Shown: positions 1 to 64,000 of the stretch, piece after piece
Numbering within the stretch: the stretch's first letter is position 1
Layout of the letters: every line of letters begins with the position of its first letter
Assembly (NCBI GenBank): GCA_949285135.1
Contig: CASDXO010000001.1
Span: 1-64,000 of the forward strand
Length of the DNA: 64,000 nt
Reading direction: 5' to 3'
From: an uncultured Phascolarctobacterium sp.
Lineage (GTDB): Bacteria > Bacillota > Negativicutes > Acidaminococcales > Acidaminococcaceae
Position numbers and translations under genes: made by a program
The notes under the pieces: model-generated
Database searches by the model: none
What the model was told of the DNA's origin: nothing
Seen by the model: the letters and a program-made list of their open reading frames with translations, nothing else

Positions 1-59
1 ACTTAAGAAAGCGAAAAAATTTCTTCTGAGAAGTTTTGAGGGTACAACCTCAAGAGAAA

Positions 60-179
<120 letters not shown>

Positions 180-185
180 AAAGAA

Positions 186-222
186 GAACAGCACCTGTAA
201 AACAGGTGCTGTTCTTTTTTTT
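186..222 (+). terminator. rRNA operon terminator
   Basis: A perfect 12-bp hairpin (186-197 with 203-214, 5-nt loop) ends in a run of T to 222, immediately after 5S. It is a strong intrinsic terminator for the rRNA operon. Confidence 0.93.
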
Positions 223-347
223 GTCGTTATGGCACTGTATTGTACTGCACCTGTTTGGTCATTTGCCGCAGAATAGTAAAGTTTTGAACAAAATAAAGGC
301 ATGATTTTTACTAAAATTACAAATTTGTATAAATTAGTTCAAATATC

Positions 348-376
348 TTGACCTCTTTACAGAAAGATAGTAAAAT
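348..376 (+). promoter_or_regulatory. Sigma-A promoter for the MFS gene
   Basis: TTGACC at 348-353 and TAAAAT at 371-376 with a 17-bp spacer, about 60 bp upstream of the transporter start. The rest of 223-437 is AT-rich and shows nothing else. Confidence 0.7.
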
Positions 377-437
377 TTTGCTTACTCGGTATTAAAAAAT
401 AAGGAGTAGGAATTTTATGTGAGGGGATGTTTTAGGA

Positions 438-1682
438 ATGAAAATGAGTAATTTTAGATGGAAGGTAGCCTGGCTGATTTTTGCCATCAGTTTCGTTTCT
501 TATATGGACAGGGTTAATTTGTCGGTAGCTACCCCGGTAATTATGCAGGAGTTTGGTTTTACCAAGATTGATATGGGCCTTATTCAGTCTTTCTTTTTTG
601 CCGGTTATGCCCTTATTCAGGTACCTGGCGGTATGATGGCGGAAAGATTTGGCCATAAGATAACAGGCGCGCTTGCTGTTGCCTGGTGGTCCGTATTTAC
701 TGCGCTGACTGCTGTTGCCAGCGGAAAATTTTCCTTTGCTGCCGTGCGTTTGATGTTTGGTATCGGCGAAGGGCCAATTTATCCGGCTGCTGCTATTGCT
801 GTACATAAATGGTTTAACAAGGGTGAAAAAGGCAATGCCAGTTCTTTTATTTTAAATGGCTGTTTTCTGGGCCCTGTTGTTGGTCCGGCTGTAACTGTTG
901 CTTTAATGGCAGCTTTGGGCTGGAAAGCAGTTTTCTGGCTGTTTGGTGCCGTAGGCATTATTCTTGCTGTTATCTGGTTTAAATTTGTTCCCGATAATCC
1001 GGCTCAAAGTCCTTATGTTAATGAGCAGGAGCTGGCACATATTAACGAAGGCCGTGTGGAAACAACAGAAAAGAAGGTTGCTCCCTGGGGTCGCCTGCTG
1101 CAATCCAGTCAGTTCTGGGCTTTAGGCTTACAGTTTTTGATTACTGACTATATTATGTACGTATTTTTGGCCTGGCTGCCTATGTACCTGATGGAAGTAC
1201 ACGGTTTTTCCCTGGCTAAGATGGGCATCTGGGCTGCAGCTCCCTGGCTTTCTTTGATGGCAGTAGTATTCTTATGCGGCTATTTTTCCGATAAGGCTAT
1301 TGCGGCAGGCTTTTCACAGAATCTGGTTAAGACCGGTACCGGTGCAGCTGGTATCCTGCTGTGCGCCTGCACGCTGTTTATTGCAACCAATACATCTGAC
1401 CCGATGATGAATGTCTTCTGGCTTTCTGTGGCTCTTGGCTCCCTGGGTCTGACCATGAGTGCTTCCTGGTCCAGCGTTATTACCATGGGCGGCCAGTTTG
1501 CCGGTTCCGTTTCCGGCTGGATGAATTTTTGGGGTAATGTGGGCGGCGTGCTTGCTCCTACCGTTACCGCCTGGATAGCTACAACTTACGGCTGGCAGGC
1601 TGCTATGGTTGCTACTGCTGTAACAGGTGTAGCCGGTGCTGTTGCCTGGCTCTTTGTAAAACCGGACAAGGCTATTGTTTAA
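438..1682 (+). CDS. MFS transporter, anion:cation symporter (ACS) type
   Basis: A 414-residue major facilitator protein with about 12 hydrophobic segments. The N-terminal part has the ACS-type pattern: YMDRVNLSVATP near residue 22 in the first helix region, and the loop GGMMAERFGHK between helices 2 and 3. This family brings in organic anions such as sugar acids or related carboxylates, but the substrate cannot be read from the sequence. The gene stands alone behind its own promoter, so context does not help. ATG codons at 438 and 444 are both possible starts; GAGGGG at 421 supports either. It is followed by the queuosine riboswitch region. The family call is firm, the substrate unknown. Confidence 0.85.
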   Translation: MKMSNFRWKVAWLIFAISFVSYMDRVNLSVATPVIMQEFGFTKIDMGLIQSFFFAGYALIQVPGGMMAERFGHKITGALAVAWWSVFTALTAVASGKFSFAAVRLMFGIGEGPIYPAAAIAVHKWFNKGEKGNASSFILNGCFLGPVVGPAVTVALMAALGWKAVFWLFGAVGIILAVIWFKFVPDNPAQSPYVNEQELAHINEGRVETTEKKVAPWGRLLQSSQFWALGLQFLITDYIMYVFLAWLPMYLMEVHGFSLAKMGIWAAAPWLSLMAVVFLCGYFSDKAIAAGFSQNLVKTGTGAAGILLCACTLFIATNTSDPMMNVFWLSVALGSLGLTMSASWSSVITMGGQFAGSVSGWMNFWGNVGGVLAPTVTAWIATTYGWQAAMVATAVTGVAGAVAWLFVKPDKAIV

Positions 1683-1749
1683 GCAGTTTTTACTGGACAA
1701 ATACAAAGTTTTTCTTTATAATCAGATACGGTCATCTAAAACTATATAA

Positions 1750-1793
1750 CAGACAGTTCGTTTGTACCATCCTGTCTTTAAACAAAACTAGGG
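1750..1793 (+). promoter_or_regulatory. preQ1-I riboswitch aptamer
   Basis: Stem P1 AGACAG (1751-1756) pairs with CTGTCT (1772-1777). The loop contains TTCGTTTGTACC, and the A-rich tail TTAAACAAAACTAGG follows directly. This is the compact preQ1 class I layout, where the tail GG pairs with loop CC in an H-type pseudoknot. It precedes a preQ1 synthesis operon and a terminator, so it should stop transcription when preQ1 is plentiful. Confidence 0.88.
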
Positions 1794-1816
1794 CTTAATT
1801 TAACTGTATTTATTAT

Positions 1817-1853
1817 ACTCAAAAGGGTACAGACTGCCCTTTTGAGTTTTTTT
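1817..1853 (+). terminator. Riboswitch-controlled terminator before queD
   Basis: An 11-bp hairpin (1817-1827 with 1837-1847) is followed by a T run to 1853. The aptamer tail AGGGC (1790-1794) can pair with GCCCT (1836-1840) of the hairpin's right arm. This offers a plausible antiterminator when the aptamer is empty. Confidence 0.85.
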
Positions 1854-1873
1854 ATTTTCAGAGAGGAGTAAGC

Positions 1874-2302
1874 ATGTATACATTGACGACAGAAGCAAGT
1901 TTCGACAGTGCGCATTTTTTAGCCGGCTATAACGGCAAGTGCAGCAATATTCATGGACACCGCTGGATGGTCAGGGTTGAAGCCGGCAGCAGCCAGCTTA
2001 CATCGACAGGCCAGCTGCGAGGCATGGTGATGGATTTTGGCGATTTGAAAAAAGAAGTGCAGAAGATGACGGATTATTTTGACCATGCATTAATTATTGA
2101 GCAGCATACTTTACAGAAGCGTACTTTCAGTGCTTTACAGGAAGAGGGTTTTAAGATTATTGAAGTTGCCTTTCGTCCGACAGCGGAAAACTTTGCCAGA
2201 CATTTTTATGATTATCTGGCGCATAAACAGCTGCCGGTGCAGCGGGTAACAGTTTTTGAAACACCTAACAACTGTGCTGCCTACAGTGAGGTTGAGCAAT
2301 GA
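1874..2302 (+). CDS. queD: 6-carboxy-5,6,7,8-tetrahydropterin synthase
   Basis: A 142-residue QueD of the PTPS family. It converts dihydroneopterin triphosphate to 6-carboxytetrahydropterin, the second step from GTP toward queuosine. The zinc ligands His14, His27 and His29 and the catalytic Cys23 are visible in SAHFLAGYNGKCSNIHGHRW. The start ATG sits behind GAGAGGAG. It is the first gene of queD-queE-folE-queC-queF, controlled by the preQ1-I riboswitch upstream, and its end overlaps queE by 4 bp. Confidence 0.95.
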   Translation: MYTLTTEASFDSAHFLAGYNGKCSNIHGHRWMVRVEAGSSQLTSTGQLRGMVMDFGDLKKEVQKMTDYFDHALIIEQHTLQKRTFSALQEEGFKIIEVAFRPTAENFARHFYDYLAHKQLPVQRVTVFETPNNCAAYSEVEQ

Positions 2303-2967
2303 GCAGGTATAAGGTTGCAGAAATATTTGAAAGTATTAACGGCGAAGGTAGCAAGGCAGGACAGCTGGCTGTTTTTATCAGATTTGCGAAATGCAATCTG
2401 CAATGCAGCTACTGCGATACCAGCTGGGCCAGCACCGATACTGCCGCGTGCAGAGAGATGTCGGCTGAGGAGATTTATGAACGCATTAAAAGCAGCGGTA
2501 TCAGAAATGTTACACTGACGGGAGGAGAACCTTTGCTGCAGGCAGATATAGGCAAATTATTGGAACTGCTGGCAGCAGACCATACTTTAAGTGTAGAAAT
2601 AGAAACTAATGGCAGTATCAGCATTGCGGAATTTAGCCGGCTGGAGAATCCGCCTGCTTTTACACTGGATTACAAGCTGCCGGGAAGCGGTATGGAAAGC
2701 TATATGGATACGGATAATTTTAAATATCTGAAACCGCAGGATACGGTAAAATTTGTTGCCGGCAGCTCAAATGATTTGCAGCGGGCCAGAGAAATAATTA
2801 CAGCTTTTAAGCTTACGGAAAAATGCGCCGTATATTTAAGTCCTGTGTTCGGTGCCATTGATCCGCAGGTGATGGTGGATTTTATGAAGCAGTATAAGCT
2901 CAACGGGGTCATTTTGCAGCTGCAGCTGCATAAGATAATCTGGGACCCCCAGCAGAGAGGTGTATGA
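2299..2967 (+). CDS. queE: 7-carboxy-7-deazaguanine synthase, radical SAM
   Basis: A 222-residue QueE that contracts the ring of 6-carboxytetrahydropterin to 7-carboxy-7-deazaguanine using S-adenosylmethionine. Cys32, Cys36 and Cys39 form the CX3CX2C site for the [4Fe-4S] cluster in [11 protein letters not shown]. The N-terminal substrate-loop motif [12 protein letters not shown] and the glycine motif LTGGEPLL also fit the family. It overlaps queD at the start and folE at the end, which suggests translational coupling. Length is normal. Confidence 0.95.
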
Positions 2968-3542
2968 TGATTGATAAAGAAGCGATTGAAAAACATATCA
3001 GGGATCTGCTGATAGCTCTGGGCGACGATCCTGACAGGGAAGGTCTGCGGGAAACACCGCAGCGGGTTGCCCGTATGTATGAAGAAATTTTTGCCGGTAT
3101 GAATTATACTAACGATGAAATTGCTGCCATGTATGATAAAAGCTTTGCTCTGGACACTCAGGCAGTTTCAGAGGATATGGTAGTGGTCAGGGATATCGAG
3201 ATTTTCAGCTGCTGTGAGCATCATCTGGCGCTGATGTATGATATGACTGTTACCGTTGCCTATATACCGCAGGGAAAGGTACTGGGACTCAGTAAGATTG
3301 CCCGCATTTGTGATTTAGTGGGTAAAAGATTGCAGCTGCAGGAAAAGATAGGCCGCGATATTGCCTATATTATGCGTAAGATTACCGGCTCGGAAGATAT
3401 TGCCGTGCTGATAAAGGGCAAGCATAGCTGTATGACGGCGCGCGGCATTGCCAAGACGGGAAGTTTTACGGAGACTTCTGCTTTTTTAGGTGCGTTTAAG
3501 GATAATTACCTGCTGCAAAACAGGCTTTACAGCAGATTATGA
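2964..3542 (+). CDS. folE: GTP cyclohydrolase I
   Basis: A 192-residue type I GTP cyclohydrolase that opens GTP to give dihydroneopterin triphosphate, the shared entry compound for folate and queuosine. The zinc and active-site motif CCEHH (residues 83-87) and the later cysteine in KHSCMTARG are present. The start codon (2964, or ATG at 2967) overlaps the queE stop. Its place inside the que operon ties supply of the pterin precursor to queuosine demand. No other folate gene lies nearby, so whether it also serves folate synthesis cannot be told. Confidence 0.95.
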
Positions 3543-3553
3543 AAGGAAAAGCT

Positions 3554-4258
3554 ATGAAAGTATTGGTTTTATTGAGCGGCGGCGTGGACAGTTCTACCTG
3601 TCTTGCCATGGCCGTTAATGAATATGGTAAAGAAAATGTTTGTGCCTTAATGGCCTCTTACGGGCAGAAACATGTTAAGGAGCTGGAAGCAGCAAGAAAG
3701 ATTGCTTCCTATTATGAGGTTGAACTGCTGGAAATAGACCTGGCGAAGATTTTCATTTACAGTAATTGCTCGCTGCTCAGTCATTCTACTGAGGAAGTAC
3801 CACATGGAGCTTATCAGGAGCAGCTGCAAAACAGGCAGGAAGCTGTTATTTCTACCTATGTACCCTTCCGCAACGGACTGTTTCTGGCAACGGCTGCCAG
3901 CATTGCTATCAGTAAGCAGTGTGAGACTGTTTTGTATGGTGCTCACAGCGACGATGCTGCAGGCGACGCTTATCCTGACTGCAGCAAGGAATTTAACGAA
4001 GCTATGAATCAGGCCATCTATCTGGGTAGCGGCAAGCAGGTGCGTATTGAGGCTCCTTTTGTCAGCCTGCATAAAAAGGACATCGTCCGCAAAGGGTTGG
4101 AACTGAACGTGCCCTATGAACTGACCTGGAGCTGTTATGAAGGACAGGACTGCGCCTGTGGCAGGTGTGGCACCTGCATTGACAGAGAAAAGGCTTTCAG
4201 GCTCAACGGCTGCGTTGACCCGTTAGCGAAAATAAGGGAGGAGCATTGCCATGAGTAA
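3554..4258 (+). CDS. queC: 7-cyano-7-deazaguanine synthase
   Basis: A 234-residue QueC that turns 7-carboxy-7-deazaguanine into preQ0 with ATP and ammonia. The PP-loop SGGVDSS lies at residues 8-14, and a C-terminal zinc site is formed by cysteines in [16 protein letters not shown] place the start at ATG 3554 because GAAAGGA lies 6-13 bases upstream. An in-frame ATG at 3539 overlaps the folE stop but lacks a ribosome site. It overlaps queF by 8 bp. Confidence 0.95.
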
Positions 4259-4733
4259 AATACCTGGCTTGAGCCTGCTGGGCAATCAGCAGAGCAAATA
4301 TCCGCAAAATTATGCGCCTGAGGTGCTGGAAGCTTTCGACAACAAGCATCCTGACAATGACTATTTTGTTAAATTTAACTGCCCGGAGTTTACCAGCCTG
4401 TGTCCGATGACGGGCCAGCCTGATTTTGCCGCTATTTATATTGCCTATATTCCTGACAAAAAGCTGGTGGAAAGCAAGTCTTTAAAACTGTATCTGTTCA
4501 GTTACAGAAACTTTGGCGAATTTCACGAGGACTGTGTGAACAGGATAATGCAGGATCTGATAGAACTGCTGCAGCCTAAATATATTGAAGTCTGGGGCAA
4601 ATTTTTGCCGCGCGGAGGTATTTCCATTGACCCCTACGCCAATTATGGCAGGGCCGGAACTCAGTGGGAAGAAATGGCGCGCAAGCGGTTATTCGAGCAC
4701 GATATGTATCCGGAAAAAATTACTAACAGATAA
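4251..4733 (+). CDS. queF: preQ0 reductase (NADPH-dependent 7-cyano-7-deazaguanine reductase)
   Basis: A 160-residue QueF of the short (YkvM) type. It reduces the nitrile of preQ0 to preQ1, the ligand of the upstream riboswitch, so the product of this last gene closes the feedback loop. The catalytic Cys51 in [10 protein letters not shown] and the NADPH-binding motif ESKSLKLY (about residues 73-80) are clear. It is the last gene of the operon, followed by a terminator. Confidence 0.95.
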
Positions 4734-4741
4734 AATGAAAG

Positions 4742-4778
4742 AGGCCTGCCCATTATTTTTGGTGCAGGCTTTTTCTTT
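4742..4778 (+). terminator. que operon terminator
   Basis: GCCTGC...GCAGGC hairpin with two further pairs and one bulge, ending in TTTTT at 4770-4774, just after the queF stop. Confidence 0.8.
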
Positions 4779-4856
4779 GGGCCGCGAAAGTTGTGCAAAG
4801 CAGAAGCTTTATTTGCTGTTTTTCTATTTAGAGTACTTTATTTATCAAGTAGATTA

Positions 4857-4865
4857 TGCTAAAAT
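4857..4865 (+). promoter_or_regulatory. Extended -10 promoter of cggR operon
   Basis: TGC-TAAAAT (TAAAAT at 4860-4865) with only a weak -35 (TTTATT, 4837-4842). Transcription would start near 4872, upstream of the candidate CggR operator. Confidence 0.55.
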
Positions 4866-4902
4866 GAGAAAGGAATATTTCAGAAAACTTAGCAGAATGT
4901 GT

Positions 4903-4937
4903 GGGACACAAAAAGTACCACGAGGGACAGTAAATTT
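4903..4937 (+). promoter_or_regulatory. Candidate CggR operator
   Basis: Two direct repeats GGGACAnnAAA begin at 4903 and 4924, 21 bp apart. Bacillus CggR binds two direct CGGGAC-type repeats about two helical turns apart, placed downstream of the promoter. The layout here, between promoter and cggR, matches that arrangement. No binding data are available. Confidence 0.6.
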
Positions 4938-4961
4938 CATACTGAAATATGAAGGATTATT

Positions 4962-5999
4962 ATGGACAGCATTATCAATTTGCAGAAGAAAATAGTGCCG
5001 GAATTAACCGACCTGCTGGTGCAGAGATATCAAATCCTGCGGCAGGTCAGCCATGAATATCCTATCGGGCGCAGAGCCCTGGCTGCAAGGCTGGGGTTGA
5101 GTGAGCGCGTTTTGCGTTCGCAGGTGGACTTTCTTAAAAAAAGCGGTCTGCTGGCTTTTTCTGCGGCTGGTATGTCGGTAACCGATGAGGGAATGAATAT
5201 TCTGACTGAGCTGGCTGATTATGTGCGTAAACTGCAGGATATTTCCTTTCTGGAAAATACTCTCAGCGAAACGCTGCATATTGGGCGGGTAGTAATTATT
5301 CCGGGGGATTCCGACCAGGAAGATATTGTCAAGCGGGAAATCGGACGCACTGCGGCTCGCATCCTGATCAAGCTGCTGAGTGACGGCGGCAGGCATATCG
5401 TTGCTGTCAGCGGTGGTACGACCATGGCGGCTATGGCGGCCAACATTACCGGCAGCCAGCCGGATACGATGGTTGTTCCGGCCCGCGGCGGGTTAGGCGA
5501 TAATGTGGAGCTGCAGGCCAATACCATTGCCACAGTTCTGGCCCAGCGGATGGGAGCTGCTTACCGGCAGCTGTATGTTCCCGACAGCGTCAGCGAGGAA
5601 ATCTTAAACAGCATCCTGCGCGAAGATATCGGTGTACGTTCCGTAGTGGATATTATCAAGCGGGCAGATATTCTGGTGCACGGCGTCGGCAGGGCAAATA
5701 TTATGGCCCGGCACAGACGGCTGCCGCCTGAGGTTATCAGCAGGCTGGAAGCAGACGGCGCTGTAGGCGAGGCCTTTGGTCAGTACTGCGCGCTGGATGG
5801 CAGGCAGGTCTTTATGACCAATAACGCCGGTCTGATGCTGCAGGACCTGCAGCATATCGGTACCATTATCGGTGTTGCAGGCGGACGTTCCAAGGCAGCA
5901 GCAATTCTTTCCGTTATCCGCGCTTCCCGGCAGGATATCCTTATTACCGATGAGGCGGCAGCCAGAGAAATTATCAGGATGTCGTCAGTAAAAGCTTAA
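4962..5999 (+). CDS. cggR: Central glycolytic genes regulator, SorC/DeoR family
   Basis: A 345-residue repressor with an N-terminal winged helix (about residues 15-80, helix-turn-helix RRALAARLGLSERVLRSQVD). The C-terminal SorC-type sugar-phosphate binding domain (about 95-340) includes the loop VSGGTTMAAMA. In Firmicutes, fructose-1,6-bisphosphate releases CggR from its operator and so switches on lower glycolysis. Here it heads cggR-gapA-pgk/tpi-gpmI-eno, and GGGAC repeats lie directly upstream, so autoregulation is expected. ATG 4962 follows GAAGGA. Confidence 0.93.
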   Translation: MDSIINLQKKIVPELTDLLVQRYQILRQVSHEYPIGRRALAARLGLSERVLRSQVDFLKKSGLLAFSAAGMSVTDEGMNILTELADYVRKLQDISFLENTLSETLHIGRVVIIPGDSDQEDIVKREIGRTAARILIKLLSDGGRHIVAVSGGTTMAAMAANITGSQPDTMVVPARGGLGDNVELQANTIATVLAQRMGAAYRQLYVPDSVSEEILNSILREDIGVRSVVDIIKRADILVHGVGRANIMARHRRLPPEVISRLEADGAVGEAFGQYCALDGRQVFMTNNAGLMLQDLQHIGTIIGVAGGRSKAAAILSVIRASRQDILITDEAAAREIIRMSSVKA

Positions 6000-6002
6000 T
6001 AA

Positions 6003-6014
6003 GCACTTTAGTGC
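6003..6014 (+). other. Small stem-loop at cggR-gapA junction
   Basis: GCACT-TT-AGTGC, a 5-bp hairpin in the 61-bp gap before gapA, with no T run. In Bacillus the cggR-gapA mRNA is cut near a stem-loop here so that gapA outlasts cggR. A similar role is inferred only. Confidence 0.3.
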
Positions 6015-6048
6015 CAAAAATATCAAAATATATTCAGTGTACATTTAA

Positions 6049-7065
<1,017 letters not shown>

Positions 7066-7082
7066 GATAGGGGTAAAATTTA

Positions 7083-9008
7083 ATGGACAAAAAAAGTATT
7101 CGCGATCTTGAGGTTGCCGGCAAAAAAGTGCTGGTACGTGTGGACTTTAATGTTCCTTTTGACGATAACGGCAATATTTCCGACGATACCAGGATTCGCG
7201 CTTCTTTAGATACCATCAGATACCTGCTGGAAAACAAAGCAGCTGTTATCCTGATGGCTCACTTGGGACGTCCCAAGGGAGAAGTAAACATGAAATATTC
7301 TCTGGCTCCGGTTGCTGAACATTTAAGCAAGCTGCTGGGTCAGAAGGTTGCCTTTGCTCCTGACTGTGTGGGCAAGGAAGCCAAAGCTGCCGCTAAAGCT
7401 CTTAAAGCAGGGCAGGTGCTGCTGCTGGAAAATCTCCGCTTCCATAAGGAAGAGGAAAAGAATAATCTTGAATTTGCCGAAAAACTGGCTTCTCTGGCAG
7501 ATTTATATATCAATGACGGTTTCGGCGTTTCTCACAGAGCCCATGCTTCTGTGGAAGGCGTAACTCATTTCCTGCCTGCAGCAGCAGGCTTCCTGCTGGA
7601 AAAGGAAATCAAGTTTGTCGGCCGTGCCGTTACTGAACCGTTGCATCCTTTTGCAGCCATCATCGGCGGTGCCAAGGTTTCCGATAAAATCGGTGTTATT
7701 GAAAACCTGCTGGATAAGGTAGATACTCTGCTTATCGGCGGTGGTATGGCCAATACCTTCCTGGCTGCGCAGGGCTACAAAGTTGGTAAATCTCTGGTAG
7801 AAGAAGATAAGATGGAACTGGCTAAGGAGCTTCTGGCTAAGGCAAAAGCCAATAAAGTAAATATGCTTCTGCCTACTGATCTGGTAATGTCCGAAGCCTT
7901 TGCTGCTGATGCAAAATATGTTACTGAAAAAATAGACAGCCTCAATCAGGAGTATATGGCTCTTGATATTGGCGAAGAAACCCGTGCTGCTTATGCGGAA
8001 GCATTGAAAGACGCTAAGATGATTGTCTGGAACGGACCTATGGGCGTATTTGAAATGGACGCTTTCTGCAAGGGTACCGAAGCAGTGGCCAAGGCAGTTG
8101 CCAAAAACCGTGCTGTCAGCATCGTCGGCGGTGGTGACTCCGTTGCTGCTATTGAGAAACTGGGGCTGGCCAATAAAATCAGCCACATTTCTACCGGCGG
8201 CGGCGCTTCTCTGGAATATCTGGAAGGCAAGGTGCTGCCCGGCGTAGCTGCGCTGGACGACCTGCGCCGCAAGATGATTGCCGGCAACTGGAAGATGCAC
8301 AAAAATGTTAACGAAGCTGTAGAGCTGGCAGAAGATATCGTGATGGAAACTAACGGTACTTTAAATGAAGTAGTCGTATTTCCTCCCTTTACCGCTTTGG
8401 AAAGTGTTGCCGACGCTATCGACGGCAAGCATGTCGGTTATGGTGCGCAGGACCTGCACTGGGAAGATGCCGGTGCTTATACGGGCGCTGTTTCCGGTGC
8501 AATGATTGCCGATATCTGCGCTGAGTATGTAATTATCGGTCACAGCGAGCGCCGCACCATGTTTGGTGACAACGAAATAAATGTTGCCCGCAAGATGACT
8601 GCTGCTTATCGCAACGGACTGAAACCTGTACTTTGTGTAGGCGAAAATCTGGCTGAACGTGAAGCAGGCAAGACTGCACGCAAAATCAGCATGCAGCTGC
8701 AAAGTGCTCTCAAAGTAGTTTCTGCTGAAGATGCAGAAAACTTGGTTATTGCCTATGAACCGCTTTGGGCTATCGGTACCGGTAAAGCAGCAACGGCTGA
8801 AGATGCGCTGGAAGTTTGCCGCATGATTCGTGCTAAAGTTGCCCGCATCTTTTCCGAAGAGGTTGCCAGAAAGGTACGCATCCTGTATGGCGGCAGCGTA
8901 ACTCCGGAAAATGCTGCTGAATTTAATATCAGCGGCATAGATGGCGTACTTGTTGGCGGTGCCAGCCTGGACGCAGCCAAGTTTGCTGCTATTGTGCGCA
9001 GTTTTTAG
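7083..9008 (+). CDS. pgk-tpiA: Bifunctional phosphoglycerate kinase / triosephosphate isomerase fusion
   Basis: One uninterrupted 641-residue reading frame. Residues 1 to about 394 are a full phosphoglycerate kinase: VRVDFNVP near the start, the hinge/nucleotide region GPMGVFE, and [10 protein letters not shown] near the end. Residues 398-641 are a full triosephosphate isomerase (AGNWKMHKN with Lys404, IGHSERR with His487, [11 protein letters not shown] with Glu559). The joint is a short LDDLRRK segment, and the isomerase's usual start methionine is residue 398 (base 8274). No ribosome site precedes that codon, so a single fused product is the simplest reading. Thermotoga makes a comparable fusion through a frameshift, but none is needed here. 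Confidence 0.95.
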
Positions 9009-9019
9009 CGAGGCTGAAA

Positions 9020-10543
9020 ATGGCAAAAAAAACTGTTTTACTGATGATTCTTGACGGTTGGGGAATTGCGCCTGCCAGCAGCAGCAATGCTGCTGCTGTG
9101 GCGGCAACTCCCAATCTGGATAAATTTTTTGCAGAATATCCCCATACTACGCTGCAGGCCAGCGGCAATGCTGTAGGTTTGCCGGACGGACAGATGGGCA
9201 ATTCTGAAGTAGGGCACCTGAATATTGGTGCCGGACGTATTATTTATCAGGAGCTTACCCGTATTACCAAGGCGGTTAAAGACGGCGATTTCTTTACTAA
9301 TCCTGTTCTTACCGATGTCATGGTTAAAACAAAGGCTGCCGGCAAGGCACTGCATTTAATGGGCCTTTTGTCTGACGGTGGTGTGCACAGCCATCTGGAG
9401 CATGTGATTGCGCTGCTGGAAATGGCGCGTCAGCAGGATTTGGAAAAGGTTTATGTACATGCCTTTCTGGACGGACGTGATGTTGGGCCTCAGACAGCAA
9501 TTACCTATCTGCAGCAGCTGCAGGAGGCTATGCAGCAGATTGGTGTAGGTAAGATAGCTACCGTAAGCGGGCGTTATTATGCTATGGACCGCGATAAACG
9601 CTGGGAGCGTACGGAAAAGGCATACCGTGCTTTGGTATTGGGTGAAGGCGAACATGCCGAGAATGCAGTCAGCGGCGTGGAAAGCTCCTATGCTCAGGGA
9701 GTGACTGATGAGTTTGTGGTCCCCTTTATCGTAGGTGAAAATGACGGCAAAATTACTGCTGGTGACGGTATTGTTTTCTTTAACTTCCGTCCTGACCGTG
9801 CCCGCCAGATGACCAGGGCGCTGAGCGAAGCAGAATTTGACGGTTTCAAACGTCCGGAAGGCTTACTTCCTGTAAATTTTGTCTGCATGACCCAGTATGA
9901 CGTTACTATTGCAGCTCCGGTTGCTTTTCCGCCGCAGTCCTATGAAGATACACTGGGAGAAGTGCTGGCAAGGAAGGGTTTGCAGCAGCTGCGCATTGCT
10001 GAAACGGAGAAATACGCTCATGTAACTTTCTTCTTTAACGGCGGGGTGGAAGCTCCTAACGCAAATGAAGAACGCATCCTGATTCCGTCGCCAAAGGTTG
10101 CTACCTACGATTTGCAGCCGGAAATGAGTGCCCGTGAGGTTACGGAAGCACTGCTGACAGAGCTGGATAAGGATAAATTTGACGTTGTAATCCTGAATTT
10201 TGCCAATCCTGATATGGTAGGGCATACGGGCGTGCTGCAGGCAGCTGTTAAAGCCATGGAAACTGTGGACGAATGTGCAGGACGCATTGTCAAAAAAGTA
10301 CTGGCACTCGGCGGCAGTGTCTGCATTACTGCCGATCACGGCAATCTGGAAAAGATGACGGATGAAGTTACCGGGCAGCCCCATACTGCTCATACTACGA
10401 ATCCGGTGCCTTTTATCCTGGTAAGCAAGGAAGAACATAAACTGCACAGCGGTATTTTGGCGGACATTGCGCCGACGCTGCTGGAGCTTTTGCATATTGA
10501 CAAGCCTGCTGCCATGACCGGCAGCAGCCTGATGGAAAAATAA
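9020..10543 (+). CDS. gpmI: 2,3-bisphosphoglycerate-independent phosphoglycerate mutase
   Basis: A 507-residue manganese-type iPGM of the alkaline phosphatase superfamily that interconverts 3- and 2-phosphoglycerate. The phosphorylated serine is Ser62 in [16 protein letters not shown]. Further metal ligands appear in LDGWG at the start and in ITADHGNLE near the end. It starts 11 bp after the fusion gene and precedes eno. Confidence 0.97.
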
Positions 10544-10552
10544 CAAATTTGA

Positions 10553-11848
<1,296 letters not shown>

Positions 11849-11859
11849 TGTTATAATCA

Positions 11860-11895
11860 AAGGGCAAAGGCTCAGGCTTTTGCCCTTATTTTATT
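11860..11895 (+). terminator. Terminator after eno
   Basis: AAGGGCAAA-GC pairs with GC-TTTGCCCTT, followed by TATTTTATTTTT. It closes the glycolytic operon. Confidence 0.85.
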
Positions 11896-11919
11896 TTTCT
11901 TCAGGAGAGCGGAAAGAGA

Positions 11920-13623
11920 ATGAAGCTAAAATCTTTTGCGGCAGCAGCCGCAGCAGTTTTTTGCCTGTGCAACGGCAGTGCAGTATTGGCAGCTGAACAT
12001 CCCATGTTTGATAAGGTTATGGAGCGATATCAGCAAAATATGACCTGGCAGCAAATGAAAGAACAGACGCTGAGCAAAGAGCAGCTGTTTATTGCGGAAA
12101 AAAACGGCAGGTTTGGTGTTCTTGACAGGAAAGGAAGTATAATTCTGCCGATAGAATATGACAGAATCAGGCGACTGGATGATAACGGAATCTTACTGAA
12201 AAAAGATGGTATGACCGGAGTCAGTGACTGCAAGGGGCAGATTATCGTACCGCTGCAGTATAAAAGGGTACGCCAATTGAAGGAAGGGTTCTGGCTGGTA
12301 CGCGACAGGGGCTGGGGTATTTTGGATGAATCAGGTACGGTGCTGCTGCCATGTATTTATGAAAAAATAATACCGGGACAGGATAAATTCTTTGTTCGCA
12401 AAGACGGGAAAGAAGGGGTACTGGCAGCTGATGGCAGTACTGTTATTCCCTGCGATTATGACAACGTAGCCGATGACGGCGCTGGCGGATATATTGTCGG
12501 CAGTGAGGAAGGATTTCGTTATTATACGGCGGACAGGAAGCTGCGCAGCGAGCAGTTTTTTGCAGAAGCAGGCAGATTTTCTGAAAATCTGGCGCCTGTG
12601 AAGACAGACTCTGGCTGGGGTTATATGGATATGCAGGGAAAGATGCAGCTGGAGCCTGTATATGTCAGGGCAGCCGCCTTTTCTGACGGGCTGGCTTTTG
12701 TCGTTCAAGATGCTGAACGGGGTTTTATTGATAAAACAGGTCAAAATGTCTGCCCTGCGCCGGAAGGCAGATATATACGCGGCTTTGAGGAAGGTCTGGC
12801 AGTATTTAAAAATGACGGTGCCTTTCATTTTATTAATACTTCCGGGCAGGAACAGTTTGCCATCAGGGCAGCAACATTTAAAAAGCTTGATAACGGTATG
12901 TATCAGATAACCCGTACACGGCATAATGTGTCGCTGGGCGGAATTTTGCAGTCTGCTTTTACTATGGTGGCAGGAATACCTACCATTCCGGGTGTGGGCA
13001 AGAGTGTTTATGATACAGTGTTAAAACGCGGCTATACCGATGGCAAGGGGCAGATGCTGATTCCTACCAGAAATGATTTTAACTCGGCAATCATTGATAA
13101 CAGGGTGGTTTCTTTGGTTGATGACAAACCGGCCTATTGCGCTTTAAATGGCAGCTATCTGGTGCCGCCTGTTTTTGATGACGTAAGCGAAACTGATTTG
13201 GACAGCGGCAATATAGTTGTCGTTACGGCAGAAGACGGCAGCGGATTTTACACGCTGGGCAGCGGCATGGCAAAAGGCGGGTACCATGCGGCAGAAAATT
13301 TTGTCAACGGACTTGCTCCCGTCAAGGTTACGCAAAGCCGGTGGAATTATGTGGACAGACAGTTTAAACAGGTGATGTGGCGTTACTGGACGGAGGCTAC
13401 TCCTTTTTACGGGGAATTTGCCGTAGTACGCAATACTAAGGGGCGTTACTGCATTATCGACCGCAGCGGAGAAGTAAGAGCACTGCTGAAAGAAAATATT
13501 GAAGAAGCGGGCCCGCTGCAGCCGGATACGGCTATTATCAAAGAAAGCGGGAAATGGGGTATTATCGACCGGAACGGATGTTATATAGCTTCACCGGAGT
13601 ATGATTCATTGCAGCGGCTGTGA
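11920..13623 (+). CDS. Exported WG-repeat protein of unknown function
   Basis: A 567-residue protein with a signal peptide (cleavage predicted after residue 24, AVLA|AE). The mature part is built of repeated units of about 45-50 residues of the WG type, in which a phrase like GRFGVLDRKGSIILP is followed by YDRIR. Similar units recur at GWGILDESGTVLLP, KEGVLAADGSTVIP, GWGYMDMQGKMQLE, RGFIDKTGQNVCP and KWGIIDRNGCYIAS. WG repeats form beta-rich arrays. Members are often exported, but no biochemical role is established. It has its own ribosome site (CAGGAGAG) after the eno terminator. Function unassigned. Confidence 0.8.
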   Translation: MKLKSFAAAAAAVFCLCNGSAVLAAEHPMFDKVMERYQQNMTWQQMKEQTLSKEQLFIAEKNGRFGVLDRKGSIILPIEYDRIRRLDDNGILLKKDGMTGVSDCKGQIIVPLQYKRVRQLKEGFWLVRDRGWGILDESGTVLLPCIYEKIIPGQDKFFVRKDGKEGVLAADGSTVIPCDYDNVADDGAGGYIVGSEEGFRYYTADRKLRSEQFFAEAGRFSENLAPVKTDSGWGYMDMQGKMQLEPVYVRAAAFSDGLAFVVQDAERGFIDKTGQNVCPAPEGRYIRGFEEGLAVFKNDGAFHFINTSGQEQFAIRAATFKKLDNGMYQITRTRHNVSLGGILQSAFTMVAGIPTIPGVGKSVYDTVLKRGYTDGKGQMLIPTRNDFNSAIIDNRVVSLVDDKPAYCALNGSYLVPPVFDDVSETDLDSGNIVVVTAEDGSGFYTLGSGMAKGGYHAAENFVNGLAPVKVTQSRWNYVDRQFKQVMWRYWTEATPFYGEFAVVRNTKGRYCIIDRSGEVRALLKENIEEAGPLQPDTAIIKESGKWGIIDRNGCYIASPEYDSLQRL

Positions 13624-13678
13624 ATTTTGTAAATAAAAAATTAAAAAGTCAGATTGTGAATTATTTTAAAAAATTTCG

Positions 13679-13707
13679 TTGTAAGCTTATATAAAGTGTG
13701 ATAAAAT
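13679..13707 (+). promoter_or_regulatory. Promoter for secG
   Basis: TTGTAA (13679-13684), 17-bp spacer, and an extended -10 TGA-TAAAAT (TAAAAT 13702-13707). Confidence 0.6.
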
Positions 13708-13740
13708 ACTATGGTATTAGTGAGTAAGGAGGTAGGTTCT

Positions 13741-13971
13741 GTGCTTGAGACTGTTCTGATGGTTCTTGAATTTATCGTGTGTATAGCTCTCATTGGCGCA
13801 GTATTGCTGCAGTCCGGCAAAGGCGGCGGTGTAGGCGGTACTTTTGGCGGCAGTGACGGTGCTTTTTTTGGTAAAGGCAATGACCTCGATACCTTGATGG
13901 CGAAGGCCACAATCATACTTGGCTGCGCTTTTGCCGTAATTACTCTGGCTTTGGCAAAGCTGAACGCCTGA
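13741..13971 (+). CDS. secG: Preprotein translocase subunit SecG
   Basis: A 76-residue SecG with two hydrophobic segments flanking the conserved loop LLQSGKGGGVGGTFGG, which marks the family. SecG helps the SecYEG channel move proteins across the inner membrane. I place the start at GTG 13741 because AAGGAGGT ends 7 bases upstream; the upstream ATG at 13711 precedes that site. secG leads the conserved Firmicute cluster secG-esterase-rnr-smpB, here interrupted by hppA. Confidence 0.93.
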   Translation: MLETVLMVLEFIVCIALIGAVLLQSGKGGGVGGTFGGSDGAFFGKGNDLDTLMAKATIILGCAFAVITLALAKLNA

Positions 13972-13980
13972 ATTATGTTA

Positions 13981-14010
13981 AAAAGAGCGCTTATGCGTTC
14001 TTAATTTTTA
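13981..14010 (+). terminator. Weak terminator after secG
   Basis: AAGAGCGC (13983-13990) pairs with GCGTTCTT (13995-14002), one G-T pair, followed by AATTTTTA. Partial termination is likely. Confidence 0.55.
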
Positions 14011-14043
14011 AAAATTTTATAAAAAAAGAAAGGGGTTAAGGTT

Positions 14044-16065
14044 TTGAGTAGTTATTTAACAGTATCCTTAATCGTTGGCGTTATAGCACTGGCGGTTGCT
14101 ATGATGCTCAGCGGCGCAATCGGCAAGGCAAGTGCCGGTAACGACCGCATGAAAGAAATTTCCGGTTATATCCATGAAGGCGCTATGGCGTTCTTGTACA
14201 GAGAATACAAGTATCTTGCCGCATTCATCGTAGTAGTTGCCATCATTATTTCCATGTTCTTATCCGTATCTACCGCAGTATGCTTCATCGGCGGCGCACT
14301 GTTCTCCATCTGCGCAGGCTACCTTGGCATGACTGTTGCTACCAAAGCTAACGTACGTACTGCAGAAGCTGCACGTCACGGCATGAGCGAAGCTCTGAAA
14401 ATCGCCTTCTCCGGCGGTGCTGTAATGGGCCTGGGCGTTGTTGGTCTGGGTATTGCAGGCGTTACCATTGCTTATTTTGTATTTGACCAGAACATCGATA
14501 TCGTTACCGGTTTCGGTCTGGGCGCAAGCTCCATCGCATTGTTTGCCCGTGTTGGCGGCGGTATCTATACCAAAGCTGCTGACGTTGGTGCTGACCTTGT
14601 TGGTAAGGTTGAAGCAGGCATCCCTGAAGATGACCCGCGTAACCCTGCTACCATTGCCGATAACGTAGGCGATAACGTAGGCGACGTTGCTGGTATGGGC
14701 GCTGACCTTTTTGAATCCTATGTTGGTGCAATCATTTCCGCTCTGACCCTTGGTGCTGTTGCATATCCCGGCGGCGAAGGCGTTGAATTCGTATTCCTGC
14801 TGGCTGTATGCGGTATCATTGCTTCCATCATCGGTGTTATGTTTGCACGTAACAGCAAATCTCAGAACCCGCAGGCTGCTCTTAACAGCGGCACCTACAT
14901 TGGCGGCGTTATCGTAATTGCTGCTGCTGCTTATCTGTCCGACAAGCTGTTCGGTTCTCTCAATGCATTCTATGCTATTGCTGCAGGTCTGATTGTCGGC
15001 ATGCTGATTGGTAAAATTACCGAAATCTACACTTCTGCTGATTACGGCAGTGTTAAAAAGATTGCTCAACAGTCTGAAACCGGCCCGGCAACCACCATTA
15101 TCTCCGGTCTTGCTGTTGGTATGTACTCTACCTTCTGGCCCATGCTCTTTATCTGCGTAGGCGTAATTATCTCTTTCTTTGTAATGGGCGGTGCAACCAA
15201 CCCGGGTATGGGTCTGTTCGGTATCGCACTTGCTGCAGTAGGTATGCTGTCCACTACCGGTCTGACCGTTGCAGTTGACGCTTATGGTCCTATTGCCGAT
15301 AACGCTGGCGGTATCGCAGAAATGTCCGAACTGCCGCATGAAGTTCGTGAAATCACTGATAAACTTGACTCCGTTGGTAACACCACTGCTGCTATCGGTA
15401 AAGGTTTTGCAATCGGTTCCGCTGCACTGACTGCACTGGCACTGTTCTCTGCTTATGCTCATACCGTAAACCTGAAAGTTATTGACCTGCTGAATCCTGT
15501 AACCCTGGTTGGCCTCTTCATCGGTGCAACCCTGCCGTTCGTATTCGGCGCTCTGACCATGGAATCTGTTGGTAAGGCTGCTTACCAGATGATCGAAGAA
15601 GTTCGTCGTCAATTCCGCGAAATTCCTGGCCTGCTGGAAGGTAAAGCTACCGCAGACTATCGTAAATGCGTTGATATTTCCACCGCAGCAGCACTGCACG
15701 AAATGATGCTGCCCGGCATTCTGGCAATTATTGCTCCTATCGCTATGGGCTTCCTGTTCGGTACTGAAGCTCTGGGTGGTATGGTTGGCGGCGCTCTGTC
15801 CTCCGGCGTACTTGTTGCTATCCTGATGGCAAACGCAGGCGGCGCATGGGATAACGCTAAGAAATACATCGAATCCGGTGTACACGGCGGTAAAGGCAGC
15901 GAAGCTCACAAAGCAGCTGTAACCGGCGATACCGTAGGCGATCCGTTCAAAGATACTTCCGGACCTGCAATGAACATCCTCATCAAACTGATGACCATTG
16001 TTGCTCTGGTATTTGCTCCGGTACTGGCTGTACATGGCGGTATCCTGCTGAACTTCTTTAAATAA
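14044..16065 (+). CDS. hppA: Membrane-bound pyrophosphatase, K+-dependent type
   Basis: A 673-residue ion-pumping pyrophosphatase with about 16 membrane helices. It hydrolyses pyrophosphate and uses the energy to export H+ or Na+. The substrate-binding motifs [11 protein letters not shown] and [17 protein letters not shown] are intact. The segment [10 protein letters not shown] has alanine at the position that is lysine in K+-independent members, so this one should need K+. Whether it pumps Na+ or H+ cannot be decided by eye. Translation starts at TTG 14044 after GAAAGGGG. It sits between secG and the esterase, outside the conserved cluster order. Confidence 0.95.
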
Positions 16066-16073
16066 GAAACTTA

Positions 16074-16105
16074 AAACACCCGCATAAATGCGGGTGTTTT
16101 TGTTT
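16074..16105 (+). terminator. Terminator after hppA
   Basis: AAACACCCGCA-TAAA-TGCGGGTGTTT hairpin followed by TTGTTT. Confidence 0.9.
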
Positions 16106-16188
16106 ATGTCAGGACTTTTGCAGGTGCTGTTTGCGAATTTGTTACATGTGGTCATAAAAGAACATAGTGCTGTCTTCCGGTTATATGA

Positions 16189-16194
16189 TATAAT
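16189..16194 (+). promoter_or_regulatory. Extended -10 for esterase-rnr-smpB
   Basis: TGA-TATAAT with the hexamer at 16189-16194. No convincing -35 is seen, so the extended element probably carries recognition. Confidence 0.45.
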
Positions 16195-16223
16195 AAAAAT
16201 GTATTTTATTATGGAGGTTGCAC

Positions 16224-16964
16224 GTGAAGGTTATTGAAGGAGCAGAAGAATTTTCCCTTGCCGGTGAAAACGGACAGGGTGTACTTTTGATTCACGGTTA
16301 TACTGGTACTCCGGCAGAAATGCGACTGTTGGGTGAACATCTGCAGCGTGAAGGCTATACTGTTCTGGGAGTACGGCTGCCGGGTCATGGAACGGAACCA
16401 TGGGCACTTAATGAAGTCCGGTGGCAGGATTGGTACGATGAGGTAGAACAGGGCTTTTACAGACTGCAAAAATGCTGCAGTAAGGTCATGGTAGCGGGGC
16501 TGTCCATGGGAGGTTTACTGGCCATGGTGGCAGCGGCAAGACTGCCTGTGGCTAAGGCTGTTTTTTTAGCGGCACCTGTTTATGTGCAGGACTGGCGTGC
16601 GCCGTTACTGCCGTTACTGAAGTATTTTATCCATTACCTGAAAAAGAAAAAACGTAATTACTTTACGGCAGACAAATATAATCTGGCTTATAATGTTATG
16701 CCGGTCAAGCCTTTAAGCAGCCTTTTTGCTCTTACTGAGCTGTGTAAAAAGGAAATATTGCCGCAGATAACCATACCTTGTCTTATCATGCAATCTACTG
16801 TGGAGCATACGGTGAAGCCCTCCAGTGCTTCTTATATATATGAACATCTGGGCAGCAGCCGTAAGGAACTGGTCTGGTATCATCGCAGCGGTCATATTAT
16901 GACGCTGGATGTTGAACGGGAAGATATTTTTCAAAAAATAAGTGAATTTTTCAGAAGTGAGTAA
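16224..16964 (+). CDS. Carboxylesterase, alpha/beta hydrolase (Est30/YvaK type)
   Basis: A 246-residue alpha/beta hydrolase. The nucleophile elbow is GLSMG with the active serine, the oxyanion region is LLIHGYTGTP, and the final histidine lies in RSGHIMTLD. The family hydrolyses short acyl esters. The gene order secG-esterase-rnr-smpB is as in Bacillus secG-yvaK-rnr-smpB, which supports the assignment. GTG 16224 is preferred because GGAGG ends 6 bases upstream; a TTG at 16218 is too close. The natural substrate is unknown. Confidence 0.85.
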   Translation: MKVIEGAEEFSLAGENGQGVLLIHGYTGTPAEMRLLGEHLQREGYTVLGVRLPGHGTEPWALNEVRWQDWYDEVEQGFYRLQKCCSKVMVAGLSMGGLLAMVAAARLPVAKAVFLAAPVYVQDWRAPLLPLLKYFIHYLKKKKRNYFTADKYNLAYNVMPVKPLSSLFALTELCKKEILPQITIPCLIMQSTVEHTVKPSSASYIYEHLGSSRKELVWYHRSGHIMTLDVEREDIFQKISEFFRSE

Positions 16965-16965
16965 G

Positions 16966-17376
16966 ATGAATAAAGAATTATTAAATAACAGTGAATATAC
17001 CTGGTGTTTTGCCTGCGGTAAGGATAATCCCGGCGGTCTGCATATGCGCTTTGAGCTGGATGAAGAAAAATGTCTGGCTTATTTTACGCCGCAAAGGCAG
17101 CACCAGAGCTATACCGGCAGGATGCATGGAGGACTGGTGGCTGTTCTTCTGGATGAAGTGACAGGTAATTATTTGTACTGTAAGGAAGGAAAACCTGCCT
17201 ATACGGCAAAAATTGAAATTCGTTACCGTAAGCCGCTGATAATCGGTGAAGAAGTACTCTGCATCGGCAGAGAAATAAAGCGCAAGGGTCGCCTGGTGGA
17301 AATGCAGGGACAGATAGTTGGCAAGGATGGCACTGTTTTGGCAGAATCGCTGTCCAAGATGATGCTTGAGGAGTAA
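16966..17376 (+). CDS. Hotdog-fold thioesterase, PaaI family
   Basis: A 136-residue protein with one hotdog domain. The motif MHGGLVAVLLDEVTG (about residues 49-63) is the typical catalytic helix of PaaI-like acyl-CoA thioesterases. An N-terminal CFACGKDNPGG segment resembles the extra turn seen in a subgroup. The start is taken as ATG 16966, just after the esterase stop; an upstream in-frame ATG at 16942 lies inside the esterase. It is inserted between the esterase and rnr. Substrate unknown. Confidence 0.85.
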   Translation: MNKELLNNSEYTWCFACGKDNPGGLHMRFELDEEKCLAYFTPQRQHQSYTGRMHGGLVAVLLDEVTGNYLYCKEGKPAYTAKIEIRYRKPLIIGEEVLCIGREIKRKGRLVEMQGQIVGKDGTVLAESLSKMMLEE

Positions 17377-17378
17377 AA

Positions 17379-19721
17379 ATGCAGACTAAAAATATTAAGG
17401 AAAAAATACTTGAGTGTATGCGTGGCAGCAGCTATGCGCCCATGACAGGCGAGGATCTACTGGAAGCTATCTGCGACGAAAATTGCAGTGCAACCAGATT
17501 CTGGCAGGAGCTGATGGCGCTGGAAGCTAACGGAGAGATTGTCAGGACGAGGTTTGAAACCTATGGTCTGCCGGAAAAAATGGGTCTGGTAACAGGTCGT
17601 TTCCAGCTGACCAGCAAAGGGTTTGGCTTCGTTATTCCCGATAACAAAGGAGAAAGACCGGACGTCTTTATTCCGCCCCGCTCGCTGAACGGTGCCATGA
17701 ATAATGACCGTGTCATGGCCAGAGTGAATAATGATACCCACGGTAAGAAGCCGGAAGGTGAGATTATCAGGATTATCACTCATGCTAACAATAAAATTGT
17801 CGGTACTTTTCACAAAAATGGCGACTTTGCCTTCGTAGTACCGGATGACAAACGCATTGGGCAGGATATCTATATTATGCGCCGTAATTTTAACGGTGCT
17901 AAAGAAGAACAGAAAGTAGTTGTAGAAATTACCGAATGGCCGCAGGAGCATCGCAGCGCTGAAGGCAGGATTACAGAAGTATTGGGTAATCCCGGTGATG
18001 TGGGGCTGGAGATTCTTTCCATTATCAAACAGAATGATTTGCCGCTGGAGTTTCCCCAGGAGGTTATTGAAGCATCCAAAAAAGTGCCGCGCAGCATTAA
18101 AAAGACTGAACTGGAAGGTCGCCGCGATTTGCGCGACAGAACTATCGTTACCATTGACGGTGAGGATGCTAAAGACCTTGACGATGCGGTATATGTGCAG
18201 CAGCTTAGTAAGGATGAATTTTTGCTGGGCGTGTATATTGCAGATGTCAGCTATTATGTCAAAGAAAAATCAGTGCTGGATAAAGAGGCAAGGCAGCGCG
18301 GTACCAGCGTCTATCTGGTAGACAGAGTGCTGCCCATGCTGCCTGAGCGCCTTTCCAACGGTATTTGCAGCTTAAATGCCGGTGAAGACAGACTGGCAAT
18401 GGGCTGCGAGATGCATATTGACCGTAAGGGCAAAATTTTAGATTATGAAATTTTCCCGGCAGTTATCCATGTGCGTCACCGTCTGAGTTACAATATTGTC
18501 CGGGAAATACTGGCAGGCAATGCGGAGCTGCGGCAGAAATACAGTGACATCCTGGATATGGTAGCGCTGATGGATGAGCTGCGCGGCATACTGCATGCTA
18601 AACGCGTAAAACGCGGTTCGATTGATTTTGATTTGCCGGAACAGAAAGTAATTTTGGACGAAAAGCTTAAACCCATTGAAATAGTGAACCGTATTCACGG
18701 CGATGCGGAGCAGATTATTGAAGAATTTATGCTGTCGGCAAATGAGACTGTGGCTCAGCATATGAGCAGACAGAAATGGCCTTTTGTCTATCGTGTGCAT
18801 GACATACCTGCAGAAGATAAAATGCAGGATTTGGCACGTTTGCTGGCTAATTTTAATGTCAAATTCAAGGTTAGCGAGGAACCTAAGCCGCTGGAGGTGC
18901 AGAAGGCTGTACAGGCCATGGCAGGCCGCCCGGAAGAGCGCCTGGTCAATACAGTAGCATTGCGCTCGATGAAGCAGGCTGTTTATCAGACAGAAAATAT
19001 TGGCCATTTTGGACTGGCTGCTAAATATTATACTCATTTTACTTCGCCTATCAGGCGTTACCCCGACCTGATTGTACACAGACTTTTACGGCAGTGGATG
19101 CAGCAGCCGAAGCTGACGGCTGAGCAGTCTGAGACGCTGGGAGATGAGCTGGACGTCATCGCGGAGCATTCTTCCATCAGAGAGCGTGCTGCCGCAGAAG
19201 CAGAACGCGCTACGGTAGAGCTGAAAAAAGCTGAGTATATGGCAGACCATATCGGTGAGGAGTTTGACGGTGTTATCTCCGGCGTAACGGCTTTTGGCAT
19301 GTTCGTAGAGCTGCCTAACGGTGTGGAAGGACTGGTACATATTTCCAGTCTGATGGATGATTATTACGAATTTTATGAAGACAGATATGCACTGGTAGGA
19401 ACCCATACCAAAAATCAGTACCGACTGGGCGATAAGGTTCGTATTGAAGTGCTTCAGGTTAATATTGCCGAAGTCAGCATTGACTTTATCATGGCCGGTG
19501 AAAATGACGGTGTGCGCGAACACATCCGCCAGCAGCTTATGAGCAGGCAGGGGCATACTTCTGCTTATGGGCAGAAGCGTGCGGGAGCATTTGCTGCGAC
19601 TAATGCAACTAAAAAGAAAAAAGACAAGGACGGCAAAGGTGCCAAGAACAGACAGCCGGGCAGACGCAGCGGCAAGCACGAGAGAGGTAAACCGTCCAAA
19701 AAACGCAGAAAGAAAAGATAA
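17379..19721 (+). CDS. rnr: Ribonuclease R
   Basis: A 780-residue 3'-5' exoribonuclease of the RNB family. In order it has an N-terminal helix-turn-helix region, two cold-shock domains (about 70-230), the RNB catalytic domain (about 250-580, with the magnesium aspartates in [14 protein letters not shown]), an S1 domain (about 625-705, [19 protein letters not shown]) and a lysine/arginine-rich tail. RNase R degrades structured RNA and works with SmpB-tmRNA on stalled messages. Both smpB and ssrA follow directly. Confidence 0.97.
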
Positions 19722-19723
19722 CT

Positions 19724-20191
19724 ATGGCAGAACAGAAGATAAAGATTATTGCGGAAAACAGAAAAGCCCGCCATGATTTTACTATCCACGAAACCTATGA
19801 AGCAGGTATTGCTCTAACGGGTACGGAGGTAAAATCTTTGCGTGCAGGTAAGGCCAATATGAAAGACAGCTATGCGCAGGTCACGCGTACAGCAGAAGTA
19901 TTTGTCTATAACCTGCATATCAGTCCCTATGACCACGGTAATATCTTCAACCATGACCCGCTGCGCAGCCGCAGATTGCTGCTGCACCGGGAAGAGATAC
20001 GCCGCCTGATAGGCAAGGTGAAGGAAAAAGGTTATGCACTTGTACCGCTCAAGCTGTATTTTAAGCATGGTCTGGTCAAGCTGGAACTGGCGCTGGCAAC
20101 TGGTAAGAAACTGTATGATAAGCGTCAGGATATGGCTAAAAAGGATGCTAAACGGGAAATGGAGCGTGCATTGAAAGAACGCAGTCGTTGA
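19724..20191 (+). CDS. smpB: SsrA-binding protein SmpB
   Basis: A 155-residue SmpB, the protein partner of tmRNA in ribosome rescue. The OB-fold core carries [18 protein letters not shown], and the basic C-terminal tail [17 protein letters not shown] enters the empty mRNA channel. It starts 2 bp after the rnr stop and is followed by ssrA, so the whole trans-translation set lies together. Confidence 0.97.
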
Positions 20192-20214
20192 CACATATAT
20201 TTTACAGGCAGAAT

Positions 20215-20243
20215 TTGCGCTTTAGGCTAAACTGTGTTACAAT
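20215..20243 (+). promoter_or_regulatory. ssrA promoter
   Basis: TTGCGC (20215-20220), 17-bp spacer, extended -10 TGT-TACAAT (20238-20243). The tmRNA 5' end is about 30 bp downstream, so a short 5' trailer would be removed by processing. Confidence 0.6.
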
Positions 20244-20274
20244 AAAAAAACAGCATATCTGCTGCTTATTACCT

Positions 20275-20623
20275 GGGGATGTACTGGTTTCGACGGGGAT
20301 AGGTGCGGTATGATAAGCGAGCCGTGGTTCCATCTGCACGATAATCGGTGGGACGTTTAAATATAAACGCTAACGAAGATTACGCTTTAGCAGCTTAATT
20401 GCTAACTGCCCTCTGAGCTCCTCCTGCAGGCGAGGAACGGCAGTCAATATGCGGGATACCTTTTGGCTTATTCTCGGCGGCCGGTAGGGAACTTTATCGA
20501 GATAGCGACCGAGCAGCCCGTCGTCAGGCGGCAAGGAAGCGAAATTTAGTATGACGTCTGCGCTCGGAGAAAGTTGTATGGCAATATTTTCGGACAGGGG
20601 TTCGACTCCCCTCATCTCCACCA
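20275..20623 (+). ncRNA. ssrA: Transfer-messenger RNA (tmRNA)
   Basis: About 349 nt in the standard one-piece form. The 5' end GGGGATG pairs with CATCTCC before the encoded CCA at 20621-20623, and the T-arm GGTTCGACTCCC is intact. The resume codon GCT is at 20369, and the tag reads ANEDYALAA then TAA (20369-20398). With the charged alanine the added peptide is AANEDYALAA, whose LAA end is the usual protease signal. Confidence 0.96.
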
Positions 20624-20690
20624 CATAAAATGCAGTCGAACACAAAATTGTTTGTAAATATTGCAGTGTGGTTGTAAAGGTAAACATAAT

Positions 20691-20766
<76 letters not shown>

Positions 20767-20810
20767 ATATGATGAAGTCGTCCAACATGTTACTTATGTG
20801 GGCGAAAGAT

Positions 20811-20844
20811 AAAAGGCGATAACCATACGGTTATCGCCTTTTTT
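20811..20844 (+). terminator. Terminator after tRNA-Ala
   Basis: A 14-bp perfect hairpin (AAAAGGCGATAACC with its complement, ATAC loop) ending in TTTTTT. Confidence 0.93.
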
Positions 20845-20990
20845 GATGGTCAAAACACTGCGGCGAAGTATTTTTTTAGATTGTCCTGTGATTCTTAAAC
20901 AGCTGGCAGTGACCTGAGAGTAAGATGCTTTTACCATATTGGAAAAGGTAGTAAAATATATTTAGATATTTATTGCAGGGAGGGAAGTAT

Positions 20991-21533
20991 ATGCAAGAAG
21001 TTGCAGTAGAAAAGGCATTGACTTTTATTGAACCGGGGCCCGTGGTGCTGGTTACGACAGCAGATGGAAATGAAAAAAATGTAATGACCATCTCCTGGAC
21101 TATGGCGATTGACTTTAATCAGCATATTGTGCTGACTACCGGCAGCTGGAACTATTCTTTTAATACGCTCATGCGCACAGGGGAATGCTGTATATGTGTA
21201 CCGCCTGCGAGTATGGCAAAGACAGTTGTTGGTATAGGTATGGTGAGCGGCAGGAATACAGATAAATTTGCAAAGTTTAAACTGAGTGCAGTTAAAGGCA
21301 AAATTGTTAAAGCGCCGCTGATAGGCGAGTGTATGGCATGCCTTGAGTGTAGGGTTGCAGACTATATCGAAAAGTACGGTTTTATTGTGCTGAAAGTTTT
21401 ACGAGTCGTCATCAATGAGGATGTTGAAGACAGACGCATTCTGCATGCGGTGGGGGATGGAACGTTTTTTGCCGATGGAGAAAAGATTAATTTAAGGGAA
21501 GCTATGTTGGAGAAATTGCCGCCGTTTTTGTAA
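20991..21533 (+). CDS. Flavin reductase-like FMN-binding protein
   Basis: A 180-residue single-domain protein of the flavin reductase-like family, which binds FMN and may pass electrons to partner proteins or reduce flavins. The N-terminal pattern GPVVLVTTADGNEKNVMTISW and the later CCICVPP segment match the family layout. ATG 20991 follows GGGAGGGAAG. It stands alone between a terminator and the AsmA-like gene, so neither partner nor substrate can be inferred. Confidence 0.82.
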   Translation: MQEVAVEKALTFIEPGPVVLVTTADGNEKNVMTISWTMAIDFNQHIVLTTGSWNYSFNTLMRTGECCICVPPASMAKTVVGIGMVSGRNTDKFAKFKLSAVKGKIVKAPLIGECMACLECRVADYIEKYGFIVLKVLRVVINEDVEDRRILHAVGDGTFFADGEKINLREAMLEKLPPFL

Positions 21534-21554
21534 GAATGAATATAAATACCATAT

Positions 21555-21584
21555 TTGTTTGCTAAGATTTCACTGTTGTATAAT
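21555..21584 (+). promoter_or_regulatory. Possible promoter before the AsmA-like gene
   Basis: TTGTTT (21555-21560), 18-bp spacer, TATAAT (21579-21584). A second extended -10, TGT-TATAAT, lies at 21617-21622, nearer the gene. Confidence 0.45.
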
Positions 21585-21648
21585 GGGCGGAACAGTCAGA
21601 TAATCTGATGCCATGTTATAATAAAAACAAAAACGTAGTGAGGTTTTT

Positions 21649-22959
21649 ATGCCTGTAATATGCAAGAATAGAAAATTTTATCTGCTGATAAGTGCCATAT
21701 TATTATTGATGGTTGCTGTCTATTTTTTTCTTTCTCATATAGCCAGCACCAAGGCAGAAAGTATCTTCCGTCGGGAAATGAGCAGACAGAGAGTAATGAC
21801 TGGCAGTGTTACTGCTGACAGGATTAAGGCTGACCCGTTTGGCAATGTAGTTTTTACCAATCTCGTCTGGCTTGACGTAAATGGTGAGCCGGTACTGCAG
21901 GTGCCGCAGGGAAGATTCAAAGTCAGTGTCTGGGATATTATCAGCGGACGTACTGATATGGATACGCTGCAGCGCGTGGAATTGGACGATGCCGTGCTGT
22001 CCGTGCGTTTTGACGAAAATATGCGGCTGGATGTTTTGCCGGATAAAAAGAGGTTTGCCGCGGCAAAGCCGCAGGAGCCTAAATCACATCTTAATCTGCA
22101 TGGCAGGATTCCGGAGACGGAGCTGGTGCTGAAAAACTGTACACTAAATGTCATGTATAAAAAGCGCTATTTTGTTCTGAATCAGGTACGTGCTGTGATT
22201 CAAAGCAAAACGGATGATTTTATAAAAATTGATTTTTCAACAGGACTGTTTGGCGGCACCATGGTCGGGGACAGGATGAAACTGTATGGCAGGGTAGATA
22301 TTAGCAAAGCAGTGCCTGAACTGGCGCTGAATCTGACCATGTATCAGATTGTGCCCGCTTCTTTGGGACTGGGTAATGTCCAGAATAATGCTGATGTCTT
22401 TCTGGAGGTTAAAGGCAAGCTGCAGCAGCCTCTGGCTGATGGCGCATTAAGTTTTGCCACACTTGATCTGCCGGCGCTGCACTTTAGCAAGGTAAATGGC
22501 AACGTGCACTATGAGGATGGCAGGGTAGATTTTACTGATGTTACCGGCAGTGTGTATGGCGGTACAGTGGAAGCGTCTGGGCAGTATAATATTGATGACA
22601 GACATTACAGCATTGATGCACGGGGGCATGAACTTTTGGCTTCTATTGCTGCCAAAAGCACAAAAATAAACTGCCGCGTGGAACTGGATCTGCATATGCG
22701 CTCAGAAGGCAGAGCAGATACAGTCCATACTTACGGCAGTTTTACGTCCGGCCCGGGCCATTATATGCTGATACCTTTTGACAGTATCAGCGGTAAATTT
22801 GATAATAAAAGTAAAGTATTAAAGTTTAAAGATGTCGTTATCAAGACTGACCTTGGCAATGTTGTTACCGACGGGTTCAAACTTGTTGACGGCAAATTAT
22901 ATCTTGAAGATATATTTTTGGAAGTGCCTGACGGCAGTGAGAAAATTAAAGTACGCTGA
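21649..22959 (+). CDS. AsmA/TamB-like membrane-anchored protein
   Basis: A 436-residue protein with one N-terminal membrane helix (about residues 10-28) and a long periplasmic part rich in beta strands. Phrases such as ADPFGNVVFTNL, LDDAVLSVRF and VTGSVYGGTVEASG recall the strand repeats of AsmA/TamB/YhdP proteins. Those span the periplasm and are linked to lipid or outer-membrane-protein delivery. The call rests on architecture and repeat style rather than a decisive motif. It fits a two-membrane cell. The gene ends 4 bp from the convergent exonuclease gene, with no terminator between. Confidence 0.65.
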   Translation: MPVICKNRKFYLLISAILLLMVAVYFFLSHIASTKAESIFRREMSRQRVMTGSVTADRIKADPFGNVVFTNLVWLDVNGEPVLQVPQGRFKVSVWDIISGRTDMDTLQRVELDDAVLSVRFDENMRLDVLPDKKRFAAAKPQEPKSHLNLHGRIPETELVLKNCTLNVMYKKRYFVLNQVRAVIQSKTDDFIKIDFSTGLFGGTMVGDRMKLYGRVDISKAVPELALNLTMYQIVPASLGLGNVQNNADVFLEVKGKLQQPLADGALSFATLDLPALHFSKVNGNVHYEDGRVDFTDVTGSVYGGTVEASGQYNIDDRHYSIDARGHELLASIAAKSTKINCRVELDLHMRSEGRADTVHTYGSFTSGPGHYMLIPFDSISGKFDNKSKVLKFKDVVIKTDLGNVVTDGFKLVDGKLYLEDIFLEVPDGSEKIKVR

Positions 22960-22963
22960 GGGG

Positions 22964-23587
22964 TTAGAACAGCGTATCCATAATTTCTTCTTTAGGCTCT
23001 TTTTCCAGTGTGCAGGGGTGCACCTTGTTGCGGGAAAGATGACCGCATTCAAAATTGTAGATGTCGGCTAAATGTTCAAAATCCTGCGCGGAAGGATTCT
23101 TTTCCAGTACCTTGCTGACGATAGCTGCACAGGCTCTGGCATCATCCAGCGCCTGATGGTGCCTGAATTTAAAACCAACATAATCCGCCACTGTATCCAG
23201 ACTGTAGCCGGAAAGGTTGGGGAAAGCTTTTTTTGCCAGCACCCAGCTGCAGATATAGGTAAAGGACGGATGCGGCAGATAATAGGTGTTAAGCGTATAA
23301 CGCAGGACATTAATATCAAATTTAGCAAAATGCGCCACTACCTGTTTGTTATGCAGGCGGGGGAAGATTTCCGGCCACAGCTGCTCAAAATTAGGCTCGT
23401 TGGCGACCATTTCTTCGGTAATGCCATGTACGGCAATATTGTCAGGATTAAAATACATAATTTTGGGTCGGATAAGTTTGTAGTATTCATCAATTATAAC
23501 GCCGTCTTTGACGGTTACAAGACCAATAGCGCAGGCGCTGTCACGGCTGGCATTGGCAGTTTCAAAATCTATTGCTGTAAATTCCAC
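22964..23587 (-). CDS. DnaQ-family 3'-5' exonuclease
   Basis: A 207-residue DEDDh exonuclease domain protein. The three motifs are visible: AIDFETANAS near the start, VAHFAKFDINVL in the middle, and HQALDDARACA with the catalytic histidine near residue 140. It resembles the epsilon subunit of DNA polymerase III but is a separate short protein, so a repair or RNA-trimming role is equally possible. Translation starts at GTG 23587 with AAGGT upstream. The C-terminal 40 residues (SAQDFEHLADIYNF onward) are an extra tail. Confidence 0.85.
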   Translation of the reverse strand: MEFTAIDFETANASRDSACAIGLVTVKDGVIIDEYYKLIRPKIMYFNPDNIAVHGITEEMVANEPNFEQLWPEIFPRLHNKQVVAHFAKFDINVLRYTLNTYYLPHPSFTYICSWVLAKKAFPNLSGYSLDTVADYVGFKFRHHQALDDARACAAIVSKVLEKNPSAQDFEHLADIYNFECGHLSRNKVHPCTLEKEPKEEIMDTLF

Positions 23588-23758
23588 GCTGTTACCTTCT
23601 TTCTTTCAGTTTAAAATTATGACGTTTCCCTTTGCTTGCTAACATTGTAGCATAAAGCCCTGCTTTTGTGGCATAATTTGTGAAAGTTTTTTGTCAAAAT
23701 AGTGTGCCTTAATTTTCTTTATGGTATACTGTTAGTAGTTAGTATTTGGGAGGCTGTT

Positions 23759-24016
23759 ATGGAAACAAGGGTAGCTGTTATTTCGATCATAGTTACTGAA
23801 GAAGCCGCTGTACAGGAACTTAATGCACTGCTGCATCAGTATGGTCAGTATGTGATTGGCAGGATGGGCATTCCCTACCGCAGCAAGGGGGTAAATATTA
23901 TCTGTGTGGCGGTAGATGCGCCGCAGGATATTATCAACGCACTTTCAGGTAAATTGGGTCGTTTAAAGGGAGTTACTGCCAAAGCCGCTTATTCCAATGT
24001 AGCTGACAGAAATTAA
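23759..24016 (+). CDS. TM1266-family putative regulator of [FeFe]-hydrogenase system
   Basis: An 85-residue protein starting METRVAVISIIV with the conserved GQYVIGRMGIPYRSKGVNIICV core. The family has a ferredoxin-like, ACT-like fold and is named from its regular position next to hydrogenase maturation genes; it is described as a putative regulator. hydG lies 72 bp downstream, which agrees. ATG 23759 follows GGGAGG; longer forms from 23702 have no ribosome site. An extended -10 (TGG-TATACT, 23725-23730) lies just upstream. Confidence 0.85.
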   Translation: METRVAVISIIVTEEAAVQELNALLHQYGQYVIGRMGIPYRSKGVNIICVAVDAPQDIINALSGKLGRLKGVTAKAAYSNVADRN

Positions 24017-24088
24017 AATGGTTATCTCCGCCTGGCGGAAATAATAAATCTAACAGGGAAGCAAAGCTGACTTGAAAGGAATGAAATT

Positions 24089-25504
24089 ATGTATAATGTA
24101 AAATCAATGAAAGCTGAAGAATTTATCAGCCACGAAGAAATTCTTGACACATTGGCCTATGCTGAAGCCAATAAAGACAATCTGGCGCTGGTTGATGAAA
24201 TTATCGCTAAGGCAGAGCTGCGTCAGGGTTTGTCCCATCGTGACGCTTCTGTGCTGCTGGCCTGCGAGGATGCAGAGCGTATTGCGAAAATTTACGCACT
24301 GGCTGAACAGATTAAAAAGGACTTTTACGGCAACCGTATCGTTATGTTTGCGCCGCTGTATCTGTCTAATTACTGCATTAACGGCTGCACTTACTGTCCG
24401 TATCATGCAAAAAACAAACATATTGCCAGAAAGAAGCTGACCCAGGAGGAAGTACGGGCAGAGGTTATTGCCCTGCAGGATATGGGGCATAAGCGTCTGG
24501 CGCTGGAAGCCGGCGAAGACCCGGTCAACAATCCGCTGGAATATATCCTCGAATGTATTAAGACTATTTATTCCATCAAACATAAAAACGGCGCTATCCG
24601 CCGCGTCAATGTCAATATTGCGGCTACTACGGTGGAAGATTACCGCAAACTGAAAGAAGCCGGTATCGGCACTTATATTCTGTTTCAGGAAACCTATCAT
24701 AAGGAAAGCTATGAAGCGCTGCATCCTACCGGGCCGAAACACAATTATGCCTACCATACGGAAGCCATGGACAGAGCCATGGAGGGCGGCATCGACGATG
24801 TGGGTCTTGGTGTACTGTTTGGTTTGGAACGCTATAAATATGAATTTGCCGGCCTGCTGATGCATGCCGAGCATCTGGAAGCAGTGCACGGTGTCGGCCC
24901 GCATACCATCAGTGTGCCGCGCATTAAGCACGCCGATGATATTGATCCCAATGCTTTTGCCAACGGCATTGATGATGAAACCTTTGCCAAACTGGTAGCG
25001 CTCATCCGTATTGCCGTACCTTATACGGGTATGATAGTTTCTACCCGTGAAAGTCAGGCTGTACGTGAAAAAGTACTGCGTCTGGGTATTTCGCAAATCA
25101 GCGGTGGCTCCAGAACTTCTGTAGGCGGTTACACAGAAGAAGACAGACCTACCGATACAGAACAATTTGATGTTTCTGACCAGCGCACGCTGGATGAAGT
25201 AGTACACTGGCTGATGGATTTAGGCTATATTCCCTCCTTCTGTACCGCCTGCTATCGTGCCGGACGTACCGGTGACAGATTTATGGAGCTGTGCAAGTCC
25301 AAACAGATTCAAAACTGCTGTCATCCTAACGCATTGATGACTTTGAAGGAATATCTGGTAGACTATGCTTCCGAAGAAACCCGTGCTATCGGCGAAAAGC
25401 TTATTGAAGCAGAACTTTTGAATATTCCGAAAGAAAATGTTCGCGCTGTCTGTGCCGACCATTTAAAGAAAATTGAAGAAGGCATCCGTGATTTCAGATT
25501 CTGA
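24089..25504 (+). CDS. hydG: [FeFe]-hydrogenase maturase HydG
   Basis: A 471-residue radical SAM enzyme that cleaves tyrosine to supply CO and cyanide for the hydrogenase H-cluster. The radical SAM cysteines are in CINGCTYCPYH (CX3CX2C). The C-terminal auxiliary cluster site CTACYRAG plus the downstream CCHPNA cysteine sets HydG apart from ThiH. ATG 24089 follows GAAAGGA. hydE, hydF and the hydrogenase itself are not in this window. With the TM1266-type neighbour this is good evidence for hydrogen metabolism. Confidence 0.95.
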   Translation: MYNVKSMKAEEFISHEEILDTLAYAEANKDNLALVDEIIAKAELRQGLSHRDASVLLACEDAERIAKIYALAEQIKKDFYGNRIVMFAPLYLSNYCINGCTYCPYHAKNKHIARKKLTQEEVRAEVIALQDMGHKRLALEAGEDPVNNPLEYILECIKTIYSIKHKNGAIRRVNVNIAATTVEDYRKLKEAGIGTYILFQETYHKESYEALHPTGPKHNYAYHTEAMDRAMEGGIDDVGLGVLFGLERYKYEFAGLLMHAEHLEAVHGVGPHTISVPRIKHADDIDPNAFANGIDDETFAKLVALIRIAVPYTGMIVSTRESQAVREKVLRLGISQISGGSRTSVGGYTEEDRPTDTEQFDVSDQRTLDEVVHWLMDLGYIPSFCTACYRAGRTGDRFMELCKSKQIQNCCHPNALMTLKEYLVDYASEETRAIGEKLIEAELLNIPKENVRAVCADHLKKIEEGIRDFRF

Positions 25505-25518
25505 TAACGGGTATAAAA

Positions 25519-25553
25519 ATAAAAGCTGCCTGCATTTTGCAGACAGCTTTTTA
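25519..25553. terminator. Shared terminator between hydG and uraA
   Basis: AAAAGCTG-CCTGCA with TGCAG-A-CAGCTTTTT. It has A and T runs on both sides, so it can end transcription from either convergent gene. Confidence 0.85.
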
Positions 25554-25563
25554 TGTTACTGTG

Positions 25564-26811
25564 TTATTCATTTAATAAATTGAGCTTGGCAAACAGTCTG
25601 AACAGCAGGCTCATAATGATGGCTACCAGAGTAGCAAGTACCATGCCCTGTACGCTGAAAGCACCGAAGGAGATTTTGGCGCCGGACAGGCCGATAATCA
25701 TGACTACGGAGGTCATAACCAGATTGGAAGATTTGCTGTAATCAACTTTCTGTTCTACCAGTACGCGGATACCGGAAGCAGCTATAACGCCGAACAGCAG
25801 GATGCAGATACCGCCCATGACAGGTACGGGGATGCTGTGAATCAGTTCGGACAGCTTGCCGATAAAGGACAGCATAATGGCCATGACGGCAGCGCCGCCA
25901 ATAACCCAGACGCTGTAAACCTTGGTGATGGCCATAACGCCGATGTTCTCACCATAAGTGGTGTTGGGGGTTGCGCCGGCAAAACCGGAGATGACATTGG
26001 AAAGACCGTCAGCAAATAAAGAGCGGGACAGACCCGGGTCTTTAATTAAATCGCGGCCGACGATATTGCCGGTAACAACCAGATGGCCGATATGTTCCGC
26101 CAGTACGACGAGCGCCGCAGGCGCGATAATCATAATGGCGTTGATGTTGAAGCTGGGAGCATAAAAATGCGGCAGCTGCAGCCAGGGAGCATCAATAATG
26201 GGCTGGAAGTTGACCATACCCATGAAAGCGGCGAAGATATAACCGCAGATAACGCCGAACAGGATGGGGATGATGCTCATAAAGCCGCGGAATGCCACGG
26301 AACCGATGATGCCCACAGCCAGAGTGAACATGGACACTGCTATATTGGCAGGCTGGATATTATCACCGGTAAGACCTGCCATATTGGCGGCAACAGGAGC
26401 AAGTTCCAGACCGATAACGGCGATAATGGCGCCCATGGCAGCGGGCGGGAAGATAGCGTCAATCCATTCTGTGCCGGTATAGTGGATGATAATGGAAAAC
26501 AGCATGAACAGCAGACCAAAGACAATAAATCCGGACTGGGCATCCGTGTAGCCGGAGGTAGAGAGAATCAGCAGTACCGGTGAGATAAAGGCGAAGCTCG
26601 AACCCAGATAGGACGGAATCTTGCCTTTGGTTAAAAAGATATACAGCAGCGTACCGATACCGTTCATAAACAGGCAGGTAGTGGGATTTACTCCGAACAG
26701 GAAAGGTACCAGGACCGTAGAGCCGAACATGGCAAAAAGATGCTGGATGCTCAGCGGGATATTCAGTAACAGGGGCGGACGTTCTTCAACTTGGATAACT
26801 TTTCTTTCCAA
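25564..26811 (-). CDS. uraA: Uracil/xanthine permease (nucleobase:cation symporter-2)
   Basis: A 415-residue NCS2 (NAT family) transporter with about 14 membrane segments. Features include the N-terminal LLLNIPLSIQHLFAMFGSTVLVP, the substrate-contact region TGNIVGRDL, and FAGATPNTTYGENIGVMAIT, typical of uracil permeases of UraA/PyrP type. It would bring uracil in with H+. The start is TTG 26811 behind GAGG. It is divergent from an M20 amidohydrolase gene, and each has its own promoter. No pyrimidine regulator site is seen. Confidence 0.9.
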   Translation of the reverse strand: MERKVIQVEERPPLLLNIPLSIQHLFAMFGSTVLVPFLFGVNPTTCLFMNGIGTLLYIFLTKGKIPSYLGSSFAFISPVLLILSTSGYTDAQSGFIVFGLLFMLFSIIIHYTGTEWIDAIFPPAAMGAIIAVIGLELAPVAANMAGLTGDNIQPANIAVSMFTLAVGIIGSVAFRGFMSIIPILFGVICGYIFAAFMGMVNFQPIIDAPWLQLPHFYAPSFNINAIMIIAPAALVVLAEHIGHLVVTGNIVGRDLIKDPGLSRSLFADGLSNVISGFAGATPNTTYGENIGVMAITKVYSVWVIGGAAVMAIMLSFIGKLSELIHSIPVPVMGGICILLFGVIAASGIRVLVEQKVDYSKSSNLVMTSVVMIIGLSGAKISFGAFSVQGMVLATLVAIIMSLLFRLFAKLNLLNE

Positions 26812-26845
26812 TGCTTATGACCTCGTTTCTTTAGTTTATTGTTAT

Positions 26846-26874
26846 ATTGTAAAATCTTTATCGTTTGTTGGCAA
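26846..26874 (-). promoter_or_regulatory. uraA promoter
   Basis: On the minus strand TTGCCA (26869-26874), 17-bp spacer, TACAAT (26846-26851). Confidence 0.7.
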
Positions 26875-26916
26875 GCAAAAAAATTAGCTGATTTTTGCTG
26901 AAGCTGCGGGAAATGT

Positions 26917-26945
26917 TTGCCTGCATTGTCCGGGGCAGGTATAAT
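26917..26945 (+). promoter_or_regulatory. Promoter of the M20 amidohydrolase gene
   Basis: TTGCCT (26917-26922), 17-bp spacer, TATAAT (26940-26945), about 34 bp before the start codon. Confidence 0.75.
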
Positions 26946-26978
26946 AAAAATGTAAATTCAGGAAATGGAGAGATTATC

Positions 26979-28211
26979 ATGCTGAAGATAAATAAAGAAC
27001 GCGTACAGACTTTACTGGAAGGGCTGGCTACATTTGGCAGGACGCAGCAGGGGATTACCCGTCTGGCCTACAGCAGGGAAGACAGACAGGCTCAGGACTG
27101 GCTGCTGGCACAGACAGAGGACTTAAAGCTGGAGATAAGACAGGACGCCGTAGGCAACGTATTTTTGCGCCGGACAGGTGAAAATCCTGCTTTGCCCCCC
27201 GTAGCTGCGGGATCGCATCTTGATACGGTTATTCACGGCGGTGCTTACGACGGTATGTGCGGCGTGGTAGGCGCGCTGGAAGCTCTGCACATGCTGGCAG
27301 ATGAAAAGCTGCAGCGCAGCATCGACGTAATTATTTTCCGGGCGGAAGAATCCAGCCGTTTTGGTTTTGCCACTATCGGCAGTAAACTGCTGACGGGCAG
27401 CGCAGTGCCGGCCATGTTTGACAAAGCGGCTAAAAAGGATGATGTTACTTTTATGGAAGCCTTGCGCCAGTGGGGCTGCAACCCGGAGCGTTATCAGGAA
27501 GCGGTGCTGCCGCAGGGTTATTATAAAAGCTTTGCCGAAATCCATATCGAGCAGGGCAAGGTGCTGGAAACAAAAGAATTGCAGCTGGGTATTGTGCATA
27601 ATATTGCCGCGCCTACCCGTTTTAAACTGCATATTCAGGGTATGGCCGACCACTCCGGTGCGACTCCCATGGGGATGCGCAAGGATGCGCTGGTAAGTGC
27701 TGCCAGACTGATTCTGGCCGTGCAGGATGCGGCAACGGCAGAAATGGACTGCGGCACTGTAGCTACCGTAGGCGTAGTGGAAGTAGAACCGGGCTCCATC
27801 AACGTAGTACCGGGGGCAGTGACGCTGTGGGTAGATTTGCGCGGCGTAGAGCACGCAAGTATTATGCGTGCGCTGCAGAGCATTAAAGACGCTATGGCAG
27901 CAGTAGCAGAAAACGACGGTGTAGGCATTGACATGGAGATGCTGACTGCCGACAGACCGGTGGCATTGAGTGCAGAACTGGCAGAGAAGCTGGAAGCTAT
28001 CTGCGAGCAGAAAAACTTTACCTATCTGCACATGAACAGCGGGGCAGGACACGACGCCATGCACATGACGAAAATCACGCCGACCATCATGCTGTTTATT
28101 CCCTGTAAGGGTGGTATCAGCCATAATCCGGCAGAATACGCGTCAAATGATGATATCTGCCGTGCGATAGAAGTGCTGGCAGAATTTCTGAAACAGGAAG
28201 CTAACGCTTAA
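26979..28211 (+). CDS. M20-family N-carbamoyl-amino acid / allantoate amidohydrolase
   Basis: A 410-residue zinc amidohydrolase of the hydantoinase/carbamoylase group. The metal-binding phrase GSHLDTVIHGGAYDGMCGVVG, the second site EIHIEQGKVLE and the inserted dimerisation domain with MADHSGATPMGMRKD are all present. Relatives remove a carbamoyl group from N-carbamoyl-L-amino acids, beta-ureidopropionate or allantoate. The divergent uracil permease hints at pyrimidine breakdown (ureidopropionase), but this is inference and no dihydropyrimidinase is nearby. ATG 26979 has GGAGAG upstream; the longer frame from 26895 overlaps the promoter. Confidence 0.87.
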   Translation: MLKINKERVQTLLEGLATFGRTQQGITRLAYSREDRQAQDWLLAQTEDLKLEIRQDAVGNVFLRRTGENPALPPVAAGSHLDTVIHGGAYDGMCGVVGALEALHMLADEKLQRSIDVIIFRAEESSRFGFATIGSKLLTGSAVPAMFDKAAKKDDVTFMEALRQWGCNPERYQEAVLPQGYYKSFAEIHIEQGKVLETKELQLGIVHNIAAPTRFKLHIQGMADHSGATPMGMRKDALVSAARLILAVQDAATAEMDCGTVATVGVVEVEPGSINVVPGAVTLWVDLRGVEHASIMRALQSIKDAMAAVAENDGVGIDMEMLTADRPVALSAELAEKLEAICEQKNFTYLHMNSGAGHDAMHMTKITPTIMLFIPCKGGISHNPAEYASNDDICRAIEVLAEFLKQEANA

Positions 28212-28216
28212 AAACA

Positions 28217-28250
28217 AAAAACTTCTGAACTTTAAGTTCAGAAGTTTTTC
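28217..28250. terminator. Bidirectional terminator
   Basis: AAAACTTCTGAACTT with AAGTTCAGAAGTTTTT, between two convergent genes. Confidence 0.9.
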
Positions 28251-28252
28251 TT

Positions 28253-29158
28253 TTATACACCGGTGCCGTCAAAGCAGGGGATGAAATCTTTGCAGGCAGA
28301 TTCTTCTTCCTGCACAAAGCCGTCTTCGATAGAGCTGTCCATGAGGTAAGCTTCTACCTCCGCATATTCTTCGTCAGTTACCTTGCGGTTTATTTCCGGG
28401 TATTCTGCAGCGCGTCCGCAGGGAACATACTGGCGCATCAGGCTGAACATAACCTGTCCGGGCTTAAAGTTTTGGGCAACCCAGTCAATGATTTTTTTGC
28501 TGTCTTCAATCAGTCCCGGCAGGATTAAATGGCGGATAATGACGCCGCTTTCCATAATGCCGTCGTCATTGAGTCTGTAATCGCCTACCTGACGATGCAT
28601 CTCTTTGATGGCCTGGGTGGCAGTGCGGAAATAATAGGGTGCGTTGCTGTATTTGATGGCCGGCTGGTCACTATAGTATTTTAAATCCGGCAGATAAATC
28701 TGTACCTTGCCCTGCAGGCGGCGCAGCGTATCCTGCGTTTCAAAACCGCTGGTATTGTAAACCACAGGTACTGAGAGTTTGGTATCAAGACTTTTGATGA
28801 CTGCCTCAGTAAAATGGGTTGCCGTTACCAGATTGATATTGTGAGCGCCCTGGGCGATCAGCTCCTGATAGATTTTTTTCAGCCTTTCAATGGTAATTTC
28901 CTTACCGAAATTTTTGCAGCTGATTTCATAATTCTGGCAGAAAACACAGTGCAGGTTGCAGCCGGAAAAAAAGACGGTGCCGCTGCCTTTGGTGCCGCTG
29001 ATGCAGGGCTCCTCCCACATATGCAGACCGGCGCGGGCAACTATGGGCAGCATGCCGCAGCCGCAGCTGCCAAACATGCCTTCGATATCGGTAATGCTCT
29101 CCGGGCGGTCAACGCCGCAGCGATGAGGGCAGACATAACAGTAAGTCACGATAATCAT
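28253..29158 (-). CDS. Radical SAM protein, PflA/PflX-like
   Basis: A 301-residue radical SAM protein. The cluster site is CNLHCVFCQNYE (CX3CX2C) in the middle of the N-terminal half. It is preceded by an extra cysteine-rich segment, CYVCPHRCGVDR and GSCGCG. This layout resembles the PflX/YqeV-like group annotated as pyruvate formate-lyase activating enzyme homologues rather than true PflA. No glycyl radical enzyme is near, so its substrate is unknown. ATG 29158 directly abuts AGGAG. GTG 29149 has better spacing and is likely the true start. Confidence 0.8.
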   Translation of the reverse strand: MIIVTYCYVCPHRCGVDRPESITDIEGMFGSCGCGMLPIVARAGLHMWEEPCISGTKGSGTVFFSGCNLHCVFCQNYEISCKNFGKEITIERLKKIYQELIAQGAHNINLVTATHFTEAVIKSLDTKLSVPVVYNTSGFETQDTLRRLQGKVQIYLPDLKYYSDQPAIKYSNAPYYFRTATQAIKEMHRQVGDYRLNDDGIMESGVIIRHLILPGLIEDSKKIIDWVAQNFKPGQVMFSLMRQYVPCGRAAEYPEINRKVTDEEYAEVEAYLMDSSIEDGFVQEEESACKDFIPCFDGTGV

Positions 29159-29207
29159 CTCCTGAGATATTTAATAGCTGTTTTTATTGTAGCATACTGT
29201 AAAGTTG

Positions 29208-29236
29208 TTGACAAAAATATCACCTGATTTTATAAT
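29208..29236 (+). promoter_or_regulatory. Consensus promoter for the ZTP riboswitch gene
   Basis: TTGACA (29208-29213), 17-bp spacer, TATAAT (29231-29236): a perfect consensus. Such a promoter makes sense when control is exerted later, by the riboswitch. Confidence 0.9.
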
Positions 29237-29242
29237 TTTAAT

Positions 29243-29350
29243 AGATACAGGTCATATAACTGACGGAAAGTGGATTACCACATGGGAGTATGACCGGTGA
29301 CGCCGACCGTCTGGGCAGATGAACCAGTCAGTGTCGGTTTTTTTATTTTT
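29243..29350 (+). promoter_or_regulatory. ZTP (pfl) riboswitch with terminator
   Basis: GGTCATA (29250-29256) pairs with TATGACC (29289-29295) and encloses a GTGG/CCAC hairpin and the conserved GGGAG. The second conserved part CCGTCTGGGCA follows at 29308-29318. The downstream hairpin, CCGAC (about 29303) with GTCGG (29333-29337) plus CTGG/CCAG, ends in seven T. It overlaps the second conserved part, so binding of ZMP/ZTP should block termination. Confidence 0.85.
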
Positions 29351-29365
29351 AAGGAGGTTATGAAC

Positions 29366-30541
29366 GTGAATGAATTAGCCTTGAAATACGGCTGCAATCC
29401 TAATCAGGCCAAAGCCCGCATTTATATGAAAAACGGCAAAGAGCTGCCTATCGAGGTATTGAACGGCCGTCCCGGTTATATTAATTTTCTGGACGCTTTC
29501 AACAGCTGGCAGCTGGTAAAGGAATTAAAAGAGGCTACCGAACTGCCCGCAGCTGCATCCTTTAAACATGTCAGCCCGGCTGGCGCTGCCGTAGGCTTGC
29601 CGATGAGCGATACTCTGAAAAAAATCTATTATGTGGATGATCTGGAGCTTTCTCCGCTGGCAACCGCCTATGCCCGTGCCCGCGGTGCTGACCGCATGAG
29701 TTCTTATGGCGATTTTGTAGCGTTATCCGATGTGTGCGACAAAGAAACCGCTACCATGCTGGCGCGTGAAGTTTCTGACGGCGTTATTGCTCCCGGCTAC
29801 ACCGATGAAGCACTGGCTATTTTGAAAACCAAACGTAAAGGTACTTATAACGTCATTAAAATTAACCCTGATTATGTACCGGAACTGGTTGAAAGCAAGG
29901 AAGTATTTGGCATTACTTTTGAGCAGGACCGCAACGAAGCAAAAATCACTGCTGATTTGCTGGTAAACCGTCCTACCGTTAACAAGGAAATTCCTGAAGC
30001 CGCAGTACGTGATTTGCTGATTGCGCTCATTACCTTAAAATATACTCAGTCCAATTCTGTCTGCTACGTTAAAGACGGTCAGGCTATCGGTATTGGTGCC
30101 GGTCAGCAGTCCCGCGTACACTGCACCCGTCTGGCAGGCAATAAGGCTGACATCTGGTGGCTGCGTCAGAATCCGAAAGTACTGGCGCTGCCCTTTAAGG
30201 ATTCCATCCGTCGCCCCGACCGCGACAACACCATCGACGTGTATATTTCCGATGATTATGAAGATGTACTGGCAGACGGTGTGTGGGAAAACTTCTTTAC
30301 AGAAAAACCGGAACCGCTGACCCGTGAAGAAAAGAAAGCCTGGATTGCGCAGCTCAAAGATGTTGCTTTAGGCAGCGACGCTTTCTTCCCCTTCGGTGAC
30401 AATATTGAACGCGCTCATCGCAGCGGTGTACAGTATATTGCTCAGGCGGGCGGCTCCATCCGCGACGATAATGTTATCGAAACCTGCGATAAATACGGCA
30501 TGGCAATGGCCTTTACCGGTCTGCGTCTGTTCCATCACTGA
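29366..30541 (+). CDS. purH-like: Stand-alone AICAR (phosphoribosylaminoimidazolecarboxamide) transformylase
   Basis: A 391-residue AICAR transformylase that adds a formyl group from 10-formyl-tetrahydrofolate to AICAR (ZMP) in purine synthesis. The catalytic Lys-His pair is in FKHVSPAGAA, and the ligand motifs GQQSRVHC and FPFGDNI are present. The IMP cyclohydrolase domain of classical PurH is missing, so this is the short form. GTG 29366 lies 8 bases after AAGGAGG; ATG 29360 is too close. A reading from 29297 would run through the riboswitch and is artefactual. ZMP is both its substrate and the riboswitch ligand. Confidence 0.92.
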   Translation: MNELALKYGCNPNQAKARIYMKNGKELPIEVLNGRPGYINFLDAFNSWQLVKELKEATELPAAASFKHVSPAGAAVGLPMSDTLKKIYYVDDLELSPLATAYARARGADRMSSYGDFVALSDVCDKETATMLAREVSDGVIAPGYTDEALAILKTKRKGTYNVIKINPDYVPELVESKEVFGITFEQDRNEAKITADLLVNRPTVNKEIPEAAVRDLLIALITLKYTQSNSVCYVKDGQAIGIGAGQQSRVHCTRLAGNKADIWWLRQNPKVLALPFKDSIRRPDRDNTIDVYISDDYEDVLADGVWENFFTEKPEPLTREEKKAWIAQLKDVALGSDAFFPFGDNIERAHRSGVQYIAQAGGSIRDDNVIETCDKYGMAMAFTGLRLFHH

Positions 30542-30556
30542 TTTATCAGTAAAATT

Positions 30557-30590
30557 AAAAGACTGCAACTTTAACGTTGCAGTCTTTTTT
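30557..30590. terminator. Terminator after AICAR transformylase
   Basis: AAAAGACTGCAAC-TTTAAC-GTTGCAGTCTTTTTT. It serves this gene and possibly the convergent DUF4127 gene. Confidence 0.92.
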
Positions 30591-30592
30591 GC

Positions 30593-32224
30593 TTATTTTG
30601 TGTTTATGCTGCCAAAAGCAGGTGTAACATCTAACCCAATCTCAAAGACTCTGTTCCAGGGCAGATATACTGATACGGCAAGATCAGTAAGATAAAAATC
30701 CTGTTTCGGTGTGTTGTAAAAGGGAGTTCGACCAAGATTGTAATGCAGCAGCTCTGCTGTCTTGCGGTTCATGTACTGCTGGGTCAGCATTTGCGCCAGA
30801 TGCTGTCCTTCCGGCGACAGGTCGTAGGCATCGTAATTACGCATGTCAAGAGCCTGTTTTAGCTGCGGGCAGTAAAGCTTCTGGTAAACATAATCATCCA
30901 GCAGACGTTCGGCAGTAAAGGACAGATTTGCTGCATAAAGGGAGGGCAGTTCTGCCTGTGCTAACTGACGGCAGCGTCCGGCAAAAATAACAGCCTGTGC
31001 GATGGCTGTTCCGGCAGAGTTACTGAAAGTGTTCCAACCGGCATAAGCTGATAATTTATTGACGGGAACATTATGCTGCAGTAATTCAGGCATCAGCAGT
31101 TCGCTCTCCGTGTAATTGGCAGATAAATCTATCAGGGCAACGTGCCTGTAATTGGCCAATAATTGCTGCAGCTCCTGCGCCTGTTTTTGCCGGGGCTGGA
31201 AGTCTTCGCTGCCGCAGTTTACATACAGGATGATATCTGCTTTCGCCTTATTTTCCGTCAGCTGTGCGCCAGCCAGAGCAATTTTGTCGCGCAAAGTCTG
31301 GCCTACGCTGGCCGCCATAAAGGGCATGTAAATAAATTCCATGTGGGGAGCAGCATACTGCAGATAAATGGCAGGGGTATAATGCTGCTGCTGCAGATAG
31401 TTGCGGGCAATCAGCACGCAGGCAATTTCATCGGCGCCGTAGGTAATGTGGCTGTCCGCTGTTTGTGCATACATACGGGCATGGTTGGTATTGCGGTTGG
31501 GCAGGCCAAAGCTTGCACCGTCGTCCTGTCCGATAACTGTGCAGACATTGCTCAGCGGTAATGTCTGCAGATATTTATTGAAATTATCATTATTGCTGTA
31601 TAATGCAGTATATTTTTTCAGAATCTCTGGCGGAATTTTGCTTTCTATAGTCAGCAGGTCAAGAGTAAGCTGCGGGTCGCCAAAGGTTTCGGTCATATCT
31701 TTGAGGCGCGCATACTGCATCAGATGCCATTGGTACCAGCGGTCTGGCAGCATATGGTCGCTGACCAGAAGCCGTGGAATGATGGAAAAGACGCTGAACT
31801 GCAGATCAGGATGACTGGTTTGCAGTCGCAGCATTTCTGCAAGAAAGCGCCGCTGATCTTCTGCTTTACCAAGTGGCAGGCGTGAGTTTATCAGTCCGCC
31901 GTTAATCAGCAGGTCGGAAGAGATGATGGCGTTGTCCTTCTCTGCAAGGTTATCCTGCAGCCAAAGATAAAGTTTTTCTCTGTCCGCAGGCTGACGATAG
32001 TTGTCAAGAAAGCCGATTGGCGGTAAAATTACTGTTGTACCTGCAAGCTGGCCCAGCTGCTCAGGCATTTTGGTGCAGACAGGACGACTGTCCAGCGGCA
32101 GCAGCAGCGTCGTACTGCTCCGGGGCAGCGGCGCAAGGCTGACAGGCTGCGCATCAGGCAGACGCCAGCAGGCAAAATAAAAGAGCAGAACGGAAAAAAG
32201 AAGGAAGAAAAGAAATTTTTTCAC
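30593..32224 (-). CDS. DUF4127 protein, exported or membrane-anchored (paralogue A)
   Basis: A 543-residue protein of the DUF4127 family, function unknown. An N-terminal hydrophobic stretch (about residues 2-20) is a signal peptide or anchor. A cysteine follows (YFACW), but the lipobox is poor. Conserved blocks shared with the second copy at 45383-46954 are LPLDSRPVC, SSDLLINGGLINSR, IGQDDGAS, YGADEIACVL, AYAGWNTFSNS and the ending PWNRVFEI. Charged residues in these blocks (Asp-Asp, Asp-Arg) look catalytic. GTG 32224 lies 8 bases after AAAGGAG. It is monocistronic. Confidence 0.82.
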   Translation of the reverse strand: MKKFLFFLLFSVLLFYFACWRLPDAQPVSLAPLPRSSTTLLLPLDSRPVCTKMPEQLGQLAGTTVILPPIGFLDNYRQPADREKLYLWLQDNLAEKDNAIISSDLLINGGLINSRLPLGKAEDQRRFLAEMLRLQTSHPDLQFSVFSIIPRLLVSDHMLPDRWYQWHLMQYARLKDMTETFGDPQLTLDLLTIESKIPPEILKKYTALYSNNDNFNKYLQTLPLSNVCTVIGQDDGASFGLPNRNTNHARMYAQTADSHITYGADEIACVLIARNYLQQQHYTPAIYLQYAAPHMEFIYMPFMAASVGQTLRDKIALAGAQLTENKAKADIILYVNCGSEDFQPRQKQAQELQQLLANYRHVALIDLSANYTESELLMPELLQHNVPVNKLSAYAGWNTFSNSAGTAIAQAVIFAGRCRQLAQAELPSLYAANLSFTAERLLDDYVYQKLYCPQLKQALDMRNYDAYDLSPEGQHLAQMLTQQYMNRKTAELLHYNLGRTPFYNTPKQDFYLTDLAVSVYLPWNRVFEIGLDVTPAFGSINTK

Positions 32225-32287
32225 GCTGACTGCTCCTTTGCACAGATAATATAGTTGTTATCATTATAACATAGTTAGGAGTATTAT

Positions 32288-32857
32288 ATGAGGATAATTA
32301 CCGGACGGGCCAGAGGACTGCAGCTGACCACGCCGAAAAATATGGACGTGCGGCCTACTGCCGACAGGGTCAAGGAATCGCTGTTTAATATTATCGGCAG
32401 CAGGATTATCGGCGCGAGTGTGCTGGATCTTTTTGCCGGAACAGGGAATCTGGGTCTGGAAAGCTGGAGCCGCGGCGCAGCTGATATTACCTTTATTGAT
32501 GAAAGCAGGGAGTCGCTGCGGCTGGTGGAAAGCAATATTGCCAAATGCCGGGCCCAGGCAGACTGCACTGTCATCAAAGGCAACGCGGTCAATATTATTG
32601 AAAAGCTGTACCGGCAGGGCAGACGCTTTGATTTTGCTTTCTGCGACCCGCCTTACAATAAAGGCTGGCTGGACAGGATTGTTACGGCTCTGCAAGAAGC
32701 GCCGCTGCTCAGGGAAGGCGGCTATTTGATTGTAGAGCGTGCCTGCCATGAGATAATTACCTTGCTGCCGCCTGATTACGAACTGGTACGCAGTGAAAAA
32801 TACGGTGAAACACTGATAGATTTTATCCGTTTTAACGGTAACAGTCAGCAGCAGTAA
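32288..32857 (+). CDS. rsmD: 16S rRNA (guanine-966 N2)-methyltransferase
   Basis: A 189-residue RsmD that methylates G966 of 16S rRNA. The SAM-binding motif VLDLFAGTGNLGLES and the N6/N2-methyltransferase motif FCDPPY (about residue 118) are clear. The opening MRIITGRARGLQL is standard. The ribosome site TAGGAG precedes ATG 32288. Its neighbour downstream is coaD, a very common pairing in bacteria. Confidence 0.95.
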   Translation: MRIITGRARGLQLTTPKNMDVRPTADRVKESLFNIIGSRIIGASVLDLFAGTGNLGLESWSRGAADITFIDESRESLRLVESNIAKCRAQADCTVIKGNAVNIIEKLYRQGRRFDFAFCDPPYNKGWLDRIVTALQEAPLLREGGYLIVERACHEIITLLPPDYELVRSEKYGETLIDFIRFNGNSQQQ

Positions 32858-32911
32858 AGTGTATAAAAATCTGCAAAATAAATTTATGTAAAATAAAGGA
32901 AATAATGTTTT

Positions 32912-32957
32912 TGTGTCGAATAAGACACAGAATAATACTTTGATATTTTTATCAAAG
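32912..32957 (+). other. Two inverted repeats upstream of coaD
   Basis: TGTGTC-GAATAA-GACACA at 32912-32929, and CTTTGAT-ATTTTT-ATCAAAG at about 32938-32957. Neither is followed by a T run, so they are not terminators. They could be an operator or RNA hairpins. The first differs from a Rex site by having a 10-bp rather than 8-bp centre. Confidence 0.4.
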
Positions 32958-32977
32958 ATATTTTAGGAGGTCTGGCT

Positions 32978-33469
32978 ATGCGCAGAGCAGTTTGTCCAGG
33001 AAGTTTTGACCCTGTAACCAAGGGGCATATAGACATTTTTGAAAGAGCAAGCGCTATGTTTGATGAAATCATCGTCAGCGTTTTTCATAATCCGGGAAAA
33101 GATAAGGCAATGTTTTCCATGGAAGAAAGGGTAGAAATGCTGAAGCTTGCTACTCAGCATATTCCCAATGTCAGGGTAACGCATTTTTCCGGGCTGCTGA
33201 ATGAATTCTGCGTGCAGGAGAAGGCTCCGTTTATTGTCAGAGGTCTGCGGGCCTTTTCGGATTTTGAATATGAGTTTCAGCGTGCACTGCTGATTAAAAA
33301 AATTGATCAGCATCTGGAAACAGTTTTTATTATGACCAATGCCAAATATTCTTTTGTCAGCTCTTCTGGCGTCCGCGAGCTCGCCACCTTCGGCGGACAG
33401 CTGAAAGACCTGGTGCCCGAATGTATTGAGGAAAGAGTACGTGAGCATGTTGCAAAAAGATTAGAATAG
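32978..33469 (+). CDS. coaD: Phosphopantetheine adenylyltransferase
   Basis: A 163-residue CoaD that joins ATP and 4'-phosphopantetheine in coenzyme A synthesis. The nucleotidyltransferase motif is CPGSFDPVTKGHID with His17. The later SSSGVRELA phrase matches the family's ISSTxVRE motif. Start ATG 32978 follows TAGGAGG. Length is normal. Confidence 0.97.
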   Translation: MRRAVCPGSFDPVTKGHIDIFERASAMFDEIIVSVFHNPGKDKAMFSMEERVEMLKLATQHIPNVRVTHFSGLLNEFCVQEKAPFIVRGLRAFSDFEYEFQRALLIKKIDQHLETVFIMTNAKYSFVSSSGVRELATFGGQLKDLVPECIEERVREHVAKRLE

Positions 33470-33488
33470 TCAGGGAAGAGGGATGCAC

Positions 33489-34082
33489 ATGATTGAACGT
33501 AATAATACCAATGTTGCTTTAGACAGAATTTTTGAGGAAGCTTATGAGATGCTGGCCAGTGCCCGCCGTCTGCCCCTCGTGGACAAGGTGATTATCGAGG
33601 AAAATGACTTTATCAGCATCCTTGATGATTTAAAGGAAGCAATTCCCAAAGAAGTACGCAGTGCCAGCCAGGTACTGGAAGAACAGAAGAGTATCGTTAA
33701 TAAAGCTTACGAAGAGGCTGACCGTATCGTGCAGCAGGCAAAAAGTGAAGCTGAACGTATCGTAGGCGCAGCAAGCGCCGAAGCTGACCGCAAGGTGCAG
33801 CAGGAAGAAATCGTTAAACAGGCTAATGCTGTGGCTGAGGATATCAAGGCGAATGCTTTGCGTTATCAGGAAGAAATTAAGCAGGAAGCAGATGATTATG
33901 CTGAACGCGTAAAACAGGAATCGCTGCAATATGCAGATGATATGCTGGCTTATCTGGGCAGTAATCTGCAGTCTGCACTGCAGGGACTGGCCGATAACCG
34001 CAGCAGCATTATTGAAGAACGCAAAAATCTGGACAGCAGAAAACAGAATCTGCTGGCAAGCGGTATGGACGAAGAAGAATAA
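33489..34082 (+). CDS. Long coiled-coil protein, ATPase-stator-like, unknown function
   Basis: A 197-residue, highly charged protein with no membrane segment. A short globular start (DRIFEEAYEMLASARRLPLVDKV) is followed by a long helix from about residue 55, with repeated A/E/K/Q heptads such as EEADRIVQQAKSEAERIV. Such proteins, found beside coaD and ackA in Firmicutes, are often labelled V-type ATPase subunit H-like or DivIVA-like, but the resemblance is only coiled coil. ATG 33489 fits GAAGAGGG better than ATG 33483. Function unassigned. Confidence 0.7.
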   Translation: MIERNNTNVALDRIFEEAYEMLASARRLPLVDKVIIEENDFISILDDLKEAIPKEVRSASQVLEEQKSIVNKAYEEADRIVQQAKSEAERIVGAASAEADRKVQQEEIVKQANAVAEDIKANALRYQEEIKQEADDYAERVKQESLQYADDMLAYLGSNLQSALQGLADNRSSIIEERKNLDSRKQNLLASGMDEEE

Positions 34083-34086
34083 AATT

Positions 34087-34122
34087 AAACGGTGCATATC
34101 TTATGATATGCACCGTTTTTAT
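34087..34122. terminator. Bidirectional terminator
   Basis: AAACGGTGCATATC-TTAT-GATATGCACCGTTTTT between convergent genes. Confidence 0.92.
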
Positions 34123-35300
34123 CTTTTGTAATAGGGAGAAGTAAGAAAATCACTGCCGGCAGGACGGTTATCCAGCAGTGCCAGAAGATCGGCGGCAGCA
34201 AGGTCAAGATCCAGCTGCTGGCGGAAGGAGTTGTTTTTACCGTCAGCAGGATTTTGCCCCAGATTGGTGAGCAGGGGCAGAGTACTTTCTTTTTTGATAG
34301 TCTGCAGCAGGCTTCGACCCTGTTCGTTAAAGGCCAGAATACGCAGGTAGGCTGGCTGCTGCTGCGCAAAGCAGTCAGAGGTGCGGTGCAGCAGAAGCTG
34401 CAGAAACAGACGCCTGATACGGGAAGCAGGATAACGCTTGCCGCAGCATTGCTGTACTGCCTCTGCAAGACAGGAACAGGAGGCGGCCCGTTTCAGTACA
34501 TTTTCCAAACCTTCGCTGCACTGGCAGGAGCAGGCAATCTGCATTGCTGACAACATGCGCAGCCGGTAACTGATGAGGCTCCATAAGGTTTGCTGGCGCT
34601 GCCTGGGGTTACAGTCTGTTTGAAGAAGCTGACGATTGACATCTGCAGGTACGACAGATGCAATATCAGCGAGGTGCCCGGTATTAAAGGCGTGTCTGAT
34701 GGCTGTAGCACTGGCGATACTGCCTTTTATTTCGGTATCATTATATTCTGCATTAAGACGCTGGATAAAAAGCGGTTTGATGGAGGAGCCCTGCAGTGCC
34801 TTACAGTATTCCAGAGCAAGAATGTCATTGGGGGTACGCAGCCGGTAAGTTTGTCCCGTCAGCTGCTGCAGCGTCTGTTCGCTGGCTGCTGCATAAGAAA
34901 GACCCTGTCTGAGCTTTTCCTGCAGCAGAGCTGTGCAGGCAGGCGAAGTGAGAGCTGCGGCCATCGAGCCAAAATCACAGGCAGGATTTTCCGCGCCGCA
35001 GGAAAGTACGCTGACGCAGCTGCAGGCGCGGAGCAGGGAAACTGCTCCGGCAGCGAAATACTGGGCGCTGCGCAGGGAAAAGGCAGCAGGCAGTTCGATA
35101 ACAAGGTCGGCACCGTTATTGACGGCAAGACGGGCCCGAAGCCATTTGTCTAAAAATGCGGGCTCACCCCGCTGCATCAGGCTGCCGCTCATAATGACGA
35201 TGACCGGCAGACCGGTTATTTTTTTTGTTTGCTGTAAATGATAAAGATGTCCGTTGTGAAAGGGATTGTATTCTGCGATAATACCTGCTGCCTGCTGCAT
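34119..35300 (-). CDS. tmcAL: tRNA(Met) cytidine acetate ligase
   Basis: A 393-residue member of the TmcAL (YlbM, DUF795) family. In Bacillus it activates acetate with ATP to acetylate the wobble cytidine of elongator tRNA-Met. The nucleotidyltransferase motif is GIIAEYNPFHNGHLYHL with His15 and His18. The later MSGSLMQRGEPA motif is also typical. ATG 35300 follows CAGGAG; the longer frame to 35393 adds a tail with no ribosome site. Acetate kinase lies divergently next door, which may be coincidence. Confidence 0.9.
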   Translation of the reverse strand: MQQAAGIIAEYNPFHNGHLYHLQQTKKITGLPVIVIMSGSLMQRGEPAFLDKWLRARLAVNNGADLVIELPAAFSLRSAQYFAAGAVSLLRACSCVSVLSCGAENPACDFGSMAAALTSPACTALLQEKLRQGLSYAAASEQTLQQLTGQTYRLRTPNDILALEYCKALQGSSIKPLFIQRLNAEYNDTEIKGSIASATAIRHAFNTGHLADIASVVPADVNRQLLQTDCNPRQRQQTLWSLISYRLRMLSAMQIACSCQCSEGLENVLKRAASCSCLAEAVQQCCGKRYPASRIRRLFLQLLLHRTSDCFAQQQPAYLRILAFNEQGRSLLQTIKKESTLPLLTNLGQNPADGKNNSFRQQLDLDLAAADLLALLDNRPAGSDFLTSPYYKR

Positions 35301-35491
35301 ATGACGTACTCCTGTATAAAAAATTCTGCCTACATTATAACACAAAAATAAATTATGAAAAATTAGTAGCAGGTCATAAAATACTCTGTTCAATTTCCTT
35401 AAATTAGTGTATACTATAAATATATAGTTTATTTGGAAGATTAAAGCCCGTTATAATATAAATAGTAAATAATGTTTTCAGGAGGCTTATC

Positions 35492-36700
35492 GTGATCGTT
35501 TTTGTCGTAAACTGTGGAAGTTCGTCAATTAAATATCAGCTGATTAATATGGAAGGCGAAAAGGTGATGGCCAAAGGCCTGATTGAGCGCATCGGCATGG
35601 AAGGCTCAAGCCTCAAACATACACCGGCAGGTAAATATACGGTAGACTTTACCGAAGAAATACCCGACCATAAAGTCGGTATCCAGATGGCGCTGAAGGC
35701 ACTGACTAACAGTGAATACGGCGTTATTTCCGATATGTCGGAGATTGATGCTGTTGGCCATCGCGTAGTGCACGGTGGTGAACGTTTTACCGACAGTGTG
35801 CTGATCACCTCTGATGTGCTGCAGGGCATTGAAGCCTGCAGTGAGATTGCGCCGCTGCATAATCCGCCTAACCTGTATGGTATCAGAGCCTGCATGGAGC
35901 TGATGCACGATACACCGCAGGTAGCTGTTTTCGATACGGCTTTTCATCAGACCATGCCCAAGGTTGCCTATCTGTACGGTCTGCCTTATGAAATGTACGT
36001 TAAATACGGTCTGCGCAGATACGGTTTCCATGGTACGTCTCATAAATATGTAGCGCAGGTAGCGGCGGAGATGATGGGCGAGCATATGAACGATTTGCGC
36101 ATCATTACCTGCCATCTGGGCAACGGTGCCAGCATTACAGCCATCAAATACGGTAAGTCCATTGATACAAGTATGGGCTATACGCCGCTGGAAGGTCTGA
36201 TTATGGGTACCAGAAGCGGCGAGATTGATCCGGCGATCATTCCTTTCCTGATGGAAAAGGAAAATATGGACGCTCAGCAGATTGATGATTATCTGAACCG
36301 TCGCAGCGGTATTTTGGGTATTTCCGGTCTGTCCAGTGATTTCCGTGATCTGGAAAGTGCCGCTAACCGCGGTGATGAACGCAGCCAGCTGGCAATAGAT
36401 GTTTTTGCCTACAAAGTAAAGAAATACATTGGCGGCTATGTTGCTGCCATGGGCGGCGTGGATGCCATTGTCTTTACTGCCGGTCTGGGTGAAAATTCGC
36501 CCTTTATGCGCGATAAAATTTGTAATGGCCTGGAATATCTGGGGACCCGTATTGACCCGGATCTGAATAAGATTCGCGGTAAGGCCCGGGAAATCAGCGT
36601 TAAGCGTGCCCGTGTCAAAATCTTCGTTATTCCTACCAATGAAGAGCTGGTTATTGCCCGCGATACCTACAATATCTGCAGAAGAATTATCAAGCTGTAA
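35492..36700 (+). CDS. ackA: Acetate kinase
   Basis: A 402-residue acetate kinase making ATP from acetyl phosphate at the end of fermentation. The signatures [12 protein letters not shown] at the start, GHRVVHGGE, and CHLGNGASI with GYTPLEGL are all intact. Translation starts at GTG 35492 after CAGGAGG. Phosphotransacetylase is not adjacent. No terminator hairpin is evident before the next promoter. Confidence 0.97.
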
Positions 36701-36747
36701 GCTGCTGGCGCAGTGACAGTAATTTTAAATGGCGCAAGATGTTTTAC

Positions 36748-36776
36748 TTGACAAAGACGTCTTGCATAGATATAAT
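36748..36776 (+). promoter_or_regulatory. Promoter for DUF177-rpmF
   Basis: TTGACA (36748-36753), 17-bp spacer, TATAAT (36771-36776): perfect consensus. The start codon is only 19 bp after the -10, so the leader is very short. Confidence 0.85.
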
Positions 36777-36794
36777 TGTAACGATTGGTGAAAT

Positions 36795-37298
36795 ATGATT
36801 AAATTAAATGTCGCAGAAATCAAAAGAAGACTGGTCGGCAAAAAGACTTTTGCCTATGACCTTGCGCCGGATGAACTGGAGATAACTTCCGGAGATATGG
36901 ATGTTATCGGAACGGTGAGGGCGGAAGGCTGTATCAGTAACGCCGGTGACGTATTGCTCCTGGAGGCCGAATTGAGCGCGCAGGTGCGGCGCACTTGCGG
37001 GCGTTGCCTGAGAGAGTTTACGGCTGTTACAAAAGCAGATGTTTTGGAGAAGTTTTATCCGGCAAGTGCTGAAAATATCGAAAAAGATGCTTTTGTGTAC
37101 GATTCGGATATCGTTGACATAACGGGACCGCTTCGTGAAAGCCTGCTGCTTGCAGAGCCTATTCAGGCTCTCTGCAAAGAAGACTGCAAGGGACTGTGTC
37201 CTGTCTGCGGAGCTGATCTAAACAGCGGCGACTGCGGCTGCGACAGGTTCTCTGTTGATCCTCGGCTGGCGGCATTAAAGCAATTCATCAAAAATTAA
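36795..37298 (+). CDS. DUF177 (YceD) protein
   Basis: A 167-residue YceD-type protein, encoded next to rpmF in most bacteria. In plants and in E. coli the family is tied to 23S rRNA accumulation and large-subunit assembly. Four cysteines are conspicuous: RRTCGRCLREF in the centre, and CKEDCKGLCPVCGADL with CGC at the end, which probably bind zinc. It has no ribosome site worth the name (TTGGTGAA), and the leader is only a few bases. Confidence 0.88.
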   Translation: MIKLNVAEIKRRLVGKKTFAYDLAPDELEITSGDMDVIGTVRAEGCISNAGDVLLLEAELSAQVRRTCGRCLREFTAVTKADVLEKFYPASAENIEKDAFVYDSDIVDITGPLRESLLLAEPIQALCKEDCKGLCPVCGADLNSGDCGCDRFSVDPRLAALKQFIKN

Positions 37299-37333
37299 AT
37301 TTACCTGATAGCACTGAGGAGGTGTGTTGAGAA

Positions 37334-37513
37334 ATGGCAGTACCTAAGAGAAAAATGTCCAAAGCCCGTCGTGATTCCCGTCGTGCTAACTGGAAATTGA
37401 CTGTACCCGGCATGGTTGAATGCCCGCAATGTCATGAAATGAAAATGCCGCACCGTGTTTGCCCTGAATGCGGTTACTACAATGGCAAACAAGTCATTGC
37501 TAAAGCTGAATAA
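37334..37513 (+). CDS. rpmF: Ribosomal protein bL32
   Basis: A 59-residue L32 beginning [20 protein letters not shown] and carrying a zinc ribbon of four cysteines (CPQC and CPEC, about residues 31-49). ATG 37334 follows GAGGTG. It completes the common DUF177-rpmF pair directly before the fatty-acid genes. Confidence 0.97.
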
Positions 37514-37526
37514 TTCAGAACTGATG

Positions 37527-37558
37527 AGCTCCTGAAGGAAACTTCAGGGGCTTTTTGT
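37527..37558 (+). terminator. Terminator after rpmF
   Basis: AGCTCCTGAAG with CTTCAGGGGCT (one mismatch or G-T pair), then TTTTTG. Confidence 0.88.
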
Positions 37559-37628
37559 TTTATTGGCATAAAATTAAACTGCATATGTTGAAAATTTGTA
37601 AATTTAATTAAAAGTTTAAAAAATAAAC

Positions 37629-37657
37629 TTGCCAAATTATCCTGCGGCTTTTATAAT
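37629..37657 (+). promoter_or_regulatory. Promoter of the fapR-fab operon
   Basis: TTGCCA (37629-37634), 17-bp spacer, TATAAT (37652-37657). Confidence 0.8.
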
Positions 37658-37667
37658 AAAAACAGAT

Positions 37668-37685
37668 ATTATGAGCAGGTACTAA
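37668..37685 (+). promoter_or_regulatory. Candidate FapR operator
   Basis: ATTATGAGCAGGTACTAA just after the expected transcription start. The right half (AG-N-TACTAA) matches the Bacillus FapR palindrome, while the left half is weaker. The position and the downstream gene (fapR itself) support the call. Confidence 0.55.
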
Positions 37686-37696
37686 AAAGAGGTGAG

Positions 37697-38272
37697 ATGA
37701 TGAACTCTTCAAAAAAGTTAATACGCCATGAAAAGCTGAAAAAACTTTTGCTGGATAATCCGTTCCTTACCGATGAACAGCTGGCTAAGACTTTGCAGGT
37801 AAGCGTTCAGACCATCCGCCTTGACCGTATTGCACTGGGAATACCTGAACTGCGTGAACGTACGCGCCATATGGCGGAGGATGCGCAGACCAAGGTACGC
37901 GCCATCGACAAGAAGGATATTGTCGGTGAGCTTATTGACCTGGAACTGAACAGAGTTGGTATTTCCACGTTGAAGATTACCCAGGAAATGGTACTGGAAA
38001 AAACCGGTGTGGCCCGCGGTTATTATATGTTCGCCATGGCTGATACCCTGGCTCTGGCAGTGGTAGATGCGCAGGCAGCACTTACCGGTGTGGGCAACGT
38101 CAAATACAAGGTGCCGGTTTATGCAGGAGCGACGCTGGTGGCCAAGGCTGAAGTCATCCGGCGTCGTAACGACAAATATTTTATCTGGGTAAAGATAAGA
38201 AATAATAACGAAGAAGTTTTCCGAGCCAAATTTATTATCGTATCTTTGGATAATGAAAGGAAGCAGAAATAA
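37697..38272 (+). CDS. fapR: Fatty acid biosynthesis repressor FapR
   Basis: A 191-residue FapR. The N-terminal DeoR-type helix-turn-helix (LTDEQLAKTLQVSVQTIRLDR, about residues 24-44) is joined to a C-terminal hotdog domain that binds malonyl-CoA. In Firmicutes malonyl-CoA releases FapR from fab promoters, so lipid synthesis follows precursor supply. It overlaps plsX by one base and probably controls its own operon. Confidence 0.95.
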   Translation: MMNSSKKLIRHEKLKKLLLDNPFLTDEQLAKTLQVSVQTIRLDRIALGIPELRERTRHMAEDAQTKVRAIDKKDIVGELIDLELNRVGISTLKITQEMVLEKTGVARGYYMFAMADTLALAVVDAQAALTGVGNVKYKVPVYAGATLVAKAEVIRRRNDKYFIWVKIRNNNEEVFRAKFIIVSLDNERKQK

Positions 38273-39297
38273 TGAAGATTGCAGTAGACGTCATGGGCAC
38301 GGATTACGGCCCGAAAGAGCTTGTTTTGGGAGCTGTTAATGCAGTAAAGGCATTCGGCTGCGAAACGGTGCTTGTAGGTGACGAGACCATTATTAAAAAA
38401 CTGTTGCAGGAATATCATGCAGATAGTGATGAACGCATCAGCATCCGCCATGCGGGAGAAGTTATTGCCATGGATGAACATCCGGCCATAGCGGTAAAAT
38501 CCAAAAAAGATGCTTCCATCGTGGTAGCTGCCAGAATGCTGCGCAATAAGGAATGTGACGCGCTTGTTTCTTCCGGCAGCACAGGCGCGGCTGTGGCTGC
38601 AGCTTTGTTTTGTCTGGGCAGGATTAAAGGTATAGAAAGACCGGCAATCGCAACTCCTATTCCCAGTCTGACAGGCACTACCGTAGTGCTTGACAGCGGC
38701 GCCAAGGTTGACGCCAAGCCTGAGCATATGGTGCAGAGCGCTATTATGGGCAGCGTCTATGCGGAAAAAATGCTGCACATTACCAATCCCAAGGTAGGAC
38801 TTTTGAATATCGGTGAAGAAGAGACTAAGGGTAACGAACAGGCTCTGGCAACATATCCGCTGCTGAAGCAGGCTAAGCAGATAAACTTTATCGGCAATGT
38901 GGAAGGCCGTGATATTAATAAAGGTACCGTAGACGTCGTGGTGTGCGATGGTTTTGTCGGCAATGTCGTATTGAAATTTGCCGAAGGGCTGGCCAGTGCC
39001 ATTATGAAGCTGATTAAGGAAGCCATTTTAAATGGCGGTGTTCTGGCAAAGCTGGGCGGTCTTTTAATCAAACCGGCCATGAAGAAGCTGAAAAAACGTC
39101 TTGACCCGGCTGAATATGGCGGAGCGCTGCTTTTAGGCGTGCGTGCGCCGTTTATTATCTGCCACGGCAGTTCCAAAGCCAAGGCCATTACCAGCGCTAT
39201 CGGTGTGGCCATGGATTTCGTTGAAAAAGATGTTGTGCATATTATCGGTCAGAAAATAGCTGAAGCTCACGAAAGAAATGAGGAAATAAATCAATGA
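38272..39297 (+). CDS. plsX: Phosphate acyltransferase PlsX
   Basis: A 341-residue PlsX that makes acyl phosphate from acyl-ACP, the first step of phosphatidic acid synthesis with PlsY. The opening MKIAVDVMGTDYGPKELV and VSSGSTGAAVA are diagnostic. The start shares its A with the fapR stop, and the end overlaps fabH by 4 bp. Confidence 0.97.
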   Translation: MKIAVDVMGTDYGPKELVLGAVNAVKAFGCETVLVGDETIIKKLLQEYHADSDERISIRHAGEVIAMDEHPAIAVKSKKDASIVVAARMLRNKECDALVSSGSTGAAVAAALFCLGRIKGIERPAIATPIPSLTGTTVVLDSGAKVDAKPEHMVQSAIMGSVYAEKMLHITNPKVGLLNIGEEETKGNEQALATYPLLKQAKQINFIGNVEGRDINKGTVDVVVCDGFVGNVVLKFAEGLASAIMKLIKEAILNGGVLAKLGGLLIKPAMKKLKKRLDPAEYGGALLLGVRAPFIICHGSSKAKAITSAIGVAMDFVEKDVVHIIGQKIAEAHERNEEINQ

Positions 39298-40283
39298 TGA
39301 GATCTGTTGGTATTTTAGGAATAGGTTCTTATGTTCCGGAAAAAGTTTTGACTAATTTTGATTTGGAAAAGATGGTAGATACCAGCGACGAATGGATAAC
39401 GGAACGTACCGGCATCAAACAGCGTCACATTGCCGCTGAGGGCGAGGCTACTTCTGATATGTCGCTGAAGGCAGCAGAAAGAGCTCTGGCTGATGCAGGC
39501 GTTTCTCCCGAGGAAATTGACCTGGTAATCGTGGCTACTGCTTCTCCTGACCATGCTTTCCCGTCTACTGCCTGCCTTATTCAGGACAGGATTGGGGCAA
39601 AAAATGCAGCTGCATTTGACCTTTCCGCAGGCTGCAGCGGCTTTGTTTACAGTCTCGGCGTTGCCAGCCAGATGGTTAAGACCGGTTTGTACAACAAGGC
39701 GCTGATTATCGGTGCGGAAACACTTTCCCGCATTATGAACTGGAAAGACCGCAACACCTGCGTATTATTTGGCGACGGTGCCGGTGCAGCTGTTATCGGT
39801 GTTGTTGAAGACGGACTGGGCGTATTGGGTATTGACCTTGGTTCCGACGGCAGCGGCGGTAAATACCTGTTCCAGCCTGCGGGCGGCAGCCGTAAACCGG
39901 CCAGCCCGGAAACCGTGGCAAATAGTGAGCATACCATCCATATGAATGGTCCGGAAGTGTTCAAGTTTGCTATCCAGACTATGGGTAAAACTGCCAAACG
40001 TGCTTTGGCAAATGCCGGCATGAAACCGGAAGAACTGGATCTTCTGGTGCCCCATCAGGCTAATATGCGCATTATCACTTCTGCAGCTAAACGTCTGAAG
40101 GCTCCTATGGAAAAGGTATGGGTTAATGTGGATAAATATGCCAATACCTCTGCTGCTTCCATACCTATCGCTCTGTGCGAAGCACAGCAGGCAGGTGCGC
40201 TCAAAAAAGGCGATAACGTCCTGCTGGTAGGCTTCGGCGCAGGTCTGACCTGGGCAGCTATCGTTTTAAAATGGAGTAAATAA
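39294..40283 (+). CDS. fabH: 3-oxoacyl-ACP synthase III
   Basis: A 329-residue FabH condensing acetyl-CoA with malonyl-ACP to start fatty-acid synthesis. The Cys-His-Asn triad is visible in FDLSAGCSGFVYSL, LLVPHQANMRI and KYANTSAASIP. ATG 39294 overlaps the plsX stop; ATG 39297 is equally possible. Confidence 0.97.
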   Translation: MMRSVGILGIGSYVPEKVLTNFDLEKMVDTSDEWITERTGIKQRHIAAEGEATSDMSLKAAERALADAGVSPEEIDLVIVATASPDHAFPSTACLIQDRIGAKNAAAFDLSAGCSGFVYSLGVASQMVKTGLYNKALIIGAETLSRIMNWKDRNTCVLFGDGAGAAVIGVVEDGLGVLGIDLGSDGSGGKYLFQPAGGSRKPASPETVANSEHTIHMNGPEVFKFAIQTMGKTAKRALANAGMKPEELDLLVPHQANMRIITSAAKRLKAPMEKVWVNVDKYANTSAASIPIALCEAQQAGALKKGDNVLLVGFGAGLTWAAIVLKWSK

Positions 40284-40326
40284 TCTTTAGTGTGTGATAA
40301 AATCTTGCTAAGTGGAGGCGATTTCA

Positions 40327-41274
40327 ATGAGTAAAGTTGCTTTTGTATTTCCGGGACAGGGTTCCCAGACCGTAGGTATGTGCAAAGCTTTCTACGATCA
40401 GTATCCTGTTGCCAAACGTGTTTTTGAAGAAGCTGACGAAGCTCTCGGCTTTTCTATTACCAAAATGTGTTTTGAAGGTCCTGAAGACCAGCTGCGTCTG
40501 ACCTACAATACTCAGCCGGCTATTCTGACTGCCAGCACTGCCTGTGCTGCTGTTCTCAGAGAACATGGCGTGAGCTGCGATGTTGCTGCCGGCCATAGTC
40601 TGGGCGAATATTCCGCGCTGGTTAACGCAGGTGCACTGGCTTTTGCTGATGCTGTACGCATTGTACGCAAACGCGGCCAGTTCATGCAGGAAGCTGTTCC
40701 TGTAGGCGAAGGCAGCATGGCTGCCGTACTGGGCCTGGAAAGCGAGCAGATTGTAGAAATCTGCCGCAGTGTGGAAGCTGAAAGCGGTGAAGCTGTGCAG
40801 GCAGTTAACTTTAACTGCCCCGGCCAGGTAGTAATTGCAGGCGCTGTCGGTGCTGTCAACAAAGCTATTGAAGCTCTGAAAGCAGCCGGTGCCAAACGCG
40901 CTATCCTGCTGCCCGTAAGTGCTCCTTTCCACAGCACTCTGATGCAGCCGGCTTCTGAGCGTCTTGCTGAAGTGCTGGCTCCTATCAATATCAGCGATGC
41001 GCAAATTCCTGTAGTTGCCAACGTAACTGCTCAGGAAGTTACCAGCGGTGCACAAATTAAAGAACTGCTTGTTAAACAGGCTGCAATGCCCGTACTTTGG
41101 GAAACTTCCGTACGCAATATGGTTGCAGGCGGTGTAGATACTTTTGTTGAAGTTGGCCCCGGTAAGGTACTGACCGGCTTCACCAAAAAGATTGCCAAAG
41201 GCTTGCCTGCACTGAACGTGGAAGATCCTGAAAGTCTGGAAAAAACTCTTGCACAATTACAGGGGGACAAATAA
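40327..41274 (+). CDS. fabD: Malonyl-CoA:ACP transacylase
   Basis: A 315-residue FabD that loads malonyl groups on acyl carrier protein. The nucleophile motif [10 protein letters not shown] and the opening FVFPGQGSQ are intact. I use ATG 40327 after GGAGG; an upstream in-frame ATG at 40312 overlaps the ribosome site. It lies one base from fabG. Confidence 0.97.
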
Positions 41275-41275
41275 A

Positions 41276-42019
41276 ATGAGATTAGAAGGCAAAAAAGCTC
41301 TTGTAACCGGCGCTTCCCGCGGTATCGGTCGTGCTATTGCCCTGGCTCTTGCAGCCGAAGGTGCAGATGTAGCTGTTAACTATGCTGGCAGCGAAGCTGC
41401 AGCGAGAGAGGTTGCTGCTGAAATCGAAGCTATGGGTCGTAAGGCTGTTGTAATCCAGGCAGATATTTCTTCCCATGAAGCAAGCACTGCCATGATTGAT
41501 GAAGTGGTGAAGGAATTCGGCCGCATCGACATTCTTGTCAACAATGCCGGCATTACCCGCGATGGTCTTTTAATGCGTATGAAGGAAGCAGACTGGGATG
41601 CAGTTCTGACAACTAACCTGAAAGGGGTTTTCAACTGCACCAAAGCTGCGGTAAAATATATGATGAAACAAAAATCCGGACGTATTGTCAGCATCAGTTC
41701 TGTTGTAGGTCTGATGGGCAATGCCGGTCAGGCTAACTACGCTGCTGCGAAAGCCGGTGTAATCGGCTTTACCAAGGCCGTAGCCAAAGAAGTTGCTGCC
41801 CGCGGCATCAATGTTAATGCCGTTGCACCTGGCTTTATCAAAACCGATATGACCAGCGTGCTTTCTGAAAAAGTAGTTGAAAACCTGGTGGCAGGCATCC
41901 CGCTGAACCGCCTGGGTGAGACTGAGGATATTGCCAGGGCTGTCTTGTTCCTTGTGAGCGATGACGCCAATTATATAACCGGACAGACTTTACATGTTGA
42001 CGGTGGTATGGTAATGTAA
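41276..42019 (+). CDS. fabG: 3-oxoacyl-ACP reductase
   Basis: A 247-residue short-chain dehydrogenase FabG reducing 3-oxoacyl-ACP with NADPH. The cofactor motif [13 protein letters not shown], the Ser in SISSVVG, and the catalytic YxxxK in NYAAAKAG are present. ATG 41276 follows the fabD stop by one base. An upstream start at 41249 would lie inside fabD. Confidence 0.97.
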
Positions 42020-42061
42020 TAATGCAGCATGCAATTAATTCTTGGAAGGAGGTGAATCGTG

Positions 42062-42292
42062 ATGAGCACTTTCGAAAAAGTAAGAGATATTACTGTTGAA
42101 CAATTGAGCGTTGACGCTGACGAAGTAAAGATGGAATCCGCTTTCATCGATGACCTCGGTGCGGACTCTCTGGATATTGTTGAACTGATCATGGCTTTTG
42201 AAGAAGAATTCGGCGTTGAAATTCCTGATGAAAAAGCTGAAAAAATCCGTACAGTTGCTGATGCAGTTAAACTGTTGGACGAAGAAAAATAA
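42062..42292 (+). CDS. acpP: Acyl carrier protein
   Basis: A 76-residue acidic acyl carrier protein. The phosphopantetheine serine lies in [12 protein letters not shown] strong AAGGAGGTG precedes both GTG 42059 and ATG 42062; ATG is preferred for spacing. A 9-bp hairpin without a T run follows, which may protect the abundant acpP message. Confidence 0.97.
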
Positions 42293-42315
42293 GACAATAA
42301 GCTTTACATGCTTTA

Positions 42316-42337
42316 CGGAGAGCCTGCGGGCTCTCCG
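42316..42337 (+). other. GC-rich stem-loop between acpP and fabK-like gene
   Basis: CGGAGAGCC (42316-42324) pairs with GGCTCTCCG (42329-42337), 9 bp, 4-nt loop, no T run. It is probably a message stabiliser or partial attenuator rather than a terminator. Confidence 0.5.
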
Positions 42338-42373
42338 GCAAAAGCTGCTGTATGGTCCTGAAATGGGGGATAT

Positions 42374-43327
42374 TTGTTGAAATTACCAGTGCTGAAAATC
42401 GGCAAGCTTGTTGCTGAAATGCCGATAGTACAAGGAGGTATGGCTATCAGGCTGTCCACTGCACGGCTGGCTGCTGCCGTGGCAAATGAGGGAGGCATAG
42501 GATTGATTGCTGCTTCCGGAATGGAATTCGACGAGCTGCGCAAGGAAATCCGTCTGGCCAGAAAACTGACCGGCGGGAAGGGCATTATCGGCATCAATGC
42601 CATGGTTGCAGCCAGAGAATTTTTAGGCCTGATTACTACTGCCGCACAAGAGAAAATTGATGTGATAGTTGCCGGCGCCGGTTTTTCAAGAGATATTTTC
42701 GCCGTCGGACGCGAATACGGCGTTGAAATTGTGCCGATCGTTTCATCTGTAAAACTGGCTAAAATATCGGAAAAACTGGGAGCATCCGCAATCGTTGTTG
42801 AAGGAACCGAAGCTGGCGGCCATCTTGGTACGCAGCAGTCCATTAAGGAAATCCTGCCGGAAATCGTCAAAGCAGTAAAGATACCTGTTATTGCTGCCGG
42901 CGGTGCTATTGACGGCAATGATGTAGCCGAGCTGCTGAAGCTTGGTGCAAGCGGCGTGCAGATGGGCAGTCGCTTTGCTGCCAGTGAGGAATCTAACGGT
43001 GCACCGGCACTGAAGGAATTCTATCTGAAAATGAAAAAAGAAGACGTTGTGCAGATTGACAGCCCTGTAGGTTATAAAGGCAGAGCTATCAGGAATCCCT
43101 TTGCGCAGCTGTCTTTGGAAAATAAGGCTCCGAAGCCGACCGTGTGCGATGCCTGCTTAAAGCACTGCACGCACAGCTTCTGCATTATCCGTGCGCTCAC
43201 TCGCGCTCAGCAGGGTGATGTGGAAACAGGTCTGGTATTTACCGGGGCAAATATGTGGAAAATCAAGGAAATTTTGCCAGTTAAGGAAATTTTCAGAAGA
43301 TTGAAAGCAGATATAGAAAAAATTTAA
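42374..43327 (+). CDS. fabK: FabK-like flavin enoyl-ACP reductase / nitronate monooxygenase family
   Basis: A 317-residue FMN TIM-barrel protein. The motifs PIVQGGMA near the start, EGTEAGGHLG in the centre and PVIAAGG...GVQMGSRF toward the end are shared by FabK (enoyl-ACP reductase II) and nitronate monooxygenases. Its place between acpP and fabF argues for enoyl reduction; no fabI, fabL or fabV is seen. A C-terminal cysteine cluster, Cys258, Cys261, Cys265 and Cys270, is not part of standard FabK and may bind iron-sulfur or zinc. Start is TTG 42374. Confidence 0.8.
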   Translation: MLKLPVLKIGKLVAEMPIVQGGMAIRLSTARLAAAVANEGGIGLIAASGMEFDELRKEIRLARKLTGGKGIIGINAMVAAREFLGLITTAAQEKIDVIVAGAGFSRDIFAVGREYGVEIVPIVSSVKLAKISEKLGASAIVVEGTEAGGHLGTQQSIKEILPEIVKAVKIPVIAAGGAIDGNDVAELLKLGASGVQMGSRFAASEESNGAPALKEFYLKMKKEDVVQIDSPVGYKGRAIRNPFAQLSLENKAPKPTVCDACLKHCTHSFCIIRALTRAQQGDVETGLVFTGANMWKIKEILPVKEIFRRLKADIEKI

Positions 43328-43344
43328 TTTCGAGGTGAATCATT

Positions 43345-44595
43345 TTGAGTAAAAGAAGAGTTGTAGTAACAGGCGTTGGCCCGATTACCCCTATCGGTAC
43401 AGGTAAGGAAACTTTCTGGGAAAATCTGATTGCCGGTAAATCCGGTATCGGTACTATTACCCAGTTTGATGCTACTGATTTCAGTGTAAGAATCGCTGCG
43501 GAAGTAAAAGATTTTGATTTTAATGACTATGGCGATAAAAAAGAAGGCAAACGCATGGACCGCGTTACCCAGTTTGCTGTTGCAGCTTCTAAAATGGCTC
43601 TGGAAGATTCCAAGCTGGATCTGGAAAAAATCGACCCGGTTCGCTGCGGTGTCTGCGTAGGTACAGGTATCGGCGGCATCCATACTTTCCTGGAACAATC
43701 TCTGAAATATAGTGATAAAGGCCCCGGCAAGATCAGTCCGTTCTTTATCCCCATGGAGATTCCGAACATGCCTGCCGGCCAGATCGGTATTGCTTACGGC
43801 TTCAAAGGCCCCAACACTGCAATAGTAACTGCCTGCGCTACCGGTACTAACTGCATCGGCGACGCTTTCCGTACCATTCAGTACGGTGATGCTGACGTAA
43901 TGCTGGCAGGCGGTACCGAAGCTGCTATTTCTCCTATCGCTGTTGCAGGCTTTGCTAATATGAAGGCTCTTTCTACCAACAACGAGCATCCGGAAGAAGC
44001 TTCCTGCCCGTTTGATAAAAAACGTGACGGTTTTGTAATGGGCGAAGGTGCCGGCGTACTGGTACTGGAAGAACTGGAACATGCTAAAGCACGCGGCGCT
44101 CATATCTATGCCGAACTGGTGGGCTATGGCCTGAACTGCGATGCATACCACATTACAGCTCCTGATCCGAGCGGCGAGATGGCAGCACTGTGCTTTGAAG
44201 CAGCACTTAAAGATGCAGGCATGAAACCGGAAGAACTTGACTATGTCAACGCTCACGGTACTTCTACTCATCTTAACGACCTGGGTGAAACCATCGCTAT
44301 CAAGAAAGTATTTGGCGAACATGCTTATAAAATGGCAATCAGCTCCAATAAATCCATGATTGGCCATCTGCTGGGTGCAGCTGGCGGTGTAGAAGCTATT
44401 GCTTCCGTATTGACCATCGAAAACGGCGTAATTCCTCCGACCATCAACTATCGCGATCCTGACACTGAAGAAGAGCTGGATCTGGACTATGTTCCTAATG
44501 TAGCCCGTAAAGCGGAAGTAAAAACTGCTTTGAGCAACAACTTGGGCTTTGGTGGTCATAACGCCTGCATTATCTTCAAAAAATACGAAGATTAA
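43345..44595 (+). CDS. fabF: 3-oxoacyl-ACP synthase II
   Basis: A 416-residue FabF that elongates acyl chains. The active cysteine is in [10 protein letters not shown], and the two histidines are in [12 protein letters not shown] and [18 protein letters not shown] 43345 is the start, after GAGGTG with 9 bases between; no nearby ATG competes. It follows the FabK-like gene by 17 bp and precedes rnc. Confidence 0.97.
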
Positions 44596-44612
44596 GAAAC
44601 GGGTAGATAAAA

Positions 44613-45344
44613 ATGCAAAAAAAACGTACACAGCAGCTGCAGAGCTTCTGCAGCTGGCTGGGTATTGAAATGCAGGATCTGTCTCTGCTTGATATGGCGC
44701 TGACTCATACATCCTATGCACATGAAGCAAAAGCTTTACCCAGACCGCAGCATAATGAGCGGATTGAATTTCTGGGTGATTCTGTTTTGAGTGTTATTGT
44801 CAGTACTTATATGTATAATAATTTTCCTGAGCTGAACGAAGGACAGCTGACTAAACTGCGTGCTCATCTGGTATGTGAAGCATCACTGTTTGAATATGCC
44901 AGAAAGATAAAGCTGGGAGATTTCCTGCTTTTGGGCAAAGGCGAGGAGCTGAGCGGCGGACGCGAGCGGCCGTCATTATTGGCTGACGCTTTTGAATCCG
45001 TACTGGGAGCCTATTATCTTGATCAGGGTTTTGCCAGGGCGCAGAGCTTTCTGCTGGATATGATGCGCAGTGAGATAGATTATATCTGTACGCACGGTAT
45101 CTGCAGCGATTATAAGACGCGTCTGCAGGAATATCTGCAGCAGGACGGCGATGTCGATATAACCTATCGACTGACAGGCAGCAGCGGCCCGGAGCATAAC
45201 AAGGTATTTTCTTCCGAGGTTTTGCTGCAGGGCAAGGTTATCGGCAGCGGTGACGGCAGAACCAAAAAGGATGCCGAACAGCATGCAGCCAGAAATGCTC
45301 TGGAAAGAATGGACGTTCCTCTGTGTAAAAACTTTATAGTTTAA
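44613..45344 (+). CDS. rnc: Ribonuclease III
   Basis: A 243-residue RNase III cutting double-stranded RNA in rRNA and mRNA maturation. The catalytic signature NERIEFLGDSVLS is at about residues 49-61, and a double-stranded RNA-binding domain fills the last 70 residues (YKTRLQEYLQQ to KKDAEQHAARNALE). It is the last gene of the fab operon, a common Firmicute arrangement. Confidence 0.97.
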   Translation: MQKKRTQQLQSFCSWLGIEMQDLSLLDMALTHTSYAHEAKALPRPQHNERIEFLGDSVLSVIVSTYMYNNFPELNEGQLTKLRAHLVCEASLFEYARKIKLGDFLLLGKGEELSGGRERPSLLADAFESVLGAYYLDQGFARAQSFLLDMMRSEIDYICTHGICSDYKTRLQEYLQQDGDVDITYRLTGSSGPEHNKVFSSEVLLQGKVIGSGDGRTKKDAEQHAARNALERMDVPLCKNFIV

Positions 45345-45346
45345 AT

Positions 45347-45381
45347 AAAAAAGCAGCTTTACGAAAAGTAAAGCTGCTTTT
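45347..45381. terminator. Bidirectional terminator
   Basis: AAAAAAGCAGCTTTAC-GAAA-GTAAAGCTGCTTTTTTTA between convergent rnc and DUF4127 genes. Confidence 0.93.
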
Positions 45382-45382
45382 T

Positions 45383-46954
45383 TTATTTCTTATTGCTGTA
45401 AACTTTTACATCAACCTCAAATAAACGATGCCAGGGGAAGCTGATGCTAAAATCAGTGTTGCGGGTAAAACTGTATTTATTGGCCAGCTGGGTGCAATCA
45501 GAAGTAACTACTTTTAAAATGGGTTTTTCGCCAGGGCCGAGGTCATATTTAAGGTCTTCACGGCTGTGTTTTTCCAGCAGGTCGGAAATACGCCGTCTGG
45601 CATTACTCTGGTAGAACCAGTCGTCAATCAGACGCTGGCGCAGAAGGGTATCGATATTTTTTTCTGTCATGGAAGCAGCCAGCAGGCCCTGAGAAACAGC
45701 ATAGCCAACAGTATTGTCGGCGGTATTCCAGCCGTTATATGCGGCAAGGCGTTCCAGCTGTCCTGATTTTGCCAGCAGATCCATAAAGCCGTTATCGGCA
45801 CCGTTGGAATAGCTGACATCAGCCAGAGAAACTCTGGCTCCGCCATCAAGTACATTTTGCAGACTGCGGACAAAATTTTTGTTATCTATGGATGCAAAAA
45901 ACTGATTGGAGTCTGCCGTGGAATCCTGCATAATGCCGTTAGGAGGCGTATTAAGCGCCAAAACAAGATCGGCATCAGCCAGAGTGGAGGCTACTTTGGC
46001 GCCGGCAGCGTTAATCTGCTGCGGTACGGAATCCTGCAGACGTTCATCGCTGTACTGGGGCAGCGTAGCAGGTCCGGCACCGCCGCTGTAAAGGGGATAA
46101 ACGGCAGGCGTAATACCATGGGCTTCGTTATAGGCCCTAGTTAAAAGCAGCAGCCCCAGCTGGTCAACGCCGGGCAGGATTTGGAAAATGCCGTGATCCA
46201 TGTTGAACGTACGGAAACTTATTTTGCGGGCTTCCATATGCGTGGCAGATAAAGGCGCGTTATCATCCTTGCCGATAGCCAGATAATGGAAGCGCCCGTT
46301 GTTGGACATGGCTGTCAGTTCGTAGTTAATATCCAGATTTTTTTTGCGTCGTTCCAGCCAGTCGCCCAGATCAGCCTGGTGCAGATTGCGCTCCAGTGCC
46401 TGTTTGGTAAGCTGTTCTGACAAAGGCAGCGTCTTGCTGTCGCTTTTGTCCAGCAGCTGACTGTAGGCGAAGATGGCGGGGCCGACCTCACTGTAATAAG
46501 GTGGCTCGACACGTCCGAAGCTGGCACGGGGTGTGCGCATGATGGTAGAAAAGACATAGAGCTTGATAGGCAGTCTGTGCTGCAGCTCGTTTAAGCGTTC
46601 AAGCCGCGCAGTTAATACTTCTTTGGGAATATTGTGGGTGCGGGAGGCGACCAGTCCGCCGTAGATAAGGCTGTCCGTACTGATGACGGCAGCATCGGCT
46701 TTGGGGGCCTTGTTCTGCAGCCAGTCCCAGATTGCTTCCGGATCACCGTTATTATCATTGCCGGCAATAAATTTTTCCGGCGGCATGATGATTTTACAGT
46801 CAGCTGCTTCCATGGTCTCCTGTACATAGTCGTAGCAGACAGGACGGTTATCCAGAGGTATGTAGATAATATTGAGGCGCTTTGCCTGAGCAGGTATTGT
46901 CCAGAGACAGAAGGCGGCGCTGAGGCAGGCAATTAAACTTAGTTTACGGGACAT
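45383..46954 (-). CDS. DUF4127 exported protein (paralogue B)
   Basis: A 523-residue DUF4127 protein with a good signal peptide (cleavage after residue 24, AQA|KR). It matches paralogue A along its length: IPLDNRPVC at the start, STDSLIYGGLVASR, IGKDDNAP, PGVDQLGLLLL, AYNGWNTADNT, and the ending PWHRLFEVDVK. Family function is unknown; the spacing of the Asp, Arg, His and Asn blocks suggests an extracytoplasmic enzyme. It is monocistronic, convergent with rnc and divergent from thrS. Confidence 0.85.
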   Translation of the reverse strand: MSRKLSLIACLSAAFCLWTIPAQAKRLNIIYIPLDNRPVCYDYVQETMEAADCKIIMPPEKFIAGNDNNGDPEAIWDWLQNKAPKADAAVISTDSLIYGGLVASRTHNIPKEVLTARLERLNELQHRLPIKLYVFSTIMRTPRASFGRVEPPYYSEVGPAIFAYSQLLDKSDSKTLPLSEQLTKQALERNLHQADLGDWLERRKKNLDINYELTAMSNNGRFHYLAIGKDDNAPLSATHMEARKISFRTFNMDHGIFQILPGVDQLGLLLLTRAYNEAHGITPAVYPLYSGGAGPATLPQYSDERLQDSVPQQINAAGAKVASTLADADLVLALNTPPNGIMQDSTADSNQFFASIDNKNFVRSLQNVLDGGARVSLADVSYSNGADNGFMDLLAKSGQLERLAAYNGWNTADNTVGYAVSQGLLAASMTEKNIDTLLRQRLIDDWFYQSNARRRISDLLEKHSREDLKYDLGPGEKPILKVVTSDCTQLANKYSFTRNTDFSISFPWHRLFEVDVKVYSNKK

Positions 46955-47073
46955 TATGTTTTCCTTTATGTTTGTATGAAAATATTTTAAAACATTAAAT
47001 TATTTTAGATGAACACATATTTTAATTACCATTATACTAAAAAGAATTATATTTTTCCAGTATTATGTCAGTA

Positions 47074-47101
47074 TTGACAAGCGGCGGTGTTGTGCTATAA
47101 T
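47074..47101 (+). promoter_or_regulatory. thrS promoter
   Basis: TTGACA (47074-47079), 16-bp spacer, extended -10 TGC-TATAAT (47096-47101). Confidence 0.85.
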
Positions 47102-47107
47102 AAATTA

Positions 47108-47357
47108 GTAATTGAAAATAATTATCAGTAATGCGAAGGACGCGTTACCGTATCATCCGTACAGAAAATACTGCCAAGGCTGAGAGCAGTATGGTAAAGC
47201 GGTAAACTGAACCACCTTCAAACTGAGTTGCGGAAAGCACAGCAAGTATGCAGCTCCGTCTGCCGGCGTTAACGGTACCGAGTGGGCTCAGATGATGAGT
47301 CAATCAGGGTGGAACCGCGGAAGAACTCCGTCCCTTTGAGAGGGATTGGGGTTTATT
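47108..47357 (+). promoter_or_regulatory. T-box leader of thrS
   Basis: About 250 nt with the T-box core AGGGTGGAACCGCGG (47306-47320), followed by the terminator AACTCCGTCCCT/AGGGATTGGGGTT (47324-47355). A candidate threonine specifier ACC lies at 47211-47213 in the phrase CTGAACCACC. Uncharged tRNA-Thr would stabilise the antiterminator. It accounts for most of the 422-bp gap before thrS. Confidence 0.92.
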
Positions 47358-47376
47358 TTATTTTAGGAGGAAGATT

Positions 47377-49287
47377 ATGTCTGCTATTAAAGTTACTTTA
47401 AAAGACGGCAGCGTTAAAGAATATGCTGCCGGTGTAAGTTTGTTGGAAATTGCTAAAAGCCTGTCGCAAAAACTGGGCAAACAGGCTCTTTTGGCTGTTG
47501 TTGACGGCGTCAATAAAGATTTAAGCGATGTACTTGACCACGACGCCGCTGTAGAATTTATCGTGCCCGAATCTGCTGAAGGTCTGCACGCTATCCGCCA
47601 TACTGCGGCACATGTTATGGCTCAGGCTATCCAGCATCTGTTCCCGGATGTAAAGTTTGCCATCGGCCCTGCTATCGCCAACGGCTTCTACTACGATCTG
47701 GACAGCGAGCACACCTTTACCCCGGAAGATTTGACTGCTATCGAAAAAGAAATGGCTAAAATCATCAAACAGAATATTCCGCTGGTACGCGCGGAAATTC
47801 CTCGCAGCGAAGCGCTGGCCATGTTTGCTGCCAAAGATGAAAAATACAAAGTTGAACTTATTAACGATTTGCCGGAAGATGCCGTTATCAGCACCTACAC
47901 CCAGGGCGATTTCACCGATTTGTGCGCCGGCCCGCACTGCCCTTCTACCGGCAGGGTAAAGGCTTTCAAACTGCAGAGCATTGCCGGAGCTTACTGGCGC
48001 GGCAATGAAAAGAACAAGATGCTGCAGCGCATTTACGGCACTGCTTTTGCCAGCAAGGAAGAACTGGACAACTATCTGCATATGCTGGAAGAAGCTGCCA
48101 AACGCGACCACCGCAAACTGGGCAAGGAGCTGGACATCTTCGCTATCATGGAAGAAGGCCCCGGCTTCCCGTTCTTCCTGCCCAACGGCATGGTTATCCG
48201 CAACGAGCTGATTAACTACTGGCGTCAGGTACATCGTCGTTACGGCTATCAGGAAATCAAGACGCCGATGATTCTTTCCCGCAAACTGTGGGAGACTTCC
48301 GGCCACTGGGATCATTACCGTGAAAACATGTACTTTACCCAGATTGACGAAGCTGATTATGCAGTAAAACCCATGAACTGCCCCGGCGGCATGCTGGTGT
48401 ACAAACTGCATCCCCACAGCTATAAAGAACTGCCTATCCGTGCCGGTGAGCTGGGCCTGGTACACCGCCACGAGCTGAGCGGCGCGCTGCACGGCCTGTT
48501 CCGTGTACGCTGCTTCACGCAGGATGATGCCCATATCTTTATGATGCCTTCTCAGATTAAAGACGAGATTCAGAACGTTATCCGTCTGTTTGACGAAGTA
48601 TATGCTACTTTCGGTCTGAAATATCATGCAGAGCTTTCTACCCGTCCGGAAGACTCCATGGGCGATGCGGAAACCTGGGAAAAAACCACTAACGCGCTGA
48701 AAGCTGCGCTGGAAGATTTGGGCCTGCCCTATGTGATTAACGAAGGCGACGGCGCTTTCTACGGTCCGAAGATTGACTTTCATCTGACCGACTCCATCGG
48801 CCGTACCTGGCAGTGCGGCACCATCCAGCTGGATATGCTGCTGCCGGAAAAATTTGACCTTACCTACACCGGCGAAGACGGGCTCAAACACCGCCCCGTT
48901 ATGATTCACCGCGTTGTGTACGGCTCCATTGAACGCTTTATCGGTATCCTTATTGAGCACTATGCCGGTGCGTTCCCGGCCTGGCTGGCACCGCAGCAGG
49001 TGCGTATTCTGCCTATTACCGACAAGCACGTTGCCTATGCCAAAGAGCTGGCTGACAGGATGTTTGATTTGGGACTGCGCGTACATCTGGATGACCGCAA
49101 TGAAAAGCTTGGCTACAAGATTCGTGAAGCGCAGGTACAAAAAGTTCCTTATACCCTCGTTGTCGGCGACAAGGAAGTGGAAGAAGGCACTGTAAATGTA
49201 CGCCGCCGCGGCGAAGGTGACATCGGCGCCATGAAACAGGCTGACTTTATTGCCATGCTGCAGGAAGAAATTGCTGCCAAAAAATAA
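47377..49287 (+). CDS. thrS: Threonyl-tRNA synthetase
   Basis: A 636-residue class II synthetase of full length. In order: TGS domain (1-62), editing domain with HIRHTAAHVMAQ (about 72-83), catalytic core (motif AVKPMNCPGGM near 330, FRVRCFTQDDAHIF, and the motif 3 region), and an anticodon-binding domain (about 535-636). ATG 47377 follows TAGGAGG. It is controlled by the T-box upstream. Confidence 0.98.
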   Translation: MSAIKVTLKDGSVKEYAAGVSLLEIAKSLSQKLGKQALLAVVDGVNKDLSDVLDHDAAVEFIVPESAEGLHAIRHTAAHVMAQAIQHLFPDVKFAIGPAIANGFYYDLDSEHTFTPEDLTAIEKEMAKIIKQNIPLVRAEIPRSEALAMFAAKDEKYKVELINDLPEDAVISTYTQGDFTDLCAGPHCPSTGRVKAFKLQSIAGAYWRGNEKNKMLQRIYGTAFASKEELDNYLHMLEEAAKRDHRKLGKELDIFAIMEEGPGFPFFLPNGMVIRNELINYWRQVHRRYGYQEIKTPMILSRKLWETSGHWDHYRENMYFTQIDEADYAVKPMNCPGGMLVYKLHPHSYKELPIRAGELGLVHRHELSGALHGLFRVRCFTQDDAHIFMMPSQIKDEIQNVIRLFDEVYATFGLKYHAELSTRPEDSMGDAETWEKTTNALKAALEDLGLPYVINEGDGAFYGPKIDFHLTDSIGRTWQCGTIQLDMLLPEKFDLTYTGEDGLKHRPVMIHRVVYGSIERFIGILIEHYAGAFPAWLAPQQVRILPITDKHVAYAKELADRMFDLGLRVHLDDRNEKLGYKIREAQVQKVPYTLVVGDKEVEEGTVNVRRRGEGDIGAMKQADFIAMLQEEIAAKK

Positions 49288-49304
49288 TATAATGGAAGAT
49301 TTGC

Positions 49305-49335
49305 AAAACCCGCTGCGTACTGCAGCGGGTTTTGC
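49305..49335 (+). terminator. Terminator after thrS
   Basis: AAAACCCGCTGC with GCAGCGGGTTTT, then TGCTGT. Strong stem, short T run. Confidence 0.8.
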
Positions 49336-49980
49336 TGTCTAAAGCTGCCTGTGTTTAACGGGTATATAATATGAAGGCAGTTTTTGTAATGGGAAAAGTT
49401 TGCTGTTGCGTATATTATGGCAGATTACAAAAAACTTAACAGTAAAAACTTTTCATGAGGAGACAAAAGTAGTATACTAATTATAGATAAGAAATAAAAA
49501 ATGTAATAAACAATTCATGTATCAGAAAACATTCGTTGTATTACTGCCAATATTATAAAAGATAAGCCAACGGACTGGCAGACAGATAAGAAGTGAAAAT
49601 CATTTAGTTACATCAGTATATTTTACAGGCTAAACAGAAAAATAAATATTGGCTTCCAATCAGCAGCTGTTCGTGGAACAGGTTATCTGTCCAGTAATGG
49701 TCAGAATTGAGACGATTAGGTGCAGCAGATAATTTTACAGGCAAGAAATCCTTCTTTGATAAATAAATACGGCCATCGACCGGATAAAAAGCAAAGGAGG
49801 ATTTTGTTTTGTCTGTTTGTGACATTATAAAATAACAGTTGCAGTTTTGCAGCAGGAAAATATACGGAAGGGTGGCAGCAAAAGCAGGATTGCAGTAAGC
49901 AAGATGAGTATAGTATGTAATTTGATTAAATAAAAAGTTAGTCATATATGTCTGAGACAGTAAAGAAAGGATGAGCGAAG
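49336..49980 (+). other. 645-bp intergenic region before the adhesin gene
   Basis: AT-rich and without a supported gene. It holds the duplicated control module (49374-49492) and, nearer the gene, a second promoter candidate TTGATT-17-TATATG (49922-49950). If the distal promoter is used the leader would be about 495 nt. A 134-codon minus-strand frame (49613-50017) has no ribosome site and overlaps the adhesin start; I do not accept it. Confidence 0.6.
49374..49492 (+). repeat. Duplicated upstream control module, copy 1
   Basis: Block 1 (49374-49410, starting AAGGCAGTTTTTGTAA) and block 2 (49441-49492, starting AGTAAAA and containing TTTTCA-17-TATACT) match the region before the OmpM porin at 51586-51715. 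I count 32 of 37 identical bases in block 1. The two copies are spaced 13 bp differently. Confidence 0.7.
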
Positions 49981-51507
49981 ATGAGAGAAAATATGCATAA
50001 ATACGTTGCAAAGGCATCCATATCTGGAAAACAGAAAAGGACTTTATCCTGTCGTGGTAAAGCTTTATTTTCCTGCGGGCTCATCGCTGCTCTCCTGTTT
50101 CTGCCGCAGGCGGTTTGGGCGGACATTCCGGAAGGTAATGCAAGCGGACAGAATGCTATTGCTATAGGTAATAATTCTGAGGCAACCGCCGAAAACAGCA
50201 TTGCGCTCGGCTCTAATTCTGTTGCAAGCGAGGCAGATACTGTTTCCGTGGGGGGGAATGGCACAACACGCCGTATCGTGAACGTAGCGGATGGCACGGC
50301 AAATACTGACGCGGCGACGGTGGGACAGCTCAACAGCGGCGTTACGGCCCTTGGCAACGCGGTCGCAGGTATCATCGGAAGAAATGTCGTCTATAATGGC
50401 AATTCCTTCACAAGTGCGATCAACATCGGCGGAGCGGATTACTACACAGTAGAAGCTGCGCTGAACGCGCTTTATAACGGAACTGCGGGAAGTACAGGCG
50501 GCGCTGTCGGCGGGGATGAGATCGAAATCGACCCTGGCAAAGGCGCTATAACTATAGCTGAGGGCGGTAATATCCAGATTACGCAGGATGGCGCAGATGC
50601 CAACAAGTTCACTGTAAGCGTAAGCCCGACTCCGACTTTTACCTCCGTCTACGCGGACAGCGCGAATATCGGCGGCATAAGTATGAACTCTGGCGGCATT
50701 AATATGGGCGGCAAGCAGATAACCGGTCTTGCGGACGGTAACATCGCTATGGACAGTACTGACGCCGTAACAGGCAGACAGCTCTATGAGGTCAATAAAG
50801 AAATTACCAATATAGATGATAGAGTAACGAATACGGAGAAAAATGTTACGGACATCATAGACGGTATTGCTACAGGCGATATAGACATTATTACAGGGAA
50901 CAGTGCTGCCGTAAAGTATGACGACACTGATAAAACCAGAATTACGTTGAATGAAGGCGGAGAAGCGACCCAGGTTACTAACGTAGCAGACGGCAGGATT
51001 GCGGCGGGCAGCAGAGATGCGGTAACGGGTAATCAGCTTTATCAGGCTTACCAGCGTATGAACGACCTGGACAAGAGTATTGACGTGGTCGGAGCACATG
51101 CGGCAGCAATGTCGGCGCTGCATCCCGTACCGTACAATAAATATGAGCCGACGACTTTTTCTGCCGGCGTTGGTACCTATCATGACGAATATGCTATGGC
51201 GATAGGCGCCTTCCATTATATCCGGCCTAACCTCATGGTCAATGTAGGCGCTTCTGTATGCTCCGATGGCGATGTAATGGGACGTATAGGCTTAAGCGTA
51301 GCTCTGGGCAAGAGCACCAAAAAGCAGCCCGAGCTGGCGCATGACGTAGCAGGTATGCAGGAACAGATGTCTGTAATGCAGGCTAAATTGATAGCCCTTG
51401 AGGAACAGAACAGGCGCGATAAAGAAATCATTCAGAAAAATGCTGAGATAATGGCGCAGAATGAAAAGCTTATCAGAGAGCTGATGCAAAAATCTGCAAA
51501 TAAATAA
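49981..51507 (+). CDS. YadA-like trimeric autotransporter adhesin with C-terminal coiled-coil extension
   Basis: A 508-residue trimeric autotransporter. The signal peptide has a long N-terminal region (cleavage near residue 47, VWA|DI). YadA head repeats follow (NAIAIGNNSEATAENSIALGSN, about 57-85), then neck motifs ending DAATVGQLN and DAVTGRQLY, a short stalk, and the membrane anchor at about 372-443 (LHPVPYNKYEP to GRIGLSVALG). Normally the protein ends at the anchor, but here 65 more residues (444-508) form a charged coiled coil that would lie in the periplasm. ATG 49981 follows AAAGGATGAG; ATG 49993 is possible. Ligand unknown. Confidence 0.88.
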   Translation: MRENMHKYVAKASISGKQKRTLSCRGKALFSCGLIAALLFLPQAVWADIPEGNASGQNAIAIGNNSEATAENSIALGSNSVASEADTVSVGGNGTTRRIVNVADGTANTDAATVGQLNSGVTALGNAVAGIIGRNVVYNGNSFTSAINIGGADYYTVEAALNALYNGTAGSTGGAVGGDEIEIDPGKGAITIAEGGNIQITQDGADANKFTVSVSPTPTFTSVYADSANIGGISMNSGGINMGGKQITGLADGNIAMDSTDAVTGRQLYEVNKEITNIDDRVTNTEKNVTDIIDGIATGDIDIITGNSAAVKYDDTDKTRITLNEGGEATQVTNVADGRIAAGSRDAVTGNQLYQAYQRMNDLDKSIDVVGAHAAAMSALHPVPYNKYEPTTFSAGVGTYHDEYAMAIGAFHYIRPNLMVNVGASVCSDGDVMGRIGLSVALGKSTKKQPELAHDVAGMQEQMSVMQAKLIALEEQNRRDKEIIQKNAEIMAQNEKLIRELMQKSANK

Positions 51508-51521
51508 TATCTGTGTATTTA

Positions 51522-51565
51522 CAACCCATCTTCCTTGTTATGAAAGGATGATGGGTTGTTTGTTG
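51522..51565 (+). terminator. Terminator after the adhesin gene
   Basis: CAACCCATC with GATGGGTTG plus inner CCTT/AAGG, followed by a weak GTTTGTTG tail. Confidence 0.6.
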
Positions 51566-51585
51566 TATGTGATAAAAAGAGCAAT

Positions 51586-51715
51586 AAGGCAGTTTTTGTA
51601 ACGGAAAAAGTTTCCTGCAGCGGCACTCGAGTAGCAGCTTGCGAGAGAGTAAATAAAAATTTCGCAGTAAAATCTTGTCAGGGGGGGCAAAAGTGCTATA
51701 ATATGCGTAGATAAA
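51586..51715 (+). repeat. Duplicated upstream control module, copy 2
   Basis: Block 1 at 51586-51622 and block 2 at 51666-51715 match the module before the adhesin gene. Block 2 contains the porin promoter TTGTCA (51675-51680), 16-bp spacer, extended -10 TGC-TATAAT (51697-51702). The shared block 1 lies about 50 bp upstream of the -35 and could bind a common regulator. Confidence 0.7.
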
Positions 51716-51796
51716 AGGCAGGATAAGGGCCCGTCAATGCCCCTCCTCTTGGATCTGCGTTATTGCGAGTACCGCAGCTGAGCCTGCTTTTTATCT
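51709..51796 (+). promoter_or_regulatory. Structured 5' leader of the OmpM porin mRNA
   Basis: A 14-bp stem closes the element: 51709-51722 (AGATAAAAGGCAGG) with 51783-51796 (CCTGCTTTTTATCT), one G-T pair. Inside are two small hairpins, GGGC/GCCC (51727-51730 with 51739-51742) and CTGCG/CGCAG (51755-51759 with 51773-51777), giving a three-way junction. It begins at the expected transcription start. I match it to no known RNA family. A further 137 purine-rich bases lie between it and the start codon. Confidence 0.55.
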
Positions 51797-51933
51797 TGCC
51801 TATGTTATAAGGCGCAGGCAGGAAGAAAGCCGCAAACAGGCAGAGGAAACAAGGCAACTCTTGCGGGAAAGAAGGCAGAAGTCCTCCGGCGTTTTATAAA
51901 ATATAAAATGTTTTCCTAAAGGAGGAGACAAAC

Positions 51934-53163
51934 ATGAAAAAATCTTTAGTTCTCGCAATGGCTATGGCTCTCGGCGTAACTGCATCCGCATACGCTGCAA
52001 ATCCATTCTCTGACGTACCGGCTGGCCACTGGGCATACGACAGCGTAAACAAACTGGTTGCTGCTGGCGTAGTAGACGGTTATCCTGACGGCACCTTTGG
52101 TGGCGACAAACTGATGACCCGTTATGAAATGGCACAAATCGTAGCAAAAGCAATGGCAAAAGGCGCTGACGTAGATAAACTGGCAGCAGAATTTGCTGAC
52201 GAACTGGATACCCTCGGTGTTCGCGTTGCTAATCTCGAAAAGAAAGCTGACAACGTAAAGATCACCGGTGAAATCCGTTATCATTATGCAGATACTGATG
52301 GAGATACTGCTAAACTTGATGGTTGGGAAACTAAACTGCGTTCCCGTATCTGGGTAACTGGTCAAATCAATGATGACTGGACCTATACCGGCATGATTCA
52401 AAACGAACAAGATTTTGGTAATGATAATGGTGATGAAGATACTGAATTCCAACGCGCATACATTAACGGTAAATTAGGCGGCGTTAAAGTACAGGCTGGT
52501 CGCTATAATCTGCAATTAGGCGATAAGAACGTATATGATCATCGTTTTGATGGCGTACAACTTTCTTATGGCAAAGATGTTAAATTAACTGCTGGTTATG
52601 GACAAGCACACCAACAGAAAGCTGAATTTGATGCAACTGGTGCTGAAAGCAAATACAATGCTGATGAAACTTGGTATGCAGAAGTAAGCGGCAAAATCAG
52701 CAAACTTGGTTTAATGGGCGGCTACTATGACTTCTCCAATGTAAAAGAAGTTGAAGACGTAGATGATACCATTTGGGCTGTTGGTGCTGACTATGCATTT
52801 GATAAGAATGTAAAACTGGGTGCTTTGTACCTGAATGGTGATCAAGACCGTTACGATGGTTCTGATGACGGTTATGTAATCACTGCTTCCTACAAAGGCG
52901 CTAAAGCTTCCGATCCTGGTAGCTGGGGCTTAGTTGCTAAATACTATGATCAAGGTATGAGCACTTACATCGATCATACCATGAACGGTAAAGCAGATAG
53001 TTTAAGAACTGCTGATTATGAAGGCTTCAAGGGTTACAGCGTATTTGCTAACTATACCTTTGCTAAGAACATCGTTGGTCAGGTTGAATGGTATGACCTC
53101 GAATCTAAAGAAGGTAGCGTTGACGCAGAAACTCTGTGGACTCAACTCGTATTCACTTTCTAA
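51934..53163 (+). CDS. ompM: SLH-domain outer-membrane porin, OmpM type
   Basis: A 409-residue outer-membrane protein typical of Negativicutes. In order: signal peptide (1-21), one SLH domain (about 24-75, FSDVPAGHWAYDSVNKLVAAGVV... with TRYEMAQIVAKA), which tethers the outer membrane to peptidoglycan polyamines, a short coiled linker (about 78-108), and a beta-barrel that ends in phenylalanine (LVFTF) as porins do. AAGGAGGAG precedes ATG 51934. Codon bias suggests very high expression. It follows the adhesin gene and shares its upstream module. Confidence 0.93.
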   Translation: MKKSLVLAMAMALGVTASAYAANPFSDVPAGHWAYDSVNKLVAAGVVDGYPDGTFGGDKLMTRYEMAQIVAKAMAKGADVDKLAAEFADELDTLGVRVANLEKKADNVKITGEIRYHYADTDGDTAKLDGWETKLRSRIWVTGQINDDWTYTGMIQNEQDFGNDNGDEDTEFQRAYINGKLGGVKVQAGRYNLQLGDKNVYDHRFDGVQLSYGKDVKLTAGYGQAHQQKAEFDATGAESKYNADETWYAEVSGKISKLGLMGGYYDFSNVKEVEDVDDTIWAVGADYAFDKNVKLGALYLNGDQDRYDGSDDGYVITASYKGAKASDPGSWGLVAKYYDQGMSTYIDHTMNGKADSLRTADYEGFKGYSVFANYTFAKNIVGQVEWYDLESKEGSVDAETLWTQLVFTF

Positions 53164-53197
53164 TCTTACGATTAGTAAACAAATTAACACAAGCTTT

Positions 53198-53226
53198 AAA
53201 GGGACAGCGTATGCTGTCCCTTTTTT
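53198..53226 (+). terminator. Terminator after the porin gene
   Basis: AAAGGGACAGC-GTAT-GCTGTCCCTTT followed by TTTT. Confidence 0.93.
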
Positions 53227-53260
53227 ATGCGGCAGCCATAATAAAAACTGCAATAAATTG

Positions 53261-53289
53261 TTGACACATATGTTACAGTGTGGTATTAT
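53261..53289 (+). promoter_or_regulatory. infC operon promoter
   Basis: TTGACA (53261-53266), 17-bp spacer, extended -10 TGG-TATTAT (53284-53289). Confidence 0.85.
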
Positions 53290-53296
53290 ATTCGAG

Positions 53297-53396
53297 TAAC
53301 AAAGAAGAAGCCGCTCGCTTCTCACCTTGCAGCACAGGCTCGACAGGGTTGGATATGTTTTTCTGCGGGTGGATTTAATCTGCCCGCTTTTTCATT
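53297..53396 (+). promoter_or_regulatory. Ribosomal protein (L20-type) leader with attenuator
   Basis: About 100 nt between promoter and infC. It contains a structured first half (GAAGAAGCCGCTCGCTTCTC and following) and a terminator GCGGG...CCCGC (53365-53387) ending in TTTTTC. Firmicute infC-rpmI-rplT operons are repressed by L20 through such a leader. The exact L20 site is not verified here. Confidence 0.65.
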
Positions 53397-53412
53397 TTGG
53401 AGGTGAATGGTC

Positions 53413-53931
53413 ATAGGCAAAGAAAGCTTGCGTATCAATGAAGAAATTCGTGCACGTGAAGTGCGTGTTATTGCAGCCGGGGGCGAACAGCTTGGTATTA
53501 TGTCCAGCAGAGATGCTCTTAAGATTGCAGCAGAAAGTCATCTGGATTTAGTAGAGATTGCGCCGACAGCGAAACCGCCCGTGTGCAGGATTATGGATTA
53601 CGGCAAGTATCGTTACGAGCAGCAAAAACGTGAAAAAGAAGCCCGTAAGAAGCAAAAGACTTTCGATATTAAAGAAGTTAAATTGCGCCCTGGTATTGAA
53701 GACCATGACTTCAATGTTAAGTTCAAAAATGCAGTACGCTTCCTGGAAGATGGCGACAAGGTAAAAGTTACCATCATGTTCCGCGGACGTGAGCTGTCTC
53801 ACCCTGAACTTGGCGAAGTTTTGTTAAACAAAATGGCACAGCAGCTGAAAGAAACAGCAGTTGTTGAAAGAATGCCCAAATTAGAAGGCAAGAATATGAT
53901 TATGATTGTTGCCCCTAAACCCAGCAAATAG
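53413..53931 (+). CDS. infC: Translation initiation factor IF-3
   Basis: A 172-residue IF-3 that keeps subunits apart and checks the start codon. The N-domain begins [19 protein letters not shown]. The linker is [15 protein letters not shown], and the C-domain carries [17 protein letters not shown] choose ATA 53413 as the start: GGAGGTG (53399-53405) lies 7 bases upstream, while ATG 53407 is only one base away. Rare AUU/AUA/AUC starts on infC are known to give self-regulation, because IF-3 rejects them. First gene of infC-rpmI-rplT. Confidence 0.9.
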
Positions 53932-53945
53932 AGGAGGATTTTACA

Positions 53946-54143
53946 ATGCCTAAAATGAAAACCCGCAGAAGTGCTGCTAAACGCTTCAAAAAAACTGCTT
54001 CCGGTGAATTTAAACGTGCTAAAGCTTTCAGAAGCCACATTCTCGAACATAAATCTCCTGCACGTAAGAGAAACCTGCGCAAAGCTGCTCTGGTTCACAA
54101 GACCGATCATGAACGCGTAGTAAAAATGCTGCCGTACGCATAA
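53946..54143 (+). CDS. rpmI: Ribosomal protein bL35
   Basis: A 65-residue basic L35 beginning [20 protein letters not shown], with ribosome site GAGGAGG. It lies 14 bp after infC and 27 bp before rplT. Confidence 0.98.
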
Positions 54144-54170
54144 GCAAGAGATTAAAGGAGGATATCAATA

Positions 54171-54524
54171 ATGGCAAGAGTTAAAGTTGGCGTTACCGCT
54201 CATCGTCGTCATAAACACATTCTGAAACTGGCTAAAGGCTATCGCGGAGCTAAGAGCAAACAATTCAAAAAAGCTAATGAGACCGTTATGAAAGCATTGT
54301 ACTATGCTCGTCGTGACCGTCGCGCTAAAAAACGCGAGTTCCGTCGTCTCTGGATTGCACGTATCAACGCTGCAACCCGTGCTAACGGTATGAGCTACAG
54401 CCGTTTCATCTACGGCCTGACCAAGGCTGGCATCGAAATGGACCGCAAGGTTCTGGCTGATCTGGCTATCTATGATGCAGCTGCATTCACCAAACTGGTT
54501 GAAGCTGCTAAAGCCGCTCTGTAA
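54171..54524 (+). CDS. rplT: Ribosomal protein bL20
   Basis: A 117-residue L20 beginning [20 protein letters not shown] and containing the typical basic run [18 protein letters not shown]. It binds 23S rRNA early in assembly and is the probable repressor of its own operon through the leader upstream of infC. Confidence 0.98.
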
Positions 54525-54536
54525 GATTAAACTTCT

Positions 54537-54573
54537 AAGTCTGCCTCGTAAGGGGCAGGCTTATATTTTTTTA
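54537..54573 (+). terminator. Terminator after rplT
   Basis: AAGTCTGCC with GGCAGGCTT (one G-T pair), then TATATTTTTTT. Confidence 0.88.
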
Positions 54574-54602
54574 TCCTGATTTATTTTGTGAGGGGGAGAA
54601 AG

Positions 54603-55529
54603 ATGCTGGCTGTTATTACGAAGGCATTGGCTTTCGCCATTATCATTATTATCGGCTACAGATTAAAAAAGACCGGCTTTTTTGCTCCCGATGATTACCG
54701 TCTCATCAGTAAGATTGTAATGAATATTACGCTGCCGGGAGCAATTATCAGCAGTTTTGCCCATTTTAAGATGGATTATTCGCTGTTTGTACTGGCTGCG
54801 CTGGGAATAGTTACTAATGCGCTGATGGTAGGAGCAGCTCTTCTTTTAACGCGGCGCGAGACGCCTGCTGCCAAGATATTCTATGTTTTCTGTATGTCCG
54901 GCTATAATATCGGTAATTTTACGCTGCCTTTTGTACAGAGCTTTTTAGGTCCGTTTGGTGTTATTGCCCTGTGTATGTTCGATTTGGGTAATTCCATTAT
55001 GTGTACAGGCCTGACCTATGCTTTTACGGCATCAGTCGTTGGTATGGCGGACGGACGACGGGAAACCGTCAGTGTGCGGGGAATTATCGACAAGCTTTTA
55101 CATTCAGCGCCGTTTCTTGTCTATATTACGCTGGTGACGCTGATTTTGCTCAAGGTGTCGCTGCCGTTACAGCTGTATGATTTTGCTGCCATTTTAGGCA
55201 GTGCCAATACTTTTTTAAGTATGCTGATGATTGGCATGATGTTTGAACTGAATCTGAATAAGCGCAGTATCGCCTATATCAGGGAAATCGTCTGCAGCAG
55301 GTATCTGGTTGGTCTGACTGCGGCTGCGCTGCTGCTGTATTGCCAGCCTTTTGCCCATGAGGTCAATGTGGTGGCTGCAGCTGCGCTTATGGCTCCGTCG
55401 ACGGCCATAGGGCCTATCTTCATTGAAAAGATGGGGGGCAATGCTGCCCTGGCAGGTGTAGTTAATTCGCTAACCATCATGTGCAGCGTGGTTATCTTCG
55501 TTTTGTTTTTTACTGTCCTGCATATATAA
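54603..55529 (+). CDS. AEC-family transporter (auxin efflux carrier type)
   Basis: A 308-residue membrane protein with about ten helices and the AEC family pattern: KKTGFFAPDDYRLISKIVMNITLPGAII near the start and MSGYNIGNFTLPFVQSFLG in the middle. Bacterial members such as MleP/MdcF carry malate, malonate or other organic acids, but the substrate here is not visible. ATG 54603 follows GAGGGGGAG; an in-frame GTG at 54588 overlaps that site. It stands alone after the rplT terminator. Confidence 0.88.
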   Translation: MLAVITKALAFAIIIIIGYRLKKTGFFAPDDYRLISKIVMNITLPGAIISSFAHFKMDYSLFVLAALGIVTNALMVGAALLLTRRETPAAKIFYVFCMSGYNIGNFTLPFVQSFLGPFGVIALCMFDLGNSIMCTGLTYAFTASVVGMADGRRETVSVRGIIDKLLHSAPFLVYITLVTLILLKVSLPLQLYDFAAILGSANTFLSMLMIGMMFELNLNKRSIAYIREIVCSRYLVGLTAAALLLYCQPFAHEVNVVAAAALMAPSTAIGPIFIEKMGGNAALAGVVNSLTIMCSVVIFVLFFTVLHI

Positions 55530-55548
55530 TTTGGCAAATATTGTTAAA

Positions 55549-55577
55549 TTGACGCTGTAAGTAACCTTTAGTATAAT
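55549..55577 (+). promoter_or_regulatory. ktrB promoter
   Basis: TTGACG (55549-55554), 17-bp spacer, TATAAT (55572-55577), 23 bp before the ktrB start. Confidence 0.8.
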
Positions 55578-55599
55578 ACAAAGCAGGAGAAAAAAGGCT

Positions 55600-56943
55600 A
55601 TGAATAAATTACTGCGTTTATTTTTAAATATGAATAGAAGTATGGCGGTGGCAATGACTTTTGCGGTACTGATCCTTACAGGGACGCTGCTTTTGATGCT
55701 GCCGATAGCCAATACTTCCGGTGAATGGATGCCGTTTGTCGATGCGCTGTTTACGGCTACTTCTGCTACCTGTGTAACGGGTCTGGCCGTGGTCGATACA
55801 GGCAGATATTTTACCCGTTTTGGTTCTACAGTACTGATTATGCTCATCCAGATTGGCGGTCTTGGTATCATGACTATGACAACGCTGTTCAGCGTAGGGC
55901 TGGGGAAGCGTATCAGTATCCGGCACCGACTGCTTATTCAGGAGTCACTGAATCAGGAAGGCCCTTCAGGTGTAATCAAGATGACACTGGCCATCATTAA
56001 ATATACCCTGGTCATAGAATTTATTTTTGGCAGCATTATGGCTGCGTATTTTTATGACAGTATGGGTCTGGATGCTCTGTACTGGGGCTACTGGCATGCT
56101 GTTTCTGCTTTTTGTAACGCCGGTTTTGATTTGTTCGGCGATTTTCAGAGCCTTGTTGATTACAGGGCAAATGTTTTACTTAATGTCTGTTTTATGCTGC
56201 TGATTATTCTGGGCGGCATCGGTTTTACTGTTATCGGCGAGGTGCTGAAAGAAAGACGCTGGCAGCGCTTTTCTCTGCATACCAAGCTGGTGCTGCTGAT
56301 TAATACGGTGCTGATTTTTGGCGGTACGCTGGTTATCTGGCTGCTGGAAAGAGAAAATCCGGGTACGCTGGCCGGTATGAACATCGGCGAACAGCTGCTG
56401 GCGGCCATGTTTCAGTCAGTCAGTGCGCGTACGGCAGGTTTTAACACAGTAGACATTGCTCTGCTGAGTAATGCTACGTTGGTTTTTATGATGTTCCTGA
56501 TGTTTGTGGGCGCTTCGCCGACATCTACCGGCGGCGGTATTAAGACAACGACTTTCGGTATTCTGCTGGCTTCAACATTATCGCTGCTGCGTGATAAAAA
56601 GGAAACGGTGCTGTTCAAACGGCGTATAGACAACGCTTTAATTTTTAAAAGCTACAGTATTTTTATTCTGTCTGTTTTGTGGCTGGTGCTGGCATTCTTT
56701 TTGCTGCTGGCTCTTGATACAGGCGGACATCAATTTGTTAAGGTGCTTTTTGAGTTGTTTTCTGCTTTTGGTACTGTAGGTCTGGGTATCGGTATTACAA
56801 CCGAGTGGAACGACTGGTGTAAGCTGATTTTGATAGCTACCATGTATATAGGCAGAATCGGTATTCTGACCTTTGGCATGTCGTTCTTTACGAAAGAGAC
56901 TGACAGGGTGCGTTATCCGACGGAAAATGTTATTGTAGGCTGA
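55600..56943 (+). CDS. ktrB: Potassium uptake membrane subunit KtrB (TrkH family)
   Basis: A 447-residue TrkH/KtrB channel-like transporter. The four pore loops with their selectivity glycines are visible as SATCVTGLAVVD, SAFCNAGFDLFG, SARTAGFNTVD and SAFGTVGLGIG. It takes up K+, often with Na+. ktrA follows by 13 bp. Ribosome site AGGAGA lies before ATG 55600. K+ supplied here is also needed by the K+-dependent pyrophosphatase in this window. Confidence 0.95.
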   Translation: MNKLLRLFLNMNRSMAVAMTFAVLILTGTLLLMLPIANTSGEWMPFVDALFTATSATCVTGLAVVDTGRYFTRFGSTVLIMLIQIGGLGIMTMTTLFSVGLGKRISIRHRLLIQESLNQEGPSGVIKMTLAIIKYTLVIEFIFGSIMAAYFYDSMGLDALYWGYWHAVSAFCNAGFDLFGDFQSLVDYRANVLLNVCFMLLIILGGIGFTVIGEVLKERRWQRFSLHTKLVLLINTVLIFGGTLVIWLLERENPGTLAGMNIGEQLLAAMFQSVSARTAGFNTVDIALLSNATLVFMMFLMFVGASPTSTGGGIKTTTFGILLASTLSLLRDKKETVLFKRRIDNALIFKSYSIFILSVLWLVLAFFLLLALDTGGHQFVKVLFELFSAFGTVGLGIGITTEWNDWCKLILIATMYIGRIGILTFGMSFFTKETDRVRYPTENVIVG

Positions 56944-56956
56944 GTGGAGAAAGAAA

Positions 56957-57619
56957 ATGAAAGACAGTAAAAGAAAACAGTTTTTAGTAGCAGGCTTGGG
57001 TCTGTTCGGTAAAAGCGTGGCAATGACGCTGCATAATATGGGCTATGACGTACTGGGTGTAGACATGGACGAGAACGTGGTGCAGGATTCCAGCAGCGAT
57101 TTATCTTATGTGGTCTGCGCCGATGCTTCTGATGAAAAATCTTTGCGTTCCCTGCCTATCGACGATATTGATGTGGCTGTAGTTTCCATTGGTGTGCTGG
57201 AAAGCAATATGATGTGCACGCTGCTGCTCAAGGAGATGGGTGTGCCCATGGTAGTGGCGAAGGCACTCAACGATCTGCATGGTACCATGCTGAACAAGAT
57301 TGGCGCAGATAAAGTTGTGTATGCGGAAAAGGATATGGGTAAACGTGTTGCGCATAATCTTGTTTCTTCCAGCATTGTGGACTATATCGAGTTATCCAAT
57401 GAAATCAGCGTTATGAGTCTGCAGCTGCCGACGGATCTGATTGGTAAAAATCTTATCGAGGCAGATTTGCGCCGACGCTATAATATCAATGTGGTGGCCA
57501 TCAAGCGTGGCGGCAGCACTATAGTAAACCCCAAGGCTCATGAGGTATTCCAGCCAGATGATGAAATTATCATTATCGGCACCCATGAGGGGGTAAAGAT
57601 GATGGGAGTTAATTTCTGA
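56957..57619 (+). CDS. ktrA: Potassium uptake regulatory subunit KtrA (TrkA family)
   Basis: A 220-residue cytoplasmic ring-forming subunit. The RCK-N Rossmann domain (about 8-125) opens with VAGLGLFGKSVAMTL and binds nucleotide. The RCK-C domain (about 140-220) ends the protein. Together with KtrB it makes a gated K+ uptake system. Its stop overlaps the methyltransferase start (TGATG). Confidence 0.95.
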   Translation: MKDSKRKQFLVAGLGLFGKSVAMTLHNMGYDVLGVDMDENVVQDSSSDLSYVVCADASDEKSLRSLPIDDIDVAVVSIGVLESNMMCTLLLKEMGVPMVVAKALNDLHGTMLNKIGADKVVYAEKDMGKRVAHNLVSSSIVDYIELSNEISVMSLQLPTDLIGKNLIEADLRRRYNINVVAIKRGGSTIVNPKAHEVFQPDDEIIIIGTHEGVKMMGVNF

Positions 57620-58413
57620 TGGAAGTGACAGGTTTGCAGAATCCGCTGGTTAAGGCGGCTGCAGAATTAAAGCAGAAAAAGCATCGCCAGCAGCGGAGAG
57701 AGTTTCTGGCAGAGGGTCTGCGCACGGTGGAAGAGGCGGTGGCCTTTAAAGCAGCGCAGCTGATTTTCCATACTGCAGTCGAAGATGAGCGTACCCTGCA
57801 ACTGCTGGAGCAGGCCGCTTCCATGCAGCTTAAACTGGTTTGCGTCAGTGAGGCTGTAATGAAGAAGATTGCCGATACGGAAACTCCTCAGGGGATTATT
57901 GCTGTCTGCCGCATGCAGGAGCAGCCGCTGGATAAGCTGCTGGCTTCCGGTAAGCTGCTGCTGGTTTTGGACAGGGTTGGTGACCCCGGCAATATCGGTA
58001 CCATGCTGCGCACTGCCGATGCTGCAGGTGTGGGCGGCATCGTGCTTTTGAAGGGGTCTGCCGATATTTACGCACCCAAGACGGTGCGAGCCTCCATGGG
58101 ATCTTTGTTTCATGTGCCGGTGCTGAGCGGCATCTCTGAGCAGGAGTTTATTGATGATGCCAAAAGAGCAGGCTACCAGCTGCTGGTAACGGCGCTGGAC
58201 GGTGCCGATAATCTTTATCAGGCTGATTTGAGCGGGCGTCTGGCATTTGTTATGGGCAATGAAGCAGGCGGCGTCAGCGCATCACTGCTCAGGCAGGCGG
58301 ATAAAAGAGTGTTCATTCCCATGCGCGGACATGCTGAATCGCTGAATGTTGCCATGGCTGCCGGCATTGTTATGTTCGAGACCATGCGCCGCAATTATTT
58401 TGCAGTTGAATAA
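57619..58413 (+). CDS. TrmH/RlmB-family RNA 2'-O-methyltransferase
   Basis: A 264-residue SPOUT methyltransferase with an N-terminal substrate-binding domain (1-100) and a C-terminal knotted domain. The motifs are LDRVGDPGNIGTMLRTADAAG, FVMGNEAGGVS and the knot IPMRGHAESLNVAMAAGI. It probably modifies 23S rRNA or tRNA ribose; the exact nucleotide cannot be assigned. It overlaps ktrA by one base and is followed by the pheST T-box. Confidence 0.92.
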   Translation: MEVTGLQNPLVKAAAELKQKKHRQQRREFLAEGLRTVEEAVAFKAAQLIFHTAVEDERTLQLLEQAASMQLKLVCVSEAVMKKIADTETPQGIIAVCRMQEQPLDKLLASGKLLLVLDRVGDPGNIGTMLRTADAAGVGGIVLLKGSADIYAPKTVRASMGSLFHVPVLSGISEQEFIDDAKRAGYQLLVTALDGADNLYQADLSGRLAFVMGNEAGGVSASLLRQADKRVFIPMRGHAESLNVAMAAGIVMFETMRRNYFAVE

Positions 58414-58417
58414 ATAT

Positions 58418-58446
58418 TTGAGCTTTATACCATTTTATGCTATAAT
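58418..58446 (+). promoter_or_regulatory. pheST promoter
   Basis: TTGAGC (58418-58423), 17-bp spacer, extended -10 TGC-TATAAT (58441-58446). Confidence 0.8.
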
Positions 58447-58452
58447 AAAATT

Positions 58453-59762
<1,310 letters not shown>

Positions 59763-59773
59763 GGGGGATTATT

Positions 59774-62203
59774 ATGTTAGCGTCTTTGGAATGGCTTAAA
59801 CAATATGTTGATATAAATATTCCTGTCGATGAGCTGGTAGACAAAATTACCCGCGTCGGTCTGGAAGTGGAAACAGTTACCAATCTTGGCGAAGGTCTGG
59901 AAGGCGTACTGACCGGTAAGGTTACTCATATCGAGCGTCATCCTAACTCTGACCATCTGTGGGTCTGCATGATGGACTACGGCCAGGGCATTGTACAGAT
60001 TCTGACCGGTGCGCAGAATGTGCATCAGGATGACATGGTACCTGTTGCCGTTGTCGGCAGTCGTCTGCCAAACGGCATGAAGCTGAAAAAAGCAAAAATG
60101 CGCGGCCTTGACTCCTTCGGTATGCTGTGCAGTGCGGAAGAACTGGGTATCGACAGCAAGCTTTTGCTGCCGGAACAGAGAAACGGCATCTTCATCCTGC
60201 CGCCGGATACTCCTATCGGCGTAGATATTAAAGAAGTACTGGGTCTGAACGATACTGTTATTGATATTGATCTGACTGCCAACCGTGCCGACTGCTTCAG
60301 TATCATTGGCCTGGCACGTGAGATTGCTGCCGTTACCGGCTGCAAGCCGAAAATGCCGGCGCTGGATGTAAAGGAAGCTGCCGGCTGTAATGCTGCCGAA
60401 ATGGCTGCCATTAAAATTGAAGCACCTGATTTGTGCAAACGCTTTGCTGTACGTGTGCTGAAAAATATTAAGATTGGCCCTTCTCCCGACTGGATGCAGA
60501 AACGTCTGCGTGCCTGCGGCGTGCGTCCCATCAGCAATGTTGTTGACGTTACCAACTATGTGATGCTGGAACTGGGCCAGCCAATGCATGCTTATGATTA
60601 TGACAAGGTTGCCGACCATACTCTGATTGTGCGTCGTGCTGCCAACGGTGAAAAACTGGTTACTCTGGATGATCAGGAACGCATTCTTGATGAATCCATG
60701 ATTACTATTGCCGATACCGGACATGCTGTCGGTCTTGGCGGCGTAATGGGCGGTCTGGAAACAGAAGTTACCGATGCTACCGTCAATGTTATGCTGGAAG
60801 CAGCAACCTTCAACGGTCCCAGCATCCGTCGTACTTCCCGTGCACTGGGTCTGCGCAGCGAAGCTTCCGGACGTTTTGAACGCGGCGTAGATACCGTGCT
60901 GACTCAAAATGCTCTGAACCGTGCTGCCAACCTGCTGGAAAATATGGGTGCCTGCGAAACTGTAGCCGGTATCGTAGAAGCATATCCTGAACCGGTACAG
61001 CCCACTGTAATCAACGTAGCTCCTGCAGCTATCAACAGCCGCATCGGCATCACTATCAGCAAGGAAGAAATGATTTCTACGCTGACCAGCCTGCAGTTTA
61101 CAGTAGCTGAAGAAGGCGAAAATCTGCTGGTAACCGTACCCAGCTGGCGCAACGATGTTACCTGTGATGCTGATATCAGCGAAGAAATTGCCCGTATTCA
61201 CGGACTTGACCATATCCAGTCCCATCTGCCGGTGCTGGGCGTAAGTCAGGGCCGTCAGTTTGTTATCGAAGACGTAAAAGACAGTATTCAGGATTATATG
61301 GCCGGCGTAGGCATGAGCGAAGTTATGACTTACAGCTTTATCAATCCTTCTGCTTTTGATAAACTGCAGCTGCCTGCAGATGACAGCAGACGTCAGGCAA
61401 TCGAACTTTTGAACCCCATTACTGATGAATTTAAAGTAATGCGCACGACCATGGCTGCCAGCCTGCTGAATGCCGCTGCCTATAATCTGGCCCGTCAGCA
61501 GTCCAAAGCAGCAGTTTTTGAAGTAGGACGCGTTTATCTGCCCAAGCAGCTGCCGCTCAAAGAGTTCCCGGAAGAACGTTCCATGCTGTGTGCCGTTATC
61601 AGCGGTAAATGCAACGATTTAAGCTGGTGCACCTGCCGTGATAACGTAGATTTCTATGATATTAAAGGTGTTGCTGAAGGCCTGCTGGCCAAACTGCAGT
61701 TTAACGATTATCAGTTAGTGCATTATGCAGTGCCTTACCTGCATCCGGGCAAGAGCTGCGCAATTGAGCATGCTGGTAAAGTTATCGGCTGGCTGGGCGA
61801 AGTACATCCGCTGGTACAGGAAGCTTTCGGTCTGCCGCAGGAAGCATATCTGCTGGAACTGGAGGTTGAACCGCTGGTAGCATCTGCCACTGCAGTACCT
61901 CAGTATCAGCATCTGCCCAAATATCCCGGCATGAGTCGTGATATCGCCGTAGTTGTTCCTGCTGAAGTAACCAATGCCGAACTGGAACAGGTTATTCGTC
62001 AGCATGCAGGCGAACTGCTGCAGAATGTACGTGTATTCGATATCTATACCGGCAAACAGGTGGCTGAAGGCTGCAAGTCCATGGCCTTCAATCTGACCTA
62101 TCAGGCTGCTGACCGTACTCTGACTGATGCAGAAGTTGATGCCAGCATGAAGAAGGTTATTGCCGAAGTAGGCGAAGCTTATAAAGCAAAATTGAGAGAT
62201 TAA
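59774..62203 (+). CDS. pheT: Phenylalanyl-tRNA synthetase beta chain
   Basis: An 809-residue beta subunit of full length. In order: tRNA-binding (EMAP-like) domain at about 39-150 (LTGKVTHIERHPNSDHLWVC), B3/B4 editing domain, B5 domain near 400-470, the catalytic-like core, and a C-terminal ferredoxin-fold anticodon-binding domain (PKYPGMSRDIAVVVP to the end). It follows pheS by 11 bp. Confidence 0.98.
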   Translation: MLASLEWLKQYVDINIPVDELVDKITRVGLEVETVTNLGEGLEGVLTGKVTHIERHPNSDHLWVCMMDYGQGIVQILTGAQNVHQDDMVPVAVVGSRLPNGMKLKKAKMRGLDSFGMLCSAEELGIDSKLLLPEQRNGIFILPPDTPIGVDIKEVLGLNDTVIDIDLTANRADCFSIIGLAREIAAVTGCKPKMPALDVKEAAGCNAAEMAAIKIEAPDLCKRFAVRVLKNIKIGPSPDWMQKRLRACGVRPISNVVDVTNYVMLELGQPMHAYDYDKVADHTLIVRRAANGEKLVTLDDQERILDESMITIADTGHAVGLGGVMGGLETEVTDATVNVMLEAATFNGPSIRRTSRALGLRSEASGRFERGVDTVLTQNALNRAANLLENMGACETVAGIVEAYPEPVQPTVINVAPAAINSRIGITISKEEMISTLTSLQFTVAEEGENLLVTVPSWRNDVTCDADISEEIARIHGLDHIQSHLPVLGVSQGRQFVIEDVKDSIQDYMAGVGMSEVMTYSFINPSAFDKLQLPADDSRRQAIELLNPITDEFKVMRTTMAASLLNAAAYNLARQQSKAAVFEVGRVYLPKQLPLKEFPEERSMLCAVISGKCNDLSWCTCRDNVDFYDIKGVAEGLLAKLQFNDYQLVHYAVPYLHPGKSCAIEHAGKVIGWLGEVHPLVQEAFGLPQEAYLLELEVEPLVASATAVPQYQHLPKYPGMSRDIAVVVPAEVTNAELEQVIRQHAGELLQNVRVFDIYTGKQVAEGCKSMAFNLTYQAADRTLTDAEVDASMKKVIAEVGEAYKAKLRD

Positions 62204-62207
62204 AATA

Positions 62208-62243
62208 AAAAAATAACCTGCTGATTTCAGCAGGTTATTTTTT
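62208..62243. terminator. Bidirectional terminator
   Basis: AAAAAATAACCTGCTGA-TT-TCAGCAGGTTATTTTTT between pheT and the convergent DUF134 gene. Confidence 0.93.
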
Positions 62244-62592
62244 ATTTATCCATCTTGCGGCAGGGACAGTCGCTGTCACCGCAGAAATGATGCAGGCCGT
62301 CGCAGATAATGCAGCTGCCGCCTTCAATATGCAGGCGCTTGCCATGGATGAGCAGGTCAGCCAGCTTTTTGCGGGCACTTTCATAGATTGCCTGTACCGA
62401 TGTGCGGGCAATACCCATGCGTTGGGCGCATTCCTGCTGCGTCAGGCCTTCGCCGTCCAGCAGACGGATGGTTTCGTATTCGTCGATATTGAGGATAATG
62501 GTTTCTGCCGCGCCGTCCAGATCAGGTGCAAAGCTGCTGGCAGCAGGCAGGTTTTGACGGCAGATGTGGCGCTTTTTCAGAGGTCGGGGCAT
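62242..62592 (-). CDS. DUF134 (UPF0251) helix-turn-helix protein
   Basis: A 116-residue predicted DNA-binding protein of the DUF134 family. It begins MPRPLKKRHIC. The core has DEYETIRLLDGEGLTQQECAQRMGIARTSVQ with a sigma-factor-like helix-turn-helix (about 51-72). A cysteine/histidine tail, CIICDGLHHFC followed by CPC, may bind metal or a cluster. Targets are unknown; family members often neighbour iron-sulfur or nitrogenase-cofactor-type proteins, none of which is seen here. Confidence 0.88.
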   Translation of the reverse strand: MPRPLKKRHICRQNLPAASSFAPDLDGAAETIILNIDEYETIRLLDGEGLTQQECAQRMGIARTSVQAIYESARKKLADLLIHGKRLHIEGGSCIICDGLHHFCGDSDCPCRKMDK

Positions 62593-62689
62593 AGAGTACA
62601 GTCCTTTACTTTTTTCTTAATTATACCACATAGTTGCCAAAAGCAGGATTTTTTATAAACAATAGGCATGAAATATTGTATCAGTAAGA

Positions 62690-62722
62690 AAGGCAGCAGG
62701 GCTTTTGCCCTGCTGCCTTAGT
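62690..62722 (-). terminator. Terminator after the aldehyde dehydrogenase gene
   Basis: GGCAGCAGGGC with GCCCTGCTGCC, followed on the minus strand by TTTC. A strong stem with a short T run. Confidence 0.75.
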
Positions 62723-62727
62723 TTATC

Positions 62728-64000
62728 TTAGTACAGACCCAGCGGTTTTTCGCCGATATTTATCATAATATTTTTCTGCTGTGTGTAGTGGTCGAGGATG
62801 ACCTTATGGGTTTCACGACCGATACCGGATTGTTTATAGCCGCCGAAAGGTGCGCCTGCAGGAATGGCATTGTAGCAGTTTACCCACATACGTCCGGTGC
62901 GGATAGCGCGGGAAACGCGGATGGCACGGTTAATATCCTGTGTCCAGACCGCGCCGCCAAGTCCGTAGATGCTGTCGTTGGCCATGTCGATGACTTCCTG
63001 TTCATCTTTAAATTTAATAACGACGGCAACAGGCCCAAAAATTTCTTCCTGTGCTACGCGCATGTCATTAGTAACATTGGTAATCAGGGTGGGAGCAACA
63101 AAGTTACCTTTATCAAGGCCGTTTTCCGTGAGCTTGTAACCGCCGCAGGCAATGGTTGCGCCTTCTTTTTTGGCGATTTCTACATAGTCAAGCACCTTCT
63201 GTACCTGAGCAGCGTAGATTTGTGAACCCATCTGGGTGTTTGCATCCAGCGGATCGCCGACTTTGACACTGTTGAAACGCTTAACGGCTTCGGCAACAAA
63301 TTTATCGTAGATATCCTCATGCACAAAGACGCGGGAGCCGGCACAGCATACCTGACCCTGATTAAAGAGAATACCCAGCTGCAGGCCTTCCATGGCCAGC
63401 TCCCAGTTGCAGTCAGGGAAGAAGATATTGGCAGATTTGCCGCCCAGTTCCAGCGTTGCCGGAATCAGTTTGTCGGCAGCAGCCTTGGCTACGTTCATGC
63501 CTACTTCGGTAGAGCCGGTGAAAGCCAGCTTGGATAAACAGGAATGGTCAAGAATGTACTGGCCGGAGCGGGAGCCCTTGCCGGTAATGACATTAAATAC
63601 ACCCGGCGGCAGGATACCGTCGATAAGGCGTGCCAGTTCCAGTGCGCTCAAAGAAGTGTAGCTGGAGGGTTTGAGTACGGTACAGCAGCCTGCTGCCAGT
63701 ACAGGGGCCAGCTTCCATGCTGCCATGAGGAAGGGGAAGTTCCAGGGAACGATTTGGCCTACAACGCCGATGGGCTCTTTTAAAACGATGCTCATGGTAT
63801 TATTGTCCAGCATGGTGGCAGTGCCTTCTTCGGCACGGATAACACCGGCAAAATAACGGAAGTGATCAGCAGCCATGGGAATATCGACGTTTAAGGTTTC
63901 GCGGATAGGCTTACCGTTATCCAGCGTTTCAATTTGAGCCAGCTGCTCCTTATTGGCGTCGATGACATCGGCAATCTTTAAAAGCAGTTCTGCACGTTGG
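62728..64000 (-). CDS. Aldehyde dehydrogenase, NAD(P)-dependent (5' end outside window)
   Basis: At least 424 residues. The frame is open to the window edge, so the first 70-80 residues of this roughly 500-residue family are missing. It contains the cofactor region GQIVPWNFPFLMA, LAFTGSTEVG, the catalytic glutamate in LELGGKSANI, and the catalytic cysteine in FNQGQVCCAGSR. The ending AGAPFGGYKQSGIGRETH is usual. It oxidises an aldehyde to an acid; the close style is that of broad acetaldehyde/lactaldehyde enzymes (AldB-like), but the substrate is not determined. Confidence 0.93.
   Translation of the reverse strand, partial: QRAELLLKIADVIDANKEQLAQIETLDNGKPIRETLNVDIPMAADHFRYFAGVIRAEEGTATMLDNNTMSIVLKEPIGVVGQIVPWNFPFLMAAWKLAPVLAAGCCTVLKPSSYTSLSALELARLIDGILPPGVFNVITGKGSRSGQYILDHSCLSKLAFTGSTEVGMNVAKAAADKLIPATLELGGKSANIFFPDCNWELAMEGLQLGILFNQGQVCCAGSRVFVHEDIYDKFVAEAVKRFNSVKVGDPLDANTQMGSQIYAAQVQKVLDYVEIAKKEGATIACGGYKLTENGLDKGNFVAPTLITNVTNDMRVAQEEIFGPVAVVIKFKDEQEVIDMANDSIYGLGGAVWTQDINRAIRVSRAIRTGRMWVNCYNAIPAGAPFGGYKQSGIGRETHKVILDHYTQQKNIMINIGEKPLGLY

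Follow-up and report, generated by a model that had tools for sequence, protein, structure and literature searches.

A conserved leader hairpin with a Yfr2-like loop upstream of OmpM and porin genes in Negativicutes and other Firmicutes

The window analyzed here, a 64,000-nt stretch from an uncultured Phascolarctobacterium sp. (family Acidaminococcaceae, class Negativicutes, phylum Bacillota), contains an ompM gene, the product of which combines SLH (Pfam, 2.6e-14) and Porin_4 (7.4e-8) domains (Table 1). In Veillonella, no outer-membrane transcripts are more abundant than those of OmpM (PMC5491611). The gene is preceded by a promoter of the form TTGTCA-16-TATAAT, with a TG before the -10 box (11/12 matches in a consensus scan), and a leader search recovered the promoter together with the first transcribed bases, recognizably kept as TTTACTGGGGGGGCAAACGTGTTATAATGGGCTTGTATAAAAGG, in another genus. 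Because the promoter is strong and recurs in this way, a transcript start near 51709 is a reasonable prediction, as is the resulting leader of ~225 nt up to the ATG at 51934, and the initial annotation had arrived at the same start and leader length. The consensus scan gave no terminator-like site in 51400–52200, and no Rfam 15 family reached its gathering score in the leader (51709–51934), in agreement with the earlier view that the leader is neither a terminator nor a recognized riboswitch. An inverted repeat at 51523–51563 (ACAACCCATC...GATGGGTTGT), which the scan did not list, is followed by a T-rich stretch and lies directly after a YadA-like gene (stop 51507); it is probably the terminator of that gene, in which case ompM would be transcribed as a separate unit. 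Elsewhere in the window, a ZMP/ZTP riboswitch (29246–29323) and a T-box leader (58471–58681) both score above the Rfam cut-off and are ordinary.

Table 1. Features at the ompM locus (positions in the window)
Feature	Position	Strand	Basis or detail
ompM promoter	51675–51702	+	-35 TTGTCA 51675–51680, -10 TATAAT 51697–51702
P0 with inner hairpins, lineage-specific 5' domain of the leader	51709–51796	+	Fold z -3.37; aligned in a congener only
Rod-like imperfect hairpin capped by H1	51801–51903	+	Fold of 51797–51912, z -2.30; adjoins P0
P1 5' arm, closing helix of the rod	51805–51815	+	Covaries with 3' arm in 33 leaders
H1, conserved apical hairpin GCAGAGGAAACAAGGCAACUCUUGC, 25 nt, 12-nt loop at 51846–51857	51840–51864	+	Covariation; 46.6 bits with model R1
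P1 3' arm, closing helix of the rod	51889–51899	+	Fold and covariation with 5' arm
Shine-Dalgarno AGGAGG	51920–51925	+	Read directly from the sequence
ompM gene, SLH and porin domains, 409 aa	51934–53163	+	ORF; Pfam

The predicted transcript begins with a stem, P0, of 14 pairs including one G-U (51709–51722 with 51783–51796). Its MFE of -37.4 kcal/mol compares with -26.0 ± 3.4 kcal/mol for dinucleotide shuffles (z -3.37; 2/200 shuffles equally good), which, together with the empty Rfam search, bears out the initial description of a structured, unrecognized RNA leader in the ompM mRNA. The 14-bp stem located exactly at the promoter-predicted start also stands, but the MFE structure encloses three small hairpins rather than the two proposed. 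A 321-nt leader probe, searched against 61 genomes, was matched in its 5' half in a single congener only; the other genera match mainly in the 3' half, from ~51839 on. In this sole aligned relative the paired bases of P0 are identical and leave no compensatory changes to score. Several genera have a different, unrelated hairpin in front of the rod and others have none at the place of P0. P0 was therefore rejected as a conserved element, since the congener alone aligns there, and may instead add stability as a lineage-specific 5' domain. The initial annotation was right about the leader, but chose its lineage-specific half: the covariance search of ompM leaders that it had suggested yields a structured element with compensatory changes in the neighboring half, the rod capped by H1.

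The GAG/CUC stem of H1 carries a 12-nt loop, GAAACNNGGNNA. In 39 family leaders, gathered by allowing as many as four mismatches to the core, paired stem bases vary in concert, the outer pairs being GC, UA, CG, or AU and an inner AU changing to UA. The loop departs little from GAAACNNGGNNA in these leaders, and likewise in the sets from the class and from outside it; the NN loop positions vary between paralogs of one genome. The stem covariation score is 0.330 in the class (59 sequences), compared with 0.112 when shuffled and at most 0.129 for slid partners, and 0.383 outside the class (0.151 shuffled; slid partners ≤0.182); in both sets the invariance of the loop and inner stem is partly due to the collecting pattern, of which the outer pairs are free. 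When sequences are folded individually, most leaders form an irregular ~100-nt hairpin with H1 as its tip; the mean z is -2.96 in 51 family leaders and -1.70 in 30 leaders from other families, and the rod is also present in leaders outside the class, as judged against mononucleotide shuffles only. In the family, the closing helix P1 pairs UUAUAA-NNNN with NNNN-UUUUAUAA; it covaries in 33 leaders, a signal that is inflated by the choice of the 5' anchor for best pairing. When whole rods were aligned globally with MAFFT and passed to alifold, only the H1 stem was recovered, because internal loops differ in size; a block alignment was used in its place. Competing folds of the rod region exist, since the MFE structure of the full 225-nt leader contains P0 but pairs the rod region otherwise. 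Two candidate features look like arms of P1 and were rejected: a second -10 box, GTTTATAA, located upstream of H1, and a separate hairpin formed by the AU-rich stretch that precedes the Shine-Dalgarno sequence.

Four strong matches to model R1 occur in the Phascolarctobacterium genome (46.6–37.8 bits; next 12.4), all before SLH porin genes, such that H1 stands in front of 4/5 of its SLH genes. The fifth SLH-porin gene (L210, C1:182200–184200, start codon near 510) has a short leader without H1 and a promoter-like sequence of its own, and may lie outside the proposed control. H1 is present in 54/59 genomes of the family (37/38 of those of good quality) and in 208/300 genomes of the class with R1, or 200/300 with R2 at a stricter cut-off; about one-third of the sampled class genomes gave no match. 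In seven other families of the class (~30 loci), an OmpM-type gene follows at every locus with enough DNA, mostly 33–76 nt downstream of the model match. Model R2, built from class members only, also matched in 43 genomes outside the class (E ≤ 0.001; 398 phylum genomes searched), where less than one chance match is expected if the rough E-values hold. Forty-one of these loci were examined, and all 40 with usable downstream DNA precede an outer-membrane protein-like gene, encoding signal-peptide proteins with an SLH domain or β-barrel character. Pfam was run on ten of these proteins, several of them without a match, for which the outer-membrane assignment comes from the signal peptide and resemblance; the gene downstream of L221 was recognized through its close relative L225. 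Gene content, and the outer membrane known for the group (PMC5007114), lead us to guess that Halanaerobiales are among the carriers outside the class. Scanning 84,980 species genomes for the pattern gave 35 stretches, labeled Phascolarctobacterium, Acidaminococcus, Dialister, Selenomonas, Schwartzia, Pelosinus, Veillonellaceae, and a few loosely named MAGs. One R1 match outside the class (G321), within a long open frame, looks like chance and was discarded. Three loci outside the class (L175, L178, and L179) share a second motif, roughly AGGAGGTGCCCCC, which precedes the H1 rod ~30–90 nt upstream of the H1 match and has no Rfam match.

The 5' stem of the E. coli ompA leader stabilizes an abundant mRNA against decay. 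P0 and the rod might similarly protect a message passively, with no specific ligand: in both systems an abundant message for an outer-membrane protein opens with a structured leader, a stem standing at the predicted 5' end; OmpM mRNAs are indeed present in very large amounts (PMC5491611); and several genera place a hairpin of their own in front of the rod. We consider this unlikely, because P0 itself is not conserved and, in contrast to the ompA leader, the H1 element has a loop that is fixed over many families on varying stems, which passive protection leaves unexplained. That H1 is no RNA element at all, but a DNA-binding site or a small coding region, is barely credible. Inverted repeats can bind dimeric regulators and an open frame runs through H1 in the window, but at all loci read the element lies in sense orientation inside the predicted transcript, its conserved loop is asymmetric and flanked by covarying arms, and in many leaders the open frames across H1 are merely short.

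The literature search returned no publication on an ompM leader motif, and the H1/rod element is a new RNA family in that it is in neither Rfam 15 nor the literature searched, although its general kind, a cis-acting leader RNA, is known. The gltD, ilvD, and potE motifs are likewise candidate structured leader RNAs from Veillonella and relatives, in the same class, but belong to metabolic or transport genes, and the main text of the report describing them makes no mention of outer membrane, porin, or S-layer (PMC8632094). A CsrA-binding leader was rejected for the family, the CsrA domain PF02599 being found in 0/19 of its genomes; other families have PF02599.

The nearest Rfam family is Cyano-1 (RF01701), i.e. 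Yfr2. Its four best matches in the Phascolarctobacterium genome are the four ompM leaders, at up to 36.6 bits (23.5 bits in the window), below the gathering cut-off of 41 bits, which was exceeded in 0/21 genomes; the model aligns full-length in three loci. As in Cyano-1, the leader element has its apical loop on a 3-bp stem with an outer interrupted stem. The 12-nt loop is almost the same (GAAACAAGGAAA in the Cyano-1 consensus; GAAACATGGCAA in Yfr2a, a primer for which implies CGAAACATGGCAAGACTCC, with the same loop), and in both RNAs the short stem is at the tip of an interrupted rod (PMC2662882). In contrast, the unpaired 5' UGUGUGAGGAG strand that pairs with Yfr1 in Yfr2 is not conserved in the leader element, being unmatched in L127, L128, and the window and partial in L129. 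Yfr2 is a free sRNA of cyanobacteria, although two of the three copies in Synechocystis start together with a downstream mRNA (PMC2662882), whereas the leader element is found in Firmicutes and, at the loci read, always stands in cis ahead of an outer-membrane protein gene; a free-standing sRNA with its own terminator was not found, there being no terminator-like site in 51400–52200 and a gene after every locus read. An sRNA processed from the leader is possible. The resemblance may reflect either common descent or convergence.

The mRNAs of outer-membrane proteins are classic targets of sRNAs. The conserved 5' motif of Yfr2 pairs with Yfr1, which itself targets cyanobacterial porin mRNAs, two in Prochlorococcus being its first shown targets (PMC6778093); no partner of the conserved Yfr2 loop was found in the literature consulted on this abundant cyanobacterial sRNA. 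H1 might base-pair with an sRNA aimed at all ompM mRNAs. We regard such pairing as improbable: no clear antisense candidate emerged in the Phascolarctobacterium genome, where the exact loop complements are the four leaders and one C2 site, and the variable loop positions differ among paralogs. There is also little likelihood of an intramolecular switch, in which pyrimidine-rich anti-Shine-Dalgarno stretches would pair with one of two partners, the Shine-Dalgarno sequence or H1, the GAGGAAAC of which resembles a ribosome-binding site. TTCCTC occurs in the 5' domain of 8/52 family leaders versus 0.6 in shuffles, CTCC is enriched between H1 and the start codon (34/88 versus 6.6), and in one genus of the family (L008, L009, and L032) the loop at the P0 position, GUUUCCUC, is the exact complement of GAGGAAAC. 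However, the 5'-domain enrichment is clear in the family only and not in 30 other-family leaders, such that the support lies mainly within the family, related sequences are counted several times in the enrichment, and the CTCC stretches are often the 3' arm of the rod. The GUUUCCUC hairpin loop of these three 5' leader domains is also similar to the anti-Shine-Dalgarno sequence.

The reading that we prefer, with a probability of roughly 0.6, is that H1 is a cis-acting leader hairpin read by a trans-acting factor, probably a protein, that coordinates the synthesis of abundant outer-membrane proteins. The tip of the rod would display the fixed loop on its GAG/CUC stem, and, with the OmpM/porin mRNAs of one cell carrying the same tip, a single factor could bind them all and would set their translation or decay together. 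The fixed loop positions are interrupted by paralog-variable ones, which suggests that a shape is recognized, in the simplest case by a protein, rather than plain base pairing. The hairpin with its compensatory changes, its place before outer-membrane protein genes, its spread, and its likeness to Yfr2 are observed, whereas we infer the candidate factor, most likely an RNA-binding protein contacting the loop, and coordinated outer-membrane protein output as the outcome. The different fold of the whole-leader MFE, the class genomes without a match, and the one SLH gene of the Phascolarctobacterium genome without the element count against this reading. More tentatively, and with the odds somewhat against it, Firmicutes with outer membranes might have in common an ancient post-transcriptional regulon, with a single RNA-binding factor reading a loop of the Yfr2 type in the mRNAs of major outer-membrane proteins, and cyanobacterial Yfr2 might carry that loop to bind or titrate a homologous factor.

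How the output of the most abundant outer-membrane proteins is adjusted is poorly known outside the Proteobacteria. The presence of H1 upstream of OmpM/porin genes in many families defines a candidate regulon, provides a bait with which to find the putative regulator, and ties these leaders to Yfr2, an unexpected link to an abundant cyanobacterial sRNA. The recurrence of H1 before outer-membrane protein genes, together with its near-Yfr2 loop, points to a shared, undescribed control of these abundant proteins.
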